Both the position numbers and the translations under genes were made by a program. Source: Nocardioides aromaticivorans (GTDB lineage: Bacteria > Actinomycetota > Actinomycetes > Propionibacteriales > Nocardioidaceae). From it: a stretch of DNA of 64,000 nt. The stretch covers positions 496,001 to 560,000 of the forward strand of contig NZ_JACBZM010000001.1 in assembly GCF_013408525.1 (NCBI RefSeq), given 5' to 3'. Below the pieces are notes generated by a model. The model saw nothing but the letters and a program-made list of their open reading frames with translations, was not told where the DNA came from and ran no database searches. Positions 1 to 64,000 of the stretch are shown piece by piece; positions within the stretch are counted from its first letter, which is position 1; each line of letters opens with the position of its first letter.

Positions 1-103
1 CGCCGACCGTGCGCAGCCCGAGTCCGTCCTCGAACTTCTTGCGCTGCGCCGGCTTGGCCGCCCCGAGGACGGCGGTCAGCGGTGAGTCGAAGGTGATCGC
101 CAC
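1..103 (-). CDS. recG: RecG ATP-dependent DNA helicase, N-terminal fragment
   Basis: This is the first 34 codons of a gene that continues beyond the left edge. Reading leftward from GTG at 103, the translation begins VAITFDSPLTAVLGAAKPAQ, followed by a short basic stretch and GLGLRTVG. RecG proteins open with an SPL..GxK..K-LGLxTVGDLL pattern, and recG commonly follows the YloV/FakA gene in actinobacteria, as here, 12 bp downstream of its stop. RecG remodels stalled replication forks and branched DNA. A purine-rich GGGAAGGA lies just before the GTG. No catalytic motif is inside the window, so the call rests on the N-terminus and gene order. Confidence 0.6.
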   Translation of the reverse strand, partial: MAITFDSPLTAVLGAAKPAQRKKFEDGLGLRTVG

Positions 104-115
104 CGGGGTCCTTCC

Positions 116-1825
116 CTACTCGACGGACATCAGGAGCGGGTAGCGCTCCTGGCCACCGTCGTACACCACGACGTCGACATGGGGGTGGAACTCCTCCACC
201 CACGCCGTGGCGCGCTCGGCGAGATCGCCGCAGTCGACGCCGCCCACGAGTGTCACCAGCTCGCCACCGGCGGCGAGCAGCCGGTCGAGGACCACGAGCG
301 CGACGCCGCCGAGCTCGTCACCCACGACCGCGAAGTCACCGGCGATGACGCCGAGCGCGTCGCCGGGCTCGCAGGGACCGGCCATGGTCATCGCCTGCCG
401 CGCCGCGATGGTGACGGCGCCGTGCCGCACGTGGCGCGCGGTGGCGGTCATCTCGGTCACGTCCTGGTCGAACCCCCGGCCGGGCTCGTGCACGGCGAGC
501 GCCGCCAGGCCCTGGACCTGCGCATGGGTCGGGATCACGGCGACCCGCAGCCCCCGGCCCCCGTGGTCGGCCTCGGCGGTGCTCGCTGCGGCGAGCGCCG
601 CGCGCACGGTCGGCTCGTCGTTGGGCAGCACGACGACCTCGCGCGCCCCGCAGCCGGTGATCGCCTCGAGCAGCTCGCCGGTCGACGGGCGCCGTCCCGG
701 CCCCCCGTGTACGACGACCGCCCCCGCCTCCTCGAAGAGCGCGGCCAGTCCCGGCCCGGCCGCGACCGCCACCACCTGGCGGCCGGCCAGCGCCGGCAGC
801 GCCGGAGCCTCCTGCTGCGCCTCCTGGCGGGCGATCTGCTCCGCGAAGTGGGTCACCCGGATCCGGTGCGGCCGCCCGAGACCGAGCCCCGCCTCGATCG
901 CGGCGCCGACGTCGTCGGTGTGGACGTGCACGTTCCACAGGCCATCGCCCCCGACGACCACGACGGAGTCGCCGAGCTCGCCGAGCCGCGCGCGCAGCCC
1001 GGGTGCGACGTCGTCCGGGGTGTCGAGCAGGTACATCACCTCGTAGGCAGGGCCGTCCTCGCAGAGGTCCGCGCCCGCGCCCGCGGCGGCGACGTGCGGC
1101 ACCGGGATCGCGTGGCTGCCCAGCGGAGCGGTCACCGGGATCGGCCGGCGGCCGGTCAGCACCGTCTCGGCGGCGTCGAGGATCACCGACAGTCCGCGCC
1201 CGCCGGCGTCGACCACCCCCGCCTGGGCGAGGACCTCCAGCTGCTCGGGCGTGTGGCCCAGCGCCTCGCGGGCGGCGGCGGCCGCCTCGGTCAGGACGTC
1301 GCTGCTGCGCGCGCCCGGCTTCGCGGCCTGGACCGCGGCGGCCTCGGCCGCGGCCCGCAGCACGGTCAGCATCGTCCCCTCGACCGGCTCCCCGACCGCG
1401 GCATAGCTGGCCGCCGACGCCTGTCGCAGCGCGTCGGCGATCACCTCCGCGTTCACCTCCTGCGGGGTCGCGGCCGCGATGCGGCGTACGGACGCTCCGA
1501 GCATCTCGCTGAGGATCACGCCGGAGTTGCCGCGAGCGCCCAGCAGGGCGCCCCTGGCCAGCGCGGCGAGGACGGCGTCACGAGCGGCGCCGGGCTCCGC
1601 CTGGGCCTCCCGCACGGCGTCGCGGGCGGCGACGACCGTGAGGTACATGTTCGTGCCCGTGTCACCGTCGGGGACCGGGTAGACGTTGAGCGCGTCGATC
1701 TCCTCGCGCGCCTGGGCCAGGGCGTCGACGGCGATGTCGACGAAGCGGGCCACGGTGTCCAGCGCGATGCCGCCACCGGCGTCGCTGCCCGCACCGGCCA
1801 CCCCGGCCGTCGTCCCGTCCTCCAT
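116..1825 (-). CDS. DAK2-domain fatty-acid kinase subunit (YloV/FakA-like)
   Basis: A 569-residue protein with an N-terminal DAK2 (dihydroxyacetone-kinase-like) ATP-binding domain, showing DGDTGTNM at about 53-60 and GARGNSGVILSEM at about 97-108. The C-terminal half ends in a DegV-like VVVYDGGQERYPLLMS. In Firmicutes the homologue FakA phosphorylates fatty acids held by FakB; no fakB is seen here, so the partner must lie elsewhere. I place the start at the ATG at 1825, preceded by GTGAGG, rather than at an in-frame ATG 48 bp upstream that lacks a ribosome site. It is probably cotranscribed with recG (12-bp gap) and is divergent from rpmB. Confidence 0.85.
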   Translation of the reverse strand: MEDGTTAGVAGAGSDAGGGIALDTVARFVDIAVDALAQAREEIDALNVYPVPDGDTGTNMYLTVVAARDAVREAQAEPGAARDAVLAALARGALLGARGNSGVILSEMLGASVRRIAAATPQEVNAEVIADALRQASAASYAAVGEPVEGTMLTVLRAAAEAAAVQAAKPGARSSDVLTEAAAAAREALGHTPEQLEVLAQAGVVDAGGRGLSVILDAAETVLTGRRPIPVTAPLGSHAIPVPHVAAAGAGADLCEDGPAYEVMYLLDTPDDVAPGLRARLGELGDSVVVVGGDGLWNVHVHTDDVGAAIEAGLGLGRPHRIRVTHFAEQIARQEAQQEAPALPALAGRQVVAVAAGPGLAALFEEAGAVVVHGGPGRRPSTGELLEAITGCGAREVVVLPNDEPTVRAALAAASTAEADHGGRGLRVAVIPTHAQVQGLAALAVHEPGRGFDQDVTEMTATARHVRHGAVTIAARQAMTMAGPCEPGDALGVIAGDFAVVGDELGGVALVVLDRLLAAGGELVTLVGGVDCGDLAERATAWVEEFHPHVDVVVYDGGQERYPLLMSVE

Positions 1826-1888
1826 CGGCCTCACATTAGTGGGCCGGGACGGGTGTCCGACGATTTCGGCCACGGGACGTTCCTCGGC

Positions 1889-1894
1889 TATTCT
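1889..1894 (+). promoter_or_regulatory. Candidate -10 box for rpmB
   Basis: TATTCT stands out in the GC-rich 158-bp gap between the divergent FakA-like gene and rpmB. It lies about 90 bp before the rpmB ATG, leaving room for a 5' UTR. The -35 region is weak (TTTCGG about 19 bp upstream), so this is a candidate only. Confidence 0.35.
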
Positions 1895-1983
1895 CTTCCG
1901 GTTGCCCGAAGCGCCGTCCGCGCGCGGGCCGACCAGCCTTCAAGACCAGTTTCACGAACTGACCGCGATCTCAGGAGTTACCC

Positions 1984-2169
1984 ATGGCCGCCGTGTGCGA
2001 CATCTGCGACAAGAAGCCGATCTTCGGCAACAACCGGCCGTGGTCCCGCAAGATCACGAAGCGCCGCTTCGACCCCAACATCCAGCGCGTGCGCGCCGTC
2101 GTCAACGGCACCCCGAAGCGCCTCAACGTCTGCACCGGCTGCATCAAGGCCGGCAAGGTCACCCGCTGA
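1984..2169 (+). CDS. rpmB: 50S ribosomal protein L28 (zinc-binding C+ form)
   Basis: A 61-residue basic protein starting MAAVCDICDKKPIFGN and ending in CTGCIKAGKVTR, the standard L28 pattern. Two CxxC pairs (CDIC near residue 5 and CTGC near residue 51) form the zinc ribbon of the C+ paralogue. Many actinobacteria also carry a cysteine-free L28 used under zinc starvation; the one here is the zinc-requiring housekeeping form. An AGGAG ribosome site precedes the ATG, and a strong intrinsic terminator follows. Confidence 0.97.
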   Translation: MAAVCDICDKKPIFGNNRPWSRKITKRRFDPNIQRVRAVVNGTPKRLNVCTGCIKAGKVTR

Positions 2170-2186
2170 CCCCAGCACGTCGTCGC

Positions 2187-2225
2187 TGACCCGTCACGCC
2201 CGGCGTGACGGGTCAGTGCATTTTT
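2187..2225 (+). terminator. Intrinsic terminator after rpmB
   Basis: Perfect 14-bp inverted repeat TGACCCGTCACGCC / GGCGTGACGGGTCA (2187-2200 and 2202-2215), followed by GTGCATTTTT. It ends the monocistronic rpmB unit and sits before the convergent methyltransferase gene. Confidence 0.85.
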
Positions 2226-2230
2226 CCGGC

Positions 2231-2863
2231 CTACGGGCGCTCCAGCAGCAGGACCAGGCCGCACCCGGCCTCCGCGCGGACGTCGACCAGCTCCAGCGTC
2301 GGCGGCAGCTCGTCGCGCAGCCGCCGCGCCTCCTCGACCGAGCCCAGCTGGAGCAGGGCCGAGCCGTCGGCGTGGAGGTGCCGGTCGACGGCGGCCACGC
2401 ACTCCCGCGCCACCCGGAGACCATCGACACCGCCGTCGATCGCCAGGACCGGGTCCGCCGGGAAGCAGCCGGTCTGGTCGGTGCGCACCCACGGCGGGTC
2501 GGCGACGATCAGCGGGTAGACCTCCTCCCGCGGCAGGCCGTCGAGCGCGACCTGACGGACCTCGACGAGGTCGCCCCTGCCGGCGGCCCGGGCATTCGCG
2601 GCCGCGTAGCCGCAGGCGACCGGGTCCACGTCGACGCACACCAGGCGCCGGCCCGTCCCGTGGACGGCCAGCAGCCCGATCTGCCCCGCGCCGCTGCACA
2701 GCTCCAGCACCGGGCCGGGCGGCGCCTCCGTGAGGAGCTCACGCGCCCACTCGGCCTGCAGGACGGTCCACGGCCGGGGCGTGAGCACCCGGGCGTCGTA
2801 CGCGATGGTCAGGGGGCCGAAGGACACCGACCGGGGAGCGAGGTCGGGACGTGCGAGATCCAT
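2231..2863 (-). CDS. Class I SAM-dependent methyltransferase (HemK/RsmC-like)
   Basis: A 210-residue protein with a Rossmann-type SAM-binding motif VLELCSGAGQIGLL at about 52-65, acidic motif II VCVDVD at about 75-80, and a catalytic-type ADPPW at about 121-125. An (N/D)PP(Y/F/W) motif marks enzymes that methylate exocyclic or amide nitrogens, as in HemK/PrmC and RsmC. The target (release factor, rRNA or small molecule) cannot be told from sequence. A TATCTC box sits 6 nt before the ATG at 2863, suggesting a leaderless or nearly leaderless transcript. A much longer in-frame open stretch upstream overlaps thiL and is not coding. Confidence 0.8.
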   Translation of the reverse strand: MDLARPDLAPRSVSFGPLTIAYDARVLTPRPWTVLQAEWARELLTEAPPGPVLELCSGAGQIGLLAVHGTGRRLVCVDVDPVACGYAAANARAAGRGDLVEVRQVALDGLPREEVYPLIVADPPWVRTDQTGCFPADPVLAIDGGVDGLRVARECVAAVDRHLHADGSALLQLGSVEEARRLRDELPPTLELVDVRAEAGCGLVLLLERP

Positions 2864-3042
2864 GGTGCGGAGATACCCGCGAGGACGTCGCGCAGTCGCC
2901 TGCTCCCGACCATGCAGTGTCGGCCTGCCGCCAAGCCAACGCTGGACCCACGCAGGACGACCGCGGCGCGGCAGCGCGGCGGGAGCGCAGCGACGGCAGC
3001 TTGCTGCCCCCGGCCGGAGCGAAGACGCGCTCGCGCGGTGAA

Positions 3043-4023
3043 TCAGAAGTGCGACCAGCCCAGAGGGCCGTCGTACGACGCCCCGTCGACCGTGACGCGC
3101 GGCGCACCCTCGGCGGGCGCGGCGCCGACGGTGCCGATGCGCGTCCAGCCGTCCGGCAGCGCCACGTCGGCCGGGAAGGTGGCGAGCAGCGCGTGGTCGT
3201 CGCCGCCGGCGAGGATGAAGCGCAGCGGGTCGGCGCCGGTGGCCTGGCCGACGGCGAGGAGCGGCTCGGGGACCTCGAAGGACGCGGTGGCGACGTCGAT
3301 CGACACCCCGGACGCCTCGGCGACGTGCCCGGCCTCCGCGAGCAGGCCGTCGGAGATGTCGACCATCGCGGTGGCCCCCGCCTCGGCGGCGACCACCCCG
3401 GCGTCGTACGGCGGCTCGGGGCGGCGGTAGGCCTCCACCAGCACCCGCGGCGAGCGGAAGCCGCGACCGAGCACCGCGAGACCGCCCGCGGCCCAGCCCT
3501 GGCGGCCGCAGATCGCGACGACGTCGCCGGGGGCCGCTCCCGAGCGCAGCACCGGCGAGACCGTGCACGCGCCGATGGCCGTCACCGAGACCACCACCTG
3601 GTCGGCCCGGCTGACGTCACCACCGACGAGCCCCGCGCCCACCTTGGCGCACTCCTCCGCGAAGCCGCGGGTGAAGTCGAGCGCCCACTGGGCGGGCAGG
3701 TCCGCCGGCGCCGCGAGACCGACGGTGAGCCACTGGGCGCGTCCGCCCATGGCGTTGATGTCGGAGAGGTTCTGCGCGGCCGCGCGGGCGCCCACGTCGG
3801 CGGCGTCGGCCCAGTCGCGCCGGAAGTGGCGGCCCTCGACCATCACGTCGGTCGAGACGACCACGTGACCCTTGCGCACGCGCAGGACCGCGGCGTCGTC
3901 ACCCGGCCCGACGAGCACGTCCTCACCGGGGGCCGTGGCGGCGACGATCTCGCTGATCCTGTCGATCAGGCCGAACTCCCCCACGTCGGCGAGGCTCGCG
4001 TCACGGTCCGTCCCGGAAGTCAT
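3043..4023 (-). CDS. thiL: Thiamine-monophosphate kinase
   Basis: A 326-residue ThiL of the AIRS/PurM-like ATP-binding fold. It phosphorylates thiamine monophosphate to the active cofactor thiamine diphosphate. Visible motifs are GEFGLIDRI at about 15-23, GDDAAVL at about 41-47 (ATP/Mg binding), NLSDINAMGG, GGDVSRAD and MVDISDGLLAEAG. The ATG at 4023 is preferred over one 45 bp upstream because family members start just before EFGLI. It is divergent from the Lrp-domain gene; about 180 bp with no recognisable feature separate it from the methyltransferase downstream. Confidence 0.95.
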   Translation of the reverse strand: MTSGTDRDASLADVGEFGLIDRISEIVAATAPGEDVLVGPGDDAAVLRVRKGHVVVSTDVMVEGRHFRRDWADAADVGARAAAQNLSDINAMGGRAQWLTVGLAAPADLPAQWALDFTRGFAEECAKVGAGLVGGDVSRADQVVVSVTAIGACTVSPVLRSGAAPGDVVAICGRQGWAAGGLAVLGRGFRSPRVLVEAYRRPEPPYDAGVVAAEAGATAMVDISDGLLAEAGHVAEASGVSIDVATASFEVPEPLLAVGQATGADPLRFILAGGDDHALLATFPADVALPDGWTRIGTVGAAPAEGAPRVTVDGASYDGPLGWSHF

Positions 4024-4153
4024 GGGTCCATCCCACCAGACCCGGGTCACGGGGCCGACAACCGGCACTTGCGCCGGTTATCGGCCTGCGGCGGATCGCG
4101 GTAGGTTGAGGCCGTTCCACAACCGACCAACCCCAACGAAGGAGGCGTGTCCC

Positions 4154-4390
4154 ATGGTGGTTCAGGCCTACATCCTCATCCAGACCGACGTCGGCAAGGC
4201 CGCGGAGGTCGCACGCGAGGTCGGCAACATCAAGGGCGTCACGCTGGCCGAGGACGTCACCGGCCCCTACGACGTGATCGTCCGTGCGGAGGCCCGCAAC
4301 GTCGACGAGCTCGGCAAGCTGGTCGTCTCGAAGGTGCAGAACCTCGAGGGCATCACCCGCACCCTGACCTGCCCGGTCGTCCACATCTGA
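4154..4390 (+). CDS. Stand-alone Lrp/AsnC ligand-binding (RAM) domain protein
   Basis: A 78-residue protein (MVVQAYILIQTDVGKA...) that consists only of the alpha-beta effector domain normally found at the C-terminus of Lrp/AsnC regulators, with no DNA-binding helix-turn-helix. Such stand-alone RAM domains form dimers or octamers that bind amino acids and may modulate full-length Lrp proteins; the ligand here is unknown. A near-perfect AAGGAGG ribosome site precedes the ATG. It lies 2 bp before the DUF3515 lipoprotein gene, so the two are probably cotranscribed. Confidence 0.85.
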   Translation: MVVQAYILIQTDVGKAAEVAREVGNIKGVTLAEDVTGPYDVIVRAEARNVDELGKLVVSKVQNLEGITRTLTCPVVHI

Positions 4391-4392
4391 GG

Positions 4393-4863
4393 ATGCGCCG
4401 GACAGCGGCCCTGCTGCTGCTCGTCCCCGTCCTCGCCGCCTGCGGCGGACCGGTCGACGTCGACGTCCCGGAGATGTCCGACGCCGACCGCGCCACCTGC
4501 GACGCCTTCACCGCCGCGCTGCCCGCGACGCTCGCCGAGCAGGAGCGCGACGACGTCGACCCGAGCGACGCCCCCGCGGCGGCGTACGGCGACCCGGCGA
4601 TCGTCGTGCGCTGCGGCGTCCCCGAGCCGAAGGGCTTCGACCTGGCCGCGTCGTGCGAGCAGGCCAACGGCGTGGGCTACTACATCCCCGACGAGCAGTA
4701 CGACGACCAGGGGCTCGACCTGACCATCACGGCGGCCGGCTACCGCCCGCGCGTGGAGGTCACCGTGCCGGCGGAGTACCGCCCCAACGCGGGTCCCGCG
4801 GCGATGGCGGTCCTGGCGCCCCTCATCAAGGAGCACCTGACCCTCGTCGACGACTGCGACTAG
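4393..4863 (+). CDS. DUF3515-type lipoprotein
   Basis: A 156-residue secreted protein. The N-terminus MRRTAALLLLVPVLAAC is a lipoprotein signal with lipobox LAAC and lipidation at Cys17. The mature part is acidic and contains two further cysteines in RCGVPEP and ASCEQ. Actinobacterial proteins of this kind (DUF3515) usually neighbour ddl and thiL, as here, which hints at a cell-envelope role, but no function is established. Its TAG stop overlaps the stop of the convergent ddl gene by 2-3 bp. Confidence 0.8.
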   Translation: MRRTAALLLLVPVLAACGGPVDVDVPEMSDADRATCDAFTAALPATLAEQERDDVDPSDAPAAAYGDPAIVVRCGVPEPKGFDLAASCEQANGVGYYIPDEQYDDQGLDLTITAAGYRPRVEVTVPAEYRPNAGPAAMAVLAPLIKEHLTLVDDCD

Positions 4864-5984
4864 CGCAGACCCGTGTCGCGGTTCAACGCCAGCGTCAGCA
4901 GCCGGTCGACCAGCTCGCCGTAGGGCACACCCGTCGCGGCCCACATCTGCGGGAACATCGACAGCGGCGTGAAGCCCGGCATGGTGTTGAGCTCGTTGAC
5001 CACGAGCGAGCCGTCGGGCATGAGGAAGAAGTCGACGCGGGCCAGGCCCTCGCAGCCGACGGCGGTGAACGCCTGCGCGGCGAGCTCGCGCATCCGCTCC
5101 TGGACGCCGTCCGGCAGCAGTGCGGGGACGTCCAGCTCGGTGTGCTCCTCGGGGAGGTACTTCGCCTCGAAGTCGTAGAACTCGTGGTCGCCGGTGATCC
5201 GGATCTCGGCCGGGAGGCTGGTGTCGACGCCGCCGTCGAGCGCCTCGAGGACGCCGCACTCGACCTCGCGGGCGCCCTCGGCCGACACCTCGACGAGCAC
5301 CTTGGGGTCGTGCGCCAGAGCACCCTCGATCGCCGCGTCGATCTCGTCGGCCGTGTGGGCCTTCGCGATGCCGATGCTGGAGCCGCCGCGGGCGGGCTTC
5401 ACGAAGAGCGGGTAGCCGAGCGTCGCGACCCGCTCGCGGACCGACTGCGGGTCCTTCGCCCACTCGCGCGCGGTCACCGTCTCCGACGGCATGACCGGCA
5501 GGCCGGCGGCCTGGAGGGCGACCTTCATGAACGCCTTGTCCATGCACAGCGCCGACGCCAGCACCCCGGAGCCGACATAGCGCACGTCGGTCATCTCGAA
5601 GAGGCCCTGGATGGTGCCGTCCTCGCCCCACGGGCCGTGCAGCAGCGGGAAGACCACGTCGACGTCGCCCAGCGCGCGCGGCGGCGCGGACGCCTCGCTG
5701 ACGACCAGCTCGGTGCCCTCGGCGGTGCGGGCGAGGGAGACGGACGCCCGCTCGCCGTCGACCGACGGCAGCTGCCCGGGACCGGTGATCCGGTGCCGCG
5801 ACGGGTCGTCGGCCTCCAGCACCCAGCGACCGTCGGTCGCGATGCCGATCGGGACGACGTCGTACTTCTCGCGGTCGATGGCCTGCAGCACGCTGCCGGC
5901 CGTGACGCACGAGATGGCGTGCTCGCTGGAGCGGCCGCCGAAGACGACGGCGACGCGGATACGGCGGCCAGTGGGAGCGTTCAT
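4860..5984 (-). CDS. ddl: D-alanine--D-alanine ligase
   Basis: A 374-residue ATP-grasp enzyme that makes D-Ala-D-Ala for peptidoglycan. It starts MNAPTGRRIRVAVVFGGRSS (FGGRSSEH is the family N-terminal signature). The loop ARGGSSIGI, the acidic EVECGVLE and the C-terminal metal and substrate motif VNELNTMPGFTPLSMFP are intact. The ATG at 5984 is 24 bp from the start of the divergent PLP lyase gene, so both promoters share that gap. The 3' end overlaps the convergent lipoprotein stop codon. Confidence 0.97.
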   Translation of the reverse strand: MNAPTGRRIRVAVVFGGRSSEHAISCVTAGSVLQAIDREKYDVVPIGIATDGRWVLEADDPSRHRITGPGQLPSVDGERASVSLARTAEGTELVVSEASAPPRALGDVDVVFPLLHGPWGEDGTIQGLFEMTDVRYVGSGVLASALCMDKAFMKVALQAAGLPVMPSETVTAREWAKDPQSVRERVATLGYPLFVKPARGGSSIGIAKAHTADEIDAAIEGALAHDPKVLVEVSAEGAREVECGVLEALDGGVDTSLPAEIRITGDHEFYDFEAKYLPEEHTELDVPALLPDGVQERMRELAAQAFTAVGCEGLARVDFFLMPDGSLVVNELNTMPGFTPLSMFPQMWAATGVPYGELVDRLLTLALNRDTGLR

Positions 5985-5996
5985 CGCGGATGACCC

Positions 5997-6002
5997 TACC
6001 TT
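5997..6002 (+). promoter_or_regulatory. -10 box of a leaderless-type promoter for the PLP lyase
   Basis: TACCTT occupies positions -12 to -7 relative to the ATG at 6009. This is the TANNNT spacing that places the transcription start at the start codon, as in mycobacterial leaderless genes. The whole intergenic gap to ddl is only 24 bp. Confidence 0.5.
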
Positions 6003-6008
6003 TGGGGC

Positions 6009-7100
6009 ATGCCAGGTCCCACGTTGCGCCCCGCCACCCTCGCCGTCACCGCCGGCCGGCCGCCGCACGAGGCGGACCAGCCGCTCAACGTGCCGATCAC
6101 GATGACGTCGACGTACGTCGCGACGGGCGAGCTCGAGTACGGCCGGTTCGGCAACCCCACCTGGACGGCCTTCGAGGACGCCCTCGGCGCGCTCGAGGGC
6201 GGCCGCGCGCTGGCCTTCGCGTCGGGCATGGCCGCCGTGACGACGCTGCTGGACCTGGTCGGCCAGGGCAGCAGCGTGATCGCGCCGCAGCACGCCTACA
6301 ACGGCACGATCGCCGCCCTCGCCGACGCCGAGTCGCGTGGGCGCCTGCGGGCCAACCTCGTCGACATCACCGACACCGCCGGCGTGATCAAGGCGATGGA
6401 GGACGACGAGGACTGCGCCTTCCTCTGGATCGAGTCGCCGACCAATCCGGCGCTCGAGGTCGCCGACGTCCCCGCCCTCGCGGCTGCTGCGCGCGAGCTC
6501 GGCATCCGCGTCGTCGTCGACAACACCTTCGCCACTCCCCTGCTCCAGCAGCCGCTCGCCGACGGCGCGGACATCGTGCTGCACTCGGCGACGAAGTACA
6601 TCGCGGGCCACAGCGACGTGCTGATGGGCGCGCTCGTCGTCCCGCCGGCCGACACCGACGACGAGGTGTACGACGCCCTGAAGGCCCGCCGCGGGCTGGC
6701 GGGATCGACGCCGGGGCCGTTCGAGGTGTGGCTCGCCCTGCGCGGGCTGCGCACCCTGCACGTGCGCCTCGACCGGGCCCAGGCCAACGCCGCCGAGCTC
6801 GCCCGCCGGCTCGCGGAGCACCCTGCCGTCGAGGAGGTCCGCTACCCCGGCTTCGGCGCGATCGTCGCGCCGGTCCTGGCCGGTGGCGCGGACGCCGGCG
6901 ACTTCCTGGTGCGGGCGACCTCGCTGTGGGTCCACGCGACGTCGCTCGGCGGGGTGGAGTCGACCTTCGAGCGCCGGCGCCGCTGGAAGCTCGAGGCCGC
7001 GACCATCCCCGAGGGACTCGTGCGGATGTCGGTCGGCATCGAGGACGTCGACGACCTCTGGGACGACCTCGTGCAGGCGCTGGACCGGATCAACGCCTGA
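6009..7100 (+). CDS. Cystathionine gamma-lyase-type PLP enzyme (Cys/Met metabolism family)
   Basis: A 363-residue fold-type I PLP enzyme of the Cys/Met metabolism family. Family marks are the YGRFGNPTW block near residue 46, ALAFASGMAAVTT (cofactor phosphate binding), ESPTNP, VVDNTFATP and the PLP-lysine segment HSATKYIAGHSDVLMG. C-terminally LWVHATSLGGVEST is typical of cystathionine lyases and synthases. Whether it is a gamma-lyase, beta-lyase or gamma-synthase cannot be settled by motif reading. It stands alone between divergent ddl and convergent gpsA, with 3 bp between stops. Confidence 0.85.
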   Translation: MPGPTLRPATLAVTAGRPPHEADQPLNVPITMTSTYVATGELEYGRFGNPTWTAFEDALGALEGGRALAFASGMAAVTTLLDLVGQGSSVIAPQHAYNGTIAALADAESRGRLRANLVDITDTAGVIKAMEDDEDCAFLWIESPTNPALEVADVPALAAAARELGIRVVVDNTFATPLLQQPLADGADIVLHSATKYIAGHSDVLMGALVVPPADTDDEVYDALKARRGLAGSTPGPFEVWLALRGLRTLHVRLDRAQANAAELARRLAEHPAVEEVRYPGFGAIVAPVLAGGADAGDFLVRATSLWVHATSLGGVESTFERRRRWKLEAATIPEGLVRMSVGIEDVDDLWDDLVQALDRINA

Positions 7101-7103
7101 CGG

Positions 7104-8108
7104 TCAGCTCAGCTCGGCCTTCGTGTCGCGGTTGATGAACGCCTCCATCAGCTGCGCGGTCGTCAACCGGCCCTGCACGACCTCGTCGACGGCGTCGACG
7201 ATCGGGGCGTCCACGCCGGTCGCGGCCGCCAGGGCGCGCAGCGACGAGCAGGACTTCGCGCCCTCGGCGACCTGGCGGGTCGAGGCGTAGATCTCCTCGA
7301 CCGTCATGCCGTGGCCGAGCTTCTCGCCGAAGGTGCGGTTGCGCGAGAGCGGCGAGGAGCAGGTCGCCACGAGGTCGCCGAGCCCGGCGAGGCCCATCAG
7401 GGTCAGCGGGTTGGCGCCCTGGTTCATGGCCAGGCGCGCGGTCTCCGCGAGGCCTCGCGTGATCAGGGACGCGGTCGTGTTGTCGCCGAAGCCGAGGCCG
7501 ACGGCCATGCCGACGCACAGCGCGACGACGTTCTTGTAGGCGCCGCCGAACTCGCAGCCGAGGACGTCGACGCTCGTGTAGGGCCGGAAGGCCGGCGAGT
7601 GGACGCGCTTCTGGAGCTGGGTCGCGACCGCCTCGTCGGCGCACGCCACGACGGATGCAGCCGGTTCGCGGCGGGCGATCTCGCGGGCGAGGTTGGGGCC
7701 GCTGACGACGGCGATGCGGCTCGCACCGACGTCTCCCACCTCGGCGATCACCTCCGACATCCGCTTGAGGGTGCCGAGCTCCACGCCCTTCATCAGCGAG
7801 ACGAGGACGGCGTCCTGCTCGACGTACGGCAGGAAGGTGGGGAGGTTGTCGCGCAGCGACTGCGACGGGACCGCCAGGACCACGATGTCCGCACCCGCGA
7901 GCGCCTGCTCGGGGTCGTGGGTCGACGTGATCCGCCGCGGCAGCTCGATGCCCGAGAGGTAGTCGACGTTCTCGTGGCGCTCGTTGATCGACGCGGCGAC
8001 CTCCTCGCGCCGGGCCCAGATCGACACGTCGTTGCCGGCGTCGGCGAGCACGATGGAGAAGGCCGTCCCCCACGAACCGGCCCCCAGGACCGCGATCTTG
8101 TCACCCAT
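7104..8108 (-). CDS. gpsA: NAD(P)-dependent glycerol-3-phosphate dehydrogenase
   Basis: A 334-residue GpsA that reduces dihydroxyacetone phosphate to sn-glycerol 3-phosphate for phospholipid synthesis. The Rossmann motif [13 protein letters not shown] is at about 6-18. [19 protein letters not shown] carries the catalytic lysine, and [14 protein letters not shown] is the conserved C-terminal block. The ATG overlaps the plsC stop (ATGA), so the two lipid-synthesis steps are translationally coupled: GpsA makes the glycerol phosphate and the acyltransferase uses its acylated form. Confidence 0.96.
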
Positions 8109-8854
8109 CAGCCCGCCGCCTTCTTCTTGAATCGATCCCCGTGCACGGCCATGTCGTAGCGCTCCGCCGGCGCCTGCTCGCCACGCACCAGCTCCAGCTG
8201 GTGCGTGATCGCCGCCATGATCCGCTCGGTCGCCTCGTTGACGACCGCGCCGGTGCGCTCCTTCGCGCGGAGGTCGTCGAGCTGCACCGGCGGACCGACA
8301 CGCATCACGATCTTCTTGCGCGGCACGGGGTGCGGGTTCTTCGTGTACGGCGCCAGGAGCTCCTGCGCGCCCCACTGGCCGACGGGGATGACCGGGCAGC
8401 CGGTCTCGAGCGCGATCCGGGCGGCGCCCGACTTGCCCTTCATCGGCCACATCGCCGGGTCACGGGTGATCGTGGCCTCCGGGTAGATCACGACGCACTG
8501 GCCGTTGCGGACGGCGTCGACCGCGGCGGCGTACGCGCCGACGGCGTCCTTGGTCTCCCGCTTCACGGGGATCTGGCCGGCCCCCCGCAGGAAGTAGCCG
8601 AGGACCTTGTTGTCGAAGAGGCCGGACTTGGCGAGATAGCGCGGCTTGTAGCCGTGGTCGTAGACGAGGTGCGCCGCCGTGAGCGGGTCGACGTGCGAGA
8701 TGTGGTTGAGCGCGATGATGAACCCGCCGGACTCGGGGATGTTCTCGCCGCCGATCCACTCGCGCTTCGTGGTCGCCTTCAGCACGGGCTTGATGATCGG
8801 GACGGCGATGTTGAAGGCCCAGCCCCGTCTCTCCTGCAACTTGCGCACCGTCAC
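8108..8854 (-). CDS. 1-acyl-sn-glycerol-3-phosphate acyltransferase (PlsC family)
   Basis: A 248-residue membrane-associated acyltransferase making phosphatidic acid. The HX4D catalytic motif appears as NHISHVD at about 51-57, followed by [17 protein letters not shown] (the EGTR-equivalent substrate block) and [10 protein letters not shown]. The start is GTG at 8854, before [12 protein letters not shown]; a TAACCT box lies 8 nt upstream of it. It overlaps gpsA by the ATGA tetranucleotide and is divergent from cofC. Confidence 0.92.
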
Positions 8855-8926
8855 GAGGATGCAGGTTACCGCTCGTCACGGGCGGCCGCCCTCCAGACGC
8901 GCATGGGCGGCTGGGAGGATGGAGGG

Positions 8927-9565
8927 ATGGTCGTGCGCCCGGGCTCCTTCGCCGTGCTCCTGCCGGTGAAGTCTCCGGGGAGCGGCAAGTCCCGCCTGTC
9001 CGCGCTCCCCGACGCCGACCGGCGCCGCCTGGCGGCGGCGTTCGCCACCGACGCCGTCTCGGTGTGTACGACGACACCGGGCGTCGCGCTCGTCGTGGTG
9101 GTCAGCGACGACGAGGCCTTCGCTGCCTCGCTGGCCGGCGACGGTGTGGCGACGTGCGCCGATCCGGGCGCGGGCCTCAATGCGGCCCTTCGCCATGGCG
9201 CCGCGTTCGCGCACGACCTGGCGCCGGGGTTGCAGCCGGTCGCCCTGCTCGCCGACGTGCCGGCCCTGACCGCGGCCGACCTGGCCGAGGCCCTCGACCA
9301 CGCACGCGCTGCCGGGCGGCCCTGCTTCGTCGCGGACGCGGACGGCACCGGGACGACGCTCTACACGGCGACGTACGACGCCTTCGATCCCCGCTTCGGC
9401 GCGGGTTCCGCCGACGCGCACCGCGCCTCCGGCGCCCTGCCCCTGACCGGTTCGCTGGCCACCCTCCGCCGCGACGTCGACGACCTGGCGGCGCTGGCCG
9501 ACGCGGTGGCGCTCGGTGTGGGCGCGACGACGGCCGCCGCGTTGCCCGCGACGCTGCGCACCTGA
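8927..9565 (+). CDS. cofC: 2-phospho-L-lactate / phosphoenolpyruvate guanylyltransferase (F420 biosynthesis)
   Basis: A 212-residue CofC/FbiD. This enzyme activates phosphoenolpyruvate (bacteria) or 2-phospholactate (archaea) with GTP for coenzyme F420 synthesis. The N-terminal nucleotide-binding [15 protein letters not shown] at about 11-25, the central [14 protein letters not shown] and late FGAGSADAH are characteristic of the family. A GGAGG ribosome site lies before the ATG at 8927. It appears monocistronic, and no other F420 gene is in the window. A 22-bp palindrome begins in its stop codon. Confidence 0.93.
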
Positions 9566-9586
9566 TTTCCCGCCCGGGCGGGAAAT
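9565..9586. terminator. Perfect 22-bp palindrome after cofC, likely terminator
   Basis: ATTTCCCGCCC / GGGCGGGAAAT is an uninterrupted palindrome that starts in the last base of the cofC stop codon. Because of its symmetry it can form the same A/U-flanked hairpin from either strand. It sits back to back with the terminator of the convergent HU gene. Confidence 0.6.
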
Positions 9587-9588
9587 GA

Positions 9589-9626
9589 CGATCGGGCCGC
9601 CCTCCCGGAGGAGGACGGCCCGATCG
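9589..9626 (-). terminator. Intrinsic-type terminator of the HU gene
   Basis: A 16-bp stem, CGATCGGGCCGCCCTC paired with GAGGACGGCCCGATCG (one G-U wobble), with a 6-nt loop, begins 13 bp beyond the HU stop. With the adjoining palindrome it separates two convergent genes. Confidence 0.75.
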
Positions 9627-9639
9627 GCGGCGTCGAGCG

Positions 9640-10284
9640 TCAGGCCTTCTTGGCCGGAGCCTTCTTGGCCGGAGCCTTCTTCGCGGGCGCCTTCTTGGCC
9701 GGAGCCTTCTTGGCGGGCGCCTTCTTGGCAGCCGGGGCGGCCTTCTTGGCCGGGGCGGCCTTCTTGGCAGCCGGAGCCTTCTTGGCCGGGGCGGCCTTCT
9801 TGGCAGCCGGAGCCTTCTTCGCCGGAGCGGCCTTCTTCGCCGTGGTGGCGGCCTTCTTCGCCGGAGCGGCAGCCTTCTTGACCGCGGTGGTCGCGGCCTT
9901 CTTGGCCGGAGCAGCGGCCTTCTTCGCCGGGGCAGCAGCCTTCTTGGCGGCAGCGGCCGGAGCAGCGGCAGCCTTCTTGGCGGGCTTCGGCAGGGCCGGG
10001 AGCTTCTTCGCGCCGGAGACGACGTTCTTGAGATCGGCGCCGGCGCTGAACTTCGGGACGGCCTTCTTCTTCGTCTTCACGCGCTCGCCGGTCTGCGGGT
10101 TGCGGACCCAACGGGCGTTGCGGACGGCCTTCTCGAAGGAGCCGAAGCCGGTGATGGCGACCTTCTCGCCCTTGGCCACCTGGCGGGTGATGGTGTCGAG
10201 AACCGAGTCGAGTGCGTGAGCCGCGTCCTTGCGACTGCCCTCGAAGCGGTCAGCCAGCGCATCGATCAACTGAGACTTGTTCAC
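9640..10284 (-). CDS. hup: HU-family nucleoid protein with Lys/Ala/Pro-rich tail (HupB/Lsr2-era HU-beta type)
   Basis: A 214-residue protein. Residues 1-90 are a complete HU domain ([46 protein letters not shown]). Residues from about 105 to the end are a tail of [11 protein letters not shown] repeats resembling eukaryotic histone H1. Mycobacterial HupB has the same two-part design; the tail adds DNA binding and compaction and is a target of acetylation. The start is GTG at 10284, the only one that fits the NKSQLI N-terminus of HU, although the frame stays open further upstream. It is monocistronic, with its own promoter and terminator. Confidence 0.95.
9643..9975 (-). repeat. In-gene tandem repeats encoding the AKKAP tail of HU
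   Basis: A degenerate 12-18 bp unit (plus strand TTCTTGGCCGGAGCC and TTCTTGGCGGGCGCC variants) is iterated more than fifteen times. It encodes the [14 protein letters not shown] tail. Such arrays change length by slippage, so the tail is likely to vary between strains. They are coding repeats, not CRISPR: there are no spacers. Confidence 0.85.
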
Positions 10285-10363
10285 TACCTGTCCTTTCGAA
10301 ACGCTCCGAGGGGGCGTCCCTTGGGCTTGCGGCCGAGCCCTCGCCCAGCCGTCCTTCCAGCGA

Positions 10364-10392
10364 ACGCTAGGCACTAGTGGGCACAGTCACAA
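10364..10392 (-). promoter_or_regulatory. Promoter of the HU gene
   Basis: On the minus strand TTGTGA and TAGCGT are separated by exactly 17 bp, a good vegetative sigma-70-type promoter for an actinobacterium. It lies about 80 bp before the GTG at 10284, in an unusually AT-rich stretch. The remaining gap to the LtaS-like gene (to 10458) holds only an A/T-rich weak inverted repeat, CGGAAA...TTTCCG. Confidence 0.5.
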
Positions 10393-10458
10393 TCACCACG
10401 CCGTGCTTTCCGGGCCTTTTTTCACGGAAACGGCGGTATTTGGGCGATTTCCGGGATT

Positions 10459-12381
10459 TCAGGACACCGCGCCGGGCCACATCGCGTCGAGTGCGAAGCG
10501 CTGACCGATGGAGAAGTCGAACTGCACGAGTCGCATGTCGTCGAGCAATTGGCGCGTCGTCGCGTCGAGCTCGGCCTCCTTCACCGGCTCGCCCGACGCA
10601 TCGAGCAGGCGTCCTTGCTGGATCGCGCTGACGTGCTGGTGGACCGCGTCGAGCATGGCGAGGTACGGCGGCACGGGCGCGTCGGCGACGTCGTACAGCA
10701 GGGGAAGGAAGAACGCCGGGCTCGTCGTCGGGATCGCCCGCGGCACGTTGTGGCCGGGCTGGTTGCTCCAGATGAAGAAAGGCGTGCGGTAGAGCGCGAG
10801 GCCCTTGTTGTCGTGCTTCACCGACGAGTCGTAGATGCCGGGCAGGTGGTCGCCGTAGAAGAGGACGATCGTCTTCTCCGGTCCCTTCTCCAGCTTGTCG
10901 AGGAAGTCGGCCACGGCCTCGTCGGTGTGCTCGAGGCCCCGTGCGTACTGGCCGATCCTCCTGCCCTCTCCCCCACCGGCGCCGCTGACCGGCACCGGGT
11001 CGGTGTAGTTGCCGTCGACGGGGATGTGGTTCTGCATCGTCACGAGGTTGACCATCAGTGGCTTCTCGTGGTCGTCGATCTGCGTCAGCACCTCGTCGAA
11101 CGCCGCTTCGTCCGAGATGTAGGGGTTGTCGTCGATCGTGTCGGTCTCGTGGATCGTCGTGTCGTGGATGAAGTCGTCGAACCCGAAGCGCTGGTAGACC
11201 TGCTCGCGCTTGTACATCCCGACCCGGTAGGGGTGCACGGCGATCACGTCGTGGCCCTGGCCGTGGAACCAGCCGACCGCCGACGGGTAGTCGTCGTGCT
11301 CCGGCACGAGCATCTGGTACGGCGACAGCATCTGCGGCCGGAACAGGCCGAGCGACTGGCCGGTCAGCGTCTCGAACTCCATGTTGGCCGTGCCGCCGCC
11401 GTACATCTGGGCGAGCATGTGGCCCGACGCCGTGGACGCCATCCGGGCGCGGGTGCGCGGGATCGGGTCGCGGCCGAGCTCGAAGCCGTCGAGCTCGGTG
11501 GGGTCGGTGAACGACTCACTCAGCACCAGCACGACGTTGACGTCGTCGAGGCTGCCCTTGCGGTGCGCGTTGATCCGGTCGGCCAGCGCCGTGTAGCGGT
11601 GGGCGACGTCGGCCATCGCCGCTTCGTCGTACCCCTTCGGCTGCTTCATGGCGTCGACCGGCATGTTGAAGAGGAAGCCGCCGAGGAAGCCGTTGGAGCG
11701 GTAGTTGGTCTTCTGGTTCCAGTAGCGCCAGTCGTTGCCGCGCAGCTCGTAGAGGCCGCGCCACATGTTGCCCGGGTGGTTGAACTGCGCGGCCTGGACC
11801 AGCAGGACGCCCGTGAGGACACCGACACCGACGCGCAGGCCGAGCATCAGCAGCACGTGCTCGCGCGCCAGCGTCCGCAGTCGTGGGCGCGGATGGCGCC
11901 GCTCGATCCGGACGGCGAGGCGGACGGCAGCCACGAAGATGCCGACCACCAGCAGGGCCGCCACGACGAGCAGCACCGGCGAGACCAGCGAGGCCAGGAA
12001 GCCCGGCTCGGAGAGGAAGTCGCGATCGCTCGGGTAGACCGGCTCCTCGCGGTACTGCATCTTCACGAGGTTGGCGAGCGCGACCACGACCGATGTCGTC
12101 AGGACGACGGCGATGGACCACGCCAACCGCCCGATCACGGCCCACAGGAAGCCGATCACCACCCACAGCACGAGGGTGTCGAGGTAGAAGGCGCCGCTGT
12201 CGAAGAAGAGGTCCTTGAACCAGCGCGGCAGGAACAGGCCGAGCGTGCCCGCCTCGAGCACGAGCGCGGAGGCCGCCGCCGCCTGCAGGCTGCCGAGCAC
12301 GCCTCGACGCAGCACGGCAGCGAGGGGCGGGGCCGCCGTCGCGGGCGCTGGCGCGTCGTCCGGGTCAGGCTCCTCCGTCAC
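10459..12381 (-). CDS. LtaS-like membrane sulfatase-fold phosphoglycerol transferase
   Basis: A 640-residue polytopic enzyme. About five N-terminal membrane segments are followed by a large extracellular sulfatase/alkaline-phosphatase domain. VVLVLSESFTDPTEL holds the metal-binding Glu, GGGTANMEFETLTGQS the nucleophile Thr equivalent of LtaS, and VLFYGDHLPG the metal-binding Asp-His. Such enzymes polymerise or decorate glycerophosphate glycans; the product in Nocardioides is not known to me. The frame is open to a GTG at 12411, but that GTG lies inside the leuD terminator stem. The GTG at 12381 (VTEEPDPDD), just downstream of the hairpin and its T-rich tail, is a more likely start. Confidence 0.82.
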   Translation of the reverse strand: MTEEPDPDDAPAPATAAPPLAAVLRRGVLGSLQAAAASALVLEAGTLGLFLPRWFKDLFFDSGAFYLDTLVLWVVIGFLWAVIGRLAWSIAVVLTTSVVVALANLVKMQYREEPVYPSDRDFLSEPGFLASLVSPVLLVVAALLVVGIFVAAVRLAVRIERRHPRPRLRTLAREHVLLMLGLRVGVGVLTGVLLVQAAQFNHPGNMWRGLYELRGNDWRYWNQKTNYRSNGFLGGFLFNMPVDAMKQPKGYDEAAMADVAHRYTALADRINAHRKGSLDDVNVVLVLSESFTDPTELDGFELGRDPIPRTRARMASTASGHMLAQMYGGGTANMEFETLTGQSLGLFRPQMLSPYQMLVPEHDDYPSAVGWFHGQGHDVIAVHPYRVGMYKREQVYQRFGFDDFIHDTTIHETDTIDDNPYISDEAAFDEVLTQIDDHEKPLMVNLVTMQNHIPVDGNYTDPVPVSGAGGGEGRRIGQYARGLEHTDEAVADFLDKLEKGPEKTIVLFYGDHLPGIYDSSVKHDNKGLALYRTPFFIWSNQPGHNVPRAIPTTSPAFFLPLLYDVADAPVPPYLAMLDAVHQHVSAIQQGRLLDASGEPVKEAELDATTRQLLDDMRLVQFDFSIGQRFALDAMWPGAVS

Positions 12382-12403
12382 CCTGTCGTCGGGGCGAACG
12401 AAA

Positions 12404-12444
12404 GAGGACACGGGGTGAACTGTAGTTGTCCACCCCGTGTCCTC
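12404..12444 (-). terminator. Intrinsic terminator of leuCD, overlapping the upstream candidate start of the LtaS-like gene
   Basis: A perfect 14-bp inverted repeat GAGGACACGGGGTG (12404-12417) / CACCCCGTGTCCTC (12431-12444) with a 13-nt loop. On the minus strand it is followed by TTTCGTT. It lies about 30 bp beyond the leuD stop and swallows the GTG at 12411. Confidence 0.8.
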
Positions 12445-12475
12445 GCGTCAGGGTTTCCCCCGACGTTGAGCCGGA

Positions 12476-13069
12476 TCAGGCGTGCTGCGTGACCGGCTTG
12501 AAGCTCGGGCGTCCGGCCTCGTACGCCGCGATGTCGGCCTCGTTGCCCAGCGTGATGCCGATGTCGTCGAGCCCGTTGAGCAGGCGGTAGCGCGTGTAGT
12601 CGTCGATCTGGAAGGGCGCGACCAGGTCGCCGCAGGTCACGGTGCGGGCCTCGAGGTCCACGGTGATCTGCGTCGTCGGGTCGGCCTCGATCGCGGCCCA
12701 GAGCTGCTCGATGACGTCCTGCTCGACAGGGACGGAGAGCAGGCCGGCCTTGCCCGAGTTGCCGCGGAAGATGTCGGCGAAGCGGCTCGAGAGCACGACC
12801 TTGAAGCCGTAGTCCATCAGTGCCCAGACGGCGTGCTCGCGCGACGAGCCGGTGCCGAAGTCGGGGCCGGCGACGAGGATCGAGACGCCCTGGTACTCGG
12901 GCTTGTTGGCGACGAACTCCGGGTCGTTGCGCCATGCGGCGAACAGGCCGTCCTCGAAGCCCGTGCGGGTCACGCGCTTGAGGTAGACCGCCGGGATGAT
13001 CTGGTCGGTGTCGACGTTGCTGCGGCGCAGCGGCAGCGCCGTACCGGTGTGCGAGGTGAACTTCTCCAT
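12476..13069 (-). CDS. leuD: 3-isopropylmalate dehydratase, small subunit
   Basis: A 197-residue LeuD, partner of LeuC in isomerising 2- to 3-isopropylmalate for leucine synthesis. The family marks [31 protein letters not shown] and [18 protein letters not shown] are all present. The ATG at 13069 (MEKFTSHTG) is the natural start; the frame is open upstream only as a shadow. It sits 22 bp downstream of leuC, so the two form an operon, closed by the hairpin at 12404-12444. Confidence 0.97.
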
Positions 13070-13091
13070 GACTGGAAGACCTTTCGGTGTT

Positions 13092-14492
<1,401 letters not shown>

Positions 14493-14592
14493 GACTCGCT
14501 CCTCCTCGTTCGGGTCGTTCGCGGCACCACTGCCGTGAACCAAGTTGAAGCCTACGCTTGCATCCCAAGATCCGAGACGGCAGTATTGCCAT
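14493..14592. promoter_or_regulatory. Shared leuC / IclR-regulator control region
   Basis: This 100-bp divergent gap must hold both promoters. TACGCT (14553-14558, plus) and TAGGCT (its neighbour on the minus strand) are the best -10 candidates. In other actinobacteria the NdgR/LtbR protein binds this same gap. I could not fix an operator with confidence. Confidence 0.45.
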
Positions 14593-15315
14593 ATGGACAA
14601 CTCGAGCGGCGTCGGAGTTCTCGACAAGGCGGCCCTGGTGCTCACGGCACTGGAGTCCGGCCCGGCCACCCTGGCCGGATTGGTGGCGGGCACGGGCCTG
14701 GCCCGACCCACGGCCCACCGCCTGGCGGTGGCCCTCGAGCACCACCGCCTCGTCGCGCGCGACATGCAGGGCCGCTTCGTGCTGGGCCCGCGCCTGGCCG
14801 AGCTGTCCGCCGCCGCCGGCGAGGACCGCCTGCTCGCCACGGCCGGTCCGGTCCTCGCGCGACTGCGCGACATCACCGGCGAGTCCGCGCAGCTGTGGCG
14901 CCGCCAGGGCGACCACCGCGTCTGCGTCGCCGCCGCCGAGCGTCCCTCCGGCCTGCGCGACACGATCCCCGTGGGCTCGCAGCTGACCATGCGGGCGGGC
15001 TCCGCCGCGCAGGTCCTGCTCGCCTGGGACGACCCGGAGCGGATCCACCGCGGCCTGCAGAACGCCGCCTTCTCGGCCGCCGAGCTGTCCGCGATCCGCC
15101 GCCGCGGCTGGGCGCAGTCGGTCGGCGAGCGCGAGCAGGGCGTGGCGTCGGTGTCGGCACCGGTCCGCTCCCCCGGCGGCAAGGTCATCGCGGCCGTGTC
15201 GGTCTCCGGCCCGCTCGAGCGGCTCTCCCGCCAGCCCGGCCGCATGCACGCACCTGCCGTGCTCGCCGCGGCCGAGCGGCTCTCGGAGTCGCTGCGCCGC
15301 GCTGCTGCCGAATAG
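14593..15315 (+). CDS. IclR-family regulator, NdgR/LtbR-like
   Basis: A 240-residue regulator. The N-terminal winged helix-turn-helix has [16 protein letters not shown] at about 6-21, then [20 protein letters not shown]. The effector domain (about 75-240) shows the IclR profile [25 protein letters not shown] and [13 protein letters not shown], with [21 protein letters not shown] near the end. Size, position and orientation against leuC match NdgR of Streptomyces and LtbR of Corynebacterium, which control leucine genes. The start is the ATG at 14593; an upstream in-frame ATG would intrude on the leuC promoter. Confidence 0.9.
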
Positions 15316-15324
15316 CCCCCAGCC

Positions 15325-15804
15325 TCAGAACAGAGCAGGCTGCTCGAGTCCGAGCAGGAGCTGCTTGCGGTCCAGCCCGCCGGCGTACCCGGTGAGCGTG
15401 CCGTTGGCGCCGATCACCCGGTGGCACGGGATCACGATGGGGATCGGGTTGGCGCCGTTGGCCGTGCCGACGGCGCGGGAGGCGGCGTTGCTCTTGCCGA
15501 GCCGCGCCGCGATCTCGCCGTACGACGCGGTCTCGCCGTAGCCGATCTTGACCAGCTGGTCCCACACGTCGCGCTGCCAGCCGGTGCCGACGGGAGCCAG
15601 GGGCAGGTCGAACACGGTGCGCTCGCGGGCGAAGTACTCCCCCAGCTGGCGTGCGGTCTCGACGAGCAGCGGCGCGTCGTCCGCGCGTGGGCCGCGGGGA
15701 CGGCCGTCGTGGTCGCGGAACGGCGAGAACTCGATCGCGGTGATCGCACCGTCCTGCTCGACGATGCGGAGCGGTCCGACGGGCGACTCGATGACGGTCC
15801 ACAT
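15325..15804 (-). CDS. ogt: Methylated-DNA--protein-cysteine methyltransferase
   Basis: A 159-residue suicide DNA-repair protein that removes O6-methylguanine. The active-site motif PCHR is present as [12 protein letters not shown] at about 127-138. Before it come the winged-helix DNA-binding part ([20 protein letters not shown]) and the arginine-finger region [11 protein letters not shown]. The ATG at 15804 ([10 protein letters not shown]) fits the family. It follows the Ada-AlkA gene by 7 bp and supplies the O6-alkylguanine activity that fused protein lacks, so the pair forms one alkylation-response operon. Confidence 0.95.
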
Positions 15805-15811
15805 GGTGGGT

Positions 15812-17317
15812 TCATCCTTCCAGTGATGCGGACAACGAGGTCCACAGGTGCAGCAGGGCGTAGGAGCGCCACGGCGCCCAGGTGGCGGGATCGGCGGCGG
15901 CGCCGGCCGGCAGCGCGGCCAGGCCGTTGCGGACGCCGATGTCGGTCGGCAGCCAGATGTCGGGGTGGCCGAGCGCACGCAGCGCGATGTAGTCGGCCGT
16001 CCAGGGGCCGATGCCGGGCAGCGCCAGCAGCCGCTCGCGGACCTCGCCCCGATCGGGCCCGCGGTCGAGGACGAGGTCGCCGTCGGCGAGGGCCGCGGCC
16101 AGGCCGATCAGTGCCCGGCCCCGGGCGCGCGGCATCCGGAAGTCGGTGGGGTCCATCGCGGCGACCGTGGCGGCGTCGGGGAACAGGTGGGTCAGGCCGT
16201 CGACGGTCGTCGTCACCGGCCTGCCGTGGGAGGCGACCAGCCGGGCTGCGGCGGTGCGCGCCGCGACGACGGTGACCTGCTGTCCGAGGACGGCCCGCAC
16301 CGCGATCTCGCTGCCGGCGACATGTCCCGGCACGCGCAGCCCCGGCCTGGCCTCGACCAGCGGGGCGAGCGCGGGGTCGGCGCCGAGGTGCGCGTCGACC
16401 GCCACCGGGTCGGCATCGGCATCCAGCAGCGCACGCATCCGCGCCACGGCCGCGGCGGTGTCGCGCAGGTCCTCCAGCGCCAGCCGCAGCGGGACGTACG
16501 ACGTCCCGGTGCCCGCCACGTCCGCGAGCTCGACCCGCGCGGTCCCCGGTCCGTGCGGCAGGTCGAGCGTGCGGGCGTACCAGCCGGAGCCGTCCTCGTC
16601 GACCTCCGCGACCTCGATGCCGGGGATCGCCCGGTCGGCCAGGAAGCGCAGCAGCGCACTCCCGCGGAAGGGCGTGCGAACGGCGATCCGCAGCTGGATG
16701 CCGCCTGCCGACGCCCCGCTGGAGGCGCGGCGGCCGCGGAGCTCGCTCGGCGAGGCGGCGTACACCTCCTGCATGGTGTCGTTGAACTGCCGCACGCTGG
16801 AGAACCCGGCCGCGAACGCGACATCGGTCAGGGTGAGGTCGGTGCTCTCGACGAGCGCCCGGGCGGTCTGCGCGCGCTGGGTGCGCGCGAGGGCGAGCGG
16901 GCCGGCGCCGAGCTCGGCCGTCAGCAGCCGCGAGAGGTGGCGCGAGGTGTAGCCGAGCCGGGTCGCGAGCCCCTCCACGCCCTCACGGTCGACGACGCCG
17001 TCGCTGATCAGCCGCATCGCGCGACCGGCGACCGTGGCGGCGACGTTCCAGTCGGGGCTGCCGGGCGTGGCGTCGGGCAGGCAGCGCTTGCAGGCGCGGT
17101 AGCCGGCGCCCTGGGCAGCCGCGGCGGTGCGGTGGAAGGTCACATTGGCCGGGGCCGGGGTGCGGGCCGGGCACGAGGGCCGGCAGTAGATGCCCGTGGT
17201 GCGGACCGCGGTGTAGAAGACGCCGTCGAAGCGGCGGTCGCGCGACTGGACGGCCGTGTAGCAGCGGTCGAACTCCAGCTGCGCCGCCTCGTCGACCTGC
17301 GGGCTCGTCGTCTCCAT
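15812..17317 (-). CDS. Ada-type methylphosphotriester sensor/AraC activator fused to AlkA 3-methyladenine glycosylase
   Basis: A 501-residue fusion. Residues 1-80 are the Ada N-terminal zinc domain with the four ligand cysteines in FDRCYTA, GIYCRPSCPA and ACKRC, where methyl transfer from phosphotriesters activates the protein. About 85-190 is an AraC helix-turn-helix (GYTSRHLSRLL, DVAFAAGFSSVRQFND). About 205-500 is AlkA: the N-terminal domain, then HhH-GPD with LPGIGPWTADYIALRA and the catalytic Asp in LPTDIG. The ATG at 17317 has a GGATGGA ribosome site. It senses, activates and excises in one chain. Confidence 0.94.
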   Translation of the reverse strand: METTSPQVDEAAQLEFDRCYTAVQSRDRRFDGVFYTAVRTTGIYCRPSCPARTPAPANVTFHRTAAAAQGAGYRACKRCLPDATPGSPDWNVAATVAGRAMRLISDGVVDREGVEGLATRLGYTSRHLSRLLTAELGAGPLALARTQRAQTARALVESTDLTLTDVAFAAGFSSVRQFNDTMQEVYAASPSELRGRRASSGASAGGIQLRIAVRTPFRGSALLRFLADRAIPGIEVAEVDEDGSGWYARTLDLPHGPGTARVELADVAGTGTSYVPLRLALEDLRDTAAAVARMRALLDADADPVAVDAHLGADPALAPLVEARPGLRVPGHVAGSEIAVRAVLGQQVTVVAARTAAARLVASHGRPVTTTVDGLTHLFPDAATVAAMDPTDFRMPRARGRALIGLAAALADGDLVLDRGPDRGEVRERLLALPGIGPWTADYIALRALGHPDIWLPTDIGVRNGLAALPAGAAADPATWAPWRSYALLHLWTSLSASLEG

Positions 17318-17412
17318 GGCTCCATCCTGCCTCCCCCCACCGACATCGACTGGCGGAAATCGGACACGACGAGGTGCTCCCCGCGGCGCACTGCTTCTGC
17401 CACGCTGTCGCC

Positions 17413-17895
17413 ATGGCGGAGACACCGAGCACCAGCAACCTCGTCAACCCGCTCGACCTGCTGATCAAGTCCCAGCAGGTCGCGCTCAAGCTGACGACCG
17501 ACGTGCTGCGGACGGTGCGCGACACGGCCGTCGACGCCGTCACCCAGCCCGACGAGCTGGCGAAGCAGGTCGGCGAGCTGGCCGGCGCCGTCGCCGGCAT
17601 GGCGACCGCGGTCACCGGCATCGCCGGCGCGACCGCGCAGCCGCTGCAGGACTTCATCGTCCGCCAGCGCGAGCTCGCCGACACCGTCCACACCCTCGCC
17701 GAGGCGCAGGCCGAGCTCGCGGGCGTCGTCGCGAAGCTCGCCGAGCGGCACGCCGAGGCGGTGGCCGCGCTGGAGAAGGTGACCGCCCCGATCTTCACGA
17801 TCGTCGGCACCGATCCGACGCCGCCGAAGACGCGGGCGTCGAAGAAGACCGCCGCCGCGCGGCAGGCGCCGCGCAAGGCGACCGCGGGCGACTGA
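17413..17895 (+). CDS. Ala-rich helical protein of unknown function with a basic tail
   Basis: A 160-residue protein. After a short polar start (MAETPSTSNLVNPLDLLIKS), residues about 15-130 are amphipathic alpha-helix rich in Ala, Val, Leu, Gln and Glu with no proline, likely coiled coil. The last 25 residues (KTRASKKTAAARQAPRKATAGD) are Lys/Arg/Ala rich like a nucleic-acid-binding tail. Overall layout resembles phasin or nucleoid-associated helical proteins, but I see no diagnostic motif. It begins 95 bp from the divergent ada-alkA gene and has no obvious operon partner. Confidence 0.7.
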   Translation: MAETPSTSNLVNPLDLLIKSQQVALKLTTDVLRTVRDTAVDAVTQPDELAKQVGELAGAVAGMATAVTGIAGATAQPLQDFIVRQRELADTVHTLAEAQAELAGVVAKLAERHAEAVAALEKVTAPIFTIVGTDPTPPKTRASKKTAAARQAPRKATAGD

Positions 17896-17896
17896 C

Positions 17897-19207
17897 TCAA
17901 CCCCCGCCGCTGATCCGCCCGGGCAGCCGTACGACGAACGTCGCTCCGCGCCCGCCTCCGGTCCTGTCGAGCCGGAGGCCGCCACCGGCCCCGCGCGCCA
18001 GGCGCCGGGCCAGGGCGAGCCCGAGGCCCGCGCCGCCCCCGTCCGTCACTCCCGGCTCGAAGAGCCGGTCCACGAGGTCCGCCGCGACGCCGGGGCCGTC
18101 GTCCGAGACCAGCAGGTCGACGCCGTGCCCGTCGGCGCGGGCCGTCACCGTCACGGTGGTGGCGAGCCGCGACCCGTTCTCGACCAACGGCCCCAGGATC
18201 CGGGCCACGAGCTCCGCCGGCACCCTCAGCTCGAGACCGTCCGGCAGGTCCAGCACCACACGACCACCGGTGGCGGCAGCCTCGACGGCTCCGGCGATGT
18301 CGTCGGCGCCGGTGAGCCCGCGCGCCTCACGTGCCCTGCCGCGCGCCTCGTCGAGGAGGACCGTGATGGTTCCCGACATGGACGCGCAGGCCTTCTCGAT
18401 GACGGCCAGGTCGTGGCGCAGCTCGTCGTCGAGGTCGGCCCGGGAGGACAGCAGCTCCACCGTCGCCCGGACCGTCGTCAGCGGGCTCCGCAGCTCGTGC
18501 GCCATCTCCGCCGAGAGTCGCTGCTCGGCACGGATCGCGGCCGCGACGTCGTCGAGGAGCTCGTCGAGCACCTGCCCCAGCGCACGCAGCTCGTCGGACG
18601 GTGGCCCGAGGTCGAAGCGGCGGTCGAGGTCGTGCTCGCTCCATGCCCGCGCGGCGGCGGCCATCTGGCGCACGGGACGCAGCGCGCGGCGGCTGATCGT
18701 CGCCGCGACGAGGCTCGCCAACAGGACCATGACGACGCCGGCGCTCCCGGCGACGACGAGCCCCGTCCGCTCGTCGCGTTCGTAGGGCCTGAGCGACTCG
18801 GCGACGACCACCGCGCCCGGGACGTCTCCTCGGGCGACAGGGACTGCCAGGATCCGGTACTCCTCGCCGACCGACGCCGTACGCCGTCCGTCGGTCCGGG
18901 ACAGGCGGTCGAAGGACTCCCGCAGCAAGGGCGGGGCGCTCCCCGCGACCAGCCGCCCGTCGAGGTAGACGGCAGTCCCGGGCCCGAGGACGGCCGCGGG
19001 GGGCGACCCGTCGGGACCGGTCTCGACGGCCTCGACCACCGCCGCGGCGCGATCGTCGAGGACACGCCCCACCACACTGCGCGTCGTCCGGTCGATGATG
19101 CTGTTCGTGACGGCGACCAGGACCACCGCCACGGCTGCGGAGACCAGGAAGGTCACCTGGACCAACCGCCTCCGGACGGTCCAGGGCTCCGCGCGCGTCC
19201 CGGTCAC
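17897..19207 (-). CDS. Two-component sensor histidine kinase
   Basis: A 436-residue membrane kinase. TM1 is at about 17-38, then comes an extracellular domain of roughly 110 residues with no recognised fold, and TM2 at about 148-170. HAMP follows (RRALRPVRQMAAAARAW). The phosphoacceptor H-box is SAEMAHELRSPLTTVRATVE at about 232-251, and the ATPase domain has LVSDDGPGV and GGAGLGLALARRLA. The N-box reads PLVENGSRLA, slightly off the usual N-x4-N form. GTG start overlaps the response regulator stop by 4 bp. It ends 2 bp from the convergent 17413 gene. Confidence 0.93.
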   Translation of the reverse strand: MTGTRAEPWTVRRRLVQVTFLVSAAVAVVLVAVTNSIIDRTTRSVVGRVLDDRAAAVVEAVETGPDGSPPAAVLGPGTAVYLDGRLVAGSAPPLLRESFDRLSRTDGRRTASVGEEYRILAVPVARGDVPGAVVVAESLRPYERDERTGLVVAGSAGVVMVLLASLVAATISRRALRPVRQMAAAARAWSEHDLDRRFDLGPPSDELRALGQVLDELLDDVAAAIRAEQRLSAEMAHELRSPLTTVRATVELLSSRADLDDELRHDLAVIEKACASMSGTITVLLDEARGRAREARGLTGADDIAGAVEAAATGGRVVLDLPDGLELRVPAELVARILGPLVENGSRLATTVTVTARADGHGVDLLVSDDGPGVAADLVDRLFEPGVTDGGGAGLGLALARRLARGAGGGLRLDRTGGGRGATFVVRLPGRISGGG

Positions 19208-19881
19208 GGACGGTCCTCGAGGGTGTAGCCGACGCCGCGCACGGTCCTGATCACCTGCGGGGAGTCGATCTCGTCGAGCTTGGCGCGCAGCCGGCGCAGG
19301 AACGAGTCGACGGTGTTGTCGCTGACGATCGCGCCGTCCGGCCAGGCAGCGGCGACGACCGCGCCACGCCGGACCACCTCGCCCGGACGCGAGGTGGTCG
19401 CGGCCAGCAAGCGGAACTCCGTCGGCGTCAGCACGGCGGACGCGGCCCCGCTCCGCACGGAGTGGGTCACCGGATCGAGGACGAGTCCGGCCGCAGGGGC
19501 CGGGGCCGGGCGCGCCCGCCGGGCGAGCGCCGCGAGCCGTGCCAGGAGCTCCTTCGTCTCGAACGGCTTGACAACGTAGTCGTCGGCGCCTGCGGCGAAA
19601 CCTGCCAGGACCTCGTGGGTCGCCCCCAACGCGGTCAGGAAGAGCACGGGCGCGTCCTGCCCCGCCGAGCGGAGCGCCTGGACGACGTCGCGGCCGTCGG
19701 CGTCCGGCAGGCCGACGTCCATGACGATCACGTCCAGCGCGCGCTCCGGGCCGAGCAGCTCGACGGCCTCACGGCCGTCGTGCGCCGCCGCGACCTCGTG
19801 ACCCGCCGCCCGCAGCGAACGGACCAGGATGCTCCTGATCGCGTCGTCGTCCTCGCACAAACCGATCGTCAGCACCGGCAC
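19204..19881 (-). CDS. OmpR/PhoB-family response regulator
   Basis: A 225-residue regulator. The receiver domain has acidic pocket CEDDDAI at about 9-15, phosphoacceptor Asp in VIVMDVGLPD, the conserved Thr in LFLTALG and the Lys in YVVKPFETKELL. The C-terminal winged helix (PTEFRLLAAT, NTVDSFLRRLRAKLDE, VRGVGYTLED) binds DNA. GTG start at 19881 lies next to the stop of the upstream DUF2231 gene, and the 3' end overlaps the kinase gene, giving a three-gene operon. Confidence 0.94.
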   Translation of the reverse strand: MPVLTIGLCEDDDAIRSILVRSLRAAGHEVAAAHDGREAVELLGPERALDVIVMDVGLPDADGRDVVQALRSAGQDAPVLFLTALGATHEVLAGFAAGADDYVVKPFETKELLARLAALARRARPAPAPAAGLVLDPVTHSVRSGAASAVLTPTEFRLLAATTSRPGEVVRRGAVVAAAWPDGAIVSDNTVDSFLRRLRAKLDEIDSPQVIRTVRGVGYTLEDRP

Positions 19882-19882
19882 A

Positions 19883-20347
19883 TCATGGCGCGCTCGACGC
19901 GACCTGGTCGCCCCACGCCGCCTGGGCCCCGGAGTCGCCGACCCGGTACACCTGGACCCCGGCGGCCACGGCAGCGACCAGGGCCAGCGCCGCGACGGCG
20001 CGCAGGCCGGAGACCGACCCCTTCCCGGCGTCGCGCCGTCGGTCGAGCCAGACGAGGACCGCAGACGTCGCCAGCAGGGCCAGCGCGAACCAGATCAGCT
20101 GGTCCCCCAGCGCGGCGTGCCGGCCGGGATCCCCCACCCTGTGCTCCAGCTCCTCACCGCTGGACGTGGCGACCGGGACGAGCGCGGTCGCCACCGCGGC
20201 ACAGGCCACGACGAGCGGGCCGTAGCGAGCCCTCCAGGCAGGGCGCACCACGATCGCGACCGTGCCCAGGACCGCCAACGGCAGCAGGACCACGACGGCG
20301 TGCACCACCAGCGGGTGGACGGGGATTCCGTTGACCAGGTCGAACAT
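19883..20347 (-). CDS. DUF2231-type four-helix membrane protein
   Basis: A 154-residue integral membrane protein with about four hydrophobic helices. The N-terminal FDLVNGIPVHPLVVHAVVVLLPLAVLG, with His residues facing the first helix, is the DUF2231 signature; a second conserved block reads HAALGDQLIWFALAL. It is first in an operon with the response regulator and sensor kinase. Some DUF2231 proteins are suspected haem or redox membrane proteins, but function here is unknown; conserved histidines would fit either metal or haem binding. Confidence 0.8.
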   Translation of the reverse strand: MFDLVNGIPVHPLVVHAVVVLLPLAVLGTVAIVVRPAWRARYGPLVVACAAVATALVPVATSSGEELEHRVGDPGRHAALGDQLIWFALALLATSAVLVWLDRRRDAGKGSVSGLRAVAALALVAAVAAGVQVYRVGDSGAQAAWGDQVASSAP

Positions 20348-20422
20348 GCATCTTCTCCTCGCAGGACACGGCCGCGGGTCCGGCCGTCGCAGCGAGCGTG
20401 GCCGACGTCGCCTGCAAGGAAC

Positions 20423-20435
20423 CTGACTGCGTCAG
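20423..20435. promoter_or_regulatory. Short palindrome in the DUF2231 operon promoter region
   Basis: CTGAC-TGC-GTCAG lies about 75 bp before the DUF2231 ATG in the 155-bp gap to the protease gene. It could be an operator for the response regulator encoded in the same operon, but half-sites of 5 bp are short and this is only a candidate. Confidence 0.3.
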
Positions 20436-20451
20436 CGCGCCCGCACGCCGA

Positions 20452-20482
20452 CGGGCGGCCACCGGAGCCCGGTGACCGCCCG
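20452..20482 (-). terminator. Terminator-like hairpin after the M4 protease
   Basis: A 14-bp stem CGGGCGGCCACCGG / CCGGTGACCGCCCG with a 3-nt AGC loop and one wobble pair, 20 bp beyond the protease stop. There is no T tract on the minus strand, so efficiency as an intrinsic terminator is uncertain. Confidence 0.55.
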
Positions 20483-20502
20483 CCGTCAGGTGGTGCTGCC
20501 GA

Positions 20503-22875
20503 CTAGCCGACGTTGATCGCGGTGTCGTCGACGACGAAGCTCGTCTGCAGCGACGAGTCCTCGTTCATCAGGAACTTCAGCGTGACCGTCTTCCCCTTGT
20601 ACGCCGACAGGTCGAACGTCTTCTGGACGTAGCCGCTCGACTTGTTGAGGTTGGAGTACGTCGCCAGGGTGCTCGTCGTCGTACCGTCGACGATCTGCAC
20701 CTTGGCCGTGTCGTAGGCGGTGCCGGTCGTGGTCTCCGCGGTGTCGATCGCGATCCAGAAGGACAGCGAGGCCGTGGTCGCCGTCGCGGGGATCGCGACG
20801 GTCTGGCCCTCGTTCTCCGTGGACGTGCTGCCGTTGCCGCCGAGCCACATCTTCCAGCTGCCGGTGCGCGCCGCGCGGCCGGTGTTGTTGGTGATCGGCC
20901 CGCTCGTGCCGGTCCAGTCGACCGCACCGGACTCGAAGCCCGGGTTCTTGAGCAGGTTGCCGGACGGCGTACCGCCACCGGTGATCGTCCAGGTGAAGCT
21001 GGTCGAGCCGGACGCGTTGGTGGTGTCCTTCGCCGTGACCGTCACGTTGGAGGTCGCCGCCGTGGTCGGCGTGCCGGAGATCAGGCCGGTGGTGGCGTTG
21101 ATCGACAGCCCGGCCGGCAGGCCGGTGGCGGACCAGGTCAGCGTCTGGCCGGCGCCCGAGGACGAGCCGGTCATCTGCAGCGACGTGGCGGTGCCGACCG
21201 TGCCGGAGCGGTTGCCCGGGTTGGTGACGGTGACCGTGTTGCCGGCCGTGGTGCAGGTCGGGTCGGCGGTCTGCGCGGGCACGGAGACGGCGTTCCACGC
21301 GGCCTTGACCGCGTTGAACTCGGCGCAGGAGCCCGGGTAGAGGTTCTTCGCGGCGGTGAGCGTCCAGGTGCGGTACTTGAGATAGCTCGAGCTGGTGGTC
21401 TTCATCAGCATCGCGTTGTAGAAGATCTTGCCGGCCTTCTGGATGCCGATCCCGGTGAGCGTCCCGCCGTTGTTGCACGTGGTGCTGGTCGGACCGCCGG
21501 CCGGGTTGGTGCCCTCGGCGAGCAGGTAGAACCAGTGGTTGCCGGGGCCGGCCGCCGAGTGCACCTCGGCGTTCGGGATCGAGCTCGAGTAGCAGTTCGG
21601 GTCGCCCTTGGCCGACGGGTTGTACATGTTGCGGATCTCGCCGTCGCCGACGAGGTTGACCTCCTCGCCCACGAGGTAGTCAGGCTCGTCGTAGGTGCTG
21701 GACTCGTTGGCGTAGTGCTCGGTCAGCGCGCCGAAGACGTCACCGACGAACTCGCCGGTGTTGCCGTTCGAGTGGCCGCCCGGGGTGTTCTGGTCGATGC
21801 CGTGGCCGTACTCGTGGCCGACGACGTCGAGGTTGGTCAGCCACTCGTCGTTGGCCTGGTTGTGGCCGATCCGGACCCACTCCGTGCCGGTGCAGTAGCC
21901 GGGCTCGCTGAGGCCCGGCGGGCAGTAGAACGCGTTGACCTCGTCCTTGCCGACGCGGGCCTGCCAGCCGCCACCGCTGCCGTTGAAGCCGTCGCGACCG
22001 AGCCACGCGCTCAGCATCTTGTCCTGGGTCTGCAGGGCCCAGAGCGTGTCGACGCAGCCGGTCTCCTTGCTGGTGCCGGTGCCGTCGCCCCACGTGTTGT
22101 CCGGGCCGGAGAGGACCGGGACGCTGTTGGTGGTGTTGTTGTCGATGCGGCAGTCGACGCCGGGGTTGCCCGGGTCCGCCAGTGTGTACGACGTCGAGGA
22201 GGCCTGGGTCGTCTGGAGCGACAGTCCGGGGCCGTTGTGGTGGCCGTTGCCGGTGCCGGTGGCGAAGTGCACCAGCTCGTCGGACTCGATCACGCCACCG
22301 GTGCGCGCGTCGACGTACACGTCGCGCACGGAGCGGTCGCCGTCGCTCGTCAGGCCGCTGATCCGCACCTTCCACGCCAGGCGCGGCGTCGCGAGCGCGT
22401 GCACCGCGAGGCCGGGCTTGCCGCGCAGGGCCGCCTTGCGCAGGGTCGCCCGCGCCTTCTTGGTCGCGGCCGCGGAGGTCACCTTCGGCTTCACCGAGAG
22501 GCCGCCGATCGCGCTGCGCTGCGCCACCGTCGTCGTGAGGATCTGGCCGTCCTCGTTGGTGACGACGACGAAGTCGCCGCCCCGCACCGGGAGGCCGTCG
22601 TGGGTCCGCGTGTACGACGCGAACTGCAGGCCCTTGCCGCCGCTGATCACCGGCTTCGCGGCGAATCGGTCACCGGCGCTCACCTTCAGCTGCGGCGCGG
22701 CGCTGTCGACCAGTGCCTTCGCCGAGCGACGCGCGAGCTTGTGCGGGTCGTCCTTCGGTGCCGCGACCGCGACACCCCGATCCGCATTCGCGGGCTGCGC
22801 CGCGAGAGGGGCCACGGCAAGGGCCGAGGCGGCGACGAGGGTGGCGATGAAGCCACCCGTCAGGTTTCTTTTCAC
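20503..22875 (-). CDS. Secreted M4-family (thermolysin-like) metalloprotease with C-terminal Ig-like and carbohydrate-binding-like modules
   Basis: A 790-residue pre-pro-enzyme. The signal peptide is at about 1-32, followed by an FTP/PepSY propeptide to about 210. The catalytic M4 domain has the zinc site VVGHEYGHGIDQ, the third ligand Glu in NTGEFVGDVFGAL, and the catalytic His region EVHSAAGPGNHWFYLL. After about residue 545 come a putative Ig/He_PIG module (VTVTNPGNRSGTVGT, GLPAGLSINATTGLISGTP) and a jelly-roll module (LLKNPGFESGAVDWTGTSG) ending in the sequence VDDTAINVG. Such modules tether proteases to substrate or surface. It stands alone with its own hairpin downstream. Confidence 0.92.
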   Translation of the reverse strand: MKRNLTGGFIATLVAASALAVAPLAAQPANADRGVAVAAPKDDPHKLARRSAKALVDSAAPQLKVSAGDRFAAKPVISGGKGLQFASYTRTHDGLPVRGGDFVVVTNEDGQILTTTVAQRSAIGGLSVKPKVTSAAATKKARATLRKAALRGKPGLAVHALATPRLAWKVRISGLTSDGDRSVRDVYVDARTGGVIESDELVHFATGTGNGHHNGPGLSLQTTQASSTSYTLADPGNPGVDCRIDNNTTNSVPVLSGPDNTWGDGTGTSKETGCVDTLWALQTQDKMLSAWLGRDGFNGSGGGWQARVGKDEVNAFYCPPGLSEPGYCTGTEWVRIGHNQANDEWLTNLDVVGHEYGHGIDQNTPGGHSNGNTGEFVGDVFGALTEHYANESSTYDEPDYLVGEEVNLVGDGEIRNMYNPSAKGDPNCYSSSIPNAEVHSAAGPGNHWFYLLAEGTNPAGGPTSTTCNNGGTLTGIGIQKAGKIFYNAMLMKTTSSSYLKYRTWTLTAAKNLYPGSCAEFNAVKAAWNAVSVPAQTADPTCTTAGNTVTVTNPGNRSGTVGTATSLQMTGSSSGAGQTLTWSATGLPAGLSINATTGLISGTPTTAATSNVTVTAKDTTNASGSTSFTWTITGGGTPSGNLLKNPGFESGAVDWTGTSGPITNNTGRAARTGSWKMWLGGNGSTSTENEGQTVAIPATATTASLSFWIAIDTAETTTGTAYDTAKVQIVDGTTTSTLATYSNLNKSSGYVQKTFDLSAYKGKTVTLKFLMNEDSSLQTSFVVDDTAINVG

Positions 22876-23108
22876 TACTGACCCACACTCCTCTTGAGAG
22901 TCGGGCTCGTCCCTCCCCAGGGTCCGGGGAGATCGCGAGCCGGCGGAAGGCCGGGCCGGCGAAGGTGGGGGTGCCGGGGCGGCCAGGGGTAAACCTCGTG
23001 CCCGGCGGTTTTCGCGGTCAAGGGAGGAGTTCCTGCGAGTTCGAGCAATGCAAGAAGTTGAGGCAGGCCGGGCCGGCGACCACGGGAGGACTTTCAGCGA
23101 AAACGCCG
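22876..23108. other. Non-coding gap upstream of the protease
   Basis: About 230 bp between the protease start and the tRNA-Glu terminator. It should hold the protease promoter. I see GC-rich short repeats (GGCCGGGCCGGCG) but no convincing -10/-35 pair or operator. Confidence 0.4.
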
Positions 23109-23136
23109 AAGGGCCTGGTCCGGAGACCAGGCCCTT
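23109..23136 (-). terminator. Intrinsic terminator after tRNA-Glu
   Basis: Perfect 12-bp stem AAGGGCCTGGTC / GACCAGGCCCTT with a CGGA tetraloop. On the minus strand it is followed by CGGCGTTTTCGC. It lies 7 bp beyond the tRNA 3' end. Confidence 0.85.
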
Positions 23137-23143
23137 CGTGTTG

Positions 23144-23216
23144 TACCCCCGACCGGATTTGAACCGGCGTTACCGCCGTGAGAGGGCGACGTCCTAGGCC
23201 GCTAGACGACGGGGGC
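23144..23216 (-). tRNA. tRNA-Glu (anticodon CTC)
   Basis: A 73-nt cloverleaf. The acceptor stem is GCCCCCG/CGGGGGT, the D arm is TCTAGCGGCCTAGGA, the anticodon loop is CTCTCAC with anticodon CTC (reads GAG), and the T arm is GCCGGTTCAAATCCGGT. CCA is not encoded: TAC follows. It is on the same strand as tRNA-Gln 190 bp upstream and as gltX. Confidence 0.95.
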
Positions 23217-23369
23217 ACGCTGTCTTCGGCGCTTGGCCTCGACAACGATGAGAACTTTAGAGGATCCCGAACGCGGAGGCCAAATCGGGCCGACATCCGG
23301 GCGTCCGGGAGGGGAACGAGCCTCACGGACGAGTGCCGGGAAGGCCGGGAAAGACCCGCAAAAACGGCG

Positions 23370-23393
23370 GAAGCCGGGCTCGTGCCCGGCTTC
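23370..23393 (-). terminator. Intrinsic terminator after tRNA-Gln
   Basis: Perfect 10-bp stem GAAGCCGGGC / GCCCGGCTTC with a 4-nt loop. On the minus strand it is followed by CGCCGTTTTTGC. It is 13 bp beyond the CCA end of tRNA-Gln. Confidence 0.85.
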
Positions 23394-23405
23394 TCCGTGA
23401 TGCTG

Positions 23406-23480
23406 TGGCTGGTCTACTAGGACTCGAACCTAGACTAACTGGACCAGAACCAGTCGTGCTGCCAATTACACCATAGACCA
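23406..23480 (-). tRNA. tRNA-Gln (anticodon CTG), with encoded CCA
   Basis: Acceptor stem TGGTCTA/TAGACCA, D arm GGTGTAATTGGCA, anticodon loop TTCTGGT with anticodon CTG (reads CAG), and T arm CTAGGTTCGAGTCCTAG. The 3' CCA is encoded (23406-23408), unlike in the neighbouring tRNA-Glu. The U1-A72 acceptor pair is typical of tRNA-Gln. Confidence 0.95.
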
Positions 23481-23525
23481 CTGCTCGCGGCCCCGGTCCT
23501 TGCGGACCTGAACCGCTGGGAAACA

Positions 23526-24506
23526 CTACACGCGGGCTTGCCGCGCCTCCAAAATGGCCCCGCTCGTCCGCGTCTCGAGGCCTCCTCGCCGGGCCGCCCA
23601 GAGGGTCAGCGCGAGATAGGACAGCGACTGCACGAGGGTCACCGGGATCGACCACCAGGTGCCGTCGGATGGCTTCAGCGTCTCGGTCATGTCACCGAAG
23701 GCGATCGCCAGGCCGAAGGCGAGGAAGTTGTTGAGGACGTGCATCGCGATGCCCGCCTCGAGCCCGCCGGTGAGCAGCACCAGCACCCCCGCCACGAGCC
23801 CGAAGGCCAGGCGGTCGAAGAAGATCGGCACGTCCTGCCCGAGGCCGTGGGCGAGCGCGAACAGCACCGCCGGTACGACGACCGCCACCGTCGCACTGAC
23901 CGCGGCCGGCCAGCGGGCGGTCAGCCCGCCGCACGCCTGCGCGAGGTAGCCCCGGAACACGAACTCCTCCCCCGCCGCCTGGAGCGGCGTCAGGAGCAGC
24001 ACCACGAGCAGGAAGTCGCGGCTGGCGCTGGTCCACGGGTTGGCGCCGCCGCCGAGGTCGACGGTCCCGGCGCCCTGGTCGGGCAGCAGGGTGGAGACGC
24101 CCACGGTCAAGGCGAGCGCCACGACGGCCAGCCCGAAGCAGGTCAGCAGCCACCGCCAGCGGAGCACGCCGGCCACCGAGGCCACCCAGCCCGGGCGGAG
24201 CCGGTGCAGGGCGAAGGCGACGAGCAGCGCCGACGGGATCGCGGCCGCCCAGCCGACGTTGACCAGCGCGAGATAGGACGGCGTGGCCGTGTCGCCCGAC
24301 AGCTTGTCGGCGATCTCCTCGGACGAGTCGCCGGCGACCGCCAGCCAGAGCGTGACGAGCACGCCCAGCACGAGCTGGCCGGCGACGAAGAGCACCACCA
24401 GCAGCCCGACGCCGACCGGCTGGCGCCAGGCACCGGTCGGTCCGAGCAGCTGCAGCCGCTCGTAGGTCAGCCCCTGCTCGGGCGCGGCCGGCTCAGCCGA
24501 GGGCAC
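23526..24506 (-). CDS. CPBP-family intramembrane metalloprotease (Abi/CaaX-like)
   Basis: A 326-residue polytopic membrane protein with about eight hydrophobic helices. The three motifs of the CPBP/Abi family are in order: [12 protein letters not shown] (EExxxR), FALAHGLG (FxxxH) and [13 protein letters not shown] (HxxxN/B). Relatives cleave prenylated or membrane proteins, or act in bacteriocin immunity; the substrate here is unknown. GTG at 24506 overlaps the end of gltX by 14 bp, so it is translationally coupled to gltX although no functional link is known. Confidence 0.9.
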
Positions 24507-25968
24507 GCTGCAACCGCCCGAGGCTGCGGTCGCGGCCGAGCAGCTCGAGGGACTCGAACAGCGGCGGGGAGATCCGGCGACCGGTCACCGCCACCCGGAC
24601 CGGGCCGAAGGCATTGCGCGGCTTGAGGCCGAGCCCGTCGACGAGGGCTGTCTGGAGAGCCGTCTGGATGGCCTCCGTCGACCACGTCGGCAGGGCCGCC
24701 AGGGCGTCGTACGACGCCTGCAGGACGGGGATCCCCGCCTCGCCGATCTGCTTCGCGGCGTCGTCGGGGTCGACCTCGAAGGCGTCCTCGTCGACGAACA
24801 GGAAGGCCAGCAGCGCGCTCGCCTCCGACAGCTTGTTGATCCGCTCGGCCACCAGCGGCATCGCCAGCTCGAGCAGCTGCGCGTCCGCGTCGTTGACCGG
24901 GTCGCTGATGACGCCGTCGGCCTTGAGGAACGGGATCACCCGGTGGGTGATGTCCTCGACGGACAGCAGGCGCATGTGCGCCGCGTTGATGGCGTCGCAC
25001 TTCTTGAGGTCGAAGCGGGCCGGGTTGGCGACGACGTCGCCGATCTCGAACGCCTCGACCATCTCCTCCAGGCTGAACACGTCGCGGTCGGCCGCGATCG
25101 CCCAGCCCAGCAGGGCGAGGTAGTTGAGCAGGCCCTCGGGCAGGTAGCCCTGGTCGCGGTAGGCCAGCGCGTGCGCCTCGGGGTCGCGCTTCGAGAGCTT
25201 CTTGTTGCCCTCGCCCATGACATAGGGCAGGTGGCCGAACTCCGGGGTCGCCTTCGCGATGCCGACCTCCTTGAGCGCTTCGTAGAGGGCGATCTGGCGC
25301 GGCGTGCTCGACAGGAGGTCCTCGCCGCGGAGCACGTGGGTGATCTCCATCAGCGCGTCGTCCACCGGGTTGACCAGCGTGTACAGCGGGTCGCCGTTGG
25401 CGCGGCAGAGGGCGAAGTCGGGGACGAACTCGGTCTCGAAGGTGACGTCGCCGCGGACCAGGTCCTTCCACGTGATCGAGCCGTCGGGCATCCGGAAGCG
25501 GACGACCGGCTTGCGCCCCTCGGCGAGGAAGGCGTCGACCTGCTCCTGGCTGAGCTCGCGGCAGAAGCCGTCGTAGCCCTGCACCTTGGAGCCGGCGGCC
25601 TTGCGGCGCGCGGCGGCCTCCTCGTTGGTGCAGTAGCAGTCGTAGGTGAAGCTGCTCTCCTTCAGCCGGGCGAGCGCGTCGGCGTACTTGTCGCTGCGCT
25701 CGCTCTGGAAGTACGGCGCGTAGGGGCCGCCCACCTCGGGGCCCTCGTCCCAGTCGAGGCCGAGCCAGCGCATCAGGTCGAGGATCGAGCGGAGCGACTC
25801 CTCGGTGCTGCGCTCCTTGTCGGTGTCCTCGATGCGGAAGACGAAGGTGCCACCGTGGTGGCGCGCGAACGCCCAGTTGAACAGCGCCGTGCGGATCATG
25901 CCGACGTGCGGGCTGCCCGTCGGGGAGGGGGCCATCCGGACGCGGACCGGGGTGCTGGGGGTGCTCAT
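24493..25968 (-). CDS. gltX: Glutamyl-tRNA synthetase
   Basis: A 491-residue class I synthetase. The HIGH equivalent is [20 protein letters not shown] at about 15-34, the KMSKS equivalent is [13 protein letters not shown] at about 252-264, and [10 protein letters not shown] and [15 protein letters not shown] are present. Actinobacteria lack GlnRS, so this enzyme should also charge tRNA-Gln with Glu for GatCAB amidation. Both tRNAs lie just downstream on the same strand. Its ATG overlaps the FAH-family stop (ATGA). Confidence 0.97.
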
Positions 25969-26777
25969 GCGCGTGCTTCCACCTTGTTGATCAGGGTTCC
26001 GAGGCCTTCGATCGAGACCTCGATCTCGTCGCCGACCTCCATCGGGCCGACACCCTCGGGGGTGCCGGTGAGGATGACGTCGCCGGGCAGCAGCGTCATC
26101 ACGCTGGAGACGTGCGCGATGAGTGCGGGCACGTCGAAGACCATGTCGGCCGTCGTACCGTCCTGGACGACGTCGCCGTTGAGGAACGTCTGGACACGAC
26201 GGCCCTCGATGAAGTCGTTCGGGTCGAGATCGGTCTCGATCCACGGCCCGAGCGGGCAGAAGGAGTCGAAACCCTTGGCCCGGGTGAACTGGCCGTCGGA
26301 GCGCTGCAGGTCGCGCGCGGTCACGTCGTTGGCGATCGTGTAGCCGTGGATCACGTCCGTCGCCTGCTCCGGGGGCACGTCGCGGCAGATCCGGCCGATG
26401 ACGACGGCGAGCTCGCCCTCGTAGTGCACGTTGCTGCTCTGGCGGGGGTACTGGATCGCGTCGCCGGGGCCCACCACGCTGGTGTTCGGCTTGAGGAACA
26501 TGAGCGGCTCGGACGGTACGTCGTTGCCGAGCTCGGCTGCGTGGGCGGCGTAGTTGCGGCCGATCCCGACGACCTTGCTCCGCGGCAGGACGGGCGCCAG
26601 CAGGCGCACCTCGTCGAGGCGGTACTCCTTCTCGAGGAGCTTGATGCCGACGTAGAGCGGGTCTCCGGCGAGGCCGACGATGACCGCGTCGTCGCCGGGC
26701 TGGCCGTACTCGTCGAGGTCGCCGGTCAGGACGCCGTAGGCGGGCTCTTCACCGGTCGTGAATCTGACGATGCGCAC
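25965..26777 (-). CDS. Fumarylacetoacetate hydrolase (FAH) family enzyme
   Basis: A 270-residue protein with a short N-terminal beta domain and a C-terminal FAH fold. The fold has [12 protein letters not shown] (catalytic His), [13 protein letters not shown], the metal-binding Glu pair in [13 protein letters not shown], and [10 protein letters not shown] with [13 protein letters not shown]. The family covers fumarylpyruvate hydrolases, 2-hydroxyhepta-2,4-diene-1,7-dioate isomerases and oxaloacetate decarboxylases, and sequence alone does not choose. GTG start at 26777 has TAGGCT exactly 6 nt upstream. It is coupled to gltX by an ATGA overlap. Confidence 0.87.
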
Positions 26778-26783
26778 CCGCCG

Positions 26784-26789
26784 AGCCTA
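26784..26789 (-). promoter_or_regulatory. -10 box of a leaderless-type promoter for the FAH-gltX-CPBP operon
   Basis: TAGGCT on the minus strand occupies -12 to -7 from the GTG at 26777, so transcription should begin at the start codon. It would drive the FAH-family gene, gltX and the CPBP protease as one operon. Confidence 0.5.
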
Positions 26790-26829
26790 TCGACCCGGCG
26801 GGCGCACAGCGCCATCGCAGTCGCTGCAC

Positions 26830-27603
26830 TCAGACGAAGAGCATGCCGCCGTCGATGAGCACCGACTGGCCGGTCATGTAGTCGGAGTCCGGGCCGGTCA
26901 GGTAGGAGACCAGCCCAGCGACGTCCTCCCCCGTCGACACGCGCCCCAGCGCGATGCCCGCCGCCATCGCCTTCATCGACTCACCCTCCTCGACGTGGTT
27001 GATCTCGCCGAGGTCGTGGTCGATCTCCTCCCACATGGTCGTGTCGACGATGCCGGGGCAGTAGGCGTTGACGGTGATCCCGTGCTCCGCCCACTCCTGT
27101 GCCGCCGACTGGGTCAGCGAGCGCACGGCGAACTTCGAGGAGCAGTAGACCCCGAGCAGCGCGAAGCCCTTGTGCGCCGCGATCGAGGCGGCGCCGATGA
27201 TCTTGCCGCCGGTGCCCTGGGCGATCATCTGGCGCGCTGCCTCGGTGTAGCAGAGGAAGACGCCACGGCCGTTCACGGCGTGGACCCGGTCGTACTCCTC
27301 GGGACTGACGTCGAGCAGGGCCTTGGTCTGCGCGATCCCGGCGTTGGCGACCATCACGTCCAGCGAGCCCAGCGCGGCGACCGTGTCCGCCACGAGTCGT
27401 CGTACCGACGGCGCATCGGACACGTCGCCGTGCAGCGCCACCGCCTTCACGCCGAGGTCCTCGATCTCCTGGCGGGTCGCGTCGAGCTCCCCCGCCATGC
27501 CCGGCAGGTCGGACACGGCGACGTCGTGGCCGTCCTTGGCGAGTCGCAGGGCGATCGCCTTTCCGATACCCCGGGCCGCTCCGGTGACGTGCGCTGTGCT
27601 CAT
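26830..27603 (-). CDS. Short-chain dehydrogenase, acetoin/diacetyl reductase (BudC)-like
   Basis: A 257-residue classical SDR. The cofactor motif TGAARGIG is at about 7-14, then LHGDVSD, VANAGIAQ, catalytic Ser in IIGAASIAAH and the YxxxK pair in GVYCSSKFAV; GIVDTTMW follows. The segment DLGEINHVEEGES and the run of motifs resemble meso-butanediol dehydrogenase/acetoin reductases, though sugar or polyol substrates are possible. It starts MSTAHVTG at 27603 and ends 53 bp before the FAH-family start; it is probably its own unit, divergent from the 27728 gene. Confidence 0.82.
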   Translation of the reverse strand: MSTAHVTGAARGIGKAIALRLAKDGHDVAVSDLPGMAGELDATRQEIEDLGVKAVALHGDVSDAPSVRRLVADTVAALGSLDVMVANAGIAQTKALLDVSPEEYDRVHAVNGRGVFLCYTEAARQMIAQGTGGKIIGAASIAAHKGFALLGVYCSSKFAVRSLTQSAAQEWAEHGITVNAYCPGIVDTTMWEEIDHDLGEINHVEEGESMKAMAAGIALGRVSTGEDVAGLVSYLTGPDSDYMTGQSVLIDGGMLFV

Positions 27604-27727
27604 GGCGATCTTCCTCTTCGACGTCGGTTCGTGGCCGAACCGTGGGCCGCCGACGCTGGCAGGGCGTCGCGTCGGGCACCACCGTTGCGGCGGTGTTGCA
27701 GACCGTCGCGGCCTAGGCTTGGCGGTC

Positions 27728-28603
27728 GTGAGGGTCAGGACGCCGGTCGAGCCGGGCGCTGCATGGCGGGAGCAGGCCATGGAGCACGCCGCGCGCATCG
27801 ACCGCTACGTCGCGCCGCACCTCGCCCGCCGCGAGGCTCGCGTGAAGCACCCCGTGTTCGACTTCCTCTTCACCTACTACTCCCACCGGCCCAGCCAGCT
27901 GCGGCGTTGGCACCCGGGCTTCGGCGTCGTGCTGGAGGACGCCGCCGAGTACGCCGACCTCAAGGGCTACGGACCGGTCGGCTCCGACGTGACCGTCACA
28001 CCGTCGTACGTCGCCTCACAGCTCCCCGTGATCACGGCGATCCACCGGCTGCTGACCGCGACGGCAGCCCGCGCGCCGCACTTCGGCTGCTTCGGCCTGC
28101 ACGAGTGGGCGATGGTCTACCGGCTCACCGAGGACCAGACCCGGCACGCCGACTGGCCACTGCGCCTGGGCCCCACCGGCACCGACGAGGTCGTCGAGGG
28201 ACACCGGATCGCCTGCTCCCACTTCGACGCGTTCCGCTTCTTCACTCCCCCGGCGCGTCCACTGAACACGCTCTCCCCCGGCCGCGACGACCGCCCCGCG
28301 TTCGAGCAGCCGGCCTGCCTGCACGCGGGGATGGACCTCTACAAGCACGCCTTCCGGCTCTCCCCGATGGTGTCCTCCGACCTGGTCGCCGACTGCTTCG
28401 AGCTCGCCTGGGACATCCGCACCCTCGACATGCGCGCGGCGCCGTACGACCTCGCCGACCTGGGCTTCGAGCCGGTCCGGATCGAGACGGCCGAGGGCAA
28501 GGCCGCGTACGCCGACGCGCAGCGCGCCTTCGCCGAGCGCGGCCGACCGCTGCGGGAGCGGCTCATCGAGGAGTGCGAGCGGCTGCTCGCCGTCAGTCGC
28601 TGA
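27728..28603 (+). CDS. Actinobacterial protein often labelled 3-methyladenine DNA glycosylase (function uncertain)
   Basis: A 291-residue soluble protein. The recognisable core reads APHLARREARVKHPVFDFLF, then TYYSHRPSQLRRWHPGFGVVL, later FGLHEWAMVYRL, IACSHFDAFRFFT and a C-terminal helical segment. From memory, actinobacterial proteins with this core carry the label 3-methyladenine DNA glycosylase, but I see no helix-hairpin-helix and no Asp motif of the AlkA type, so that name may be inherited error. Many conserved His, Tyr and Trp suggest an enzyme. The start is taken as GTG 27728 with TAGGCT 8 nt before it; an in-frame ATG lies at 27779. Confidence 0.6.
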   Translation: MRVRTPVEPGAAWREQAMEHAARIDRYVAPHLARREARVKHPVFDFLFTYYSHRPSQLRRWHPGFGVVLEDAAEYADLKGYGPVGSDVTVTPSYVASQLPVITAIHRLLTATAARAPHFGCFGLHEWAMVYRLTEDQTRHADWPLRLGPTGTDEVVEGHRIACSHFDAFRFFTPPARPLNTLSPGRDDRPAFEQPACLHAGMDLYKHAFRLSPMVSSDLVADCFELAWDIRTLDMRAAPYDLADLGFEPVRIETAEGKAAYADAQRAFAERGRPLRERLIEECERLLAVSR

Positions 28604-29372
28604 CCTCGCCGAGGCAGCGCAGGCAGTTGCCCCGGCGGGTGCGCTTGCGCCCGTGCTGGGGTGGCTCGCAGATCATGTCCCGCATCTCGGCCACCATGAG
28701 GCGCTGCACCGCGCGGCGGGCCTCGGGTGCGATGTCGGTCCACATCGAGGTGAAGGCGCCCAGCACCCTGCCCTCCACGTCGCGCTGGCGCATCGCGATC
28801 CCGCTCGCCACGCGCCACTCGACGGAGTCGATGAGGTGGAGCAGTTCGGGCAGGATCTCGGGCGGCACGGCCTCCGGGGTACGACGGACCTCCTTCGGAC
28901 GCGGGTCCTCGCCGCCACAGAACGCGACCAGTGCGAGGTCGAGGTCGGTCGGGCCCTGGGTGACGCGGTCCACCAAGGCGCGACCCTCCTCACCGAGGCC
29001 CTCCTGGTCACAACCCCGGAGGAACCCGTCGCGGCTCCAGCGGGTCCCGCCGAGCCAGTCCACGAGCTCCTCGTCGTCGGCGAGCAGGATCGTGTCGAGC
29101 GCCGCGGCGACCCGGCGCGGGTCGGGCAGCCGGCTCAGGTCGTCGTTCGACCGGTGACGACAACGCGTCACGAGCACAGCGGCCAGCAGCATGCGACGGA
29201 CCCGGTCCTGCCCGAGGACCTCCAGGTGCTGCTCGGTCATCGGCCAGTCGAACTCGCCGACCCGGTCGGCGTCGGAGGCGTACTGGGCGAGGTGGAGTCG
29301 GAGGTCCCCTCCCGCGCGCGTGACGTACGGTCCCCAGCCGGGGAAGCGCCCCCCGAACACGACGTCGTCCAC
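28593..29372 (-). CDS. Conserved-looking hypothetical protein with a C-terminal Cys cluster
   Basis: A 259-residue protein I do not recognise. It begins VDDVVFGGRFPGWGPYVTRA, is mostly charged alpha-helix without membrane segments, and ends with MICEPPQHGRKRTRRGNCLRC, where Cys-Pro-Pro spacing and a final CLRC suggest a small zinc-binding knuckle. Its last 11 bp overlap the convergent 27728 gene. A GATACT box sits 6 nt before the GTG start, a near match to a leaderless promoter. Confidence 0.65.
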   Translation of the reverse strand: MDDVVFGGRFPGWGPYVTRAGGDLRLHLAQYASDADRVGEFDWPMTEQHLEVLGQDRVRRMLLAAVLVTRCRHRSNDDLSRLPDPRRVAAALDTILLADDEELVDWLGGTRWSRDGFLRGCDQEGLGEEGRALVDRVTQGPTDLDLALVAFCGGEDPRPKEVRRTPEAVPPEILPELLHLIDSVEWRVASGIAMRQRDVEGRVLGAFTSMWTDIAPEARRAVQRLMVAEMRDMICEPPQHGRKRTRRGNCLRCLGEVSD

Positions 29373-29681
29373 CCCGGGAGTATCGCGCAGGGACCGTCAC
29401 CCACCGTTGGTTGAGGTGCGAGGCGCGCCAGCGCCGAGCCTCGAAACCTCTGGCTCTGGTGCACCTGCTGTGCCCTTCGGTTTGTCGGTGGTTGGGTTTT
29501 CAGGCGCAGCGACGAGAGCGGTGGGCGGGTGGCTGGGTTCCGGTTGTCGGGTGCGGTCGGGCAGCTCGGCGAGTCACTCCTTGCGCCACCTGTCGTCCAC
29601 AAGGTCTGGTGGGAGCGCGGTTGTGCACAGGTGGGTTTCGGGCCGGCTGGTTGTGTCGGTGCCCCGTGATCCAATACACGT
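29373..29681. other. Non-coding gap with one copy of a dispersed repeat
   Basis: This 309-bp gap holds the repeat at 29404-29450 and then a G/T-rich stretch without stop-free frames on the plus strand that look coding. Two sequences one base off the actinobacterial DnaA box (TCGTCCACA at 29593, TTGTGCACA at 29621) occur but are isolated. The promoter of the DUF222 gene should lie near 29655-29680. Confidence 0.5.
29404..29450. repeat. Dispersed intergenic repeat, copy 1
   Basis: Blocks TGGTTGAGGTGCGAG (29408-29422) and CGAGCCTCGAAACCTC (29435-29450) flank a 12-nt variable centre. Both blocks recur exactly at 52571-52605 with a 4-nt centre. The ends GAGGT..CGAGG / CCTCG..ACCTC can pair into a hairpin, so the element resembles REP sequences. 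Confidence 0.75.
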
Positions 29682-30923
29682 ATGGCCACTCGAGACCGAC
29701 ACCACGCACTGGCGGACATGTCCGCCGACGCAGTGCTGTCGTTCGTCGAGCAGCGGCATGCTGCCCGGCTCGATGCCGAGCGCGACATCCTGGAAGCCGC
29801 CTACCAGTGGGCGGTCCTGCACTCACCCGACGCCCTGCCGGCGTCGGACCGTCGCGGACGTGAGCGGGCGAAGCCTGCTGGTGCGGTGGGTACGCCGCGG
29901 ATCACGGAGTACGCCGCGGCGGCCTTCGGCGCCCGCATCCAGACGTCACCGTACGGCGCGAAGAGGCTCATTGCGGACGCGGTCGACCTCGTCCACCGCC
30001 TCCCCAAGCTCTGGGCCGGCGTCCAAGCCGGGAAAGTGCGGTCCACGCATGCGCGTCATGTCGCCGACGCGACACGTGAACTGTCGGCCGAGGAGGCCGC
30101 CTGGGTGGACGGGGAGGTCGTCGAGATCGCCGACGGCCGGCTCGCCTGGTCGCGGTTCGAAGCCATCGTGGAGGGCAAGGTCGCCGCCGCCTCCCCCGAG
30201 CTCGCCCGAGCCAAGGAAGAAGCCGCCGCCAAGGACAACTACGTCCGGGTCTCGCGGATCAACAAGCACGGCAAGGCCACCCTCACCTTTCACGCCGACG
30301 CGGCCCTCATCTTCGGTTCCAACGCAGGTGTCACGGCCGTGGCCAAGGCGCTGGAGGAGCAGATGCCCGACGCCACCAAGAACGAGCGCCGCGTCGCGGC
30401 CCTTGCCCTCCTGACCAATCCTCAGGCCCACGTCGACCTCACGGTGGGTCCGGTGAAGCCGAAGGTCGAGATCGTCCTGCACTGCACCCCCGACTCCGCG
30501 ATCGCCCGGATGGAAGGCCACGGACCGCTCACGGTCGAGTACGTCCGCCACCTCGTCGACCATTACGCCAGCGGCGTGAAGGTCCAACCGGTCATCGACC
30601 TCAACCAGGGAGCCGCGGTCGACGCCTATGAGATCCCGGCCAAGCTGCGTGAGGCCGTGCACCTCATTCACCCCGGCGACACCTTCCCGTTCGCGGCGAA
30701 CCTCTCCCGCAAGGTCGATCTGGACCACCAGGTCCCGTATTCCGAAGGTGGCACCACGTCAACTGACAACCTGGGGCCGTTGACGAGGACCCATCACCGC
30801 ATCAAGACACACGCCGGCTGGGACGTACGACAACCCTTCCCCGGGATCGTCATCTGGCGAGACCCACACGGGGCCCACTACCTGGTCGACCAGACCGGAA
30901 CACGCAAAGTCACCGCCGCCTGA
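29682..30923 (+). CDS. DUF222 / HNH endonuclease-domain protein (13E12-like)
   Basis: A 413-residue protein. The N-terminal two thirds are the helical DUF222 domain seen in the 13E12 repeat family of mycobacteria and in many Nocardioides paralogues. The C-terminus is an HNH nuclease: KVDLDHQVPYSEGGTTSTDN, then LGPLTRTHHRIKTHAGWDV. HNH residues look intact. Members occur in many near-identical chromosomal copies and may be mobile or defence related; their function is not established. ATG at 29682 follows an AT-rich AATACACGT. The gene is flanked by a dispersed repeat upstream. Confidence 0.9.
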   Translation: MATRDRHHALADMSADAVLSFVEQRHAARLDAERDILEAAYQWAVLHSPDALPASDRRGRERAKPAGAVGTPRITEYAAAAFGARIQTSPYGAKRLIADAVDLVHRLPKLWAGVQAGKVRSTHARHVADATRELSAEEAAWVDGEVVEIADGRLAWSRFEAIVEGKVAAASPELARAKEEAAAKDNYVRVSRINKHGKATLTFHADAALIFGSNAGVTAVAKALEEQMPDATKNERRVAALALLTNPQAHVDLTVGPVKPKVEIVLHCTPDSAIARMEGHGPLTVEYVRHLVDHYASGVKVQPVIDLNQGAAVDAYEIPAKLREAVHLIHPGDTFPFAANLSRKVDLDHQVPYSEGGTTSTDNLGPLTRTHHRIKTHAGWDVRQPFPGIVIWRDPHGAHYLVDQTGTRKVTAA

Positions 30924-30937
30924 CCAGCATGGAGACG

Positions 30938-31222
30938 TCAGTCTCGTGCGCGCTTCCCGGGCTTCTGAGGTCCCCTGACCCACCGCACGACCAGGTCGCC
31001 GACAGCGACGACCATGAGGACCGCGCCCACGACGATCACGCTTCCCAGCGCCTCGCTCAGGCTGTCAGGCCCACGCGTCGGGCCACTCCTCTCGTTCCTG
31101 ATGTCCTCCGGAACGAGCAGGAAGAGCGCCAATGCGATGCCACACAGCACCAACCCCACGACGAACATCACCGCGATCTTCGTGGATCGACGCCGGTCGA
31201 CGGCACGTTGACGGGGATCCAC
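30938..31222 (-). CDS. Small two-helix membrane protein, unknown
   Basis: A 94-residue protein starting MDPRQRAVDRRRSTKIAVMF (GTG start). Hydrophobic helices are at about 15-37 and 60-80, with a short polar loop between (PEDIRNERSGPTRG) and basic ends. No family is recognised. A TAGGGT box lies exactly 6 nt before the GTG. It is convergent with the DUF222 gene (15-bp gap) and independent of metQ, whose terminator separates them. Confidence 0.65.
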   Translation of the reverse strand: MDPRQRAVDRRRSTKIAVMFVVGLVLCGIALALFLLVPEDIRNERSGPTRGPDSLSEALGSVIVVGAVLMVVAVGDLVVRWVRGPQKPGKRARD

Positions 31223-31228
31223 CCACCC

Positions 31229-31234
31229 ACCCTA
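31229..31234 (-). promoter_or_regulatory. -10 box of a leaderless-type promoter for the small membrane protein
   Basis: TAGGGT on the minus strand at -12 to -7 from the GTG at 31222. Confidence 0.45.
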
Positions 31235-31241
31235 CGAAGGA

Positions 31242-31280
31242 GCTGCGCCCCTCCGCCGGGAAGGGGCGAAGGGGCGCAGC
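31242..31280 (-). terminator. Terminator hairpin after metNIQ
   Basis: A 16-bp stem GCTGCGCCCCTCCGCC / GGCGAAGGGGCGCAGC with one wobble and a 7-nt loop, 24 bp beyond the metQ stop. No T tract is present on the minus strand. Confidence 0.6.
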
Positions 31281-31304
31281 GGCGGGCGTCTCAGGACCAG
31301 GCGG

Positions 31305-32237
31305 TCACTCCGCCGAGACCGGAGCGAGCTGGCCCGAGAGGTTCGGGTCGTCGTTCTCCGCGAGGTAGGGCTGGACGCGCTCGTCGAAGAAGACCTTCTT
31401 GAGCTTCTCGACCTGGGGGTCGTCGAGGTAGGCGGTGCCGACGACGAGCTGGCCGGCGAACTCCTTGGGGGCGTCGGGCTCGAAGATCCGGTACTTCTCG
31501 GGGGTGCCGGCGTCGACGAAGGACATGTTGTAGTCGATGACGGCGTCGACGGAGTCGAGGGTGCGGGGACCGGCGCCGTACTCCATGTAGGTGAACTTGT
31601 AGCCGCCGATGTTGTCGGCGATGTCCTGCTCGGTGGCGGCCCACGGGTCGACGCCGTCCTTGAAGGTGAGCTTGCCGGCGCGCTCGAGGATCCACAGCGC
31701 CTGCGCGGTGTTCGCGGGGTCGTTGAGGAGGGCGATCGTGGCGCCCTTCGGCAGGTCGTCGAGCGAGGCGTGCTTGGTCGAGTAGACCGAGTACGACCAC
31801 TGGAAGACCTCGCCCAGCGCGGTGAGCTCCATGCCCGTGGAGTCGGTGACCTGCTTCAGCCAGTGCTTGTGCTGGTAGATGTTGGCGATGTACTTGCCGT
31901 CGGCGGTCGCCTGGTCGAGCTGGTTGCCGTCCTCGATGCCGACGCCCTCGATGGTCACGCCGTAGTCCGGCGCGATCTCCTTGTTGAGGTAGTCGAGGAA
32001 CGCCTTCTCGGAGGCGCTGCTGGCCTGGTAGGCGATCTGGAAGTCGTTGCCGAAGTGGCTGCCGGCGACGGTCTTGTCGTCGTCGCCGGTGAACTTGAGG
32101 ACGAGGACCAGGGCGAGCGCGAGGACGACCACGGCACCGACGGCGGGCCAGAGCCACTTGCGGCGCGAGCCGCCGAGGTCGATGAGGTCCCTCTCCTCGT
32201 CCGCGGCTCGCTTGCCGGGCTGCTGGGTGGTGGACAT
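31305..32237 (-). CDS. metQ: Methionine ABC transporter substrate-binding protein (NlpA family), membrane-anchored
   Basis: A 310-residue MetQ/NlpA-family binding protein for methionine. The binding-fold marks are LDYLNKEIAPDYGVTIEGVG, FQIAYQ, YIANIYQHKHWL, ATIALLNDPANTAQAL and FVDAGTPEKYRIF. Unlike typical MetQ lipoproteins it has no lipobox cysteine: a 27-residue charged cytoplasmic start precedes a single membrane helix (about 28-49), so it is probably an uncleaved signal-anchored protein. It lies 11 bp after metI and ends the metNIQ operon. Confidence 0.9.
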   Translation of the reverse strand: MSTTQQPGKRAADEERDLIDLGGSRRKWLWPAVGAVVVLALALVLVLKFTGDDDKTVAGSHFGNDFQIAYQASSASEKAFLDYLNKEIAPDYGVTIEGVGIEDGNQLDQATADGKYIANIYQHKHWLKQVTDSTGMELTALGEVFQWSYSVYSTKHASLDDLPKGATIALLNDPANTAQALWILERAGKLTFKDGVDPWAATEQDIADNIGGYKFTYMEYGAGPRTLDSVDAVIDYNMSFVDAGTPEKYRIFEPDAPKEFAGQLVVGTAYLDDPQVEKLKKVFFDERVQPYLAENDDPNLSGQLAPVSAE

Positions 32238-32248
32238 GACGGTTCCTT

Positions 32249-32920
32249 TCAGTGGGTCAGCGCCCGGACGACCCGGTCACCGGAGAACTGGATGAGCTGG
32301 ACGAGAGCGATCAGCAGCACGATGCAGGCGATCATGATGTTGTCGTCGAAGCGCCGGTAGCCGTAGTTGACGGCCAGGTAGCCGACGCCGCCGGAGCCGA
32401 TGGCTCCCGCGATCGCGGAGTACTCGATCATCGCGATCACGTTGAGGGTCAGGCCGGCCGCGAGCCCGGGAAGCGCCTCGCGCAGCTGGATCGAGGTGAC
32501 GATCTGCCGCTTGCTGCTGCCGCCGGCGAGGCCGACGTCGAGCAGCTCGCGCGGCACCTCGCGCACGGCGTTCTCGGTCAGCCGCGCGAAGAAGGCGATG
32601 CCGGCGATCGACATCGGGATCAGCGCGGCCTGGAAGCCGATGGTGGTGCCGAAGACCAGCTTGGTCACCGGGATCACGGCGGCCATCAGGACGAGGAAGG
32701 GCAGCGACCGCCCGAGGTTGGCCACCCAGCTGATCGACACGTGCACGGCGCGGTTGGGGAAGAGCCCGAGCGGCGAGGTGTTGAAGATCAGCAGGCCGAG
32801 CGGGCCGCCGACCAGCACCACGATCGCCATCACGAGGCCGACCATGCGGAAGGTCTCGCCCAGGGCGGGAAGCATCAGGTCCGGTACGTCGGACCAGGGC
32901 GTGCCGAGCAGCGCGATCAT
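32249..32920 (-). CDS. metI: Methionine ABC transporter permease
   Basis: A 223-residue permease with about five membrane helices. The ATPase-contact EAA loop reads REVPRELLDVGLAGGSSKRQ, and ALPGLAAGLTLNVIAMIEYSAIAGAIGSGGVGYLA is the MetI-type C-terminal core (cited only as segments). Its ATG overlaps the metN stop (ATGA), so it is translated with the ATPase. The transporter brings D- and L-methionine into the cell. Confidence 0.95.
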   Translation of the reverse strand: MIALLGTPWSDVPDLMLPALGETFRMVGLVMAIVVLVGGPLGLLIFNTSPLGLFPNRAVHVSISWVANLGRSLPFLVLMAAVIPVTKLVFGTTIGFQAALIPMSIAGIAFFARLTENAVREVPRELLDVGLAGGSSKRQIVTSIQLREALPGLAAGLTLNVIAMIEYSAIAGAIGSGGVGYLAVNYGYRRFDDNIMIACIVLLIALVQLIQFSGDRVVRALTH

Positions 32921-33933
32921 GCGGCACCCACTCCCGAGCCGGCCGGGACGGCACGCAGGACGGCGCCCTCGACGGGCTCGGCGACGACGCCGTGGCGGCC
33001 GAGGACCTCGACCACGCGCCGGTCGTCGAGCCGCGGGTCCAGCCCGAGGGTCAGCCGGCCGACCCGACTGTCGCCCGCCGCCTCCACGAGCGCGGCGAGC
33101 ACCGCGATGTCGGTGTCGAGCTCGCGTCCCGCCTGGGCCAGCCAGACCGGCGAGACGGCAGCAGCCTCGTAGCGCACGCTCCACGCCCGAAGGTCGTCGT
33201 CGGCCGGGACCGGCGGCATCGGCAGGAGTGCCCGCGAGAGCGCCGAGTCCGATCGTCGTACGACGTCGGCGACGGTGCCCTGCTCGACGATCCTGCCGTG
33301 GTCCAGCTGGGCCACCAGGTCGGCGATCGAGCGCACGACGTCCATCTCGTGGGTGATCACGAGGATCGTGACGCCGAGGTCGTCGCGCAGCTCGGTGAGC
33401 AGGTCGAGGATCGCGCGGGTGCTCTCGGGGTCGAGGCCGGAGGTGGCCTCGTCGGACAGGAGCACGGCCGGCTGCAGGGCGAGGCCGCGCGCGATGCCGA
33501 TCCGCTGGCGCTGCCCGCCGGACAACTGGGACGGGTAGTGGTTGGCGCGGTGGACCATGCCCACGCGCTCGAGCAGGTCACCGACCCGGCGTCGTACCTC
33601 CTGCTCGGGCAGGCCGGCGTGCCGCATCGGCAGCGCGACGTTCTGCGCGGCGGTGAGCCGGCGCAGGAGGTTGGCGGACTGGAAGACCGTGCCGATCTGG
33701 CGGCGCGCCTCGCGCAGGTCGCGGCGCGAGAGCCGGGTGAGGTCCTGCCCGTTGACGGCGATCGCGCCGCTGGTCGGCCGCTCGAGGAGGTTGATGCAGC
33801 GCGCCAGCGTGCTCTTGCCGGCCCCGCTCGGGCCGACCACGGCGGCGATCTGCCCCTCCTCGACGACGAGGTCGATCCCGTCGAGGACGGTGGTCGTCCC
33901 GTAGGACTTCGTGAGCGCGGTGATCTCGATCAT
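32917..33933 (-). CDS. metN: Methionine ABC transporter ATP-binding protein with NIL domain
   Basis: A 338-residue MetN. Walker A is GPSGAGKSTLARC, the signature is LSGGQRQRIGIARGLAL, Walker B is VLLSDEATSGLDPES, and the switch His is in VITHEMDVV. The last about 80 residues form a NIL/ACT-like regulatory domain (PVWLAQAGRELDTDIAVLAA), which in E. coli binds methionine and inhibits transport. It is the first gene of metNIQ. A 24-bp palindrome lies 15 bp before its ATG. Confidence 0.96.
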   Translation of the reverse strand: MIEITALTKSYGTTTVLDGIDLVVEEGQIAAVVGPSGAGKSTLARCINLLERPTSGAIAVNGQDLTRLSRRDLREARRQIGTVFQSANLLRRLTAAQNVALPMRHAGLPEQEVRRRVGDLLERVGMVHRANHYPSQLSGGQRQRIGIARGLALQPAVLLSDEATSGLDPESTRAILDLLTELRDDLGVTILVITHEMDVVRSIADLVAQLDHGRIVEQGTVADVVRRSDSALSRALLPMPPVPADDDLRAWSVRYEAAAVSPVWLAQAGRELDTDIAVLAALVEAAGDSRVGRLTLGLDPRLDDRRVVEVLGRHGVVAEPVEGAVLRAVPAGSGVGAA

Positions 33934-33948
33934 CCGGCACCCCCTTGC

Positions 33949-33972
33949 CAGTCGTGAAATGTTTCTCGACTG
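33949..33972. promoter_or_regulatory. Palindromic operator candidate before metN
   Basis: CAGTCGTGAAA-TG-TTTCTCGACTG: two 11-bp arms match at 10 positions around a 2-bp centre. It sits between an AT-rich TAAAGT (likely -10, minus strand) and the metN ATG, so a bound repressor would block initiation. No SAM riboswitch fold is seen here. Confidence 0.6.
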
Positions 33973-34082
33973 ACTTTATGGACTTTGAGTCCCGGCGCCA
34001 GAGATCAAGGTCACCTCGCAGCCACGGAGGTCCCGATCCCCCGATCAGCGCGACCTTGCAGCGACGCCGGTCGGCCCGTGGC

Positions 34083-34712
34083 TCAGCGAGCCGCGATGCC
34101 GTCGTACATGACGGCGCGGATGGCGGCACTCAGCCGCGCCTGGCGCTCGGGCGTCGGGTCGCGCAGCGCCGCGAGGACGGAGCCGAGGATCATGCCGTTG
34201 ATGGCCTGGGCGGTCGGCTCGACGTCGAGGTCCGCGCGGAGGTAGCCGACCTGCACGCCGTGCTCCAGGTAGGCAGCGGTGAGCGGGGTCGTGAGCTCGA
34301 ACAGGTCGAGCATCTTGTCGCGCATCGCGTCGTCGATGCCGGCGGCGGCGATCAGCAGCTGGGGCACGCGCGGGTCCTCGGCGAAGATCCGGGCGAGCGC
34401 CTCGCCGATCCGCGCACTCTGCTCCCGGTAGCCCTCGAGGGTGTCGACGGCGTCGGGGGCGTTCTCCGCGCCGAGGGTCTCGACGATGCGCGCGATCAGG
34501 TCGTCGATGACGTGCTCGACGATGTCGCGCTTGTTCTCGAAGTAGCGGTAGAAGGTCCCGTGGCCGATGCCCAGGCGCGCGGCGATGTCGGCGATGCCGG
34601 TCGCGTGGTAGCCCTGCTCGGCGAAGCAGGCGAAGGCGGCGTCGATGATCTCGCGGCGCGTCTCGGCCTTGCGCCGCTCCAGCCTCGAGAGTCCCGGGTC
34701 CACCGTCGTCAT
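34083..34712 (-). CDS. TetR-family regulator
   Basis: A 209-residue regulator. Helix-turn-helix GIADIAARLGIGHGTFYRYF at about 41-60 follows RREIIDAAFACFAEQGYHAT. The C-terminal domain (EDPRVPQLLIAAAGIDD, YLEHGVQVGYLRADLDVEPT) is of the lipid/fatty-acid-responsive TetR_C type. It is divergent, with an 85-bp gap, from a patatin-SDR-flavin monooxygenase operon, which it most likely represses. It also lies upstream of metN on the same strand but separated by 149 bp. Confidence 0.9.
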   Translation of the reverse strand: MTTVDPGLSRLERRKAETRREIIDAAFACFAEQGYHATGIADIAARLGIGHGTFYRYFENKRDIVEHVIDDLIARIVETLGAENAPDAVDTLEGYREQSARIGEALARIFAEDPRVPQLLIAAAGIDDAMRDKMLDLFELTTPLTAAYLEHGVQVGYLRADLDVEPTAQAINGMILGSVLAALRDPTPERQARLSAAIRAVMYDGIAAR

Positions 34713-34797
34713 GACCTCGGAGCCTATTGCAGATGCCCGAAAATGACGATACGTTCCGCAACTGACACACCATTCCGTTTCGACCTCAGGGGGCTTC

Positions 34798-35736
34798 GTG
34801 GGACGCGCACTGGTGATCGGGTGCGGCGGCACCCTGGGCTTCGCCTGGACGGCCGCCGTCCTCGCCGAGCTCGAGCGGCAGGGCTGGGACCCGCGCACGG
34901 CCGACGTGCTCGTCGGTACGTCGGCGGGGGCCGAGTTGGTCGCGATGCTGGGCTCGGGCATCCGGGCGTCCGCGATCGACGCCGCGACGGACCGGAAGGT
35001 CGCCGCGCACCTCTCCTCCCCCGGCGCCCCCGGAAGGCTGCCCGGCCTGCCGCGCCCCTGGCTGCCTGGCCTCGGCCTGACCCGTGCCGCCCTCACCCGC
35101 CGCGTCGACGTGCTCGCCGGGCTCGCCGGCCTCCTCCCGCGCGGCGGCGGCGACCCGCACTGGCTGGTGGAGCTGGGGGACGCGCTCGCCACCCGCGACG
35201 GCTGGACCAGGCACCCGGCGACCTGGCTGGTCGCGGCCGACGCCGCCACGGGTGGGCGGATCGCGCTCGGCCACCCCGACGCACCGCGGGCCACCCTCGG
35301 CGAGGCGATCGCCGCGTCGTGGGCGATCCCGGGCTGGTTCCCGCCGGTCACGATCGACGGGCACCGGCTGCTCGACGGGGGCGCGGTCTCCCCCACCTCC
35401 GCGGACCTGCTGCTTTCCGAGATCGCCGCCGGGCGGATCGACGAGGTCGTGGTCGTCGCCCCGATGTCGAGCCACGGCGGCGCTCCGGCGAAGGGTGCCG
35501 CCCGGCTCGAGCGCCTCCTGCGCCACCCGATGACCCGCCGCGTCGACCGCGAGGTCGCGCTCCTCCGCGCCGCCGGCGCCCGGGTCTCCCGCATCGAGCC
35601 CACCCGCGCGGACCTCGACGCGATGGGCCCCAACTTCATGGACGCCGCCCGCCTCGACGACGTGCGCGCGACCGCCCGCACCAACGCCCCGTCCCTCGTC
35701 ACCCGACGCCTGAAGACCCTGGAGCTGACCCGATGA
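34798..35736 (+). CDS. Patatin-like phospholipase/lipid acyl hydrolase
   Basis: A 312-residue patatin. The oxyanion loop is GCGGTLGFAW at about 8-17, the nucleophile elbow is VGTSAGAEL (GxSxG) near residue 42, and the catalytic Asp is in LLDGGAVSPTSADLLL. Such enzymes release fatty acids from lipids or esters. GTG start at 34798 follows CAGGGGGC. Its stop overlaps the SDR start (ATGA), the first of two such couplings in this operon. Confidence 0.88.
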   Translation: MGRALVIGCGGTLGFAWTAAVLAELERQGWDPRTADVLVGTSAGAELVAMLGSGIRASAIDAATDRKVAAHLSSPGAPGRLPGLPRPWLPGLGLTRAALTRRVDVLAGLAGLLPRGGGDPHWLVELGDALATRDGWTRHPATWLVAADAATGGRIALGHPDAPRATLGEAIAASWAIPGWFPPVTIDGHRLLDGGAVSPTSADLLLSEIAAGRIDEVVVVAPMSSHGGAPAKGAARLERLLRHPMTRRVDREVALLRAAGARVSRIEPTRADLDAMGPNFMDAARLDDVRATARTNAPSLVTRRLKTLELTR

Positions 35737-36578
35737 CCCGACCCGCCCGCATCGACCTCGACGGCGCCCACGTCGTCATCACGGGCGGCGCCCGCGGCAT
35801 CGGCCGCGCCACCGCGGAGGCCTTCCTGGCGCGCGGCGCCAGGGTGTCCGTCGGCGACCTCGACCTCGCCGCCGCCACCCGGACCGCCGAGGAGACCGGT
35901 GCCAGCGCCCACCAGGTCGACGTGGCCGACGCGGCGTCGTACGACGCCTTCGTCGACGCCGCCGAGGCGGAGCACGGTCCCGTGGACGTCCTGGTCAACA
36001 ACGCCGGCGTGATGCCGAGCGGCGCCTTCCTGGAGCAGACGCCGGCCACGGACCGGCTGACCATGGAGGTCAACGTGCAGGGCGTGCTCAACGGCATGCG
36101 CCGGGTGCTGCCGGGGATGGTCGAGCGCCGCCGCGGGCACGTCGTCAACATCGCCTCGCTGGCCGGGAAGTTCCCGGTCCCCGGTCTGGCGGTCTACAAC
36201 GCCAGCAAGTTCGCGGTGGTCGGGCTGACCGCCGCGACGCGCCTGGAGATGGCGCCCCACGGCGTCACCCTGACCGCGATCCTGCCCTCGGCCGTCGACA
36301 CCGACCTCGCCTCCGGCTTCGACATGAAGCCGATCCCGAAGGTGAAGCCCGGCGACATCGCCGACGCCGTCGTCGACTCGGTGCGCAACCGCGCCGCCGA
36401 GATCGCCGTCCCCCGCTACGTCGGCGCGCTGGCCGCCGGCACCCACCTCGTCCCGGTCCCCGTCATGGACCGGGTCCGCAAGGTCGTCCGCGGCGACCGC
36501 GCCCTCCACCCCGACGACGTCGCGCGAGCGGCGTACACCGCCAGGCTCGACGCCGCCACCGATCGGAGCAACCGATGA
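35733..36578 (+). CDS. Short-chain dehydrogenase/reductase
   Basis: A 281-residue classical SDR. The cofactor motif TGGARGIGRAT is at about 17-27, then VDVLVNNAGVMPSG, catalytic Ser in NIASLAGKFPVPG and AVYNASKFAV with the Tyr-Lys pair. Its long C-terminus (KVKPGDIADAVVDSV, GALAAGTHLVPVPVMDR) is like SDRs found beside flavin monooxygenases in lipid-degrading actinobacteria. It is coupled by ATGA overlaps to the patatin gene before it and the monooxygenase after it. Confidence 0.88.
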   Translation: MTRPARIDLDGAHVVITGGARGIGRATAEAFLARGARVSVGDLDLAAATRTAEETGASAHQVDVADAASYDAFVDAAEAEHGPVDVLVNNAGVMPSGAFLEQTPATDRLTMEVNVQGVLNGMRRVLPGMVERRRGHVVNIASLAGKFPVPGLAVYNASKFAVVGLTAATRLEMAPHGVTLTAILPSAVDTDLASGFDMKPIPKVKPGDIADAVVDSVRNRAAEIAVPRYVGALAAGTHLVPVPVMDRVRKVVRGDRALHPDDVARAAYTARLDAATDRSNR

Positions 36579-38065
36579 CCACCCACATCCACGACGCCGT
36601 CATCGTCGGCGCCGGCTTCGGCGGCATGGGTGCCGCGATCCAGCTCAAGCGCCTCGGGTACGACGACCTGGTGATCCTCGAGCGCGAGGACGACCTCGGC
36701 GGCACCTGGCACGTCAACCGCTACCCCGGTCTCGCCGTCGACATCCCGAGCTCGACCTACTCCTACTCCTTCGAGCCGAACCCGCACTGGACGCGGCTGT
36801 TCGCGCCCGGGCCGGAGCTCAAGGCCTACGCGGTGCACGTGGCCGACAAGTACGACCTGCGCCGCCACATGCGCTTCGACACCGTCGTCGAGGGCGCGCG
36901 CTGGGACGAGGAGACGTCGACCTGGCGCGTCTCCCTCGAGGGCGGCGAGAGCGTCGTCGGCCGCTTCCTGCTGACCGCGACCGGCTTCCTCTCCCAGCCG
37001 AAGCTGCCCGACATCCCGGGGGTCGAGGACTTCGCCGGGACGGTCATGCACACGACCCGCTGGGACGACGGCATCGACCTGCAGGGCAAGCGGATCGGCA
37101 TCATCGGCACGGGCGCGACCGCCGTGCAGCTGATCCCCGAGCTGGCGAAGGTGGCCGACCACCTCACCGTCTACCAGCGCACGCCGATCTACGTGAGCCC
37201 CAAGATGGACGGCCCGGTGCCCGGCGTCGTGCGCGGGGCGTTCGCGAAGGTGCCGCTGACCCAGAAGGCCACCCGCCTGGTCGGCACGTCGATCCTCGAG
37301 CTGCTGATGGTCGCCGGCGTCCTGCACTTCCGCGACCTCCCGGCGGCCAACCAGATCGGCAAGCGGGTCTGCGAGGCGCACCTGCGCCGCCAGGTCAAGG
37401 ACCCGGAGCTGCGGGCGAAGCTGACGCCGGACTACGACTTCGGGTGCAAGCGCCCGACCTTCAGCAACACCTACTTCCCGACCTTCACCAAGCCGCACGT
37501 CGACCTGGAGACGACCACGATCGACCACGTCGACGCGGCGGGGATCGTGACCGCGGACGGCAACCGGGCCGACCTCGACGTCCTGGTGCTCGCCACGGGC
37601 TTCAACCTGTGGGACACCAACTTCCCGGCCATCGAGGTGATCGGCCGCGAGGGCCGCGACCTCGGCAAGTGGTGGCGCGAGACCCGGTTCCAGGCCTACG
37701 AGGGCATCGCGGTGCCGAAGTTCCCGAACTTCTTCTCGCTCAACAGTCCCTACTCCTACTCGGGCCTGTCCTACTTCACGACCATCGAGACCCAGATGGC
37801 CCACATGGAGCGGCTGCTCAAGGCGATGGCGAAGCGTGGCGCCGACGTCGTCGAGGTCACCGAGGAGGCCAACGACGCCTTCCTGGAGCGGATGACCGGC
37901 CTGCTCGGGAACTCGGTGTTCTCCGCCGGGAGCTGCTCGACCGCGCGGAGCTACTACTTCAACCAGCACGGCGAAGCCGTGCTGCTTCGACCGACGTCGA
38001 CGCTGTCGGCACACCGCGAGGCGGTGCGGTTCCCGCTGGACGACTACGAGTACCGCACCGCCTGA
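36575..38065 (+). CDS. FAD-dependent Baeyer-Villiger-type monooxygenase
   Basis: A 496-residue flavoprotein. The FAD Rossmann motif VIVGAGFGGMGAAIQL is near residue 9, and GGTWHVNRYPG follows. The Baeyer-Villiger fingerprint is FAGTVMHTTRWDD (FxGxxxHxxxW with Asp in place of the final Pro). The NADPH motif is GIIGTGATAVQLIPEL. Such enzymes insert oxygen next to a ketone, giving an ester; the neighbouring hydrolase and SDR could supply the ketone and split the ester. It ends the operon, convergent with an MFS gene. Confidence 0.92.
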   Translation: MTTHIHDAVIVGAGFGGMGAAIQLKRLGYDDLVILEREDDLGGTWHVNRYPGLAVDIPSSTYSYSFEPNPHWTRLFAPGPELKAYAVHVADKYDLRRHMRFDTVVEGARWDEETSTWRVSLEGGESVVGRFLLTATGFLSQPKLPDIPGVEDFAGTVMHTTRWDDGIDLQGKRIGIIGTGATAVQLIPELAKVADHLTVYQRTPIYVSPKMDGPVPGVVRGAFAKVPLTQKATRLVGTSILELLMVAGVLHFRDLPAANQIGKRVCEAHLRRQVKDPELRAKLTPDYDFGCKRPTFSNTYFPTFTKPHVDLETTTIDHVDAAGIVTADGNRADLDVLVLATGFNLWDTNFPAIEVIGREGRDLGKWWRETRFQAYEGIAVPKFPNFFSLNSPYSYSGLSYFTTIETQMAHMERLLKAMAKRGADVVEVTEEANDAFLERMTGLLGNSVFSAGSCSTARSYYFNQHGEAVLLRPTSTLSAHREAVRFPLDDYEYRTA

Positions 38066-38078
38066 CGGCGACGACTGC

Positions 38079-39416
38079 TCAGACGGGGACGACGTCCTCC
38101 TCGACGTGCGTGCCGGTGCCCGGCGCCGCGTGCATCGCGCGGTGCCGGGTCTCGGCCATCAGCAGCACGCAGACCACGCTGAGCGCGCCGAACGCGGCCA
38201 GCATCCAGCCGACGGCGTTGGTGTTGCCGGCCTCGACGAAGTCCGAGGCGAGGTACGGCGCCGTACCGCCTCCGATGACGCCGGCGAGGTTGTAGGCCAT
38301 GCCCGCGCCGGTGTAGCGGTACTCCGTGCGGAACATCTCCGGCAGCATCGCGCCCGCCGGGCCGTAGGAGACGGCGAAGATCGCGAGCGTGCCGAACAGG
38401 CCGATGGCGAAGGCCGTGCCGGTGCCCTTGTCGAGGATCGGGAAGAGCGCGAAGCCCCACGGGATGGCGACCAGGCAGGACGCGAGGACGACCTTGCGAC
38501 GGCCGAAGCGGTCGCTGTAGACGGCCGACAGCGTGATCAGTGCGCCGAAGACGACGGCGCCGACGACACCCATCGTGAGCACGGTGGCGCGGGACAGGCC
38601 GATCACGGTGGTGCCGTAGGAGGTCAGGAACGCGGTGCCGATGTAGAAGAAGGCGAAGAGCATCGCCAGCGACCCACCGCCGAGCAGGATCTCCCGCCAC
38701 TGGTGCTTCAACGACGCCGCGAGCGGGCCCTGCGTGCTGGCCCGGGTCTTCGTGGTCTCCCGGAACATCGGGGTCTCCTCGACCTTCAGCCGGACGTAGA
38801 GGCCGACCAGGACGAGCAGCGCGCTCGCCACGAACGGGACCCGCCAGCCCCACTCGACGAACGCCGGGCTGGTCTCGCCGACGGCGCGGTTGATGAGCAG
38901 GAAGGTGCCGCTGGAGAGGGCGAAGGCGATGGCCGGGCCGAGCTGCGGGAAGGCGGCGTACAGGCCGCGCTTGTTCGGCGGTGCGTACTCCGCGGCGAGC
39001 AGAGTCGCGCCCGCCCACTCCCCACCGACGGCGAGGCCCTGGAGGAAGCGCAGCGCCACGAGCAGGATCGGCGCGGCGACGCCGATCGTGTCGGCGCTCG
39101 GCAGAAGTCCGATGGCGACGGTGGCGGCGCCCATCAGCAGCAGGGTGCTGATCAGCGTCTTCTTGCGGCCCAGCCGGTCGCCGAAGTGGCCGAAGCCGAT
39201 CGCGCCCACCGGCCGGGCGATGAACGCCACGGCGAAGGTGGCGAAGGACGCCACGCTCGCCGCGGAGTCGCCCAGTGCGGGGAAGAACACCGTCGGGAAC
39301 ACCAGCGCCGCGGCGGTGCCGTAGATGAAGAAGTCGTAGAACTCGATGGTGGTACCGGCGCAGCTCGCGAAGGCGACGCGGCGCATCGGGGTCGGGGGTG
39401 TCGAACGGTCGGACAT
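38079..39416 (-). CDS. MFS metabolite:H+ symporter (MHS family)
   Basis: A 445-residue, 12-helix MFS transporter. It has the MHS marks ASCAGTTIEFYDFFIYGTAA at about 17-36, PVGAIGFGHFGDRLGRKKTL (the family A motif between helices 2 and 3) and LPSADTIG before a conserved LRFLQGLAVGGEWAGATLL. Relatives (ShiA, ProP, KgtP) import shikimate, betaine or dicarboxylates; the substrate here is open. It is divergent from a LuxR-type regulator whose promoter region carries palindromes, suggesting substrate-linked control. Confidence 0.9.
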   Translation of the reverse strand: MSDRSTPPTPMRRVAFASCAGTTIEFYDFFIYGTAAALVFPTVFFPALGDSAASVASFATFAVAFIARPVGAIGFGHFGDRLGRKKTLISTLLLMGAATVAIGLLPSADTIGVAAPILLVALRFLQGLAVGGEWAGATLLAAEYAPPNKRGLYAAFPQLGPAIAFALSSGTFLLINRAVGETSPAFVEWGWRVPFVASALLVLVGLYVRLKVEETPMFRETTKTRASTQGPLAASLKHQWREILLGGGSLAMLFAFFYIGTAFLTSYGTTVIGLSRATVLTMGVVGAVVFGALITLSAVYSDRFGRRKVVLASCLVAIPWGFALFPILDKGTGTAFAIGLFGTLAIFAVSYGPAGAMLPEMFRTEYRYTGAGMAYNLAGVIGGGTAPYLASDFVEAGNTNAVGWMLAAFGALSVVCVLLMAETRHRAMHAAPGTGTHVEEDVVPV

Positions 39417-39537
39417 GGATCACTCCTCGGTGGTCGTGCGTGGCGCAGAGTGTGAGCCGGGCCACAATCGCCGCGGGCCCCCCGAAGGTGGGGTCGACCA
39501 CCCCTCACCCCCCTAAGGAGGTAGCCGCATTGCCGGT

Positions 39538-39551
39538 GTGACCGCGGTCAC
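39538..39551. promoter_or_regulatory. Palindrome next to the LuxR-type regulator promoter
   Basis: GTGACCGCGGTCAC is a perfect 14-bp palindrome ending 2 bp before TACCGT (39553-39558), the likely -10 box, which is itself 7 nt before the ATG at 39566. A second imperfect palindrome CCCCCTAAGGAGG lies at about 39509-39521. Either may bind the LuxR-type protein. Confidence 0.5.
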
Positions 39552-39565
39552 CTACCGTTGTCGTC

Positions 39566-40465
39566 ATGGCAACCGGAGTGGTCCAGGAGGCGCCGTACGA
39601 CGGCAGCCGGCTCCTGCGCGCGCTCGCCGACTTCCGCGCGGTCGGCCGCAGCGACGTCGCGTTCGGCGGGCCGGTCGTCGCCGGGGGCACGGCCCTCGAC
39701 ATCACCGGCCTCCACGGCACGAACACCCGCTCCCTGCAGGGCCTGCGGGTGCGCAGCAGCTACGGCCTCGGCGGCAAGGCACTGATGATCGGTCGCCCGG
39801 TCTCGGTCACCAACTACTACGACGCCCGCGGCATCACCCACCAGTACGACGGCCCGGTGCGCGCCGAGCAGCTGGAGACGGTGACCGCGCTGCCCATCGT
39901 CGTCGACCGGATCCCGCGGATGGTCGTCTACCTCGCCCACCGCACCCAGGTCGTCCTCGGCGACGTCTGGTACGACGCCTTCCTCCCCCTCGTGCGCAAG
40001 GTCGAGCGCGAGATCGCGGTCGACGACGAGGTGCGACGCCGCCTGCTGGCCCTGGGCCGCGTGGGAGCGGTGCCGTCGCTGCCGACCACCACGTCCACGC
40101 CGCCGGCGGTGCAGCTGACCCGCGCCGACCTCCGCGACATCTCCGACGAGCTCGCCGACCTCGCTGCGCTGATCGACGACGAGGGCCTCCGCTCCCGGCT
40201 CGAGGAGGTGCGCCACCGCGTCGAGCTGGGCCGCTCCCCCGAGCCGGCAGCACCCCGCACGCCGGTGCCGACCGGTCTCGCCGCACGCGAGATCGACGTC
40301 CTCGCGCAGGTGGCGCTGGGACAGAGCAACCGCCAGGTCGCCGAGTCCCTCGGGCTCGTGGAGAGCACCGTGAAGTCCTACCTGAAGAACGCCATGCGCA
40401 AGCTGCACGCGACCAACCGCGTGCACGCCGTACGGCTGGCCCGCGAGGCCGGCGTCATCGACTAG
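39566..40465 (+). CDS. LuxR-type regulator with an IclR/GAF-like sensor region
   Basis: A 299-residue regulator. Residues about 60-170 (GLRVRSSYGLGGKALMIGRP, VSVTNYYDARGITHQYDGPV) resemble a small-molecule-sensing GAF/IclR-effector fold. The C-terminal about 65 residues are a LuxR helix-turn-helix: LAAREIDVLAQVALGQSNRQ, VAESLGLVESTVKSYLKN, MRKLHATNRVHAV. This layout is common next to catabolic or uptake genes in actinobacteria. It is divergent from the MFS symporter and ends 3 bp before the convergent zwf stop. Confidence 0.85.
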   Translation: MATGVVQEAPYDGSRLLRALADFRAVGRSDVAFGGPVVAGGTALDITGLHGTNTRSLQGLRVRSSYGLGGKALMIGRPVSVTNYYDARGITHQYDGPVRAEQLETVTALPIVVDRIPRMVVYLAHRTQVVLGDVWYDAFLPLVRKVEREIAVDDEVRRRLLALGRVGAVPSLPTTTSTPPAVQLTRADLRDISDELADLAALIDDEGLRSRLEEVRHRVELGRSPEPAAPRTPVPTGLAAREIDVLAQVALGQSNRQVAESLGLVESTVKSYLKNAMRKLHATNRVHAVRLAREAGVID

Positions 40466-40468
40466 CGC

Positions 40469-41917
40469 TCAGCCGCCCAGGGTGTTCGGGTCGCGCCACT
40501 GCCGCTCGAACGGCAGCCGCCAGGCGTAGGGCGCGATCAGCTGGTGGATCTGGTTGGGCCCCCAGCTGCCCTGCCGGTAGGGCCGCACGACGGGCGGGTT
40601 CTCCAGCAGCGGGGCGGAGACCTCCCAGAGCCGCTCGATGCCCTCGGCCGACGTGAACAGCGTCCGGTCGCCGCGCGCGGCGTCGTAGATGAGCCGCTCG
40701 TAGGCCTCGAGCACCGAGCCCGCCCACGTCGTGTCGCCCATCGCGAACTGCATCGAGAGCTTGTCGAGCTTCATGCCCGGGCCGGGCCGCTTGCCGTAGA
40801 AGGACAGCGACATCTTGGCCTTGTCGGCGAGGTCGAAGGTCAAGTGGTCGGGGCCGTGGTCGCCGACCCCGGAGTTCTTCGGGAACATCGACTTCGGGGG
40901 CTCCTTGAAGGCGATCGAGATGATCCGCGCCCCCTCGGCCAGCCGCTTGCCGGTGCGGAGGTAGAAGGGCACGCCGGCCCAGCGCCAGTTGTCGATGTAG
41001 CACTTGAGCGCGATGAAGGTCTCGGTCTCCGACTCGGGCGCGACGCCCTCGATGTTGCGATAGCCCTGGTACTGGCCCCGTACGACGTCGGCCGGGTCGA
41101 TCGGGACCATCGAGCGGAAGACCTTGTTCTTCTCCTCGTTGATGGCGGCCGGGGTCAGCTCGGTCGGCGGCTCCAGGGCGATGAACGCGAGCACCTGGAA
41201 GAGGTGGGTGACGACCATGTCCTTGTAGGCGCCGGTCGACTCGTAGAAGTTCGCGCGCTGGTCGAGCCCCAGCTCCTCGGGCACGTCGATCTGGATGTGG
41301 TCGATGTTGTTGCGGTGCCAGATCGGCTCGAACAGCCCGTTGGCGAAGCGGAACGCGAGGATGTTCTGCGCCGCCTCCTTCCCGAGGAAGTGGTCGATCC
41401 GGTAGATCTGCGACTCGTCGAAGGTCTTGTGGAGCTCGGCGTTGAGCGCCTTGGCCGTCGTCAGGTCGACGCCGAACGGCTTCTCCATGATGATCCGGCT
41501 GCCCTCGACGAGCTCCGCCTCGTCGAGGGTCTTCACCACCGACAGGGCCGCCTTGGGCGGGACGCTCAGGTAGTGCAGGCGGATCCGGTCGCCGTCCAGG
41601 CCGGACTCGGCCTTCTCCACCGCCGCTCGCAGCCCGGAGGACCCCTCGGCACCGGGCGCCCAGTGCAGCAGCTTGCTGAACTCCGGCCAGGCGTCCATGT
41701 CGCCGTCGTCGCCCGAGAACTCCTTGACCGCCTCGTGCACGAAGGCGACGAAGGACTCCGTCGTGTGGTCGTCCAGCGACGTGCCGACGATCTGCAGCTG
41801 GGGCAGCAGTCCCGTCTCGAAGAGGTGCAGCAGCCCCGGCAGGAGCTTGCGTCGCGCCAGGTCGCCGGTCGCACCGAACAGCACCACGGTCACGGGCTTC
41901 TGCGTCTTCACTGCCAT
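40469..41917 (-). CDS. zwf: Glucose-6-phosphate 1-dehydrogenase
   Basis: A 482-residue enzyme that starts the oxidative pentose phosphate pathway and supplies NADPH. The nucleotide motif VVLFGATGDLARRKLLPGLL is at about 10-29, and the catalytic RIDHFLGKEAAQN follows the IIMEKPFG block; HIQIDVPEELG is also conserved. ATG at 41917 (MAVKTQKPVT) is chosen over a far upstream open frame that would cross the neighbouring lipoprotein gene. It stands alone: no opcA, pgl or gnd lies next to it, so it may be an extra copy. Confidence 0.97.
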   Translation of the reverse strand: MAVKTQKPVTVVLFGATGDLARRKLLPGLLHLFETGLLPQLQIVGTSLDDHTTESFVAFVHEAVKEFSGDDGDMDAWPEFSKLLHWAPGAEGSSGLRAAVEKAESGLDGDRIRLHYLSVPPKAALSVVKTLDEAELVEGSRIIMEKPFGVDLTTAKALNAELHKTFDESQIYRIDHFLGKEAAQNILAFRFANGLFEPIWHRNNIDHIQIDVPEELGLDQRANFYESTGAYKDMVVTHLFQVLAFIALEPPTELTPAAINEEKNKVFRSMVPIDPADVVRGQYQGYRNIEGVAPESETETFIALKCYIDNWRWAGVPFYLRTGKRLAEGARIISIAFKEPPKSMFPKNSGVGDHGPDHLTFDLADKAKMSLSFYGKRPGPGMKLDKLSMQFAMGDTTWAGSVLEAYERLIYDAARGDRTLFTSAEGIERLWEVSAPLLENPPVVRPYRQGSWGPNQIHQLIAPYAWRLPFERQWRDPNTLGG

Positions 41918-42050
41918 GTCATCCACATTGCCTCCCAGATGTTTCCGGGACAATAACGCTCGCCGAACGCCGCCCGCGCGGGCAGAGACGCTCCAGGTAA
42001 AGAATGGGGCGTCCCGGGAACCTGGGCGGTACCCCGGACCTCGTGGGTTC

Positions 42051-42803
42051 ATGAGAACCACCTCCCTCCTCCGGACGTCGGTCGCCCTCGCCGCGGCGAC
42101 CGCCCTCCTGGGCGCCTGCTCCGACAGCGATGCAGATGACGACACGACGGCCACGCCGTCCTCCAGCGAGTCCAGCGAGCCCGCCGGGTCCACCCCGTCC
42201 ACCCCGGCCGACCTGCCCGCGGGCGTGCTCGCCCTCCCCGAGGCCCCGACCGGCGGGACGTCCATCGACGTCGCCGCCGGCCGCTACCGCGTGAGGCTCG
42301 ACGACGCCCTGTCGTTCGACGTCACCCTGCCGGCCGGCAGCACGGTCCACGACAACGGGCTCTTCCTCGCCACCCCGAGCTTCGTGCTCAAGACCGAGCT
42401 CGCCGGCGAGGAGTACGGCGTCCCGCGCGACCCGTGCACCGACCAGACCATCGAGCCCGCGGGCAGCACGGTCGAGGACCTCGTCGCCGCGCTGTCGGAC
42501 CTGCCGGCCTACGAGGTCTCGGCTCCCGAGGCGGTCGAGCTCGGCGGTGCCGAGGGCGCCTACCTCGAGGCGCGGGTCCCTCGCGGCTACGACGACTCGA
42601 AGTGCGCCGGCGGTGCCGTGCAGCTGCCCGGCAACCCGGACACCGCGGTCGGCGGGCCCGCGCCCTACACCGGTCGCTGGTGGGTCCTCGACGTCGAGGG
42701 CCGACGGGTCGTCGTACAGCAGAACTGCTGGGGGTGCTCGGACCGCGACCTCGCCCGTGCGCCGAAGACGGCCGGGACCATCACCTTCACAGCGACCCCG
42801 TGA
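42051..42803 (+). CDS. Lipoprotein sharing its extracytoplasmic domain with the nearby anti-sigma-like protein
   Basis: A 250-residue lipoprotein. The signal and lipobox are MRTTSLLRTSVALAAATALLG then AC, giving a lipidated Cys near residue 23. A Ser/Thr/Pro linker follows, and then a domain from about 60 to 250 with SIDVAAGRYRVRLDDALSFD, GEEYGVPRDPCTD, ARVPRGYDDSKCAGGAV and QQNCWGCSDRDL. This domain recurs at about 70 percent identity in the membrane protein encoded at 43352-44164, across the ECF sigma gene between them. No wider family is recognised. Confidence 0.85.
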   Translation: MRTTSLLRTSVALAAATALLGACSDSDADDDTTATPSSSESSEPAGSTPSTPADLPAGVLALPEAPTGGTSIDVAAGRYRVRLDDALSFDVTLPAGSTVHDNGLFLATPSFVLKTELAGEEYGVPRDPCTDQTIEPAGSTVEDLVAALSDLPAYEVSAPEAVELGGAEGAYLEARVPRGYDDSKCAGGAVQLPGNPDTAVGGPAPYTGRWWVLDVEGRRVVVQQNCWGCSDRDLARAPKTAGTITFTATP

Positions 42804-42822
42804 TGCGGGACGGTTGAACGAC

Positions 42823-43359
42823 ATGACGGAGGTGCTGGTGGACGGCAGGCGCGCGGCAGAGGGCATCGAGGCCCTGTACGCCGCGTCGTACCGCCGGCTG
42901 GTCGTGCAGATGTACGCCATCTGCGGCGACCTGACCGATGCGGAGGACGCGGTGCAGGAGGCCTTCATCACCGCGATCCGCAAGCACCGGACCCTCCGTT
43001 CCGTCGCCAACCCCGAGGCGTGGGTCAGGACCGTGGCCCTGCGCCGGCTCCACCGCGGCTGGCGCCACCTCGCCGTCGTACGCCGCCACCAGGCGCTGGA
43101 CCGGCCCGACGAGCCGACCGTCGAGGTCGGCCCCGAGCACGTCGCCCTGGTGGCGGCGCTGGCGCTGCTCGACCCGGACCAGCGCGAGGCGGTGGTCCTG
43201 CACCACCTGGCCGACCTGCCCGTGTCCGAGATCGCCGAGCAGCTCGGGCTGCCGGTGGGCACGGTCAAGTCCCGGCTCGGGCGGGGGCGCCAACGGCTCG
43301 CGGAGCTGATGGCCGAGAGGGATCCGGCGAGCGAGAGGGAGGAGCCGAGCCATGGCTGA
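42823..43359 (+). CDS. ECF-type RNA polymerase sigma factor
   Basis: A 178-residue sigma-70 family protein. Region 2 has LYAASYRRLVVQMYAICGDL then TDAEDAVQEAFITA (the -10-binding and melting part). Region 4 has LALLDPDQREAVVLHHLADL, PVSEIAEQLGLPVGTVKSRL and GRGRQRLAEL. It starts 20 bp after the lipoprotein and overlaps the next gene by 8 bp, so it is translationally coupled to the membrane-anchored partner, which is the likely anti-sigma factor. Confidence 0.94.
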   Translation: MTEVLVDGRRAAEGIEALYAASYRRLVVQMYAICGDLTDAEDAVQEAFITAIRKHRTLRSVANPEAWVRTVALRRLHRGWRHLAVVRRHQALDRPDEPTVEVGPEHVALVAALALLDPDQREAVVLHHLADLPVSEIAEQLGLPVGTVKSRLGRGRQRLAELMAERDPASEREEPSHG

Positions 43360-44164
43360 CTGGGAGCAGCTGAGGGACCTCGCACGTGAGGTCGTGCCGC
43401 CGGAGTTCGCCACGCTGGAGCGCACCGCGCACCGGCGGCAACGGCTGGCCGGAGCGGTCGTCGCTGCCGTGGCGGCCCTGGCCCTGGTCGGTGGCGGGAT
43501 CGGCATCCTGAGCACCGGCGGCCGGGACGGCACCGTCGAGCCGGCCAAGGACCCGACCGAGACGCAGGGCGAGTCGCCGCAGGCGGTCCGGGCGTTGCCG
43601 GACGCGGCACCCGGCGAGACGTCGGTCGACGTCGCGGCCGGCCGGTACCGGGTGCCGGTCGACGGCCACCTCTCGTTCGACATCGACCTGCCGGACCGCA
43701 CCACCGCCCACGACGGCGGCCTCTTCCTCGCGACCCAGGACTTCATCGTGAAGACCGAGGTCGCCGGCGACGCGTACGGCGTCCCGCGTGATCCCTGCAC
43801 CGACCCCCGGCTCGCGCCCGTCGGACCGACCGTCGACGACCTGGTCCGGGCGCTCGTCGACCTGCCGGTCTACGAGGTGTCCCGGCCCGCGCACGTCCAG
43901 CTCGGTGGAGCCGACGCGATCTACCTGGAGGCGCGGGTGCCCGACACCTTCGACGACTCACGGTGCGAGGGCGGCGCGGTCAAGCTGCCCGGGAACCCCG
44001 AGACGGCCGTGGGCGGTCCGGCGCCCTATCTCGGGCGCTGGTGGGTCCTCGACGTGGACGGCCGACGGGTCGTCGTCCAGCAGAACTGCTGGGGATGCCC
44101 GGCCGGCCGGTTCGACGAGGCACCGCAGACGCCGCAGAGCATCACCTTCACGCCGACGGACTGA
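43352..44164 (+). CDS. Single-pass membrane protein, likely anti-sigma partner of the ECF factor
   Basis: A 270-residue type II membrane protein. A cytoplasmic stretch of about 30 residues (MADWEQLRDLAREVVPPEFA...) precedes one helix at about 33-54, and then an extracytoplasmic domain with SVDVAAGRYRVPVDGHLSFD, GDAYGVPRDPCTD, DSRCEGGAV and QQNCWGCPAGRF. There is no HxxxCxxC zinc motif, so if it restrains the sigma factor it uses a short non-classical segment. The outer domain is a close paralogue of the lipoprotein at 42051. Its end overlaps the convergent TetR gene by 17 bp. Confidence 0.82.
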   Translation: MADWEQLRDLAREVVPPEFATLERTAHRRQRLAGAVVAAVAALALVGGGIGILSTGGRDGTVEPAKDPTETQGESPQAVRALPDAAPGETSVDVAAGRYRVPVDGHLSFDIDLPDRTTAHDGGLFLATQDFIVKTEVAGDAYGVPRDPCTDPRLAPVGPTVDDLVRALVDLPVYEVSRPAHVQLGGADAIYLEARVPDTFDDSRCEGGAVKLPGNPETAVGGPAPYLGRWWVLDVDGRRVVVQQNCWGCPAGRFDEAPQTPQSITFTPTD

Positions 44165-44648
44165 CCCGCTGGCGCAGCCCGTCGAGAAGGAGCCCCAGGC
44201 CGAGGGCGAAGTCGACCGCCTCGTCGTCCTCGTGGGCGAGCACGAACCGGACCAGCGCGCGGGCCCCGACCCGGGCGAGGTCGTCGGCCGCCCCGGCCCG
44301 GTCGAGGGCGGCGCGCAGCGGCTGCTCCAGCGCCTCCGCGTCCGCGCGGTGCACCTGGGCGATGAGGAGCGCTCCGTCGCGGTGGCGCCGCATCGCGTCG
44401 CGCAGGCCGAGGCACAGCAGCTGCAGCTCGGCGTCCCACGCCATGATCTCCGCGGGCCGGCGTCCGCGCCGCAGGATCTCGTCGGCGACCGCCTGCAGCA
44501 GCGCGTCCTTGCCCGCGAAGTGGTGGTAGAGCGCGCCGGGCTGCACGCCCAGGTCGGCCGCGAGCTTGCGCATCGTCAGCCCATCGATGCCGCGCTCGTC
44601 GAGCACGGCGATCGCCCGCTCGACCACGTCCTGCCGCCGGTAGCGCAC
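44148..44648 (-). CDS. bioQ: TetR-family biotin regulator, BioQ-like
   Basis: A 166-residue TetR protein with helix-turn-helix MRKLAADLGVQPGALYHHF at about 26-44 and a short C-terminal TetR domain. It is divergent from bioYMN. Palindromes CTGAACACCGTTCAG between the two genes and CTGAACACTGTTCAG before bioB match the BioQ boxes (TGAAC-N3-GTTCA type) known from Corynebacterium and Mycobacterium. Those relatives respond to biotin status through BirA. The function is inferred from context. GTG start at 44648. Confidence 0.88.
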   Translation of the reverse strand: MRYRRQDVVERAIAVLDERGIDGLTMRKLAADLGVQPGALYHHFAGKDALLQAVADEILRRGRRPAEIMAWDAELQLLCLGLRDAMRRHRDGALLIAQVHRADAEALEQPLRAALDRAGAADDLARVGARALVRFVLAHEDDEAVDFALGLGLLLDGLRQRVSPSA

Positions 44649-44682
44649 CCGACCTCCTCGAACACCGCTCGCCGGGCCCGCT

Positions 44683-44712
44683 TTGACCCCGGTCGCGGCA
44701 CCAGCCTAACCT
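44683..44712 (+). promoter_or_regulatory. Promoter of bioYMN
   Basis: TTGACC (44683-44688) and TAACCT (44707-44712) with an 18-bp spacer. The -10 box overlaps the first two bases of the BioQ palindrome, so the bound repressor would exclude RNA polymerase. Confidence 0.65.
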
Positions 44713-44725
44713 GAACACCGTTCAG
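44711..44725. promoter_or_regulatory. BioQ operator 1
   Basis: CTGAAC-ACC-GTTCAG, a perfect 6-3-6 palindrome between bioQ and bioY. It is placed to repress both bioYMN and bioQ itself. Confidence 0.85.
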
Positions 44726-44776
44726 TTCGCGCGGCCGTCGAGCCGCGATCCCCCCGAGCACCCCTGAGAGTGGACG

Positions 44777-45367
44777 ATGAACCGCCGTACCCCCACCACC
44801 GACGTCGCCCTGGTCGCCGGCTTCGCCGCGTTGATCGCCGTGTGCGCCCTGCTCCCCGAGATCAAGACCGGGGTGGGCGTCCCCTACTCGCTGCAGACCT
44901 TCGGCGTCCTGCTCGCCGGCGCCGTGCTCGGCCCCGTGCGGGGCTTCCTCGCGGTCGTCCTCTACCTCGTCGCCGGCCTCGTGCTGCCGATCTACTCGGG
45001 GGGCACCTCCGGCATCGCGCACTACAGCGGCCTCACCGCCGGCTACCTGGTGGCCTTCCCGCTGGCCGCCGCACTGTGCGGCTATCTCGTGCACCGCAAG
45101 CGCGAGAACGCCACGCAGTTCGCGGTCGTCTTCACCTGCGGCCTGCTCAGCAGCGTGGTGTTCATCCACACCCTCGGCCCGCTCAACCTCGCGTGGCGCG
45201 GCGACATGGGCATCAAGGACGCCTTCGTCATCGACACCGCCTACTTCCCGGGCGACATCGCCAAGAACGTCGTGATGGCGCTGGTCGCCACCGCGGTGCA
45301 CCGCGCCTTCCCCGACCTGGTCGCGCGCCGGACGAGGTCGCAGGAGCCGGTCGCGGCCACCGCATGA
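44777..45367 (+). CDS. bioY: Biotin ECF transporter substrate-binding subunit
   Basis: A 196-residue, six-helix S-component that binds biotin. Family marks are PYSLQTFGVLLAGAVLGPVR, GLVLPIYSGGTSGI and YFPGDIAKNVVMALVATAVH near the C-terminus. Its stop overlaps bioM (ATGA). With BioM (ATPase) and BioN (transmembrane coupling protein) it forms an energised importer. ATG at 44777 is preceded by GAGAG. Confidence 0.96.
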   Translation: MNRRTPTTDVALVAGFAALIAVCALLPEIKTGVGVPYSLQTFGVLLAGAVLGPVRGFLAVVLYLVAGLVLPIYSGGTSGIAHYSGLTAGYLVAFPLAAALCGYLVHRKRENATQFAVVFTCGLLSSVVFIHTLGPLNLAWRGDMGIKDAFVIDTAYFPGDIAKNVVMALVATAVHRAFPDLVARRTRSQEPVAATA

Positions 45368-46065
45368 GCCGGATCGAGCTCGACCGGGTCGTCGTCCGGG
45401 CAGCGACGCCGGGTGGCCCCACGCCGGAGGTCACCGTGCTGCACGAGACCTCGCTCGAGCTGACCGAGCAGCGGATCGCCCTCGTCGGCCCCAACGGCTC
45501 CGGCAAGTCGACCCTCGCCCGGCTCGTCAACGGGCTCGTCGAGCCCACGTCCGGGCGGGTCGTCGTCGACGGTCTCGACGTCGCCCGCAAGGGCCGGGAG
45601 GTGCGACGCCGGGTCGGCTTCGTCTTCACCGACCCGACGGCGCAGCTGGTGATGCCGACGGTGCTGGAGGACGTCGCGCTGTCGCTGCGCCACCGGGTCC
45701 GCGGACGCGAGGAGCGGGCCGCCGCGGCGCGGGAGGTGCTGACGTCGTACGGGCTGGAGGGGCTGGGCGAGCGCAGCGTGCACGCACTGTCGGGCGGCCA
45801 GCGCCAGCTGCTCGCCATCGCCGGCGTACTGGCCACCGATCCCGCGATCCTCGTCGCCGACGAGCCCACGACGCTGCTCGACCTCCGCAACGCCCGCCGG
45901 ATCGGCGACCTGCTGCTGGGGCTCCCCCAGCAGCTGGTCGTCGCGACGCACGACCTCGACCTCGCGCTGCGCTGTGACCGCGCGCTCCTCGTCGACGACG
46001 GTCGCGTGGTCGCCGACGGTGCGCCCGCCGAGGTGGTCGCGCACTACCGCGCCGGCGCGAGCTGA
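45364..46065 (+). CDS. bioM: Biotin ECF transporter ATP-binding subunit
   Basis: A 233-residue ABC ATPase of the ECF type. Walker A is VGPNGSGKSTLARLVNG, the Q-loop segment is FTDPTAQLVMPTV, the signature is LSGGQRQLLAIAGVLA, Walker B is ILVADEPTTLLDLR and the switch His is in VATHDLDLA. It overlaps bioY and lies 8 bp before bioN. Confidence 0.95.
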   Translation: MSRIELDRVVVRAATPGGPTPEVTVLHETSLELTEQRIALVGPNGSGKSTLARLVNGLVEPTSGRVVVDGLDVARKGREVRRRVGFVFTDPTAQLVMPTVLEDVALSLRHRVRGREERAAAAREVLTSYGLEGLGERSVHALSGGQRQLLAIAGVLATDPAILVADEPTTLLDLRNARRIGDLLLGLPQQLVVATHDLDLALRCDRALLVDDGRVVADGAPAEVVAHYRAGAS

Positions 46066-46073
46066 GGCGCCCG

Positions 46074-46685
46074 GTGGCAGCCAGCCCGCTCGGCGACTAC
46101 CAGCCCGGCACCTCCGTCCTGCACCGGCTGCCCGTCGGCGCCAAGCTGCTCGGGCTGCTGGTCCTCAGCGCGGCCGGCGTCGCCCTGCGCGGGGTCCCGA
46201 CGACGGCGACGCTGCTGGCTCTCGGACTGCTGGCCTGCGCGGTGGCGGGCGTACGGCTGCTGCGGGCGGCCCGGGCGCTGCGGGGCGTGGCGATCGGCCT
46301 GGCGCTGCTGGCGGCGTACCAGTGCTGGCAGCAGGGCGGCGAGCGGGCGTTCGTCGTGGTCGGCAGCCTGGTGGCGATGGTGCTGCTCGCGACGGCCTTC
46401 ACCACGACGACGTCGATCGAGCGGATGGTCGACGCGATCACCCGGTGGCTCGAGCCGTTCCGCGCCCTCGGCGTGCGGCCCGAGCTGGTCGCGCTGGCCT
46501 TCTCGCTGCTCGTCCGCGGCATCCCGCTGACGCTCGAGATCGCGGCCGAGACGCGGGACGCCGCCCGGGCGCGTGGGCTCGAGCGGAGCCCTCGCGCGTA
46601 CCTCACCCCGCTGGTGATCCGGGTGGTCGCGCACGCGCGGGCGACGGGCGAGGCGCTGCACGCGCGGGGCATCGGCGACGACTGA
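46074..46685 (+). CDS. bioN: Biotin ECF transporter transmembrane (T) subunit
   Basis: A 203-residue CbiQ/EcfT-family protein. [20 protein letters not shown] is the typical N-terminus, followed by four to five helices. The two coupling-helix Arg motifs that dock on the ATPase are [14 protein letters not shown] and [12 protein letters not shown]. The start is GTG at 46074. It is the last gene of bioYMN; a new promoter and BioQ box follow. Confidence 0.93.
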
Positions 46686-46703
46686 CCCGGCCCCGGGACG
46701 GTC

Positions 46704-46732
46704 TCGACGTGCCGGCCGATCCCGGCTATCCT
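46704..46732 (+). promoter_or_regulatory. Promoter of bioBAFD
   Basis: TCGACG and TATCCT with a 17-bp spacer, about 50 bp before the bioB ATG. The second BioQ palindrome begins 6 bp after the -10 box, over the expected transcription start. Confidence 0.6.
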
Positions 46733-46738
46733 TCCCAC

Positions 46739-46753
46739 CTGAACACTGTTCAG
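46739..46753. promoter_or_regulatory. BioQ operator 2
   Basis: CTGAAC-ACT-GTTCAG differs from operator 1 by one central base. It overlaps the likely bioB transcription start. Confidence 0.85.
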
Positions 46754-46782
46754 TTAGGCCGCCTCGCCCGCAAGGAGCACCC

Positions 46783-47985
46783 ATGACCACGAACTTCGAC
46801 GCGCTCGCGACCCGCATCCTCGAGGGCGGCGCCGCGACCGAGGCGGACGCGCTCGCGGTGCTCCGGGCGCCCGACCACGAGCTGATGTTCCTCGTCGCGG
46901 CGGCCGGACGGCTGCGCCGCGAGCACTTCGGCAACACCGTCAAGGTCAACTACCTCGTCAACCTGAAGTCGGGCCTGTGCCCCGAGAACTGCAACTACTG
47001 CAGCCAGGCGATGGGCTCCGAGGCGCCGATCCTCAAGTACTCCTACCTGTCGAAGGACGAGACCCTCAAGCAGGCCGGCGCCGGCCTGCGCGGCGGCGCG
47101 ACCCGCGTCTGCATGGTGTCGTCGGGCCGCGGTCCCTCCGACCGCGACATCGACAAGGTCGTCGAGATGACCGAGGCCCTCAAGGACGAGTACGACGGCG
47201 TGGAGGTCTGTGCCTGCCTCGGGCTGCTCAAGGACGGGCAGGCCGAGCGGCTCAAGTCGGCCGGCGTCGACGCCTACAACCACAACATCAACACGGCCGA
47301 GTCCCACCACGACAACATCGTCCAGACCCACACCTACGCCGACCGCGTCGACACGATCGGCAAGGCGAAGTCGGCCGGGCTGTCGCCCTGCTCCGGCCTG
47401 ATCGCCGGGCTCGGCGAGACCGACGAGCAGCTCGTGGAGGCGCTCTTCGCGCTGAAGGCGCTCGACACCGACTCGATCCCGGTGAACTTCCTGATGCCGT
47501 TCGACGGGACGCCGTACCAGAACACGTGGGAGCTCTCCCCCACCCGCTGCGTGAAGATCCTGACGATGGCGCGCTTCGTGTGCCCCGACAAGGAGATCCG
47601 CATCGCCGGCGGCCGCGAGATGCACCTGCGCACGCTGCAGGCGACCGCGCTGCACGTCGCCAACTCGATCTTCCTCGGCGACTACCTCACCTCCGAGGGC
47701 CAGGACGCGCTCGCCGACCTGCACATGCTGCGCGACAACGGCTTCTCGATCCTCGGCCTCGACGACGCCGGCTTCGCCGAGCTGATCGCGACCCACGAGG
47801 CCAACGCGGCCACCGTCCACCGCGCGCACGCGACGACGCCGTGCGGCTCGTCCGCCGGCACCGGCTGCGGCGACGGGTGCGGCGGCTGCTCGGTCGCCCA
47901 GGCGCCCGCCCCGTCGTCGGCCGAGGACAACAAGCCGGTGATCCGCGCGCGGGGCGCGGGCACCGAGGTCGCCGCCAACGCCTGA
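46783..47985 (+). CDS. bioB: Biotin synthase with a Cys-rich C-terminal extension
   Basis: A 400-residue radical-SAM enzyme that inserts sulfur into dethiobiotin. The SAM-cluster motif [10 protein letters not shown] is near residue 67. Other BioB marks are [39 protein letters not shown] and [12 protein letters not shown] with AGGREMHLR. Beyond the usual end (about residue 345) is a 50-residue tail with [16 protein letters not shown], four cysteines spaced C-x7-C-x3-C-x2-C. It starts at the ATG 46783 with an AAGGAG site and leads bioBAFD. Confidence 0.96.
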
Positions 47986-47989
47986 GCCC

Positions 47990-49282
47990 ATGACCGCCGT
48001 AGCCGCCGACGTGCTCGCGTTCGACCGCGCGCACCTCTGGCACCCGTACACGTCGATGACCGAGCCCACCCCGGTGCGGCTGGTCACCGGCGCGTCCGGC
48101 GCGCGCCTCCGGCTCGGCGACGTGTACGACGGCCGCGAGGTCGTCGACGGCATGTCGTCGTGGTGGTCGGCGATCCACGGCTACCGCCACCCGGTCCTCG
48201 ACGCGGCCCTGCGCGAGCAGGCCGCGGAGTTCTCCCACGTGATGTTCGGCGGGCTGACCCACGCGCCGGCCGTGGAGCTGGGCAGCCGGCTGGTCGCGAT
48301 GACGCCCGAGCCGCTGGAGCGGGTCTTCCTCGCCGACTCCGGCTCGGTGTCGGTCGAGGTCGCGATGAAGATGGTGCTGCAGTACCAGCGTGGGGTCGGC
48401 CGGCCCGACCGCACCCGGATGCTCACCGTCCTCGGCGGCTACCACGGCGACACCTTCGACTGCATGAGCGTCACCGACCCGGTCGGCGGGATGCACGCGA
48501 TGTGGCAGGGCCTCCTGCCGCAGCAGGTGTTCTCTCCCCAGCCGCCGGCCGCTGCCGCACCGGACGCCGACATCGCGCAGTGGGCGACGACGCTGCGCCA
48601 CGTCGCCGACCAGCACCACCACGAGCTCGCCGGCATCATCGTCGAGCCACTGCTGCAGGGCGCCGGTGGCATGTGGCCCTACCCGCCCGCGTGCCTGCAG
48701 GTGCTGCGGGAGGTCGCCGACGAGCACGGCCTCCTGCTCGTGTTCGACGAGATCGCCACCGGATTCGGCCGCACCGGCCACCTCTTCGTCAGCGAGCTGG
48801 TCACCCCCGACATCCTCTGCGTCGGCAAGGCGCTGACCGGCGGCTATCTCACCCTCGCCGCCGTCCTCACCACCGACGCCGTCGCGCGGGGCATCTCCGC
48901 CAGCGAGTCGGGGGTCGTGATGCACGGGCCGACCTTCATGGGCAACCCGCTGGCGTGCGCGGTCGCGAGCGCGTCGATCGACGTGCTCCTCGGCCAGGAC
49001 TGGGCCGCGACCGTCGGCCACATCGGCGACCGGCTGTCGTCCGGCCTGGCGCCGCTGCGCGACCTGCCGGGCGTGCGCGACGTGCGCACCCTCGGTGCGG
49101 TCGGTGTCGTCCAGCTCGACCACGACGTCGACGTGGTGGCGGCGACCGAGGCGGCCATCGAGGCGGGCGTGTGGCTGCGGCCCTTCCGGGACCTGGTCTA
49201 CGCGATGCCGCCCTATGTCATCAGCGACGACGAGCTGGACACGCTCGTCGCAGGGATCGGAGCGGCGGTGCGTGCCGGATGA
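47990..49282 (+). CDS. bioA: Adenosylmethionine--8-amino-7-oxononanoate aminotransferase
   Basis: A 430-residue PLP aminotransferase that makes 7,8-diaminopelargonate, using SAM as amino donor. [18 protein letters not shown] is the BioA N-terminus, [18 protein letters not shown] follows, [15 protein letters not shown] is the PLP-Asp region, and [16 protein letters not shown] carries the PLP lysine. It starts 4 bp after bioB and overlaps bioF (ATGA). Confidence 0.96.
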
Positions 49283-50406
49283 GTGCGTGGCAGGACTGGC
49301 TCGCGGCTGAGGCGAGCAAGCGGGAGGAGGCCGGGCTGACCCGGCGGCTGCGTGAGCGGTCCGCCGACGACCCGACGATCGACCTCGCCGGCAACGACTA
49401 CCTCGGCCTCGCCCGGGACCCGGGTGTCCGGCAGGCGGCGGCCGACGCCGCGCTGGCGTGGGGCTCGGGAGCGAGCGCGTCGCGCCTCGTGACGGGCACC
49501 TTCGCCCTGCACGCCGAGCTCGAGCAGGAGCTCGCCGACTACCTCGGCCAGCCCTCGGCGCTGGTGTTCTCGACCGGCTACCACGCCAACCTCGCGATCG
49601 TCACCGCCCTCGCCGACCGCACGGTCCGGGTCATCTCCGACGCGCACATCCATGCCTCGCTGGTCGACGCGGTGCGCCTCTCGCGCGCGGCCCTGACGGT
49701 GGTGCCGCACAGCGACGTGGACGCCGTCCACGCCGGCCTGGTCGTCGCGGCGGAGGCCGGGGAGCGGGCCATCGTGCTCGTCGAGTCCGTCTACTCCGTG
49801 CTCGGCGACGCCGCTCCGCTGGTCGAGCTGGCCGCCCTCTGCGAGGAGTACGACGCCCTGCTGGTCGTCGACGAGGCGCACGGCGTCGGCGTCCACGGCC
49901 CCGGCCTGGTCGCCACGCTCGGCCTGGCCGGCCTGCCGCACGTCGTCGTCAGCGCCACCCTGTCGAAGTCGCTCGGCAGCCAGGGTGGCGCGATCCTGGG
50001 CCCGGCCGCGCTGCGCGAGCACCTGGTCAACCGGGCGCGGCCGTTCATCTTCGACACCGGCCTCGCACCCGCCGCGACCGCCGGCGCGCTGGCCGCGCTC
50101 CGCGAGATCCGTCGCCGTCCCGAGCTGGGCGAGACCGTGCGGACCCGGGTCGCGGCCCTGGCCGACGCGCTCGGGGTGGTCGCACCCGCGGGCGCGGTGC
50201 TGTCGGTGCCGATGTCGTCGCCGCAGGCGGCGGTGGCCGCCCAGGCCGCCGCCCTCGAGGCCGGCCTGCGGGTCGGCTGCTTCCGCCCGCCGTCCGTCCC
50301 CGACGGCATCTCGCGGCTGCGGATCACGGTCACCGCCGGGGTGCCGGCCGACGACTGGGCGCGCGCGGTCGACGTCCTCGTCGAGCTCGTGAAGGAGCAC
50401 CAGTGA
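49279..50406 (+). CDS. bioF: 8-amino-7-oxononanoate synthase
   Basis: A 375-residue alpha-oxoamine synthase condensing pimeloyl thioester with alanine. [48 protein letters not shown] and the PLP-lysine segment [17 protein letters not shown] are present. It overlaps bioA at its start and bioD (GTGA) at its end. bioC/bioH-type pimeloyl genes are not in the window. Confidence 0.95.
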
Positions 50407-51116
50407 CCCGCGTCGTGGTGGTCACCGGCACGGACACCGGCGTCGGGAAGACGATCGCGACCGCTGCCCTCGCCGCCCGTGCCGCGGCGGCCGGCGAGCG
50501 GGTGCTCGTCGTGAAGCCGGTGCAGACCGGGATCGGCGGCGACGACCCGGACGTCCCCGACGTCGACACCGTGCGGTCGCTCGCCGGCGTGGACGCCGTG
50601 CAGCTCGTCGCGCTGGACGAGCCGCTGGCCCCCGACACCGCCGCCCGCCGCCAGGGCGTGGCGATCCCCTCCGTGCGCCAGCACGTGGCGCGGATCCGCG
50701 AGCTGCTGCCGTCGTACGACCTGGTCCTGGTCGAAGGAGCCGGCGGCCTCCTCGTGCGCCTCGACGCCGAGGGCGGCACCCTCCTCGACATCGCCCGCGA
50801 CCTGACCTTCGCCCTGCGCCGCCGGGGACCCGACGGCGTCGTCTCCTCACCCGTCGAGGTCGTCGTCGTCACCCGCGCGGGCCTCGGCACCCTCAACCAC
50901 ACCGAGCTCACCGTCACCGCCCTCCGCGCGGTCCAGGTCGAGCCCGCCGGGCTGGTCATCGGCTCCTGGCCCTCCACCCCCGGTCTGGCGGAGACCTGCA
51001 ACCGCGCCGACCTCACCCGCATCACCGGCGTCCCCGTGCTCGCCGTGGTCCCCGAGGGGGCGGGCTCCCTCCCCGGCGACGACTTCCGAGCCGCCGCACC
51101 CACCTGGTTCGCCTGA
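50403..51116 (+). CDS. bioD: Dethiobiotin synthetase
   Basis: A 237-residue ATP-dependent carboxylase closing the ureido ring of dethiobiotin. The P-loop is VTGTDTGVGKTIATAALAAR at about 6-25, VKPVQTG follows, and LVEGAGGLLVRLDAEG binds the diamine and metal. GTG start overlaps the bioF stop. It is the last gene of bioBAFD, so the whole dethiobiotin-to-biotin branch is here. Confidence 0.95.
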   Translation: MTRVVVVTGTDTGVGKTIATAALAARAAAAGERVLVVKPVQTGIGGDDPDVPDVDTVRSLAGVDAVQLVALDEPLAPDTAARRQGVAIPSVRQHVARIRELLPSYDLVLVEGAGGLLVRLDAEGGTLLDIARDLTFALRRRGPDGVVSSPVEVVVVTRAGLGTLNHTELTVTALRAVQVEPAGLVIGSWPSTPGLAETCNRADLTRITGVPVLAVVPEGAGSLPGDDFRAAAPTWFA

Positions 51117-51126
51117 TCGCTCGCGG

Positions 51127-52551
51127 CTACCAGAGCGGCGGGCGGCGGTCCTGCCAGGGCAGCGCGGCCTCGAGCTGGGCGGCCAGTGAGAGCAGCAGCT
51201 CCTCCTCGGCGGGGCGGGCGGCGAGCATCATGCCGATGGGCAGGCCGGCGGCGGACTGGTGCAGCGGCAGCGAGATCGCCGGCATGCCGGTGACATTCCA
51301 GGCCGAGGTCCACGGGGTGAAGCGCTTCTGCGCCTCGAAGTCGGCGGCCGGGTCGGCGTCGTCGCGGATCGCCCCGACGGGCAGCGGCACGGTCGCGAGG
51401 GTCGGCGTCAGCACGATGTCGTACGGCGCCAGGGCGACCAGCGCCTCGCCGGCGAAGCGCCGCAGCTGACCGATGGCGAGCCCGAACTCCGGGCCGGAGA
51501 CCGCCGTGCCGCGCTCCCCCAGCCACCGGGTGAGCGGGCGGACCAGCTCCGCCTGCGCCGCCGACAGCGGCACCGTCGACATGGCGGTCAGCACCGCCCA
51601 GCAGGTCTCGAACACCGGCACCGCCTCGGGTGGGATCGGCACGGGCACGTCCTCGACCACGTGGCCGAGCGACGACAGCAGCCGCGTCGTGGCGTCGTAG
51701 GCGGCGAGCACCTCGGGGTCGACCTCGACGTCCGCGATCACCGGGGTGTCGAAGCAGGCGATGCGGAGCCGGCCGGGGTCGCGGCCGGCGGCCGCGAGGA
51801 AGGTGCCGGACGGCTCGGGCGCCCAGGCGGGGTCGCCGGCCCGCCGCCCGGCCAGCACGTCGAGCAGGGCCGCCGCGTCGGCGACCGTGCGGGCGATCGA
51901 GCCCGACGTGGCGAGGCCGACCGGGTCGCCGTACATCGGGAAGCCGCTGATCCGGCCGCGGGTCGGCTTGAGGCCGACGAGACCGCAGCAGGCGGCCGGG
52001 ATCCGGATCGAGCCGCCGCCGTCGGAGCCCTGGGCGACGGAGACCAGCCCGGCCGCGACCGCCGACGCGGCCCCTCCCGACGAGCCGCCCGCCATCCGCG
52101 AGGTGTCCCACGGGGTGACGGCGGCCGGCCGGCCCTCCGGCTCGGTGTAGCAGGGCGAGCCGAACTCCGGCGTGCTGGTCTTGCCGAGGCTGACCATCCC
52201 GGCGTCCTCGATCGCCAGGGTCACGCCGTCGGAGACCTCCGGCACGTAGTCGGCGAAGGCCGGCGACCCGAAGGCCGTCGGCACGCCCCGGGTCAGGTTG
52301 AGGTCCTTGATCGCCGTCGGTACGCCGGCCAGCGGCGACGCCCCGTCGCCGACCGGTCCGACGGCCGCGACCTCGCGGGCCCGGCGCCGCGCGGCGTCCG
52401 GGTCGAGGAAGGCGAACGCGCCGTCGACGTACTCCCTGGGGAGACGCGCGGCGCGTTCGAGGTAGTGCTCGGTGAGCTCGACCGCACTGATCTCGCCGGA
52501 GCGGATCAGGGCGCCCTGCTCGAGGGCGGTCAGGTCGTGGAGATCGGCCAC
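51127..52551 (-). CDS. Amidase-signature hydrolase
   Basis: A 474-residue amidase-signature enzyme. The catalytic triad is Lys in VPTAIKDLNL, the cis-Ser in MAGGSSGGAASAVAAGLVSV and the nucleophile Ser in GSDGGGSIRIPAACCGLVG. PTRGRISGFP follows. The family includes GatA, but no gatB or gatC is adjacent and the C-terminus is that of stand-alone amidases, so a small amide or ester substrate is likely. GTG start at 52551 has TAGGGT 6 nt upstream. It is convergent with bioD (10-bp gap). Confidence 0.88.
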   Translation of the reverse strand: MADLHDLTALEQGALIRSGEISAVELTEHYLERAARLPREYVDGAFAFLDPDAARRRAREVAAVGPVGDGASPLAGVPTAIKDLNLTRGVPTAFGSPAFADYVPEVSDGVTLAIEDAGMVSLGKTSTPEFGSPCYTEPEGRPAAVTPWDTSRMAGGSSGGAASAVAAGLVSVAQGSDGGGSIRIPAACCGLVGLKPTRGRISGFPMYGDPVGLATSGSIARTVADAAALLDVLAGRRAGDPAWAPEPSGTFLAAAGRDPGRLRIACFDTPVIADVEVDPEVLAAYDATTRLLSSLGHVVEDVPVPIPPEAVPVFETCWAVLTAMSTVPLSAAQAELVRPLTRWLGERGTAVSGPEFGLAIGQLRRFAGEALVALAPYDIVLTPTLATVPLPVGAIRDDADPAADFEAQKRFTPWTSAWNVTGMPAISLPLHQSAAGLPIGMMLAARPAEEELLLSLAAQLEAALPWQDRRPPLW

Positions 52552-52557
52552 GACCTG

Positions 52558-52563
52558 ACCCTA
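52558..52563 (-). promoter_or_regulatory. -10 box of a leaderless-type promoter for the amidase
   Basis: TAGGGT on the minus strand at -12 to -7 from the GTG at 52551, just before dispersed-repeat copy 2. Confidence 0.5.
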
Positions 52564-52566
52564 GTG

Positions 52567-52605
52567 CCGGTGGTTGAGGTGCGAGCCTGCGAGCCTCGAA
52601 ACCTC
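52567..52605. repeat. Dispersed intergenic repeat, copy 2
   Basis: TGGTTGAGGTGCGAG (52571-52585) and CGAGCCTCGAAACCTC (52590-52605) repeat copy 1 at 29404-29450 exactly, with a shorter 4-nt centre. It fills most of the 60-bp gap between the FMN reductase stop and the amidase start. Confidence 0.75.
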
Positions 52606-52611
52606 AGTGGG

Positions 52612-53166
52612 TCACGCGGCGCTGGTGGCCGGCGCGAACTCGACCAGGGTGCCGAGCGCGGCGAGCAGCTTGGCGCGGACCTCGGGGTCGGTGGTCGGGT
52701 CGACGTCGACGGCCGGCTGCGAGACGGTGACGTCCTCGACCACGATCGCACCGGCGATGCCGGCGGAGCGGGCGGTGTCGCCGTGGGCCCACTTGCCGCC
52801 GTACGGCGTCGGGGTGGCGCCGATGACGCCGAACGGCTTGCCCACGATGGCGCCGGCGCCGTAGGGGCGCGAGATCCAGTCGATGGCGTTGTTGAGGACG
52901 GCGGGCATGGTGCCGTTGTACTCGGGGGTGACGGCGAGGACGCGGTCGGCGGAGGCGACGCGCTCGCGGAGGGCGGTGGCGGCGGCGGGAGCCGAGGCAC
53001 CGTCGATGTCCTCGTTGTAGAACGGGACCTGGTCGAGACCGTCGACGATGTCGAGCTCGACACCGGCGGGGGCCTCGGCCTTGAGGATCTCGGCGATCCG
53101 GCGGTTCAGGGAGTCGGCGCGGAGGCTTCCGACGAGGACGGCGACGCGGGTGGTGGTGTCAGTCAT
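52612..53166 (-). CDS. NADPH-dependent FMN reductase
   Basis: A 184-residue flavodoxin-like reductase of the SsuE/YieF type. FMN phosphate binding is VGSLRADSLNRRIAEIL at about 12-28, followed by VPFYNEDID and VTPEYNGTMPAVLNNAIDWI, which contacts the flavin. Such enzymes reduce quinones, chromate, azo compounds or supply reduced FMN. It is divergent from a TetR gene, and a palindrome lies 12 bp before its ATG at 53166. Confidence 0.92.
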   Translation of the reverse strand: MTDTTTRVAVLVGSLRADSLNRRIAEILKAEAPAGVELDIVDGLDQVPFYNEDIDGASAPAAATALRERVASADRVLAVTPEYNGTMPAVLNNAIDWISRPYGAGAIVGKPFGVIGATPTPYGGKWAHGDTARSAGIAGAIVVEDVTVSQPAVDVDPTTDPEVRAKLLAALGTLVEFAPATSAA

Positions 53167-53177
53167 GATGGTCGAAA

Positions 53178-53191
53178 CGGACCACGGTCCG
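53178..53191. promoter_or_regulatory. TetR operator candidate before the FMN reductase
   Basis: CGGACC-AC-GGTCCG, a 6-2-6 palindrome with AAA/TTT flanks (GAAACGGACC...GGTCCGCTTTC), in the 96-bp gap between FMN reductase and the divergent TetR gene. It is likely the binding site of that TetR protein. Confidence 0.65.
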
Positions 53192-53262
53192 CTTTCATTC
53201 CCGGGAGCTTCGATCTTTTTTCGCAGGCGGACGTCGGTGGTCCCGCCTAGGGTGGCTGCACC

Positions 53263-53859
53263 ATGTCGAAGGACCTTCCGCTCCTCGTGTCGACGCCTCC
53301 GGAGCGGCGCGACGCTGCCCGCAACCGCCGGGCCCTGCTCGACGCTGCCGCCGAGCTGATGGGCGGGTGCGGCGTCGACGCGCTGACCATGGACGCCGTC
53401 GCCGCGAAGGCCGGCGTCGGCAAGGGCACGGTCTTCCGACGCTTCGGCAGCCGCGAGGGCCTGATGGCCTCCCTGCTCAACCACCGCGAGGAGGAGTGGC
53501 AGGCCGGCGTGATCAGCGGCCCGCCGCCACTCGGCCCCGGCGCTCCCCCGATGGAGAGGCTGCTGGCGTTCGGCGCCTCCCGGCTGCGCCTCCACCTCGA
53601 CCAGGGCGCGCTCATCGAGGCGGCCGGCCGCACGTGGGGCGAGAACTACGCCGTGCTCGGCTTCGCGAGCATGCACGTGCGCCTGCTGCTCGGTCAGCTC
53701 GGTGTCACGGGCAACCTGCACTACCTCGCGACGGCGCTGATCGCGCCGCTGAGCCTGCCCGTGCTGCGCCAGCAGATCGAGCACGGCGGGATGAGCGAGG
53801 AGCAGGTCTTCGCAGGTTGGTCCGACCTGATCCGCCGGGTGGTGCGGGACGACGGCTGA
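53263..53859 (+). CDS. TetR-family regulator (of the FMN reductase)
   Basis: A 198-residue regulator. RRALLDAAAELMGGCGVDAL leads into helix-turn-helix TMDAVAAKAGVGKGTVFRRFG at about 43-62. The C-terminal domain (EAAGRTWGENYAVLGFASMH) is of the SACE_7040-like kind common in actinobacteria. TAGGGT lies 8 nt before the ATG. Divergent placement against the reductase and the shared palindrome suggest it represses the reductase until a quinone or electrophile is sensed. Confidence 0.9.
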   Translation: MSKDLPLLVSTPPERRDAARNRRALLDAAAELMGGCGVDALTMDAVAAKAGVGKGTVFRRFGSREGLMASLLNHREEEWQAGVISGPPPLGPGAPPMERLLAFGASRLRLHLDQGALIEAAGRTWGENYAVLGFASMHVRLLLGQLGVTGNLHYLATALIAPLSLPVLRQQIEHGGMSEEQVFAGWSDLIRRVVRDDG

Positions 53860-53863
53860 CGGT

Positions 53864-55471
53864 TCAGCCCACGTGGTGGCGCAGCAGGCCGTAGGTCAGG
53901 CCGTCGACGAGCGCCTCCCACGACGCCTCGATCATGTTCGCGCCGACGCCCACGGTGACCCAGGAGGACTCCCCGTCGCTGGTCTCGATCAGGACGCGGG
54001 TGATCGCGTCGGTGCCGTGGCCCTGGTCGAGGATGCGGACCTTGAAGTCGATCAGCTCGAACTTCGCGATCTCCGGGAAGGCCTGCACGATCGCCGAGCG
54101 CAGCGCCTGGTCGAGCGCGTTGACGGGGCCGTTGCCCTCGCCCGTGACGACATAGCGGACGTCGGCGGCCTTGAGCTTGACCGTCGCCTCCGAGACTGCC
54201 TCCTCCCCCGGCTGCGCGTGGGTGAGGGTCTCGGTGATCACGCGCCAGCTCTCGACCTCGAAGTACGACGGCCGGTGACCCTCGGCCTCCTCGATGAGGA
54301 GCAGCTCGAAGGAGGCGTCGGCGGCCTCGAAGGTGTAGCCGCGGGACTCCATCTCCTTGACCCGGGCGGTGACCCGGTTGACGACGTCCGGCGAGCCGGA
54401 CAGGTCGAAGCCGAGCTCCTTGCCCTTGAGCTCGATCGACGCGCGGCCGGCCATCTCCGAGACCAGCAGGCGCATGTCGTTGCCGACGCCGGCCGGGTCC
54501 ATGTGCTGGTAGAGGTCGGGGTCGACCTTGATCGCGCTGGCGTGCAGGCCGGCCTTGTGCGCGAAGGCCGACGTGCCGACGTAGGGCTGCCGGGCGGCGG
54601 GCGGCACGTTGGTCACCTCGGCGACGGCGTGGGCGATCCGGGTCGCCTCGGTGAGCAGCCCCGGCGGCAGCACCTGCCTGTCGAGCTTCAGCTCGAGGTT
54701 GGCCACGACGTTGACGAGGTCGGCGTTGCCGGTGCGCTCGCCGTAGCCGTTGATGCAGCCCTGGATGTGGGTGGCGCCCGCGTCGACGGCCGCGAGGGTG
54801 TTCGCGACGGCGAGGCCCGTGTCGTTGTGGCAGTGGATGCCGACCCGGACCTGCGCGGTCTCGAGCACGTCGTGGACGACGTCGGAGACCCAGCCGGGCA
54901 GCATGCCGCCGTTGGTGTCGCACAGCGCGATCACCTCCGCCCCGGCGTCGTACGCCGTGCGGAGCACCTCGAGCGCGTAGGACCGGTCGAGCTTGTAGCC
55001 GTCGAAGAAGTGCTCGGCGTCGAGGAACACCTGCTGCCCCTCGGCCCGCAGGTGGCTGACGGTGTCGCGGACCATCGCGAGGTTCTCCTCGAGCGTGGTC
55101 CGCAGCGCCTTCTCGACGTGGCCGACGTGCGACTTCGCGACCAGCGTGACCACGCCCGCGCCACTGTCGCGGAGCGCCGCGACCAGCGGGTCGTCGGCGG
55201 CCTGGACGCCCGCGCGGCGGGTGGCGCCGAAGGCCGCGAGCCGCGCGTGCTTGAGGTCGAGCTCGGTCGCCGCGCGCCGGAAGAACTCGGTGTCCTTCGG
55301 GTTGGCCCCCGGCCAGCCGCCCTCGATGTAGCCCACACCCAGGCCGTCCAGGTGCCGCGCGATCGCGAGCTTGTCGGCGACGGTCGGGTTGAGGCCTTCC
55401 TGCTGCATGCCGTCGCGCAGGGTCGTGTCGTAGACGTGGAAGGCGCCGTGGAGGTCGAGCTGCTGGTTCAT
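53864..55471 (-). CDS. cimA: (R)-citramalate synthase
   Basis: A 535-residue HMGL-like enzyme condensing pyruvate and acetyl-CoA to citramalate, the threonine-independent entry to isoleucine. VYDTTLRDGMQQEGLNPTV is at about 12-30, then GGWPGANPKD, VGIHCHNDTGLAVANTLAAV and GCINGYGERTGNADL. The C-terminal 140 residues form the LeuA-type allosteric domain (LKAADVRYVVTGEGNGPVNA), where isoleucine usually inhibits. GGWPGANPKD and overall length favour the CimA/LeuA2 branch over true LeuA. A leader peptide and terminator precede the gene. Confidence 0.92.
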   Translation of the reverse strand: MNQQLDLHGAFHVYDTTLRDGMQQEGLNPTVADKLAIARHLDGLGVGYIEGGWPGANPKDTEFFRRAATELDLKHARLAAFGATRRAGVQAADDPLVAALRDSGAGVVTLVAKSHVGHVEKALRTTLEENLAMVRDTVSHLRAEGQQVFLDAEHFFDGYKLDRSYALEVLRTAYDAGAEVIALCDTNGGMLPGWVSDVVHDVLETAQVRVGIHCHNDTGLAVANTLAAVDAGATHIQGCINGYGERTGNADLVNVVANLELKLDRQVLPPGLLTEATRIAHAVAEVTNVPPAARQPYVGTSAFAHKAGLHASAIKVDPDLYQHMDPAGVGNDMRLLVSEMAGRASIELKGKELGFDLSGSPDVVNRVTARVKEMESRGYTFEAADASFELLLIEEAEGHRPSYFEVESWRVITETLTHAQPGEEAVSEATVKLKAADVRYVVTGEGNGPVNALDQALRSAIVQAFPEIAKFELIDFKVRILDQGHGTDAITRVLIETSDGESSWVTVGVGANMIEASWEALVDGLTYGLLRHHVG

Positions 55472-55510
55472 CGGGGAATCTCTCGCGTGCGTGTCACAGG
55501 GCAAAGCAGG

Positions 55511-55541
55511 CAAAACAAAAGCCTCCCGGGGTACGAGAGGC
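55511..55541 (-). terminator. Attenuator terminator before cimA
   Basis: On the minus strand, GCCTCTCG-TACCC-CGGGAGGC (one wobble) is followed directly by TTTTGTTTTG, a textbook intrinsic terminator, 39 bp before the cimA ATG and inside its own leader. Placed before the gene, it can only serve to attenuate. Confidence 0.85.
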
Positions 55542-55542
55542 T

Positions 55543-55568
55543 GCGCGTCCGGGATGCTCCGGACGCGC
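55543..55568 (-). promoter_or_regulatory. Pause/anti-terminator hairpin in the cimA leader
   Basis: Perfect 10-bp stem GCGCGTCCGG / CCGGACGCGC with a 6-nt loop. It begins in the last base of the leader-peptide stop codon, so a ribosome stalled on the final Ile codons would cover its 5' arm. Its 3' side TCCCGG can alternatively pair with CCGGGA in the terminator. Confidence 0.65.
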
Positions 55569-55597
55569 TAGGTAATGATCGAGGTGATGGTGCTCAC
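55568..55597 (-). CDS. Candidate Ile/Thr-rich leader peptide of cimA (9 aa)
   Basis: GTG AGC ACC ATC ACC TCG ATC ATT ACC TAG encodes (M)STITSIIT: three Ile and three Thr codons in nine. It is immediately followed by the hairpin at 55543-55568 and the terminator at 55511-55541, then cimA. This is the layout of ribosome-mediated attenuators. No strong ribosome site is seen before the GTG; CACACT lies 6 nt upstream, so the leader may be leaderless-translated. It is 36 bp after the upstream kinase stop. Confidence 0.7.
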   Translation of the reverse strand: MSTITSIIT

Positions 55598-55632
55598 GAG
55601 GCCAGTGTGCCACGTCGCGCGCGGCCGCCCCG

Positions 55633-57324
55633 TCACAGTCCGAAAGGACCGCTCGACCACGGGATCCAGCTGACGCCCTGTCCCGCGACCAGCACGCCGA
55701 GGACCGCCGCCACCGCGAGCAGGCCGGCGCACAGGAACAGCCACGGCAGCGTGCTGCGGCAGGCCGGGAAGAGCACCCGGGCGACCGGCGAGCGGAACCG
55801 GCTGCCGCCGGGACCGGACCACAGGGCGACGCCGAGGGTGGCCCCGCATGCCATCAACGTGCCCGGCACGTCGACGGCCAGCGCGTAGCAGATCAGCCCC
55901 GCCGCGAGCCCCAGGCCGGCGCTCCACGCCACCAGGACGACCGTCCCGGTCACGGCCCGGACCAGGTGCCACGGGCTGGTGGCGAGCCAGCGCAGGGCGT
56001 CGTACCACTTCGCGCCGCGGACGGTACGACGCTGCGCGACCGCCGACGCGGCCAGCGAGCCGGCACGGAGCAGCCACACGGCGAGCACGACGAGGAGGGC
56101 GGCCACCCACGGGGCGGCCGCGAAGCCGGCGCCGAGGGCGACGGCACCCGCACCGATCGCGGTCCAGCGACGCAGCCGCTCGGGCAGCGGCGCCTGCGGC
56201 TGGGGCGCGAACGGGGCCTCGGGGTCGAAGCCGTTGGCCTGGTCCCACTCCTGCTCCATCCGCCGCATCGCGTCGGGAGCCGGCGGCGCGTCCTGCCGGA
56301 GCGTGACCGGCGGCGGGGGCTGCGCCGGCCGGGAGGTCGACACCGGCTCGGGCATCGTGCGCGGCGTCGGCGGCGCGGGCGGAGCCGGCACCACGGTCGG
56401 CGCGTCGGGGGCACCGGCCTGGGCGGCGAGCGCGAGCGGCAGCGTGAAGTCGTCCTGCTCCGGCGCGGGCGGCCCGTCGAACAGGGCGCCCGGCGGCGGC
56501 ACCGGCGGCAGCTCGGGGCGCGTGCTCAGCGGCCGCAGCCAGGCCAGGACCTCGTCGAGGAGCGGTCGCTCCAGGGGGTCGGGGTGGAGCGCGGCGGCGA
56601 GGACGTCGGCCATCGGCCGCGGGATGCCGGAGAGGTCGTGCTGCCCACGGCGGGTGCGGTCCATGACCGCCATCGCCGGGCCGCGGCCGTAGGGGGCCCG
56701 GCCGCTGGCGGCGTACGCGACGGTCGCCGCCCACGCGTGCACGTCGGCGGCGGGGGTCGCCTCGTCGCCGTACAGGATCTCGGGGGCGAGATAGCCCGGC
56801 GTACCGAGCAGCCAGCCGGTCTGGGTCAGCCGGACGTCGTCGGCGACGCGGGCGAGCCCGAAGTCGATGAGGATCGGCGTACGACCCTCCATCAGCACGT
56901 TGCCCGGCTTCACGTCGCGGTGCAGGACGCCGACGGCGTGCACGGCGGCGAGACCCTCGGCGAGGCAGCCGGCGAGCCAGTTCAGGTCGGACCCGTCGAC
57001 CGGGCCCTCCGTGGCGACGTGCTCGTGGAGCGAGAGCCCCGGCACGTAGCGGGTGACGACATAGGGCACGTCGGCCCACGGGTCGGCGGCGAGCATCTCG
57101 GCCACCCACGGGCTGCGGATCCGCGTGAGCGAGCTGACCTCGCGGGCCAGCCGGCCGCGCGCCTCCTGGTCGCCGACGATCTGCGGACGCAGCACCTTCA
57201 GCGCGACCCGGCGCCCGTCCGAGCCCCGCGCCAGGTGCACGATGCCCATGCCGCCCTCGCCCAGCTTCGTCAGCAGGGCGTAGTCGCCCACCCGCACAGG
57301 GGTGGGGCCGGGCTGGGTCGTCAC
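55633..57324 (-). CDS. Serine/threonine protein kinase with a C-terminal membrane region
   Basis: A 563-residue Hanks-type (PknB-like) kinase. The glycine loop is KLGEGGMGIVHLARG at about 19-33, the ATP lysine is in VALKVLRP, the catalytic loop is VLHRDVKPGNVLM, then DFGLARV and LGTPGYLAPEILYG. A Pro-rich linker (about 280-380) joins four to five membrane helices. There is no PASTA or other outer sensor; the chain ends with short loops, so it probably senses within the membrane or through partners. GTG start at 57324 has TAGCCT 6 nt upstream. Confidence 0.93.
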   Translation of the reverse strand: MTTQPGPTPVRVGDYALLTKLGEGGMGIVHLARGSDGRRVALKVLRPQIVGDQEARGRLAREVSSLTRIRSPWVAEMLAADPWADVPYVVTRYVPGLSLHEHVATEGPVDGSDLNWLAGCLAEGLAAVHAVGVLHRDVKPGNVLMEGRTPILIDFGLARVADDVRLTQTGWLLGTPGYLAPEILYGDEATPAADVHAWAATVAYAASGRAPYGRGPAMAVMDRTRRGQHDLSGIPRPMADVLAAALHPDPLERPLLDEVLAWLRPLSTRPELPPVPPPGALFDGPPAPEQDDFTLPLALAAQAGAPDAPTVVPAPPAPPTPRTMPEPVSTSRPAQPPPPVTLRQDAPPAPDAMRRMEQEWDQANGFDPEAPFAPQPQAPLPERLRRWTAIGAGAVALGAGFAAAPWVAALLVVLAVWLLRAGSLAASAVAQRRTVRGAKWYDALRWLATSPWHLVRAVTGTVVLVAWSAGLGLAAGLICYALAVDVPGTLMACGATLGVALWSGPGGSRFRSPVARVLFPACRSTLPWLFLCAGLLAVAAVLGVLVAGQGVSWIPWSSGPFGL

Positions 57325-57330
57325 GAACCG

Positions 57331-57336
57331 AGGCTA
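57331..57336 (-). promoter_or_regulatory. -10 box of a leaderless-type promoter for the kinase
   Basis: TAGCCT on the minus strand at -12 to -7 from the GTG at 57324. Confidence 0.5.
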
Positions 57337-57396
57337 CCCAGCACTTCGGTGCACGACGCGCTCGCCACACGAGGGATTCCGCGCGAGCATGGCCGG

Positions 57397-58218
57397 GTGA
57401 GCACCCTGGTGCGGCTGCCGGACGGCGCCGAGCTCGACGTGACCGACCTCGGCGACGGCCCCGACGTCCTGCTGCTCGTGCAGACGGCGCTCACCGCCGA
57501 CGAGCTTCTCCCCGTCGCGCAGGAGCCCGCACTGGCGGGCTGGCGGCGGGTCCTCCCCCACCGACGCGGGTACGACGCCAGCGGGCCCGCGCTCGACCCG
57601 CCCGCCGTCCGCGACGACGCCGCCGACTGCATCGCGCTGCTGGACGCGCTCGACCTGCCGGCCGCCCACCTGCTCGGCTTCTCGTACTCGACCGCCGTCG
57701 TGCTCGAGGTCGCGGCCACCTGGCCGGAACGCGTCGCGTCGGTGGTCCTCGTGGAGCCGCCGCCCGTGCACACGGCGTTCGCGGGCGAGTTCGCGGAGGT
57801 GAACGCCGAGCTCGCCGGTGTCTTCACGCGCGACGGAGCGGAGGCAGCGCTCGACGCCCTGCTGTCGCGGCTGCTGGGCGCGGACTGGCACCCCGCGACC
57901 GAGGCAGCGCTGCCGGGCTCGGTCGCGCAGATGGAGCGCGACGCGGCCACCTTCTTCGTCCACGACATGCCGGCGCTGCTGGCGTGGGGGTTCGACGCCA
58001 CCCGCGCCGGACGGGTCCGCTGCCCGGTGCTGCACGTCGCCGCCGACGGCAGCGGCCCGTGGTTCGCCGCCTCCCGGGACCTGGCCCTCCAGTGGTTCCC
58101 CCACGCCCTCCAGGCGGAGGTGGCCGGGGCCGACCACGGCCTGATGCTCACCCACCCGGCCGACGTCGCGGCGGCCGTCGCCGCCTTCCTGGGCGGCGCC
58201 CGGGTCAGCCCGGCGTGA
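57397..58218 (+). CDS. Alpha/beta-fold hydrolase
   Basis: A 273-residue alpha/beta hydrolase. The strand DVLLLVQTALTADELLPVAQ is followed by HRRGYDASGP, and the nucleophile elbow is LLGFSYSTAVVLEVA, reading G-x-S-x-S rather than G-x-S-x-G. VLVEPPPVHTAF and a late His in GADHGLMLTHPADV complete the triad region (Asp probably in VAADGSG). Substrate unknown. The start is GTG at 57397; an ATG at 57389 is out of frame. Divergent from the kinase, it overlaps the end of the convergent YjbR-like gene by 14 bp. Confidence 0.83.
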   Translation: MSTLVRLPDGAELDVTDLGDGPDVLLLVQTALTADELLPVAQEPALAGWRRVLPHRRGYDASGPALDPPAVRDDAADCIALLDALDLPAAHLLGFSYSTAVVLEVAATWPERVASVVLVEPPPVHTAFAGEFAEVNAELAGVFTRDGAEAALDALLSRLLGADWHPATEAALPGSVAQMERDAATFFVHDMPALLAWGFDATRAGRVRCPVLHVAADGSGPWFAASRDLALQWFPHALQAEVAGADHGLMLTHPADVAAAVAAFLGGARVSPA

Positions 58219-58621
58219 CGCCGCCGCGGGCGTCGAGCTCGGCGAGCAGCTTCCTCGAGGCGATCCGCCGGTAGGACGCGTCGGCCAGCTCCGCGATCTC
58301 GGCCCAGTCGATGTCGGGCGTGGCGAGGTCGATCGCTCGGCCACCGTGGGGGCCGTAGTAGGCGGGCACGAAGAACCGCTCGTCAGCGTCGATCGCCGGC
58401 AGGTCGACGTCGTCGGGGGTGAAGATGAAGGCGCCCGGCACCATCCGGTGCTCCCCCGGCCGGATCCGCTCCGATCCGCCGAAGGCCGCGAAGATCCTGC
58501 CCGCACGGAAGGTCGGCCGGCCGTGGCTGACCCGCTCCTCGGCGCCCGGGAGGGCGAGGCAGATCCGCCGCAGCTCGGCCAGACCAGGGTCGTCGTCGGT
58601 GAACATGATCGGGTGGGCCAC
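58205..58621 (-). CDS. MmcQ/YjbR-like small protein
   Basis: A 138-residue protein of the MmcQ/YjbR (CyaY-like fold) family. It shows DPGLAELRRICLALPGAEER, then SHGRPTFRAGRIFAAFGG, FVPAYYGPHGGRAIDLA and a final DIDWAEIAELADASYR. These proteins are thought to bind DNA or act beside it, without known enzymatic role. Start may be GTG 58621 or ATG 58606; neither has a clear ribosome site. It is divergent from the AfsR-like gene, with a 59-bp gap. Confidence 0.82.
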   Translation of the reverse strand: MAHPIMFTDDDPGLAELRRICLALPGAEERVSHGRPTFRAGRIFAAFGGSERIRPGEHRMVPGAFIFTPDDVDLPAIDADERFFVPAYYGPHGGRAIDLATPDIDWAEIAELADASYRRIASRKLLAELDARGGVTPG

Positions 58622-58668
58622 ACCGCCAGTAGAGCACTGCGCGCCGCCGGGGCGCGCCACCCGACTCC

Positions 58669-58674
58669 TAGACT
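58669..58674 (+). promoter_or_regulatory. -10 box of a leaderless-type promoter for the AfsR-like gene
   Basis: TAGACT at -12 to -7 from the GTG at 58681; the six bases between are TCCCCC. Confidence 0.5.
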
Positions 58675-58680
58675 TCCCCC

Positions 58681-61600
58681 GTGCCGATCCAGCTGACGCT
58701 GCTCGACGGCGTGCGGTGGGAGGGCACGCCGGTCACCGGCGACCGGCCGCAGGCACTGCTCGCGGCACTCGCGGACGCCGGGCGCACCATCGGCACCGAC
58801 CGCCTCGTCGACCTCGTCTGGGGCGAGGACGAGCCGGCCAACCCGGCGAAGGCGCTGCAGGTGCTGGTCTCCCGCGTGCGCGGGACCATCGGCGCGGCCG
58901 CGCTGGTGACGGACGGGGACGGCTACCGGCTCGCGCTCCCTCCCGAGCACATCGACGCCGTCCACCTCCGCCTCAGCACGCGCCGCGCCCGCGAGATCCT
59001 CGCCACCGACCCGGCCGCCGCCCTCCAGCACGCCGAGGTCGCGCTCGCGCTCGCCCCGGCCGGGGTGGTCGAGCAGGCCGCCGGTCCCCTCGCCGAGGTA
59101 CGACGACGGGCGGACCACGACCTCCGCGACGCCGCCGTCGTCCGCGCCCGCGCGCTGGCCCGCTCCGGACGGCACGCCGAGGCGCTGCCCGGCCTGGAGG
59201 AGGCGGCCGCGGGAGCGCCCGACGACGAGCCCCTGCTCGCCGACCTGCTCCACGCCGTCGCGACGGTCCGCGGCCCGGCGGCGGCGCTCGAGCTCTTCGA
59301 GGCGCACCGCACCGACGTGCGCGAGCGCCTCGGCGCCGACCCCGGCCCGGACCTGCAGCGTGTGCACCGCGAGCTGCTGGCGCTGGACAGCCCGGTCCGC
59401 GAGGGACTGCGTTACGAGGCCGGGCCGCTGCTCGGTCGCGACGCCGACCTGCGCACCATCGAGGGCCTGCTCACCTCGGCCCGGGTGGTGTCGATCGTCG
59501 GCCCCGGCGGACTCGGCAAGACCCGCCTCGCCCACACCGTGGCCCGCGCCGCCAGCCTGCCCGTGGTGCACTTCCTCGAGCTGGTCGGCGTGACCGACCC
59601 GGAGGACCTGGTCGGTGAGGTCGGCTCGGCGCTCGGCGTGCGCGACTCGGTCAGCGGGCGTCGTACCCTCACGGCGGAGCAGCGGGCCGACATCCGGGCC
59701 CGGATCGCCCAGCAGCTCGACCAGGCGCCGACCCTGCTGGTGCTGGACAATTGCGAGCACATCGTGGAGGCGGTCGCCGACCTGGTCGCCTTCCTCGTCG
59801 CCACCACCCGCGAGCTGCGGGTGCTGACCACGACCCGGGCCCCGCTCGCGATCGCGGCCGAGCACGTCCACCTGCTCCCCCACCTCGGCACGGACGACGC
59901 CGTCGACCTGTTCCGCACGCGCGCCGAGGCGGCGCGTCCCGGGGTCCGGCTCGACGACGACGCGGTCCGCTCGGTCGTCGACCGGCTGGACGGGCTGCCG
60001 CTGGCGATCGAGCTCGCGGCCGCGAAGGTCCGGGTCATGCAGCCCGCCGAGATCGCGCGGCGCCTCGACGACCGCTTCGCCCTGCTCCGTGGTGGCGACC
60101 GCAGCGCCCCGGACCGCCACCGCACCCTGCTCGCGGTGATCGACTGGTCGTGGAACCTGCTCGACGAGCGCGAGCGCCGGGCGCTGCGCTATCTCGCCGC
60201 CTTCCCCGACGGGTTCACCCTCGAGGCGGCGGGGGCGGTCCTCGGCGACGACGCGCTCGAGCCGGTCGAGGACCTCGTCGAGCAGTCGCTCCTGGTCGTC
60301 ACCGACACCGACCACGGCACCCGCTTCCGGATGCTGGAGACGGTCCGTGAGTTCGGCCGCCTGCAGCGGGAGGCAGCGGGCGAGTCCGACAAGGTCGCGC
60401 GCGCCCTGCAGGACTGGGCCGTCGACTTCGCGGCCCGCGAGGGCAGCCGCCTGTTCTCGACCGACCAGGTCGAGGCCATGGACCGGATCCGCGAGGAGGA
60501 GACCAACCTCGCCGACGTCCTGCGGGAGGCGCTCGGCGCCGGCGACCAGGACGCGGTGGCCGGGTTGTTCGCGACCCTCGGCGGCTACTGGTCGATCAGC
60601 GGCGACCACTTCCGCAGCATGACCGTCGCCCCGGCGGTCGCCGGCGTGCTCGACGACTGGGCGGTCCCGCCGGAGCTGGCCGACACGGCCCGCTCGGCCC
60701 TCTGCATCACGCTGTTCAGCGTGCGGTTCACGGGCTCCGACGGCGCCGAGCAGCTCACCGGGCAGCTGGAGGACCTCGGCGAGGGCACCGACCATCCCGC
60801 CCTGGCGGCGCTGGTCCGGGTGACCCTCGCCCAGACCGAGGGCGTCGCGACCGACCTCACGCACCTCATCGACGACCCGGACCCGTGGGTGCGCTGCCTC
60901 GCCCTGCAGTGGGCAGCCCACCAGTGGGAGAACCGCGGCGACCCGCACGGCGCCGTCGAGGCCCTGCACCGTGCGCTGCCGCTGGTGCACGTCGAGGAGG
61001 GCCCGTGGCGGCGGGCGATGATCGACGCCCAGCTCTCCGAGCTGCACGCCCAGCTGGGCGACGCCGTCCGGGCCGCGGAGCACGCCCGGCTGGCCCTGCC
61101 CGTGCTCGAGCGCCTCGGCGCCATCGACGACGCCGTGCAGAACAGGGCGATCGTCGCGACCTCGACGATGATCGGCGGCGACCTGGCCGCAGCGTCGGCC
61201 CAGGTCGCCGAACTGGCCGCGCTCGCCCCGACCGGTATGCCCGGCGGTGACGTCGCGATCCTGCGCACCCGCGCGGAGCTCGCCCTCCTGACCGGGGAGG
61301 TGGCCGATGGCCTCCACCTGCACCGGGTCGCGGCCGAGGCGACCCGCGCGATGCGCCTGCCCGGCACCGACGACGTCACCACGCCGTGGACGATCTCCGG
61401 CGAGGCCGCGGCGGTGTCGGCGTTCGCGCTGCACGGACGCGGCGACGAGGGCCGCGACCTGCGCGACGCCCTCGCCGCCCGGGCGCTCGACGCCCTCGAC
61501 CCCGAGCGGCCCTTCATGGACTACCCCGTCGGCGGCCTCGTCCTGTTCGGGCTGGGCCTGTGGGCGCTGCTGCGCACGGACGGTCCGGCGGAGGACGCGG

Positions 61601-61791
61601 TCCGGGTGCTCGTGCTCGCCGACCGCTTCTCCTACTACCGCTTCGCTCCCACCATGCAGTGGGAGCCGGCCCGCGCGCTGTGCGAGGAGCGCGCGCCCGG
61701 CGTACTCGCGGAGATCGAGGCGGAGTACGGCGAACGGCGCGGGCCCGACCTGGTGGCCGAGGCCCGCGCCGCCGTCACGCGCGTGCTCTGA
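58681..61791 (+). CDS. AfsR/SARP-type regulator with BTAD, NB-ARC ATPase and TPR-like regions
   Basis: A 1036-residue regulator. Residues about 1-95 are an OmpR-like winged helix (DRLVDLVWGEDEPANPAKAL, QVLVSRVRG), and about 97-240 a bacterial transcriptional activation domain. From about 250 comes a STAND/NB-ARC ATPase with Walker A IVGPGGLGKTRLAHT, Walker B TLLVLDNCEHIVEAV, LLTTTRAPLAI-like sensor and GLPLAIELAAAKVR. The remaining about 450 residues are helical TPR-like repeats. AfsR relatives link phosphorylation or ligand sensing to secondary metabolism. The start is GTG at 58681. It is convergent with a drug-exporter operon. Confidence 0.92.
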   Translation: MPIQLTLLDGVRWEGTPVTGDRPQALLAALADAGRTIGTDRLVDLVWGEDEPANPAKALQVLVSRVRGTIGAAALVTDGDGYRLALPPEHIDAVHLRLSTRRAREILATDPAAALQHAEVALALAPAGVVEQAAGPLAEVRRRADHDLRDAAVVRARALARSGRHAEALPGLEEAAAGAPDDEPLLADLLHAVATVRGPAAALELFEAHRTDVRERLGADPGPDLQRVHRELLALDSPVREGLRYEAGPLLGRDADLRTIEGLLTSARVVSIVGPGGLGKTRLAHTVARAASLPVVHFLELVGVTDPEDLVGEVGSALGVRDSVSGRRTLTAEQRADIRARIAQQLDQAPTLLVLDNCEHIVEAVADLVAFLVATTRELRVLTTTRAPLAIAAEHVHLLPHLGTDDAVDLFRTRAEAARPGVRLDDDAVRSVVDRLDGLPLAIELAAAKVRVMQPAEIARRLDDRFALLRGGDRSAPDRHRTLLAVIDWSWNLLDERERRALRYLAAFPDGFTLEAAGAVLGDDALEPVEDLVEQSLLVVTDTDHGTRFRMLETVREFGRLQREAAGESDKVARALQDWAVDFAAREGSRLFSTDQVEAMDRIREEETNLADVLREALGAGDQDAVAGLFATLGGYWSISGDHFRSMTVAPAVAGVLDDWAVPPELADTARSALCITLFSVRFTGSDGAEQLTGQLEDLGEGTDHPALAALVRVTLAQTEGVATDLTHLIDDPDPWVRCLALQWAAHQWENRGDPHGAVEALHRALPLVHVEEGPWRRAMIDAQLSELHAQLGDAVRAAEHARLALPVLERLGAIDDAVQNRAIVATSTMIGGDLAAASAQVAELAALAPTGMPGGDVAILRTRAELALLTGEVADGLHLHRVAAEATRAMRLPGTDDVTTPWTISGEAAAVSAFALHGRGDEGRDLRDALAARALDALDPERPFMDYPVGGLVLFGLGLWALLRTDGPAEDAVRVLVLADRFSYYRFAPTMQWEPARALCEERAPGVLAEIEAEYGERRGPDLVAEARAAVTRVL

Positions 61792-61797
61792 CGGGCG

Positions 61798-62643
61798 TCA
61801 CATCTTGCGCGAGTAGGTCCGCACCGCCAGCGGCGCGAAGATCGCGACCACGATGGTGCAGCCCAGCAGCGCCCAGCCGACCTGGCCGGTGAGGTCGCCG
61901 TTGTTCATCAGGTCGCGGACCGCGGTCACCACGTGCGAGACCGGGTTGACCTTCACGAAGGCCTCCAGCCAGCCCGGCAGCGTGTCCATCGGGACGAACG
62001 CGTTGGACAGGAAGGTCAGCGGGAACATGATCATCATGCCGATGCCCTGGACGGCCTGCGCCGAGCGCGCGATCGTGCCCAGCCAGCAGAAGATCCACGA
62101 CAGCGACCAGCCGGCGAAGATGGTCAGCGCCCAGCCCGCGAGCACGCCGAGGAAGCCGCCGCCGGGCCGGTAGCCCATCGCCAGGCCGACGACGATGGTG
62201 ATCGTCGCGGCCGTGCCGTAGCGGATCAGGTCGGCGAGCATCGGGCCGGCCAGCGGGGCGATCCGCGCGATCGGGAGGGACTTGAACCGGTCGAAGACGC
62301 CCTTGTCCATGTCCTCGCGCATCTGCGTGCCCGTCGCCATCGACGCGGTGAGCGCGGTCTGGGCGAGGATGCCCGGGATGATCAGCGGCAGGTAGTCCGC
62401 GACCGAGCCGGAGATCGCGCCACCGAAGATGTAGGCGAACATCGCGGTGAACAGGATCGGCTGCAGGGTCACGTCGAAGAACTGCTCCGGGTTGCGGCGC
62501 ATCTTCTTGGTGGCCCGCCACGCCATCGCGAGCGTCTGGTGGACGGTGTCGCGCAGCGAGGGACGGGCGGGGAGCTCGCGGTGGGGGCTCGCGGCGGCCG
62601 GCACGGCTGCGCCGGTGGTGGTGTCGGGGAGCAGGGTGGTCAT
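61798..62643 (-). CDS. ABC-2 type exporter permease (DrrB-like)
   Basis: A 281-residue permease with six membrane helices. The pattern TVHQTLAMAWRATKKMRRNP, then PILFTAMFAYIFGGAI, MREDMDKGVFDRFKSLPIAR and FPLTFLSNAFVPMDTLPGWL matches DrrB-type daunorubicin exporters. VNPVSHVVTAVRDLMN is the usual C-terminal part. It starts 1 bp after the ATPase stop, so the two are coupled. The exported compound is unknown. Confidence 0.93.
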   Translation of the reverse strand: MTTLLPDTTTGAAVPAAASPHRELPARPSLRDTVHQTLAMAWRATKKMRRNPEQFFDVTLQPILFTAMFAYIFGGAISGSVADYLPLIIPGILAQTALTASMATGTQMREDMDKGVFDRFKSLPIARIAPLAGPMLADLIRYGTAATITIVVGLAMGYRPGGGFLGVLAGWALTIFAGWSLSWIFCWLGTIARSAQAVQGIGMMIMFPLTFLSNAFVPMDTLPGWLEAFVKVNPVSHVVTAVRDLMNNGDLTGQVGWALLGCTIVVAIFAPLAVRTYSRKM

Positions 62644-62644
62644 G

Positions 62645-63613
62645 TCAGGCCACCTCCTTGTCGGTGTCGTCCTCGGCGTGGTGTCCGGTGAGGGTCAGGA
62701 AGACCTCGTCGAGGGTGGGCTGGCGCACGGCCGCGGTGGTGATGTCGACCTCGCCCTGGCGCAGCGCGATGAGGACGTCGGCGGTCTGGTTGGCGTCGCC
62801 GAGCGCGATGTTGAGGCCGCCCGCCTCGGGCGTGAGCACCGGCGCCTCGCCGAGCACCCGCTCGACGATCGCTGCCGCGCGGGCGGTCTGCTCGCGGTCG
62901 ACCACGCGCAGGTGCAGGGTGGAGCTACCGACGCTCGACTTGAGCTGGTCCGGCGTACCCTCGGCGACCTTGCGGCCGCGGTCGATGACGGCGATCCGGT
63001 CGGCCAGCTGGTCGGCCTCGTCGAGGTACTGCGTCGTGAGCAGGATCGTCGAGCCCTGCGCGACCAGCTCACGGATCGTGTCCCACATCTGGCCGCGGGT
63101 GCGCGGGTCGAGGCCGGTGGTCGGCTCGTCGAGGAAGATCAGCGGCGGGCGGGCGATGAGCGACGCCGCGAGGTCGAGCCGGCGACGCATGCCGCCGGAG
63201 AAGTTCTGGATCTGGCGGTCCGCCGCCTCCTCCAGGCCGAAGCGGCCGAGCAGGTCGGCGGCGGTACGCCGCGCCTGCGCAGTCGACTGCCCGAGCAGGC
63301 GGGCGAACAGGATGAGGTTCTCCGCGCCGGTGAGGTTCTCGTCGACCGACGCGTACTGGCCGGTGACCCCGACCAGCTGACGGATCCGGTGCGGCTCGCG
63401 TCGTACGTCGACGCCGAAGATCTCGGCCTCGCCGCCGTCGATGGGCAGCAGCGTGGCGAGCATCTTCAGGGTCGTGGTCTTGCCCGCGCCGTTGGGGCCG
63501 AGGACGCCGAAGATCTCGCCCGGCCGGACCTCGAGGTCGATGCCGTCGACGGCGTGGAAGGCCCCGAACCTCTTCACGAGGCCGGTGGCGTGCACTGCGT
63601 TGGTGGCAGTCAT
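62645..63613 (-). CDS. ABC exporter ATP-binding protein (DrrA-like)
   Basis: A 322-residue ATPase. Walker A is VLGPNGAGKTTTLKMLATLL, the signature is NFSGGMRRRLDLAASL, Walker B is PLIFLDEPTTGLDPRT, and DrrA-type QYLDEADQLADRIAVI follows. The C-terminal about 80 residues are the DrrA-specific extension (TLHLRVVDREQTA, VRQPTLDEVFLTLTGH). ATG at 63613 is preferred over an upstream in-frame ATG because the latter would overlap the direct-repeat control region. Confidence 0.95.
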   Translation of the reverse strand: MTATNAVHATGLVKRFGAFHAVDGIDLEVRPGEIFGVLGPNGAGKTTTLKMLATLLPIDGGEAEIFGVDVRREPHRIRQLVGVTGQYASVDENLTGAENLILFARLLGQSTAQARRTAADLLGRFGLEEAADRQIQNFSGGMRRRLDLAASLIARPPLIFLDEPTTGLDPRTRGQMWDTIRELVAQGSTILLTTQYLDEADQLADRIAVIDRGRKVAEGTPDQLKSSVGSSTLHLRVVDREQTARAAAIVERVLGEAPVLTPEAGGLNIALGDANQTADVLIALRQGEVDITTAAVRQPTLDEVFLTLTGHHAEDDTDKEVA

Positions 63614-63674
63614 GGGAGTGCTCCTTGTCTGACCGGGGATCGACCCGGTCGATGGGAGGAGCATCCGGCGCCGC

Positions 63675-63704
63675 GGTTTCACCGCGGCATCACGCCGGTT
63701 TCAC
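63675..63704. promoter_or_regulatory. Three 11-bp-spaced direct repeats before the ABC exporter
   Basis: GGTTTCAC (63675-63682), GGCATCAC (63686-63693) and GGTTTCAC (63697-63704) repeat at exactly 11-bp steps, about 60 bp before the exporter ATG. One repeat per helical turn is how OmpR/PhoB-type winged helices, including SARP/AfsR proteins and PhoP, bind. Confidence 0.7.
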
Positions 63705-63732
63705 GGCGGCCGTGGGCGCCGGGAGACGCGAA

Positions 63733-63759
63733 CGGCCGCCCCGGTGTCCGGGGCGGCCG
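63733..63759 (-). terminator. Terminator hairpin after ilvE
   Basis: Perfect 12-bp stem CGGCCGCCCCGG / CCGGGGCGGCCG with a TGT loop, 13 bp beyond the ilvE stop. On the minus strand it is followed by TTCGCGTC. Confidence 0.75.
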
Positions 63760-63772
63760 CGCGAGAGCAGTC

Positions 63773-64000
63773 CTAGACGATCTTGCGCATCCAGCCGAAG
63801 GTGTCCTCGTTGCGACCGAGCTGGACGCCGACGAGCGCCTCACGGATCCGCATGGTGAGGTCCTGGCTGGCCGGGGCGGCGGTCTCGCCGCCGGCGTACT
63901 TGAGCGAGCCGACGGGGGTGACGACGGCGGCGGTGCCGCAGGCGAAGATCTCGGTGATCCGGCCGCTGGCGACGCCCTCGCGCCACTCGTCGATGCTGAA
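63773..64000 (-). CDS. ilvE: Branched-chain amino acid aminotransferase, C-terminal fragment
   Basis: The last 75 codons of ilvE; the gene continues past the right edge. The fragment reads FSIDEWREGVASGRITEIFA, then CGTAAVVTPVGSLKYAG, DLTMRIREALVGVQLGR and ends TFGWMRKIV. The CGTAAVVTPVG cofactor-phosphate loop is diagnostic of fold-type IV IlvE. It makes Ile, Leu and Val from their keto acids, so together with cimA and leuCD it is the third branched-chain locus in the window. Confidence 0.92.
   Translation of the reverse strand, partial: FSIDEWREGVASGRITEIFACGTAAVVTPVGSLKYAGGETAAPASQDLTMRIREALVGVQLGRNEDTFGWMRKIV

Follow-up and report, generated by a model that had tools for sequence, protein, structure and literature searches.

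The product of cimA, citramalate synthase, catalyzes the first committed step of isoleucine synthesis and is the entry to the threonine-independent route to this amino acid. In the 64,000-nucleotide stretch of Nocardioides aromaticivorans DNA that was analyzed (the window), a cimA gene is preceded by a short reading frame with isoleucine codons, a hairpin and an apparent intrinsic terminator. The locus raises the question of whether isoleucine supply sets the expression of this gene, and by what means. Because cimA is an engineering target for citramalate and isoleucine, a leader that limits its expression would be of practical weight. A first-pass annotation proposed a leader-peptide attenuator of cimA that responds to isoleucine. 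This proposal is supported by conservation and by the matching of codons to genes, and we consider it very likely that the element is an isoleucine-sensing attenuator of cimA, by whichever route it acts.

Architecture and conservation of the cimA leader

The relevant features lie on the minus strand in the order kinase-like gene, leader frame, hairpin 1, intrinsic terminator, U-rich tract and cimA. The controlled gene (53864 to 55471) encodes a protein of 535 amino acids, identified by its match to TIGR00977 (621.9 bits versus a cut-off of 450). The leader frame (55568 to 55597) reads GTG AGC ACC ATC ACC TCG ATC ATT ACC TAG, with the GTG at 55597-55595 and the stop codon at 55570-55568, and its nine codons encode fM-STITSIIT. 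The isoleucine codons ATC ATT at positions -3 and -2 before the stop (55574 to 55579) are assigned as control codons from codon counts in the genus and in a second set of leaders described below; an additional isoleucine codon, ATC, is at -6. Hairpin 1 (55543 to 55568) is a perfect 10-bp helix with arms GCGCGUCCGG/CCGGACGCGC and loop AGCATC, and its first base is the G of the leader stop codon. The frame and this hairpin are both as first annotated. The intrinsic terminator hairpin (55520 to 55542, loop TACCC) follows with a gap of 0 nt. It too had been recognized, although as an 8-bp stem; the predicted fold has 9 bp, including one G-U pair. The U-rich tract UUUGUUUUG occupies 55511 to 55519, and the cimA ATG at 55471 is 39 nt beyond its end at 55511, a distance that had been noted correctly. 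Both hairpins are assigned by folding and covariation, and the terminator also by a terminator pattern.

Upstream of the frame, the -10-like promoter hexamer CACACT (55604 to 55609) ends 6 nt before the leader start codon. The protein kinase-like gene (55633 to 57324), given for context only, is on the same strand as cimA, with 35 nt between its end and the leader start; all its matches to kinase models fall below the curated cut-offs. Elsewhere in the window are two tRNA genes, at 23144-23216 and 23409-23480 (-), that match Rfam RF00005. No other family was found by an Rfam search of the window. For the leader region, the best Rfam score was that of isrB (14.9 bits versus a threshold of 35), with no family at its gathering score, and eight related loci gave zero family matches.

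The 131-nt leader region has a predicted folding energy of -50.4 kcal/mol (z = -3.67), and 1 of 200 shuffled sequences folds equally well. The terminator pattern occurs once in the 3 kb examined, versus 0.4 ± 0.6 times in shuffles. For the window sequence alone, the moderately unusual fold is no more than moderate evidence, and conservation decides. Conservation in close relatives had been set in advance as a check on the first-pass annotation, and its outcome favors that annotation. Among 147 genomes of the genus, 135 carry cimA, and the start of the gene is on the contig in 133 of them (G031 and G143, which are cut by contig ends, were dropped). The leader is upstream of cimA in 127 of these 133 genomes; leaders were read in 126 genomes, and G081, with its stop codon inside hairpin 1, completes the number. 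Counts here and below span related genomes and are not independent samples.

An alignment (A1) of 54 of 56 distinct leaders, with L035 and L041 omitted for their differently spaced isoleucine codons, has two-sided changes in 15 of 19 base pairs. The number of cells with such changes is 139, versus 37.2 ± 6.0 in shuffled alignments, and none of 500 shuffles reaches it. In hairpin 1, 93.8% of cells are paired and 8 of 10 pairs have two-sided changes; the corresponding values for the terminator are 91.5% and 7 of 9. The relatives in A1 were selected with a T-run pattern, and their U tracts are thus non-independent evidence.

Two hairpins form the minimum-energy fold in 155 of 157 leaders, with an intrinsic terminator between frame and gene. 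The loops of hairpin 1 vary freely in sequence and length, and its register is constrained: it starts 11 nt past the first nucleotide of the isoleucine pair in 141 of 155 leaders. The gap between hairpin 1 and the terminator is 0 to 1 nt in 142/155 leaders and, among the matches listed for the model R2 introduced below, in 104/106 leaders from the class of the source organism; gaps as wide as 4 to 5 nt occur in some other classes.

Leaders with quite different hairpin sequences were found in other families and in another class, Acidimicrobiia (L098, Ilumatobacteraceae; L105, Acidimicrobiaceae; L107, Acidimicrobiales). These leaders would place citramalate synthase under amino-acid-sensing attenuation in many actinobacteria. 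The leader is not universal, since its pattern is positive in 58 of 110 CimA-matching loci. The pattern-negative CimA loci include two from Streptomyces, many from actinobacterial MAGs, and the non-actinobacterial ones.

The six Nocardioides genomes without a cimA leader are G027, G035, G042, G099, G109 and G145. The upstream sequences of the six were inspected, those of G027 and G109 and, for the other four, loci L008, L009, L011 and L014. These four loci, whose CimA proteins are 93-96% identical, are natural deletion variants. By eye, a box of the AGACT type is found approximately 9-10 nt upstream of the cimA ATG in L008, L009 and L014; that of L008 is the sole one of the three that matches the pattern [CT]ANNNT.

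Control codons, start of the RNA and codon-swapped relatives

In Nocardioides leaders (n = 126), isoleucine is found at codon -2 in every case, at -3 in 115, at -4 in 88, at -5 in six and at -1 in one. These leaders were picked by patterns or by a model (R1) that contain positions -3 and -2, whereas the counts at -1, -4 and -5 are independent of selection. The codon at -2 is ATT in 115 of the 126 leaders, and this is a rare synonym that accounts for 2 of 467 isoleucine codons when 26 Nocardioides cimA genes are counted. Attenuators are known to favor sensitive synonymous codons (PMC1183508). The leader had been annotated as an "Ile/Thr" leader, and the isoleucine half of this label stands: isoleucine is locked in position, but threonine, although found at -5 in 44/126 leaders and at -1 in 14/126, is not. 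Threonine sensing was rejected on this basis.

Among the 117 genus leaders whose start could be placed, 98 are 8-10 codons long. In 117 of 125 genus leaders, a [CT]ANNNT hexamer precedes the start codon and ends 6 nt (65 leaders) or 7 nt (52 leaders) away from it, versus approximately 1-2 expected per distance in shuffles, and a longer -10-like pattern is present at 6-7 nt in 116 of 121. In Streptomyces lividans, the TAnnnT motif and the transcript start are 6.3 nt apart on average, and several leader peptides described there are leaderless (PMC8079986). Because the -10-like box is 6-7 nt before the leader start, the RNA probably starts at the leader start codon, making the leader leaderless, as judged from promoter spacing.

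R1 was built from leaders chosen by an isoleucine-pair and T-run pattern, which biases its matches at positions -3 and -2 and in the U tract. A codon-blind model, R2, omits the codon pair and models nothing upstream of codon -1. It has matches in 202 of 296 genomes of the source organism's class. Among the matches listed, we examined 107 (30 loci and 77 fetched sequences), a set that leaves out nine rows (genomes or second copies) and three chosen rows; some R2 matches, namely the source window and G231, belong to its training set. Gene names were assigned with NCBIfam models for reference proteins (L165 being partial) and, for all others, by tblastn against these reference proteins.

Among these listed matches, 84 are before cimA, 13 before ilvB and 7 before leuS, and 3 have an unassigned gene. 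A TAG directly before hairpin 1 and an assigned gene are found together in 79 of the 107. Within these 79, isoleucine is present at -3/-2 in 60/60 cimA leaders versus 1/19 others (p = 7e-17), and Leu-Leu in 6/6 leuS leaders versus 0/73 others (p = 4e-9). All 13 ilvB leaders in the listed set contain valine, with GTA counted 13 times. The remaining 24 cimA leaders all have Ile-Ile, for a total of 84/84, and the seventh leuS leader also has a leucine box (7/7). In the 60 listed cimA leaders with TAG before hairpin 1, isoleucine is at -2 in 54, at -3 in 53, at -4 in 24, at -5 in none and at -1 in one. Cognate codons in these matches generally fill -4 to -2, and at -1 they occur in only 1/60 cimA, 0/13 ilvB and 0/6 leuS leaders. 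This swap of codons among cimA, leuS and ilvB on one scaffold amounts to a natural experiment in codon sensing. That codon identity tracks the gene on a similar scaffold appears to be the strongest evidence for sensing through translation of these codons.

The source genome itself contains a second copy, detected with R1 (G000:C1:378116-378192 (-), locus L147), in which CTC CTT GGA TAG stands directly before leuS; the identity of LeuS is supported by TIGR00396. The same architecture with leucine codons precedes leuS in ten other genomes of the genus that were fetched for comparison. A search for further copies in the source genome gave only the cimA and leuS elements as strong matches, the next R2 matches having E = 0.2 or worse and being mostly partial.

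The stop codon is not placed uniformly. Among the matches listed, four cimA leaders have TGA or TAA before hairpin 1, and in 20 of 84 the stop codon is inside hairpin 1, with the isoleucine pair always 11 nt before the GCGC of the hairpin. Since this distance holds wherever the stop lies, the isoleucine box is set relative to hairpin 1 and not to the stop codon. In both designs, a ribosome that completes the leader is predicted to end on hairpin 1. Leaders with an internal stop include L290-L292, L317, L323, L342 and L354, and one such peptide ends ...IIIVRRAG*.

Ribosome position, proposed mechanism and alternatives

At the level of sequence, the comparisons demonstrate the isoleucine codons with their fixed register, the presence and abutment of the two hairpins, and the matching of codons to genes. 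Positions of the ribosome were then simulated by masking, with six masks tested whose sizes are textbook approximations. In this model, hairpin 1 has a mean pair probability of 0.99 without a ribosome. The value is 0.77 or 0.44 when the first or second isoleucine codon, respectively, occupies the A site, 0.09 when codon -1 does, and 0.03 when the stop codon does. A ribosome stalled on the isoleucine pair would reach only approximately 2-5 nt into the 5' arm of this hairpin, and the earlier claim that such a stall masks the arm is not supported at the modeled positions. The mean pair probability of the terminator exceeds 0.93 at every mask, and the computed ensembles hold both hairpins together. 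Hairpin 1 thus responds to ribosome position and the terminator does not, which means that hairpin 1 can tell stalling from completion. According to the model, hairpin 1 can form, at least partly, with a ribosome on the isoleucine codons and cannot with one at the stop. The codons that hold isoleucine are those at which a stalled ribosome is predicted to leave at least part of hairpin 1, and codon -1, which is nearly free of isoleucine, is where modeled stalling already disrupts it (from 0.44 to 0.09).

We propose that the attenuator senses charged isoleucyl-tRNA by way of the ribosome. Transcription would begin at or beside the leader GTG, where a ribosome would load. When isoleucine is plentiful, the ribosome would pass ATC ATT to the stop codon, open hairpin 1 and keep its 5' arm covered; with hairpin 1 open, the terminator would form and cimA would be off. 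When isoleucine is scarce, a ribosome stalled on the isoleucine codons, 8-11 nt upstream of hairpin 1, would allow this hairpin, or its upper half, to form. Being 0-1 nt from the terminator, the formed hairpin 1 would prevent the terminator from closing inside RNA polymerase, and cimA would be transcribed. Starvation should lead to read-through in an amino-acid attenuator, and hairpin 1 is therefore best taken as the antiterminator. Because there is no conserved arm-to-arm pairing and boundary bases could be shared in very few leaders, abutment remains, hence the proposal that hairpin 1 blocks the terminator in the exit channel. In lineages with the stop codon inside hairpin 1, the ribosome would read through the 5' arm while the distance from isoleucine codons to hairpin is kept, and this arrangement fits the same logic.

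What we infer here is the leaderless start, the stalling and, above all, the blocking of the terminator by abutment. For the whole chain, from isoleucine stall through formation of hairpin 1 and the block of the terminator to expression of cimA, we see roughly an even chance. Against it is the finding that, in 152 leaders, no conserved base pairing makes hairpin 1 and the terminator exclusive. A stall at codon -2 would also melt the lower half of hairpin 1 and loosen the abutment, and the joint formation of both hairpins in the ensembles and the wider gaps of other classes count against the chain as well. The strict abutment, combined with the lack of a conserved pairing antiterminator, makes steric antitermination directly testable.

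The same abutment would suit an arrangement with the opposite sign, in which hairpin 1 and the terminator stack as one strong terminator and an isoleucine stall prevents hairpin 1, weakens termination and releases cimA. A stall at -2, where isoleucine is invariant in the genus, would cover approximately 5 nt of the 5' arm, as this arrangement needs. We nevertheless regard it as unlikely. A terminator with 9 bp of its own and a U tract should presumably need no help, and isoleucine is nearly absent from codon -1 (1/126), where stalling blocks hairpin 1 best. Moreover, a ribosome at the stop codon also blocks hairpin 1, so cimA would be released when isoleucine is plentiful unless the ribosome exits very fast. 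The first-pass annotation instead let an isoleucine stall mask the 5' arm of hairpin 1 and free its 3' side to pair with the terminator as an antiterminator. The two segments it named, UCCCGG and CCGGGA, are both present and pair strongly in the window: the 3' side of hairpin 1 pairs with the 3' side of the terminator at -15.9 kcal/mol, versus a mean of -9.3 with terminators of other species, and the minimum-energy fold of the window switches to this pairing with nucleotides 1-19 masked. At masks 16 to 25, the pair probability of the terminator also drops under 0.5 in 2 to 5 of the 155 leaders. However, the pairing is not conserved. Across 152 distinct leaders, its energy is -8.79 kcal/mol with a leader's own terminator and -8.84 with foreign ones, own being better in 69/152, and shuffled sequences at -8.37 do hardly worse. 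For all four arm-to-arm pairings tested in these leaders, own and foreign energies are about equal, whereas both positive-control helices pass. The switch in the window occurs at only one of the six masks, that of 19 nt, which places the ribosome on the ACC codon and not on isoleucine, and 97-100% of the 155 leaders retain a terminator pair probability above 0.5 at each mask. We therefore rejected a base-pairing antiterminator as a conserved feature, and this account of the switch is quite improbable; UCCCGG:CCGGGA may be a local addition in the window. The mutually exclusive antiterminator on terminator bases that defines the classical trp type is likewise not found in these leaders, the window being exceptional at one ribosome position.

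Two further explanations dispense with amino-acid sensing or with the reading frame. The hairpins could be an ordinary terminator of the kinase-like gene, which is co-directional and ends 35 nt upstream, but a conserved promoter-like box lies between that gene and cimA, the codons fit the downstream gene for three kinds of gene, and the rare ATT recurs at -2. A terminator serving the upstream gene alone was rejected on these grounds, and we give the explanation hardly any probability. Alternatively, hairpin 1 could bind a protein or small molecule in the manner of a riboswitch, with the frame incidental. A covarying element of two hairpins could be an aptamer, and the ilvB-II motif was initially suspected to be one (PMC10272879). 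The variable loops of hairpin 1, the swapping of control codons with the gene and the lack of an Rfam match make this idea scarcely credible as well.

Relation to described attenuators and wider occurrence

The ribosome-mediated antitermination by hairpin 1 that we favor belongs to a familiar kind of control. In the trp attenuator of Escherichia coli, read-through or termination depends on where the ribosome stands among the control codons. The cimA leaders would work alike, but without a conserved antiterminator of the 2:3 type that shares the 5' arm of the terminator. The trp scheme is described in PMC1183508. In actinobacteria, attenuation by leaders has been described for genes that include trp, ilvB, leuS and trpS (PMC1262725; PMC8079986), and a 2005 survey lists conserved structures only for Trp, Cys and Leu pathways, in addition to T-boxes at ileS (PMC1262725, in the text available). 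Attenuation of this kind is thus known for ilvB and leuS. Against this background, the present case adds cimA as a target gene and a scaffold of two hairpins in which no antiterminator is shared. No description of cimA attenuation was found in the full-text literature searched, a body to which most subscription papers do not belong.

The ilvBNC operon of Corynebacterium glutamicum has a "fast" attenuator, the ilvB-II motif, that is leaderless, with transcription starting one nucleotide from the leader start codon (PMC11857589; PMC10272879). Its control codons are CUU and GUA, and its antiterminator hairpin directly adjoins the terminator (PMC11857589). If hairpin 1 is the antiterminator, cimA leaders have adjacent hairpins too (142/155; 104/106). 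The C. glutamicum hairpins share a boundary trinucleotide, whereas cimA-type leaders could share one base in just 3/155 cases, and sharing of boundary bases was rejected for them. The systems also differ in that the C. glutamicum leader has a third hairpin that overlaps the frame, while in the cimA leader hairpin 1 follows the control codons, and in the gene, which here is cimA.

In S. lividans, the short leader peptides LeuL2 (leuS) and IlvL (ilvBHC) are leaderless, carry their control codons close to the C-terminal end and are followed by one or more hairpins and a U run (PMC8079986). The ending of IlvL, ...ILVLGKRVG*, resembles that of cimA leaders L290-L292 (...IIIGKRV*), and LeuL2, ...RLLLSEPR*, resembles leuS leader L386 (...LLLTEPR*). 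The leuS attenuators of S. coelicolor and S. avermitilis are similar in design (PMC1262725). Streptomyces leuS leaders, compared here by their description, are classed as classical, with antiterminator and terminator hairpins (PMC8079986; PMC1262725); a cimA leader is absent from the available text of both sources. The M. tuberculosis ilvB1NC leader has an upstream frame with branched-chain amino acid codons and a terminator; in the model put forward for it, a ribosome at the stop codon masks the antiterminator, and stalling lets it form (PMC13236596). This is the logic proposed for cimA. The leader differs in its length of 166 nt and in the mutually exclusive folds that its authors propose, and the main text of that paper, as available, makes no mention of cimA, leuS or leuA.

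Tentatively, and with less confidence than an even chance would imply, these leaders may represent a phylum-wide, codon-swappable class of attenuators in Actinomycetota. In such a class, hairpin 1 would form only upon ribosome stalling and, abutting the terminator, would block it sterically without shared bases, and a box of two or three codons 11 nt upstream would carry isoleucine codons for cimA, leucine codons for leuS, and valine or leucine codons for ilvB. The citramalate route to isoleucine would form one branch of this regulon, sensed through rare synonymous codons in a leader with a leaderless start.

A scan of the phylum with R1 found matches in 71 of 396 genomes, at loci that include ilvB, leuA and leuB genes. 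Several of these loci have unusual gene contexts. Leaders with branched-chain amino acid codons at L130, L135, L139 and L160 precede ilvB operons in which an additional gene comes first. The extra genes of L135 and L160 are related to each other and presumably resemble isochorismatase, and those of L130 and L139 encode an uncharacterized protein of approximately 95 amino acids. At L142, a leader of this type, with CTG ATC ACC TAG, precedes a gene for an unknown protein of approximately 92 amino acids; the frame after it is prephenate dehydratase-like, with a best score of 245 bits that is below the model cut-off of 359. In L125, L134 and L137, leuB, which encodes 3-isopropylmalate dehydrogenase, is preceded by leaders with an isoleucine box (the L125 protein scores 457 bits versus a cut-off of 393). 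The leuB product also serves the citramalate route to isoleucine.
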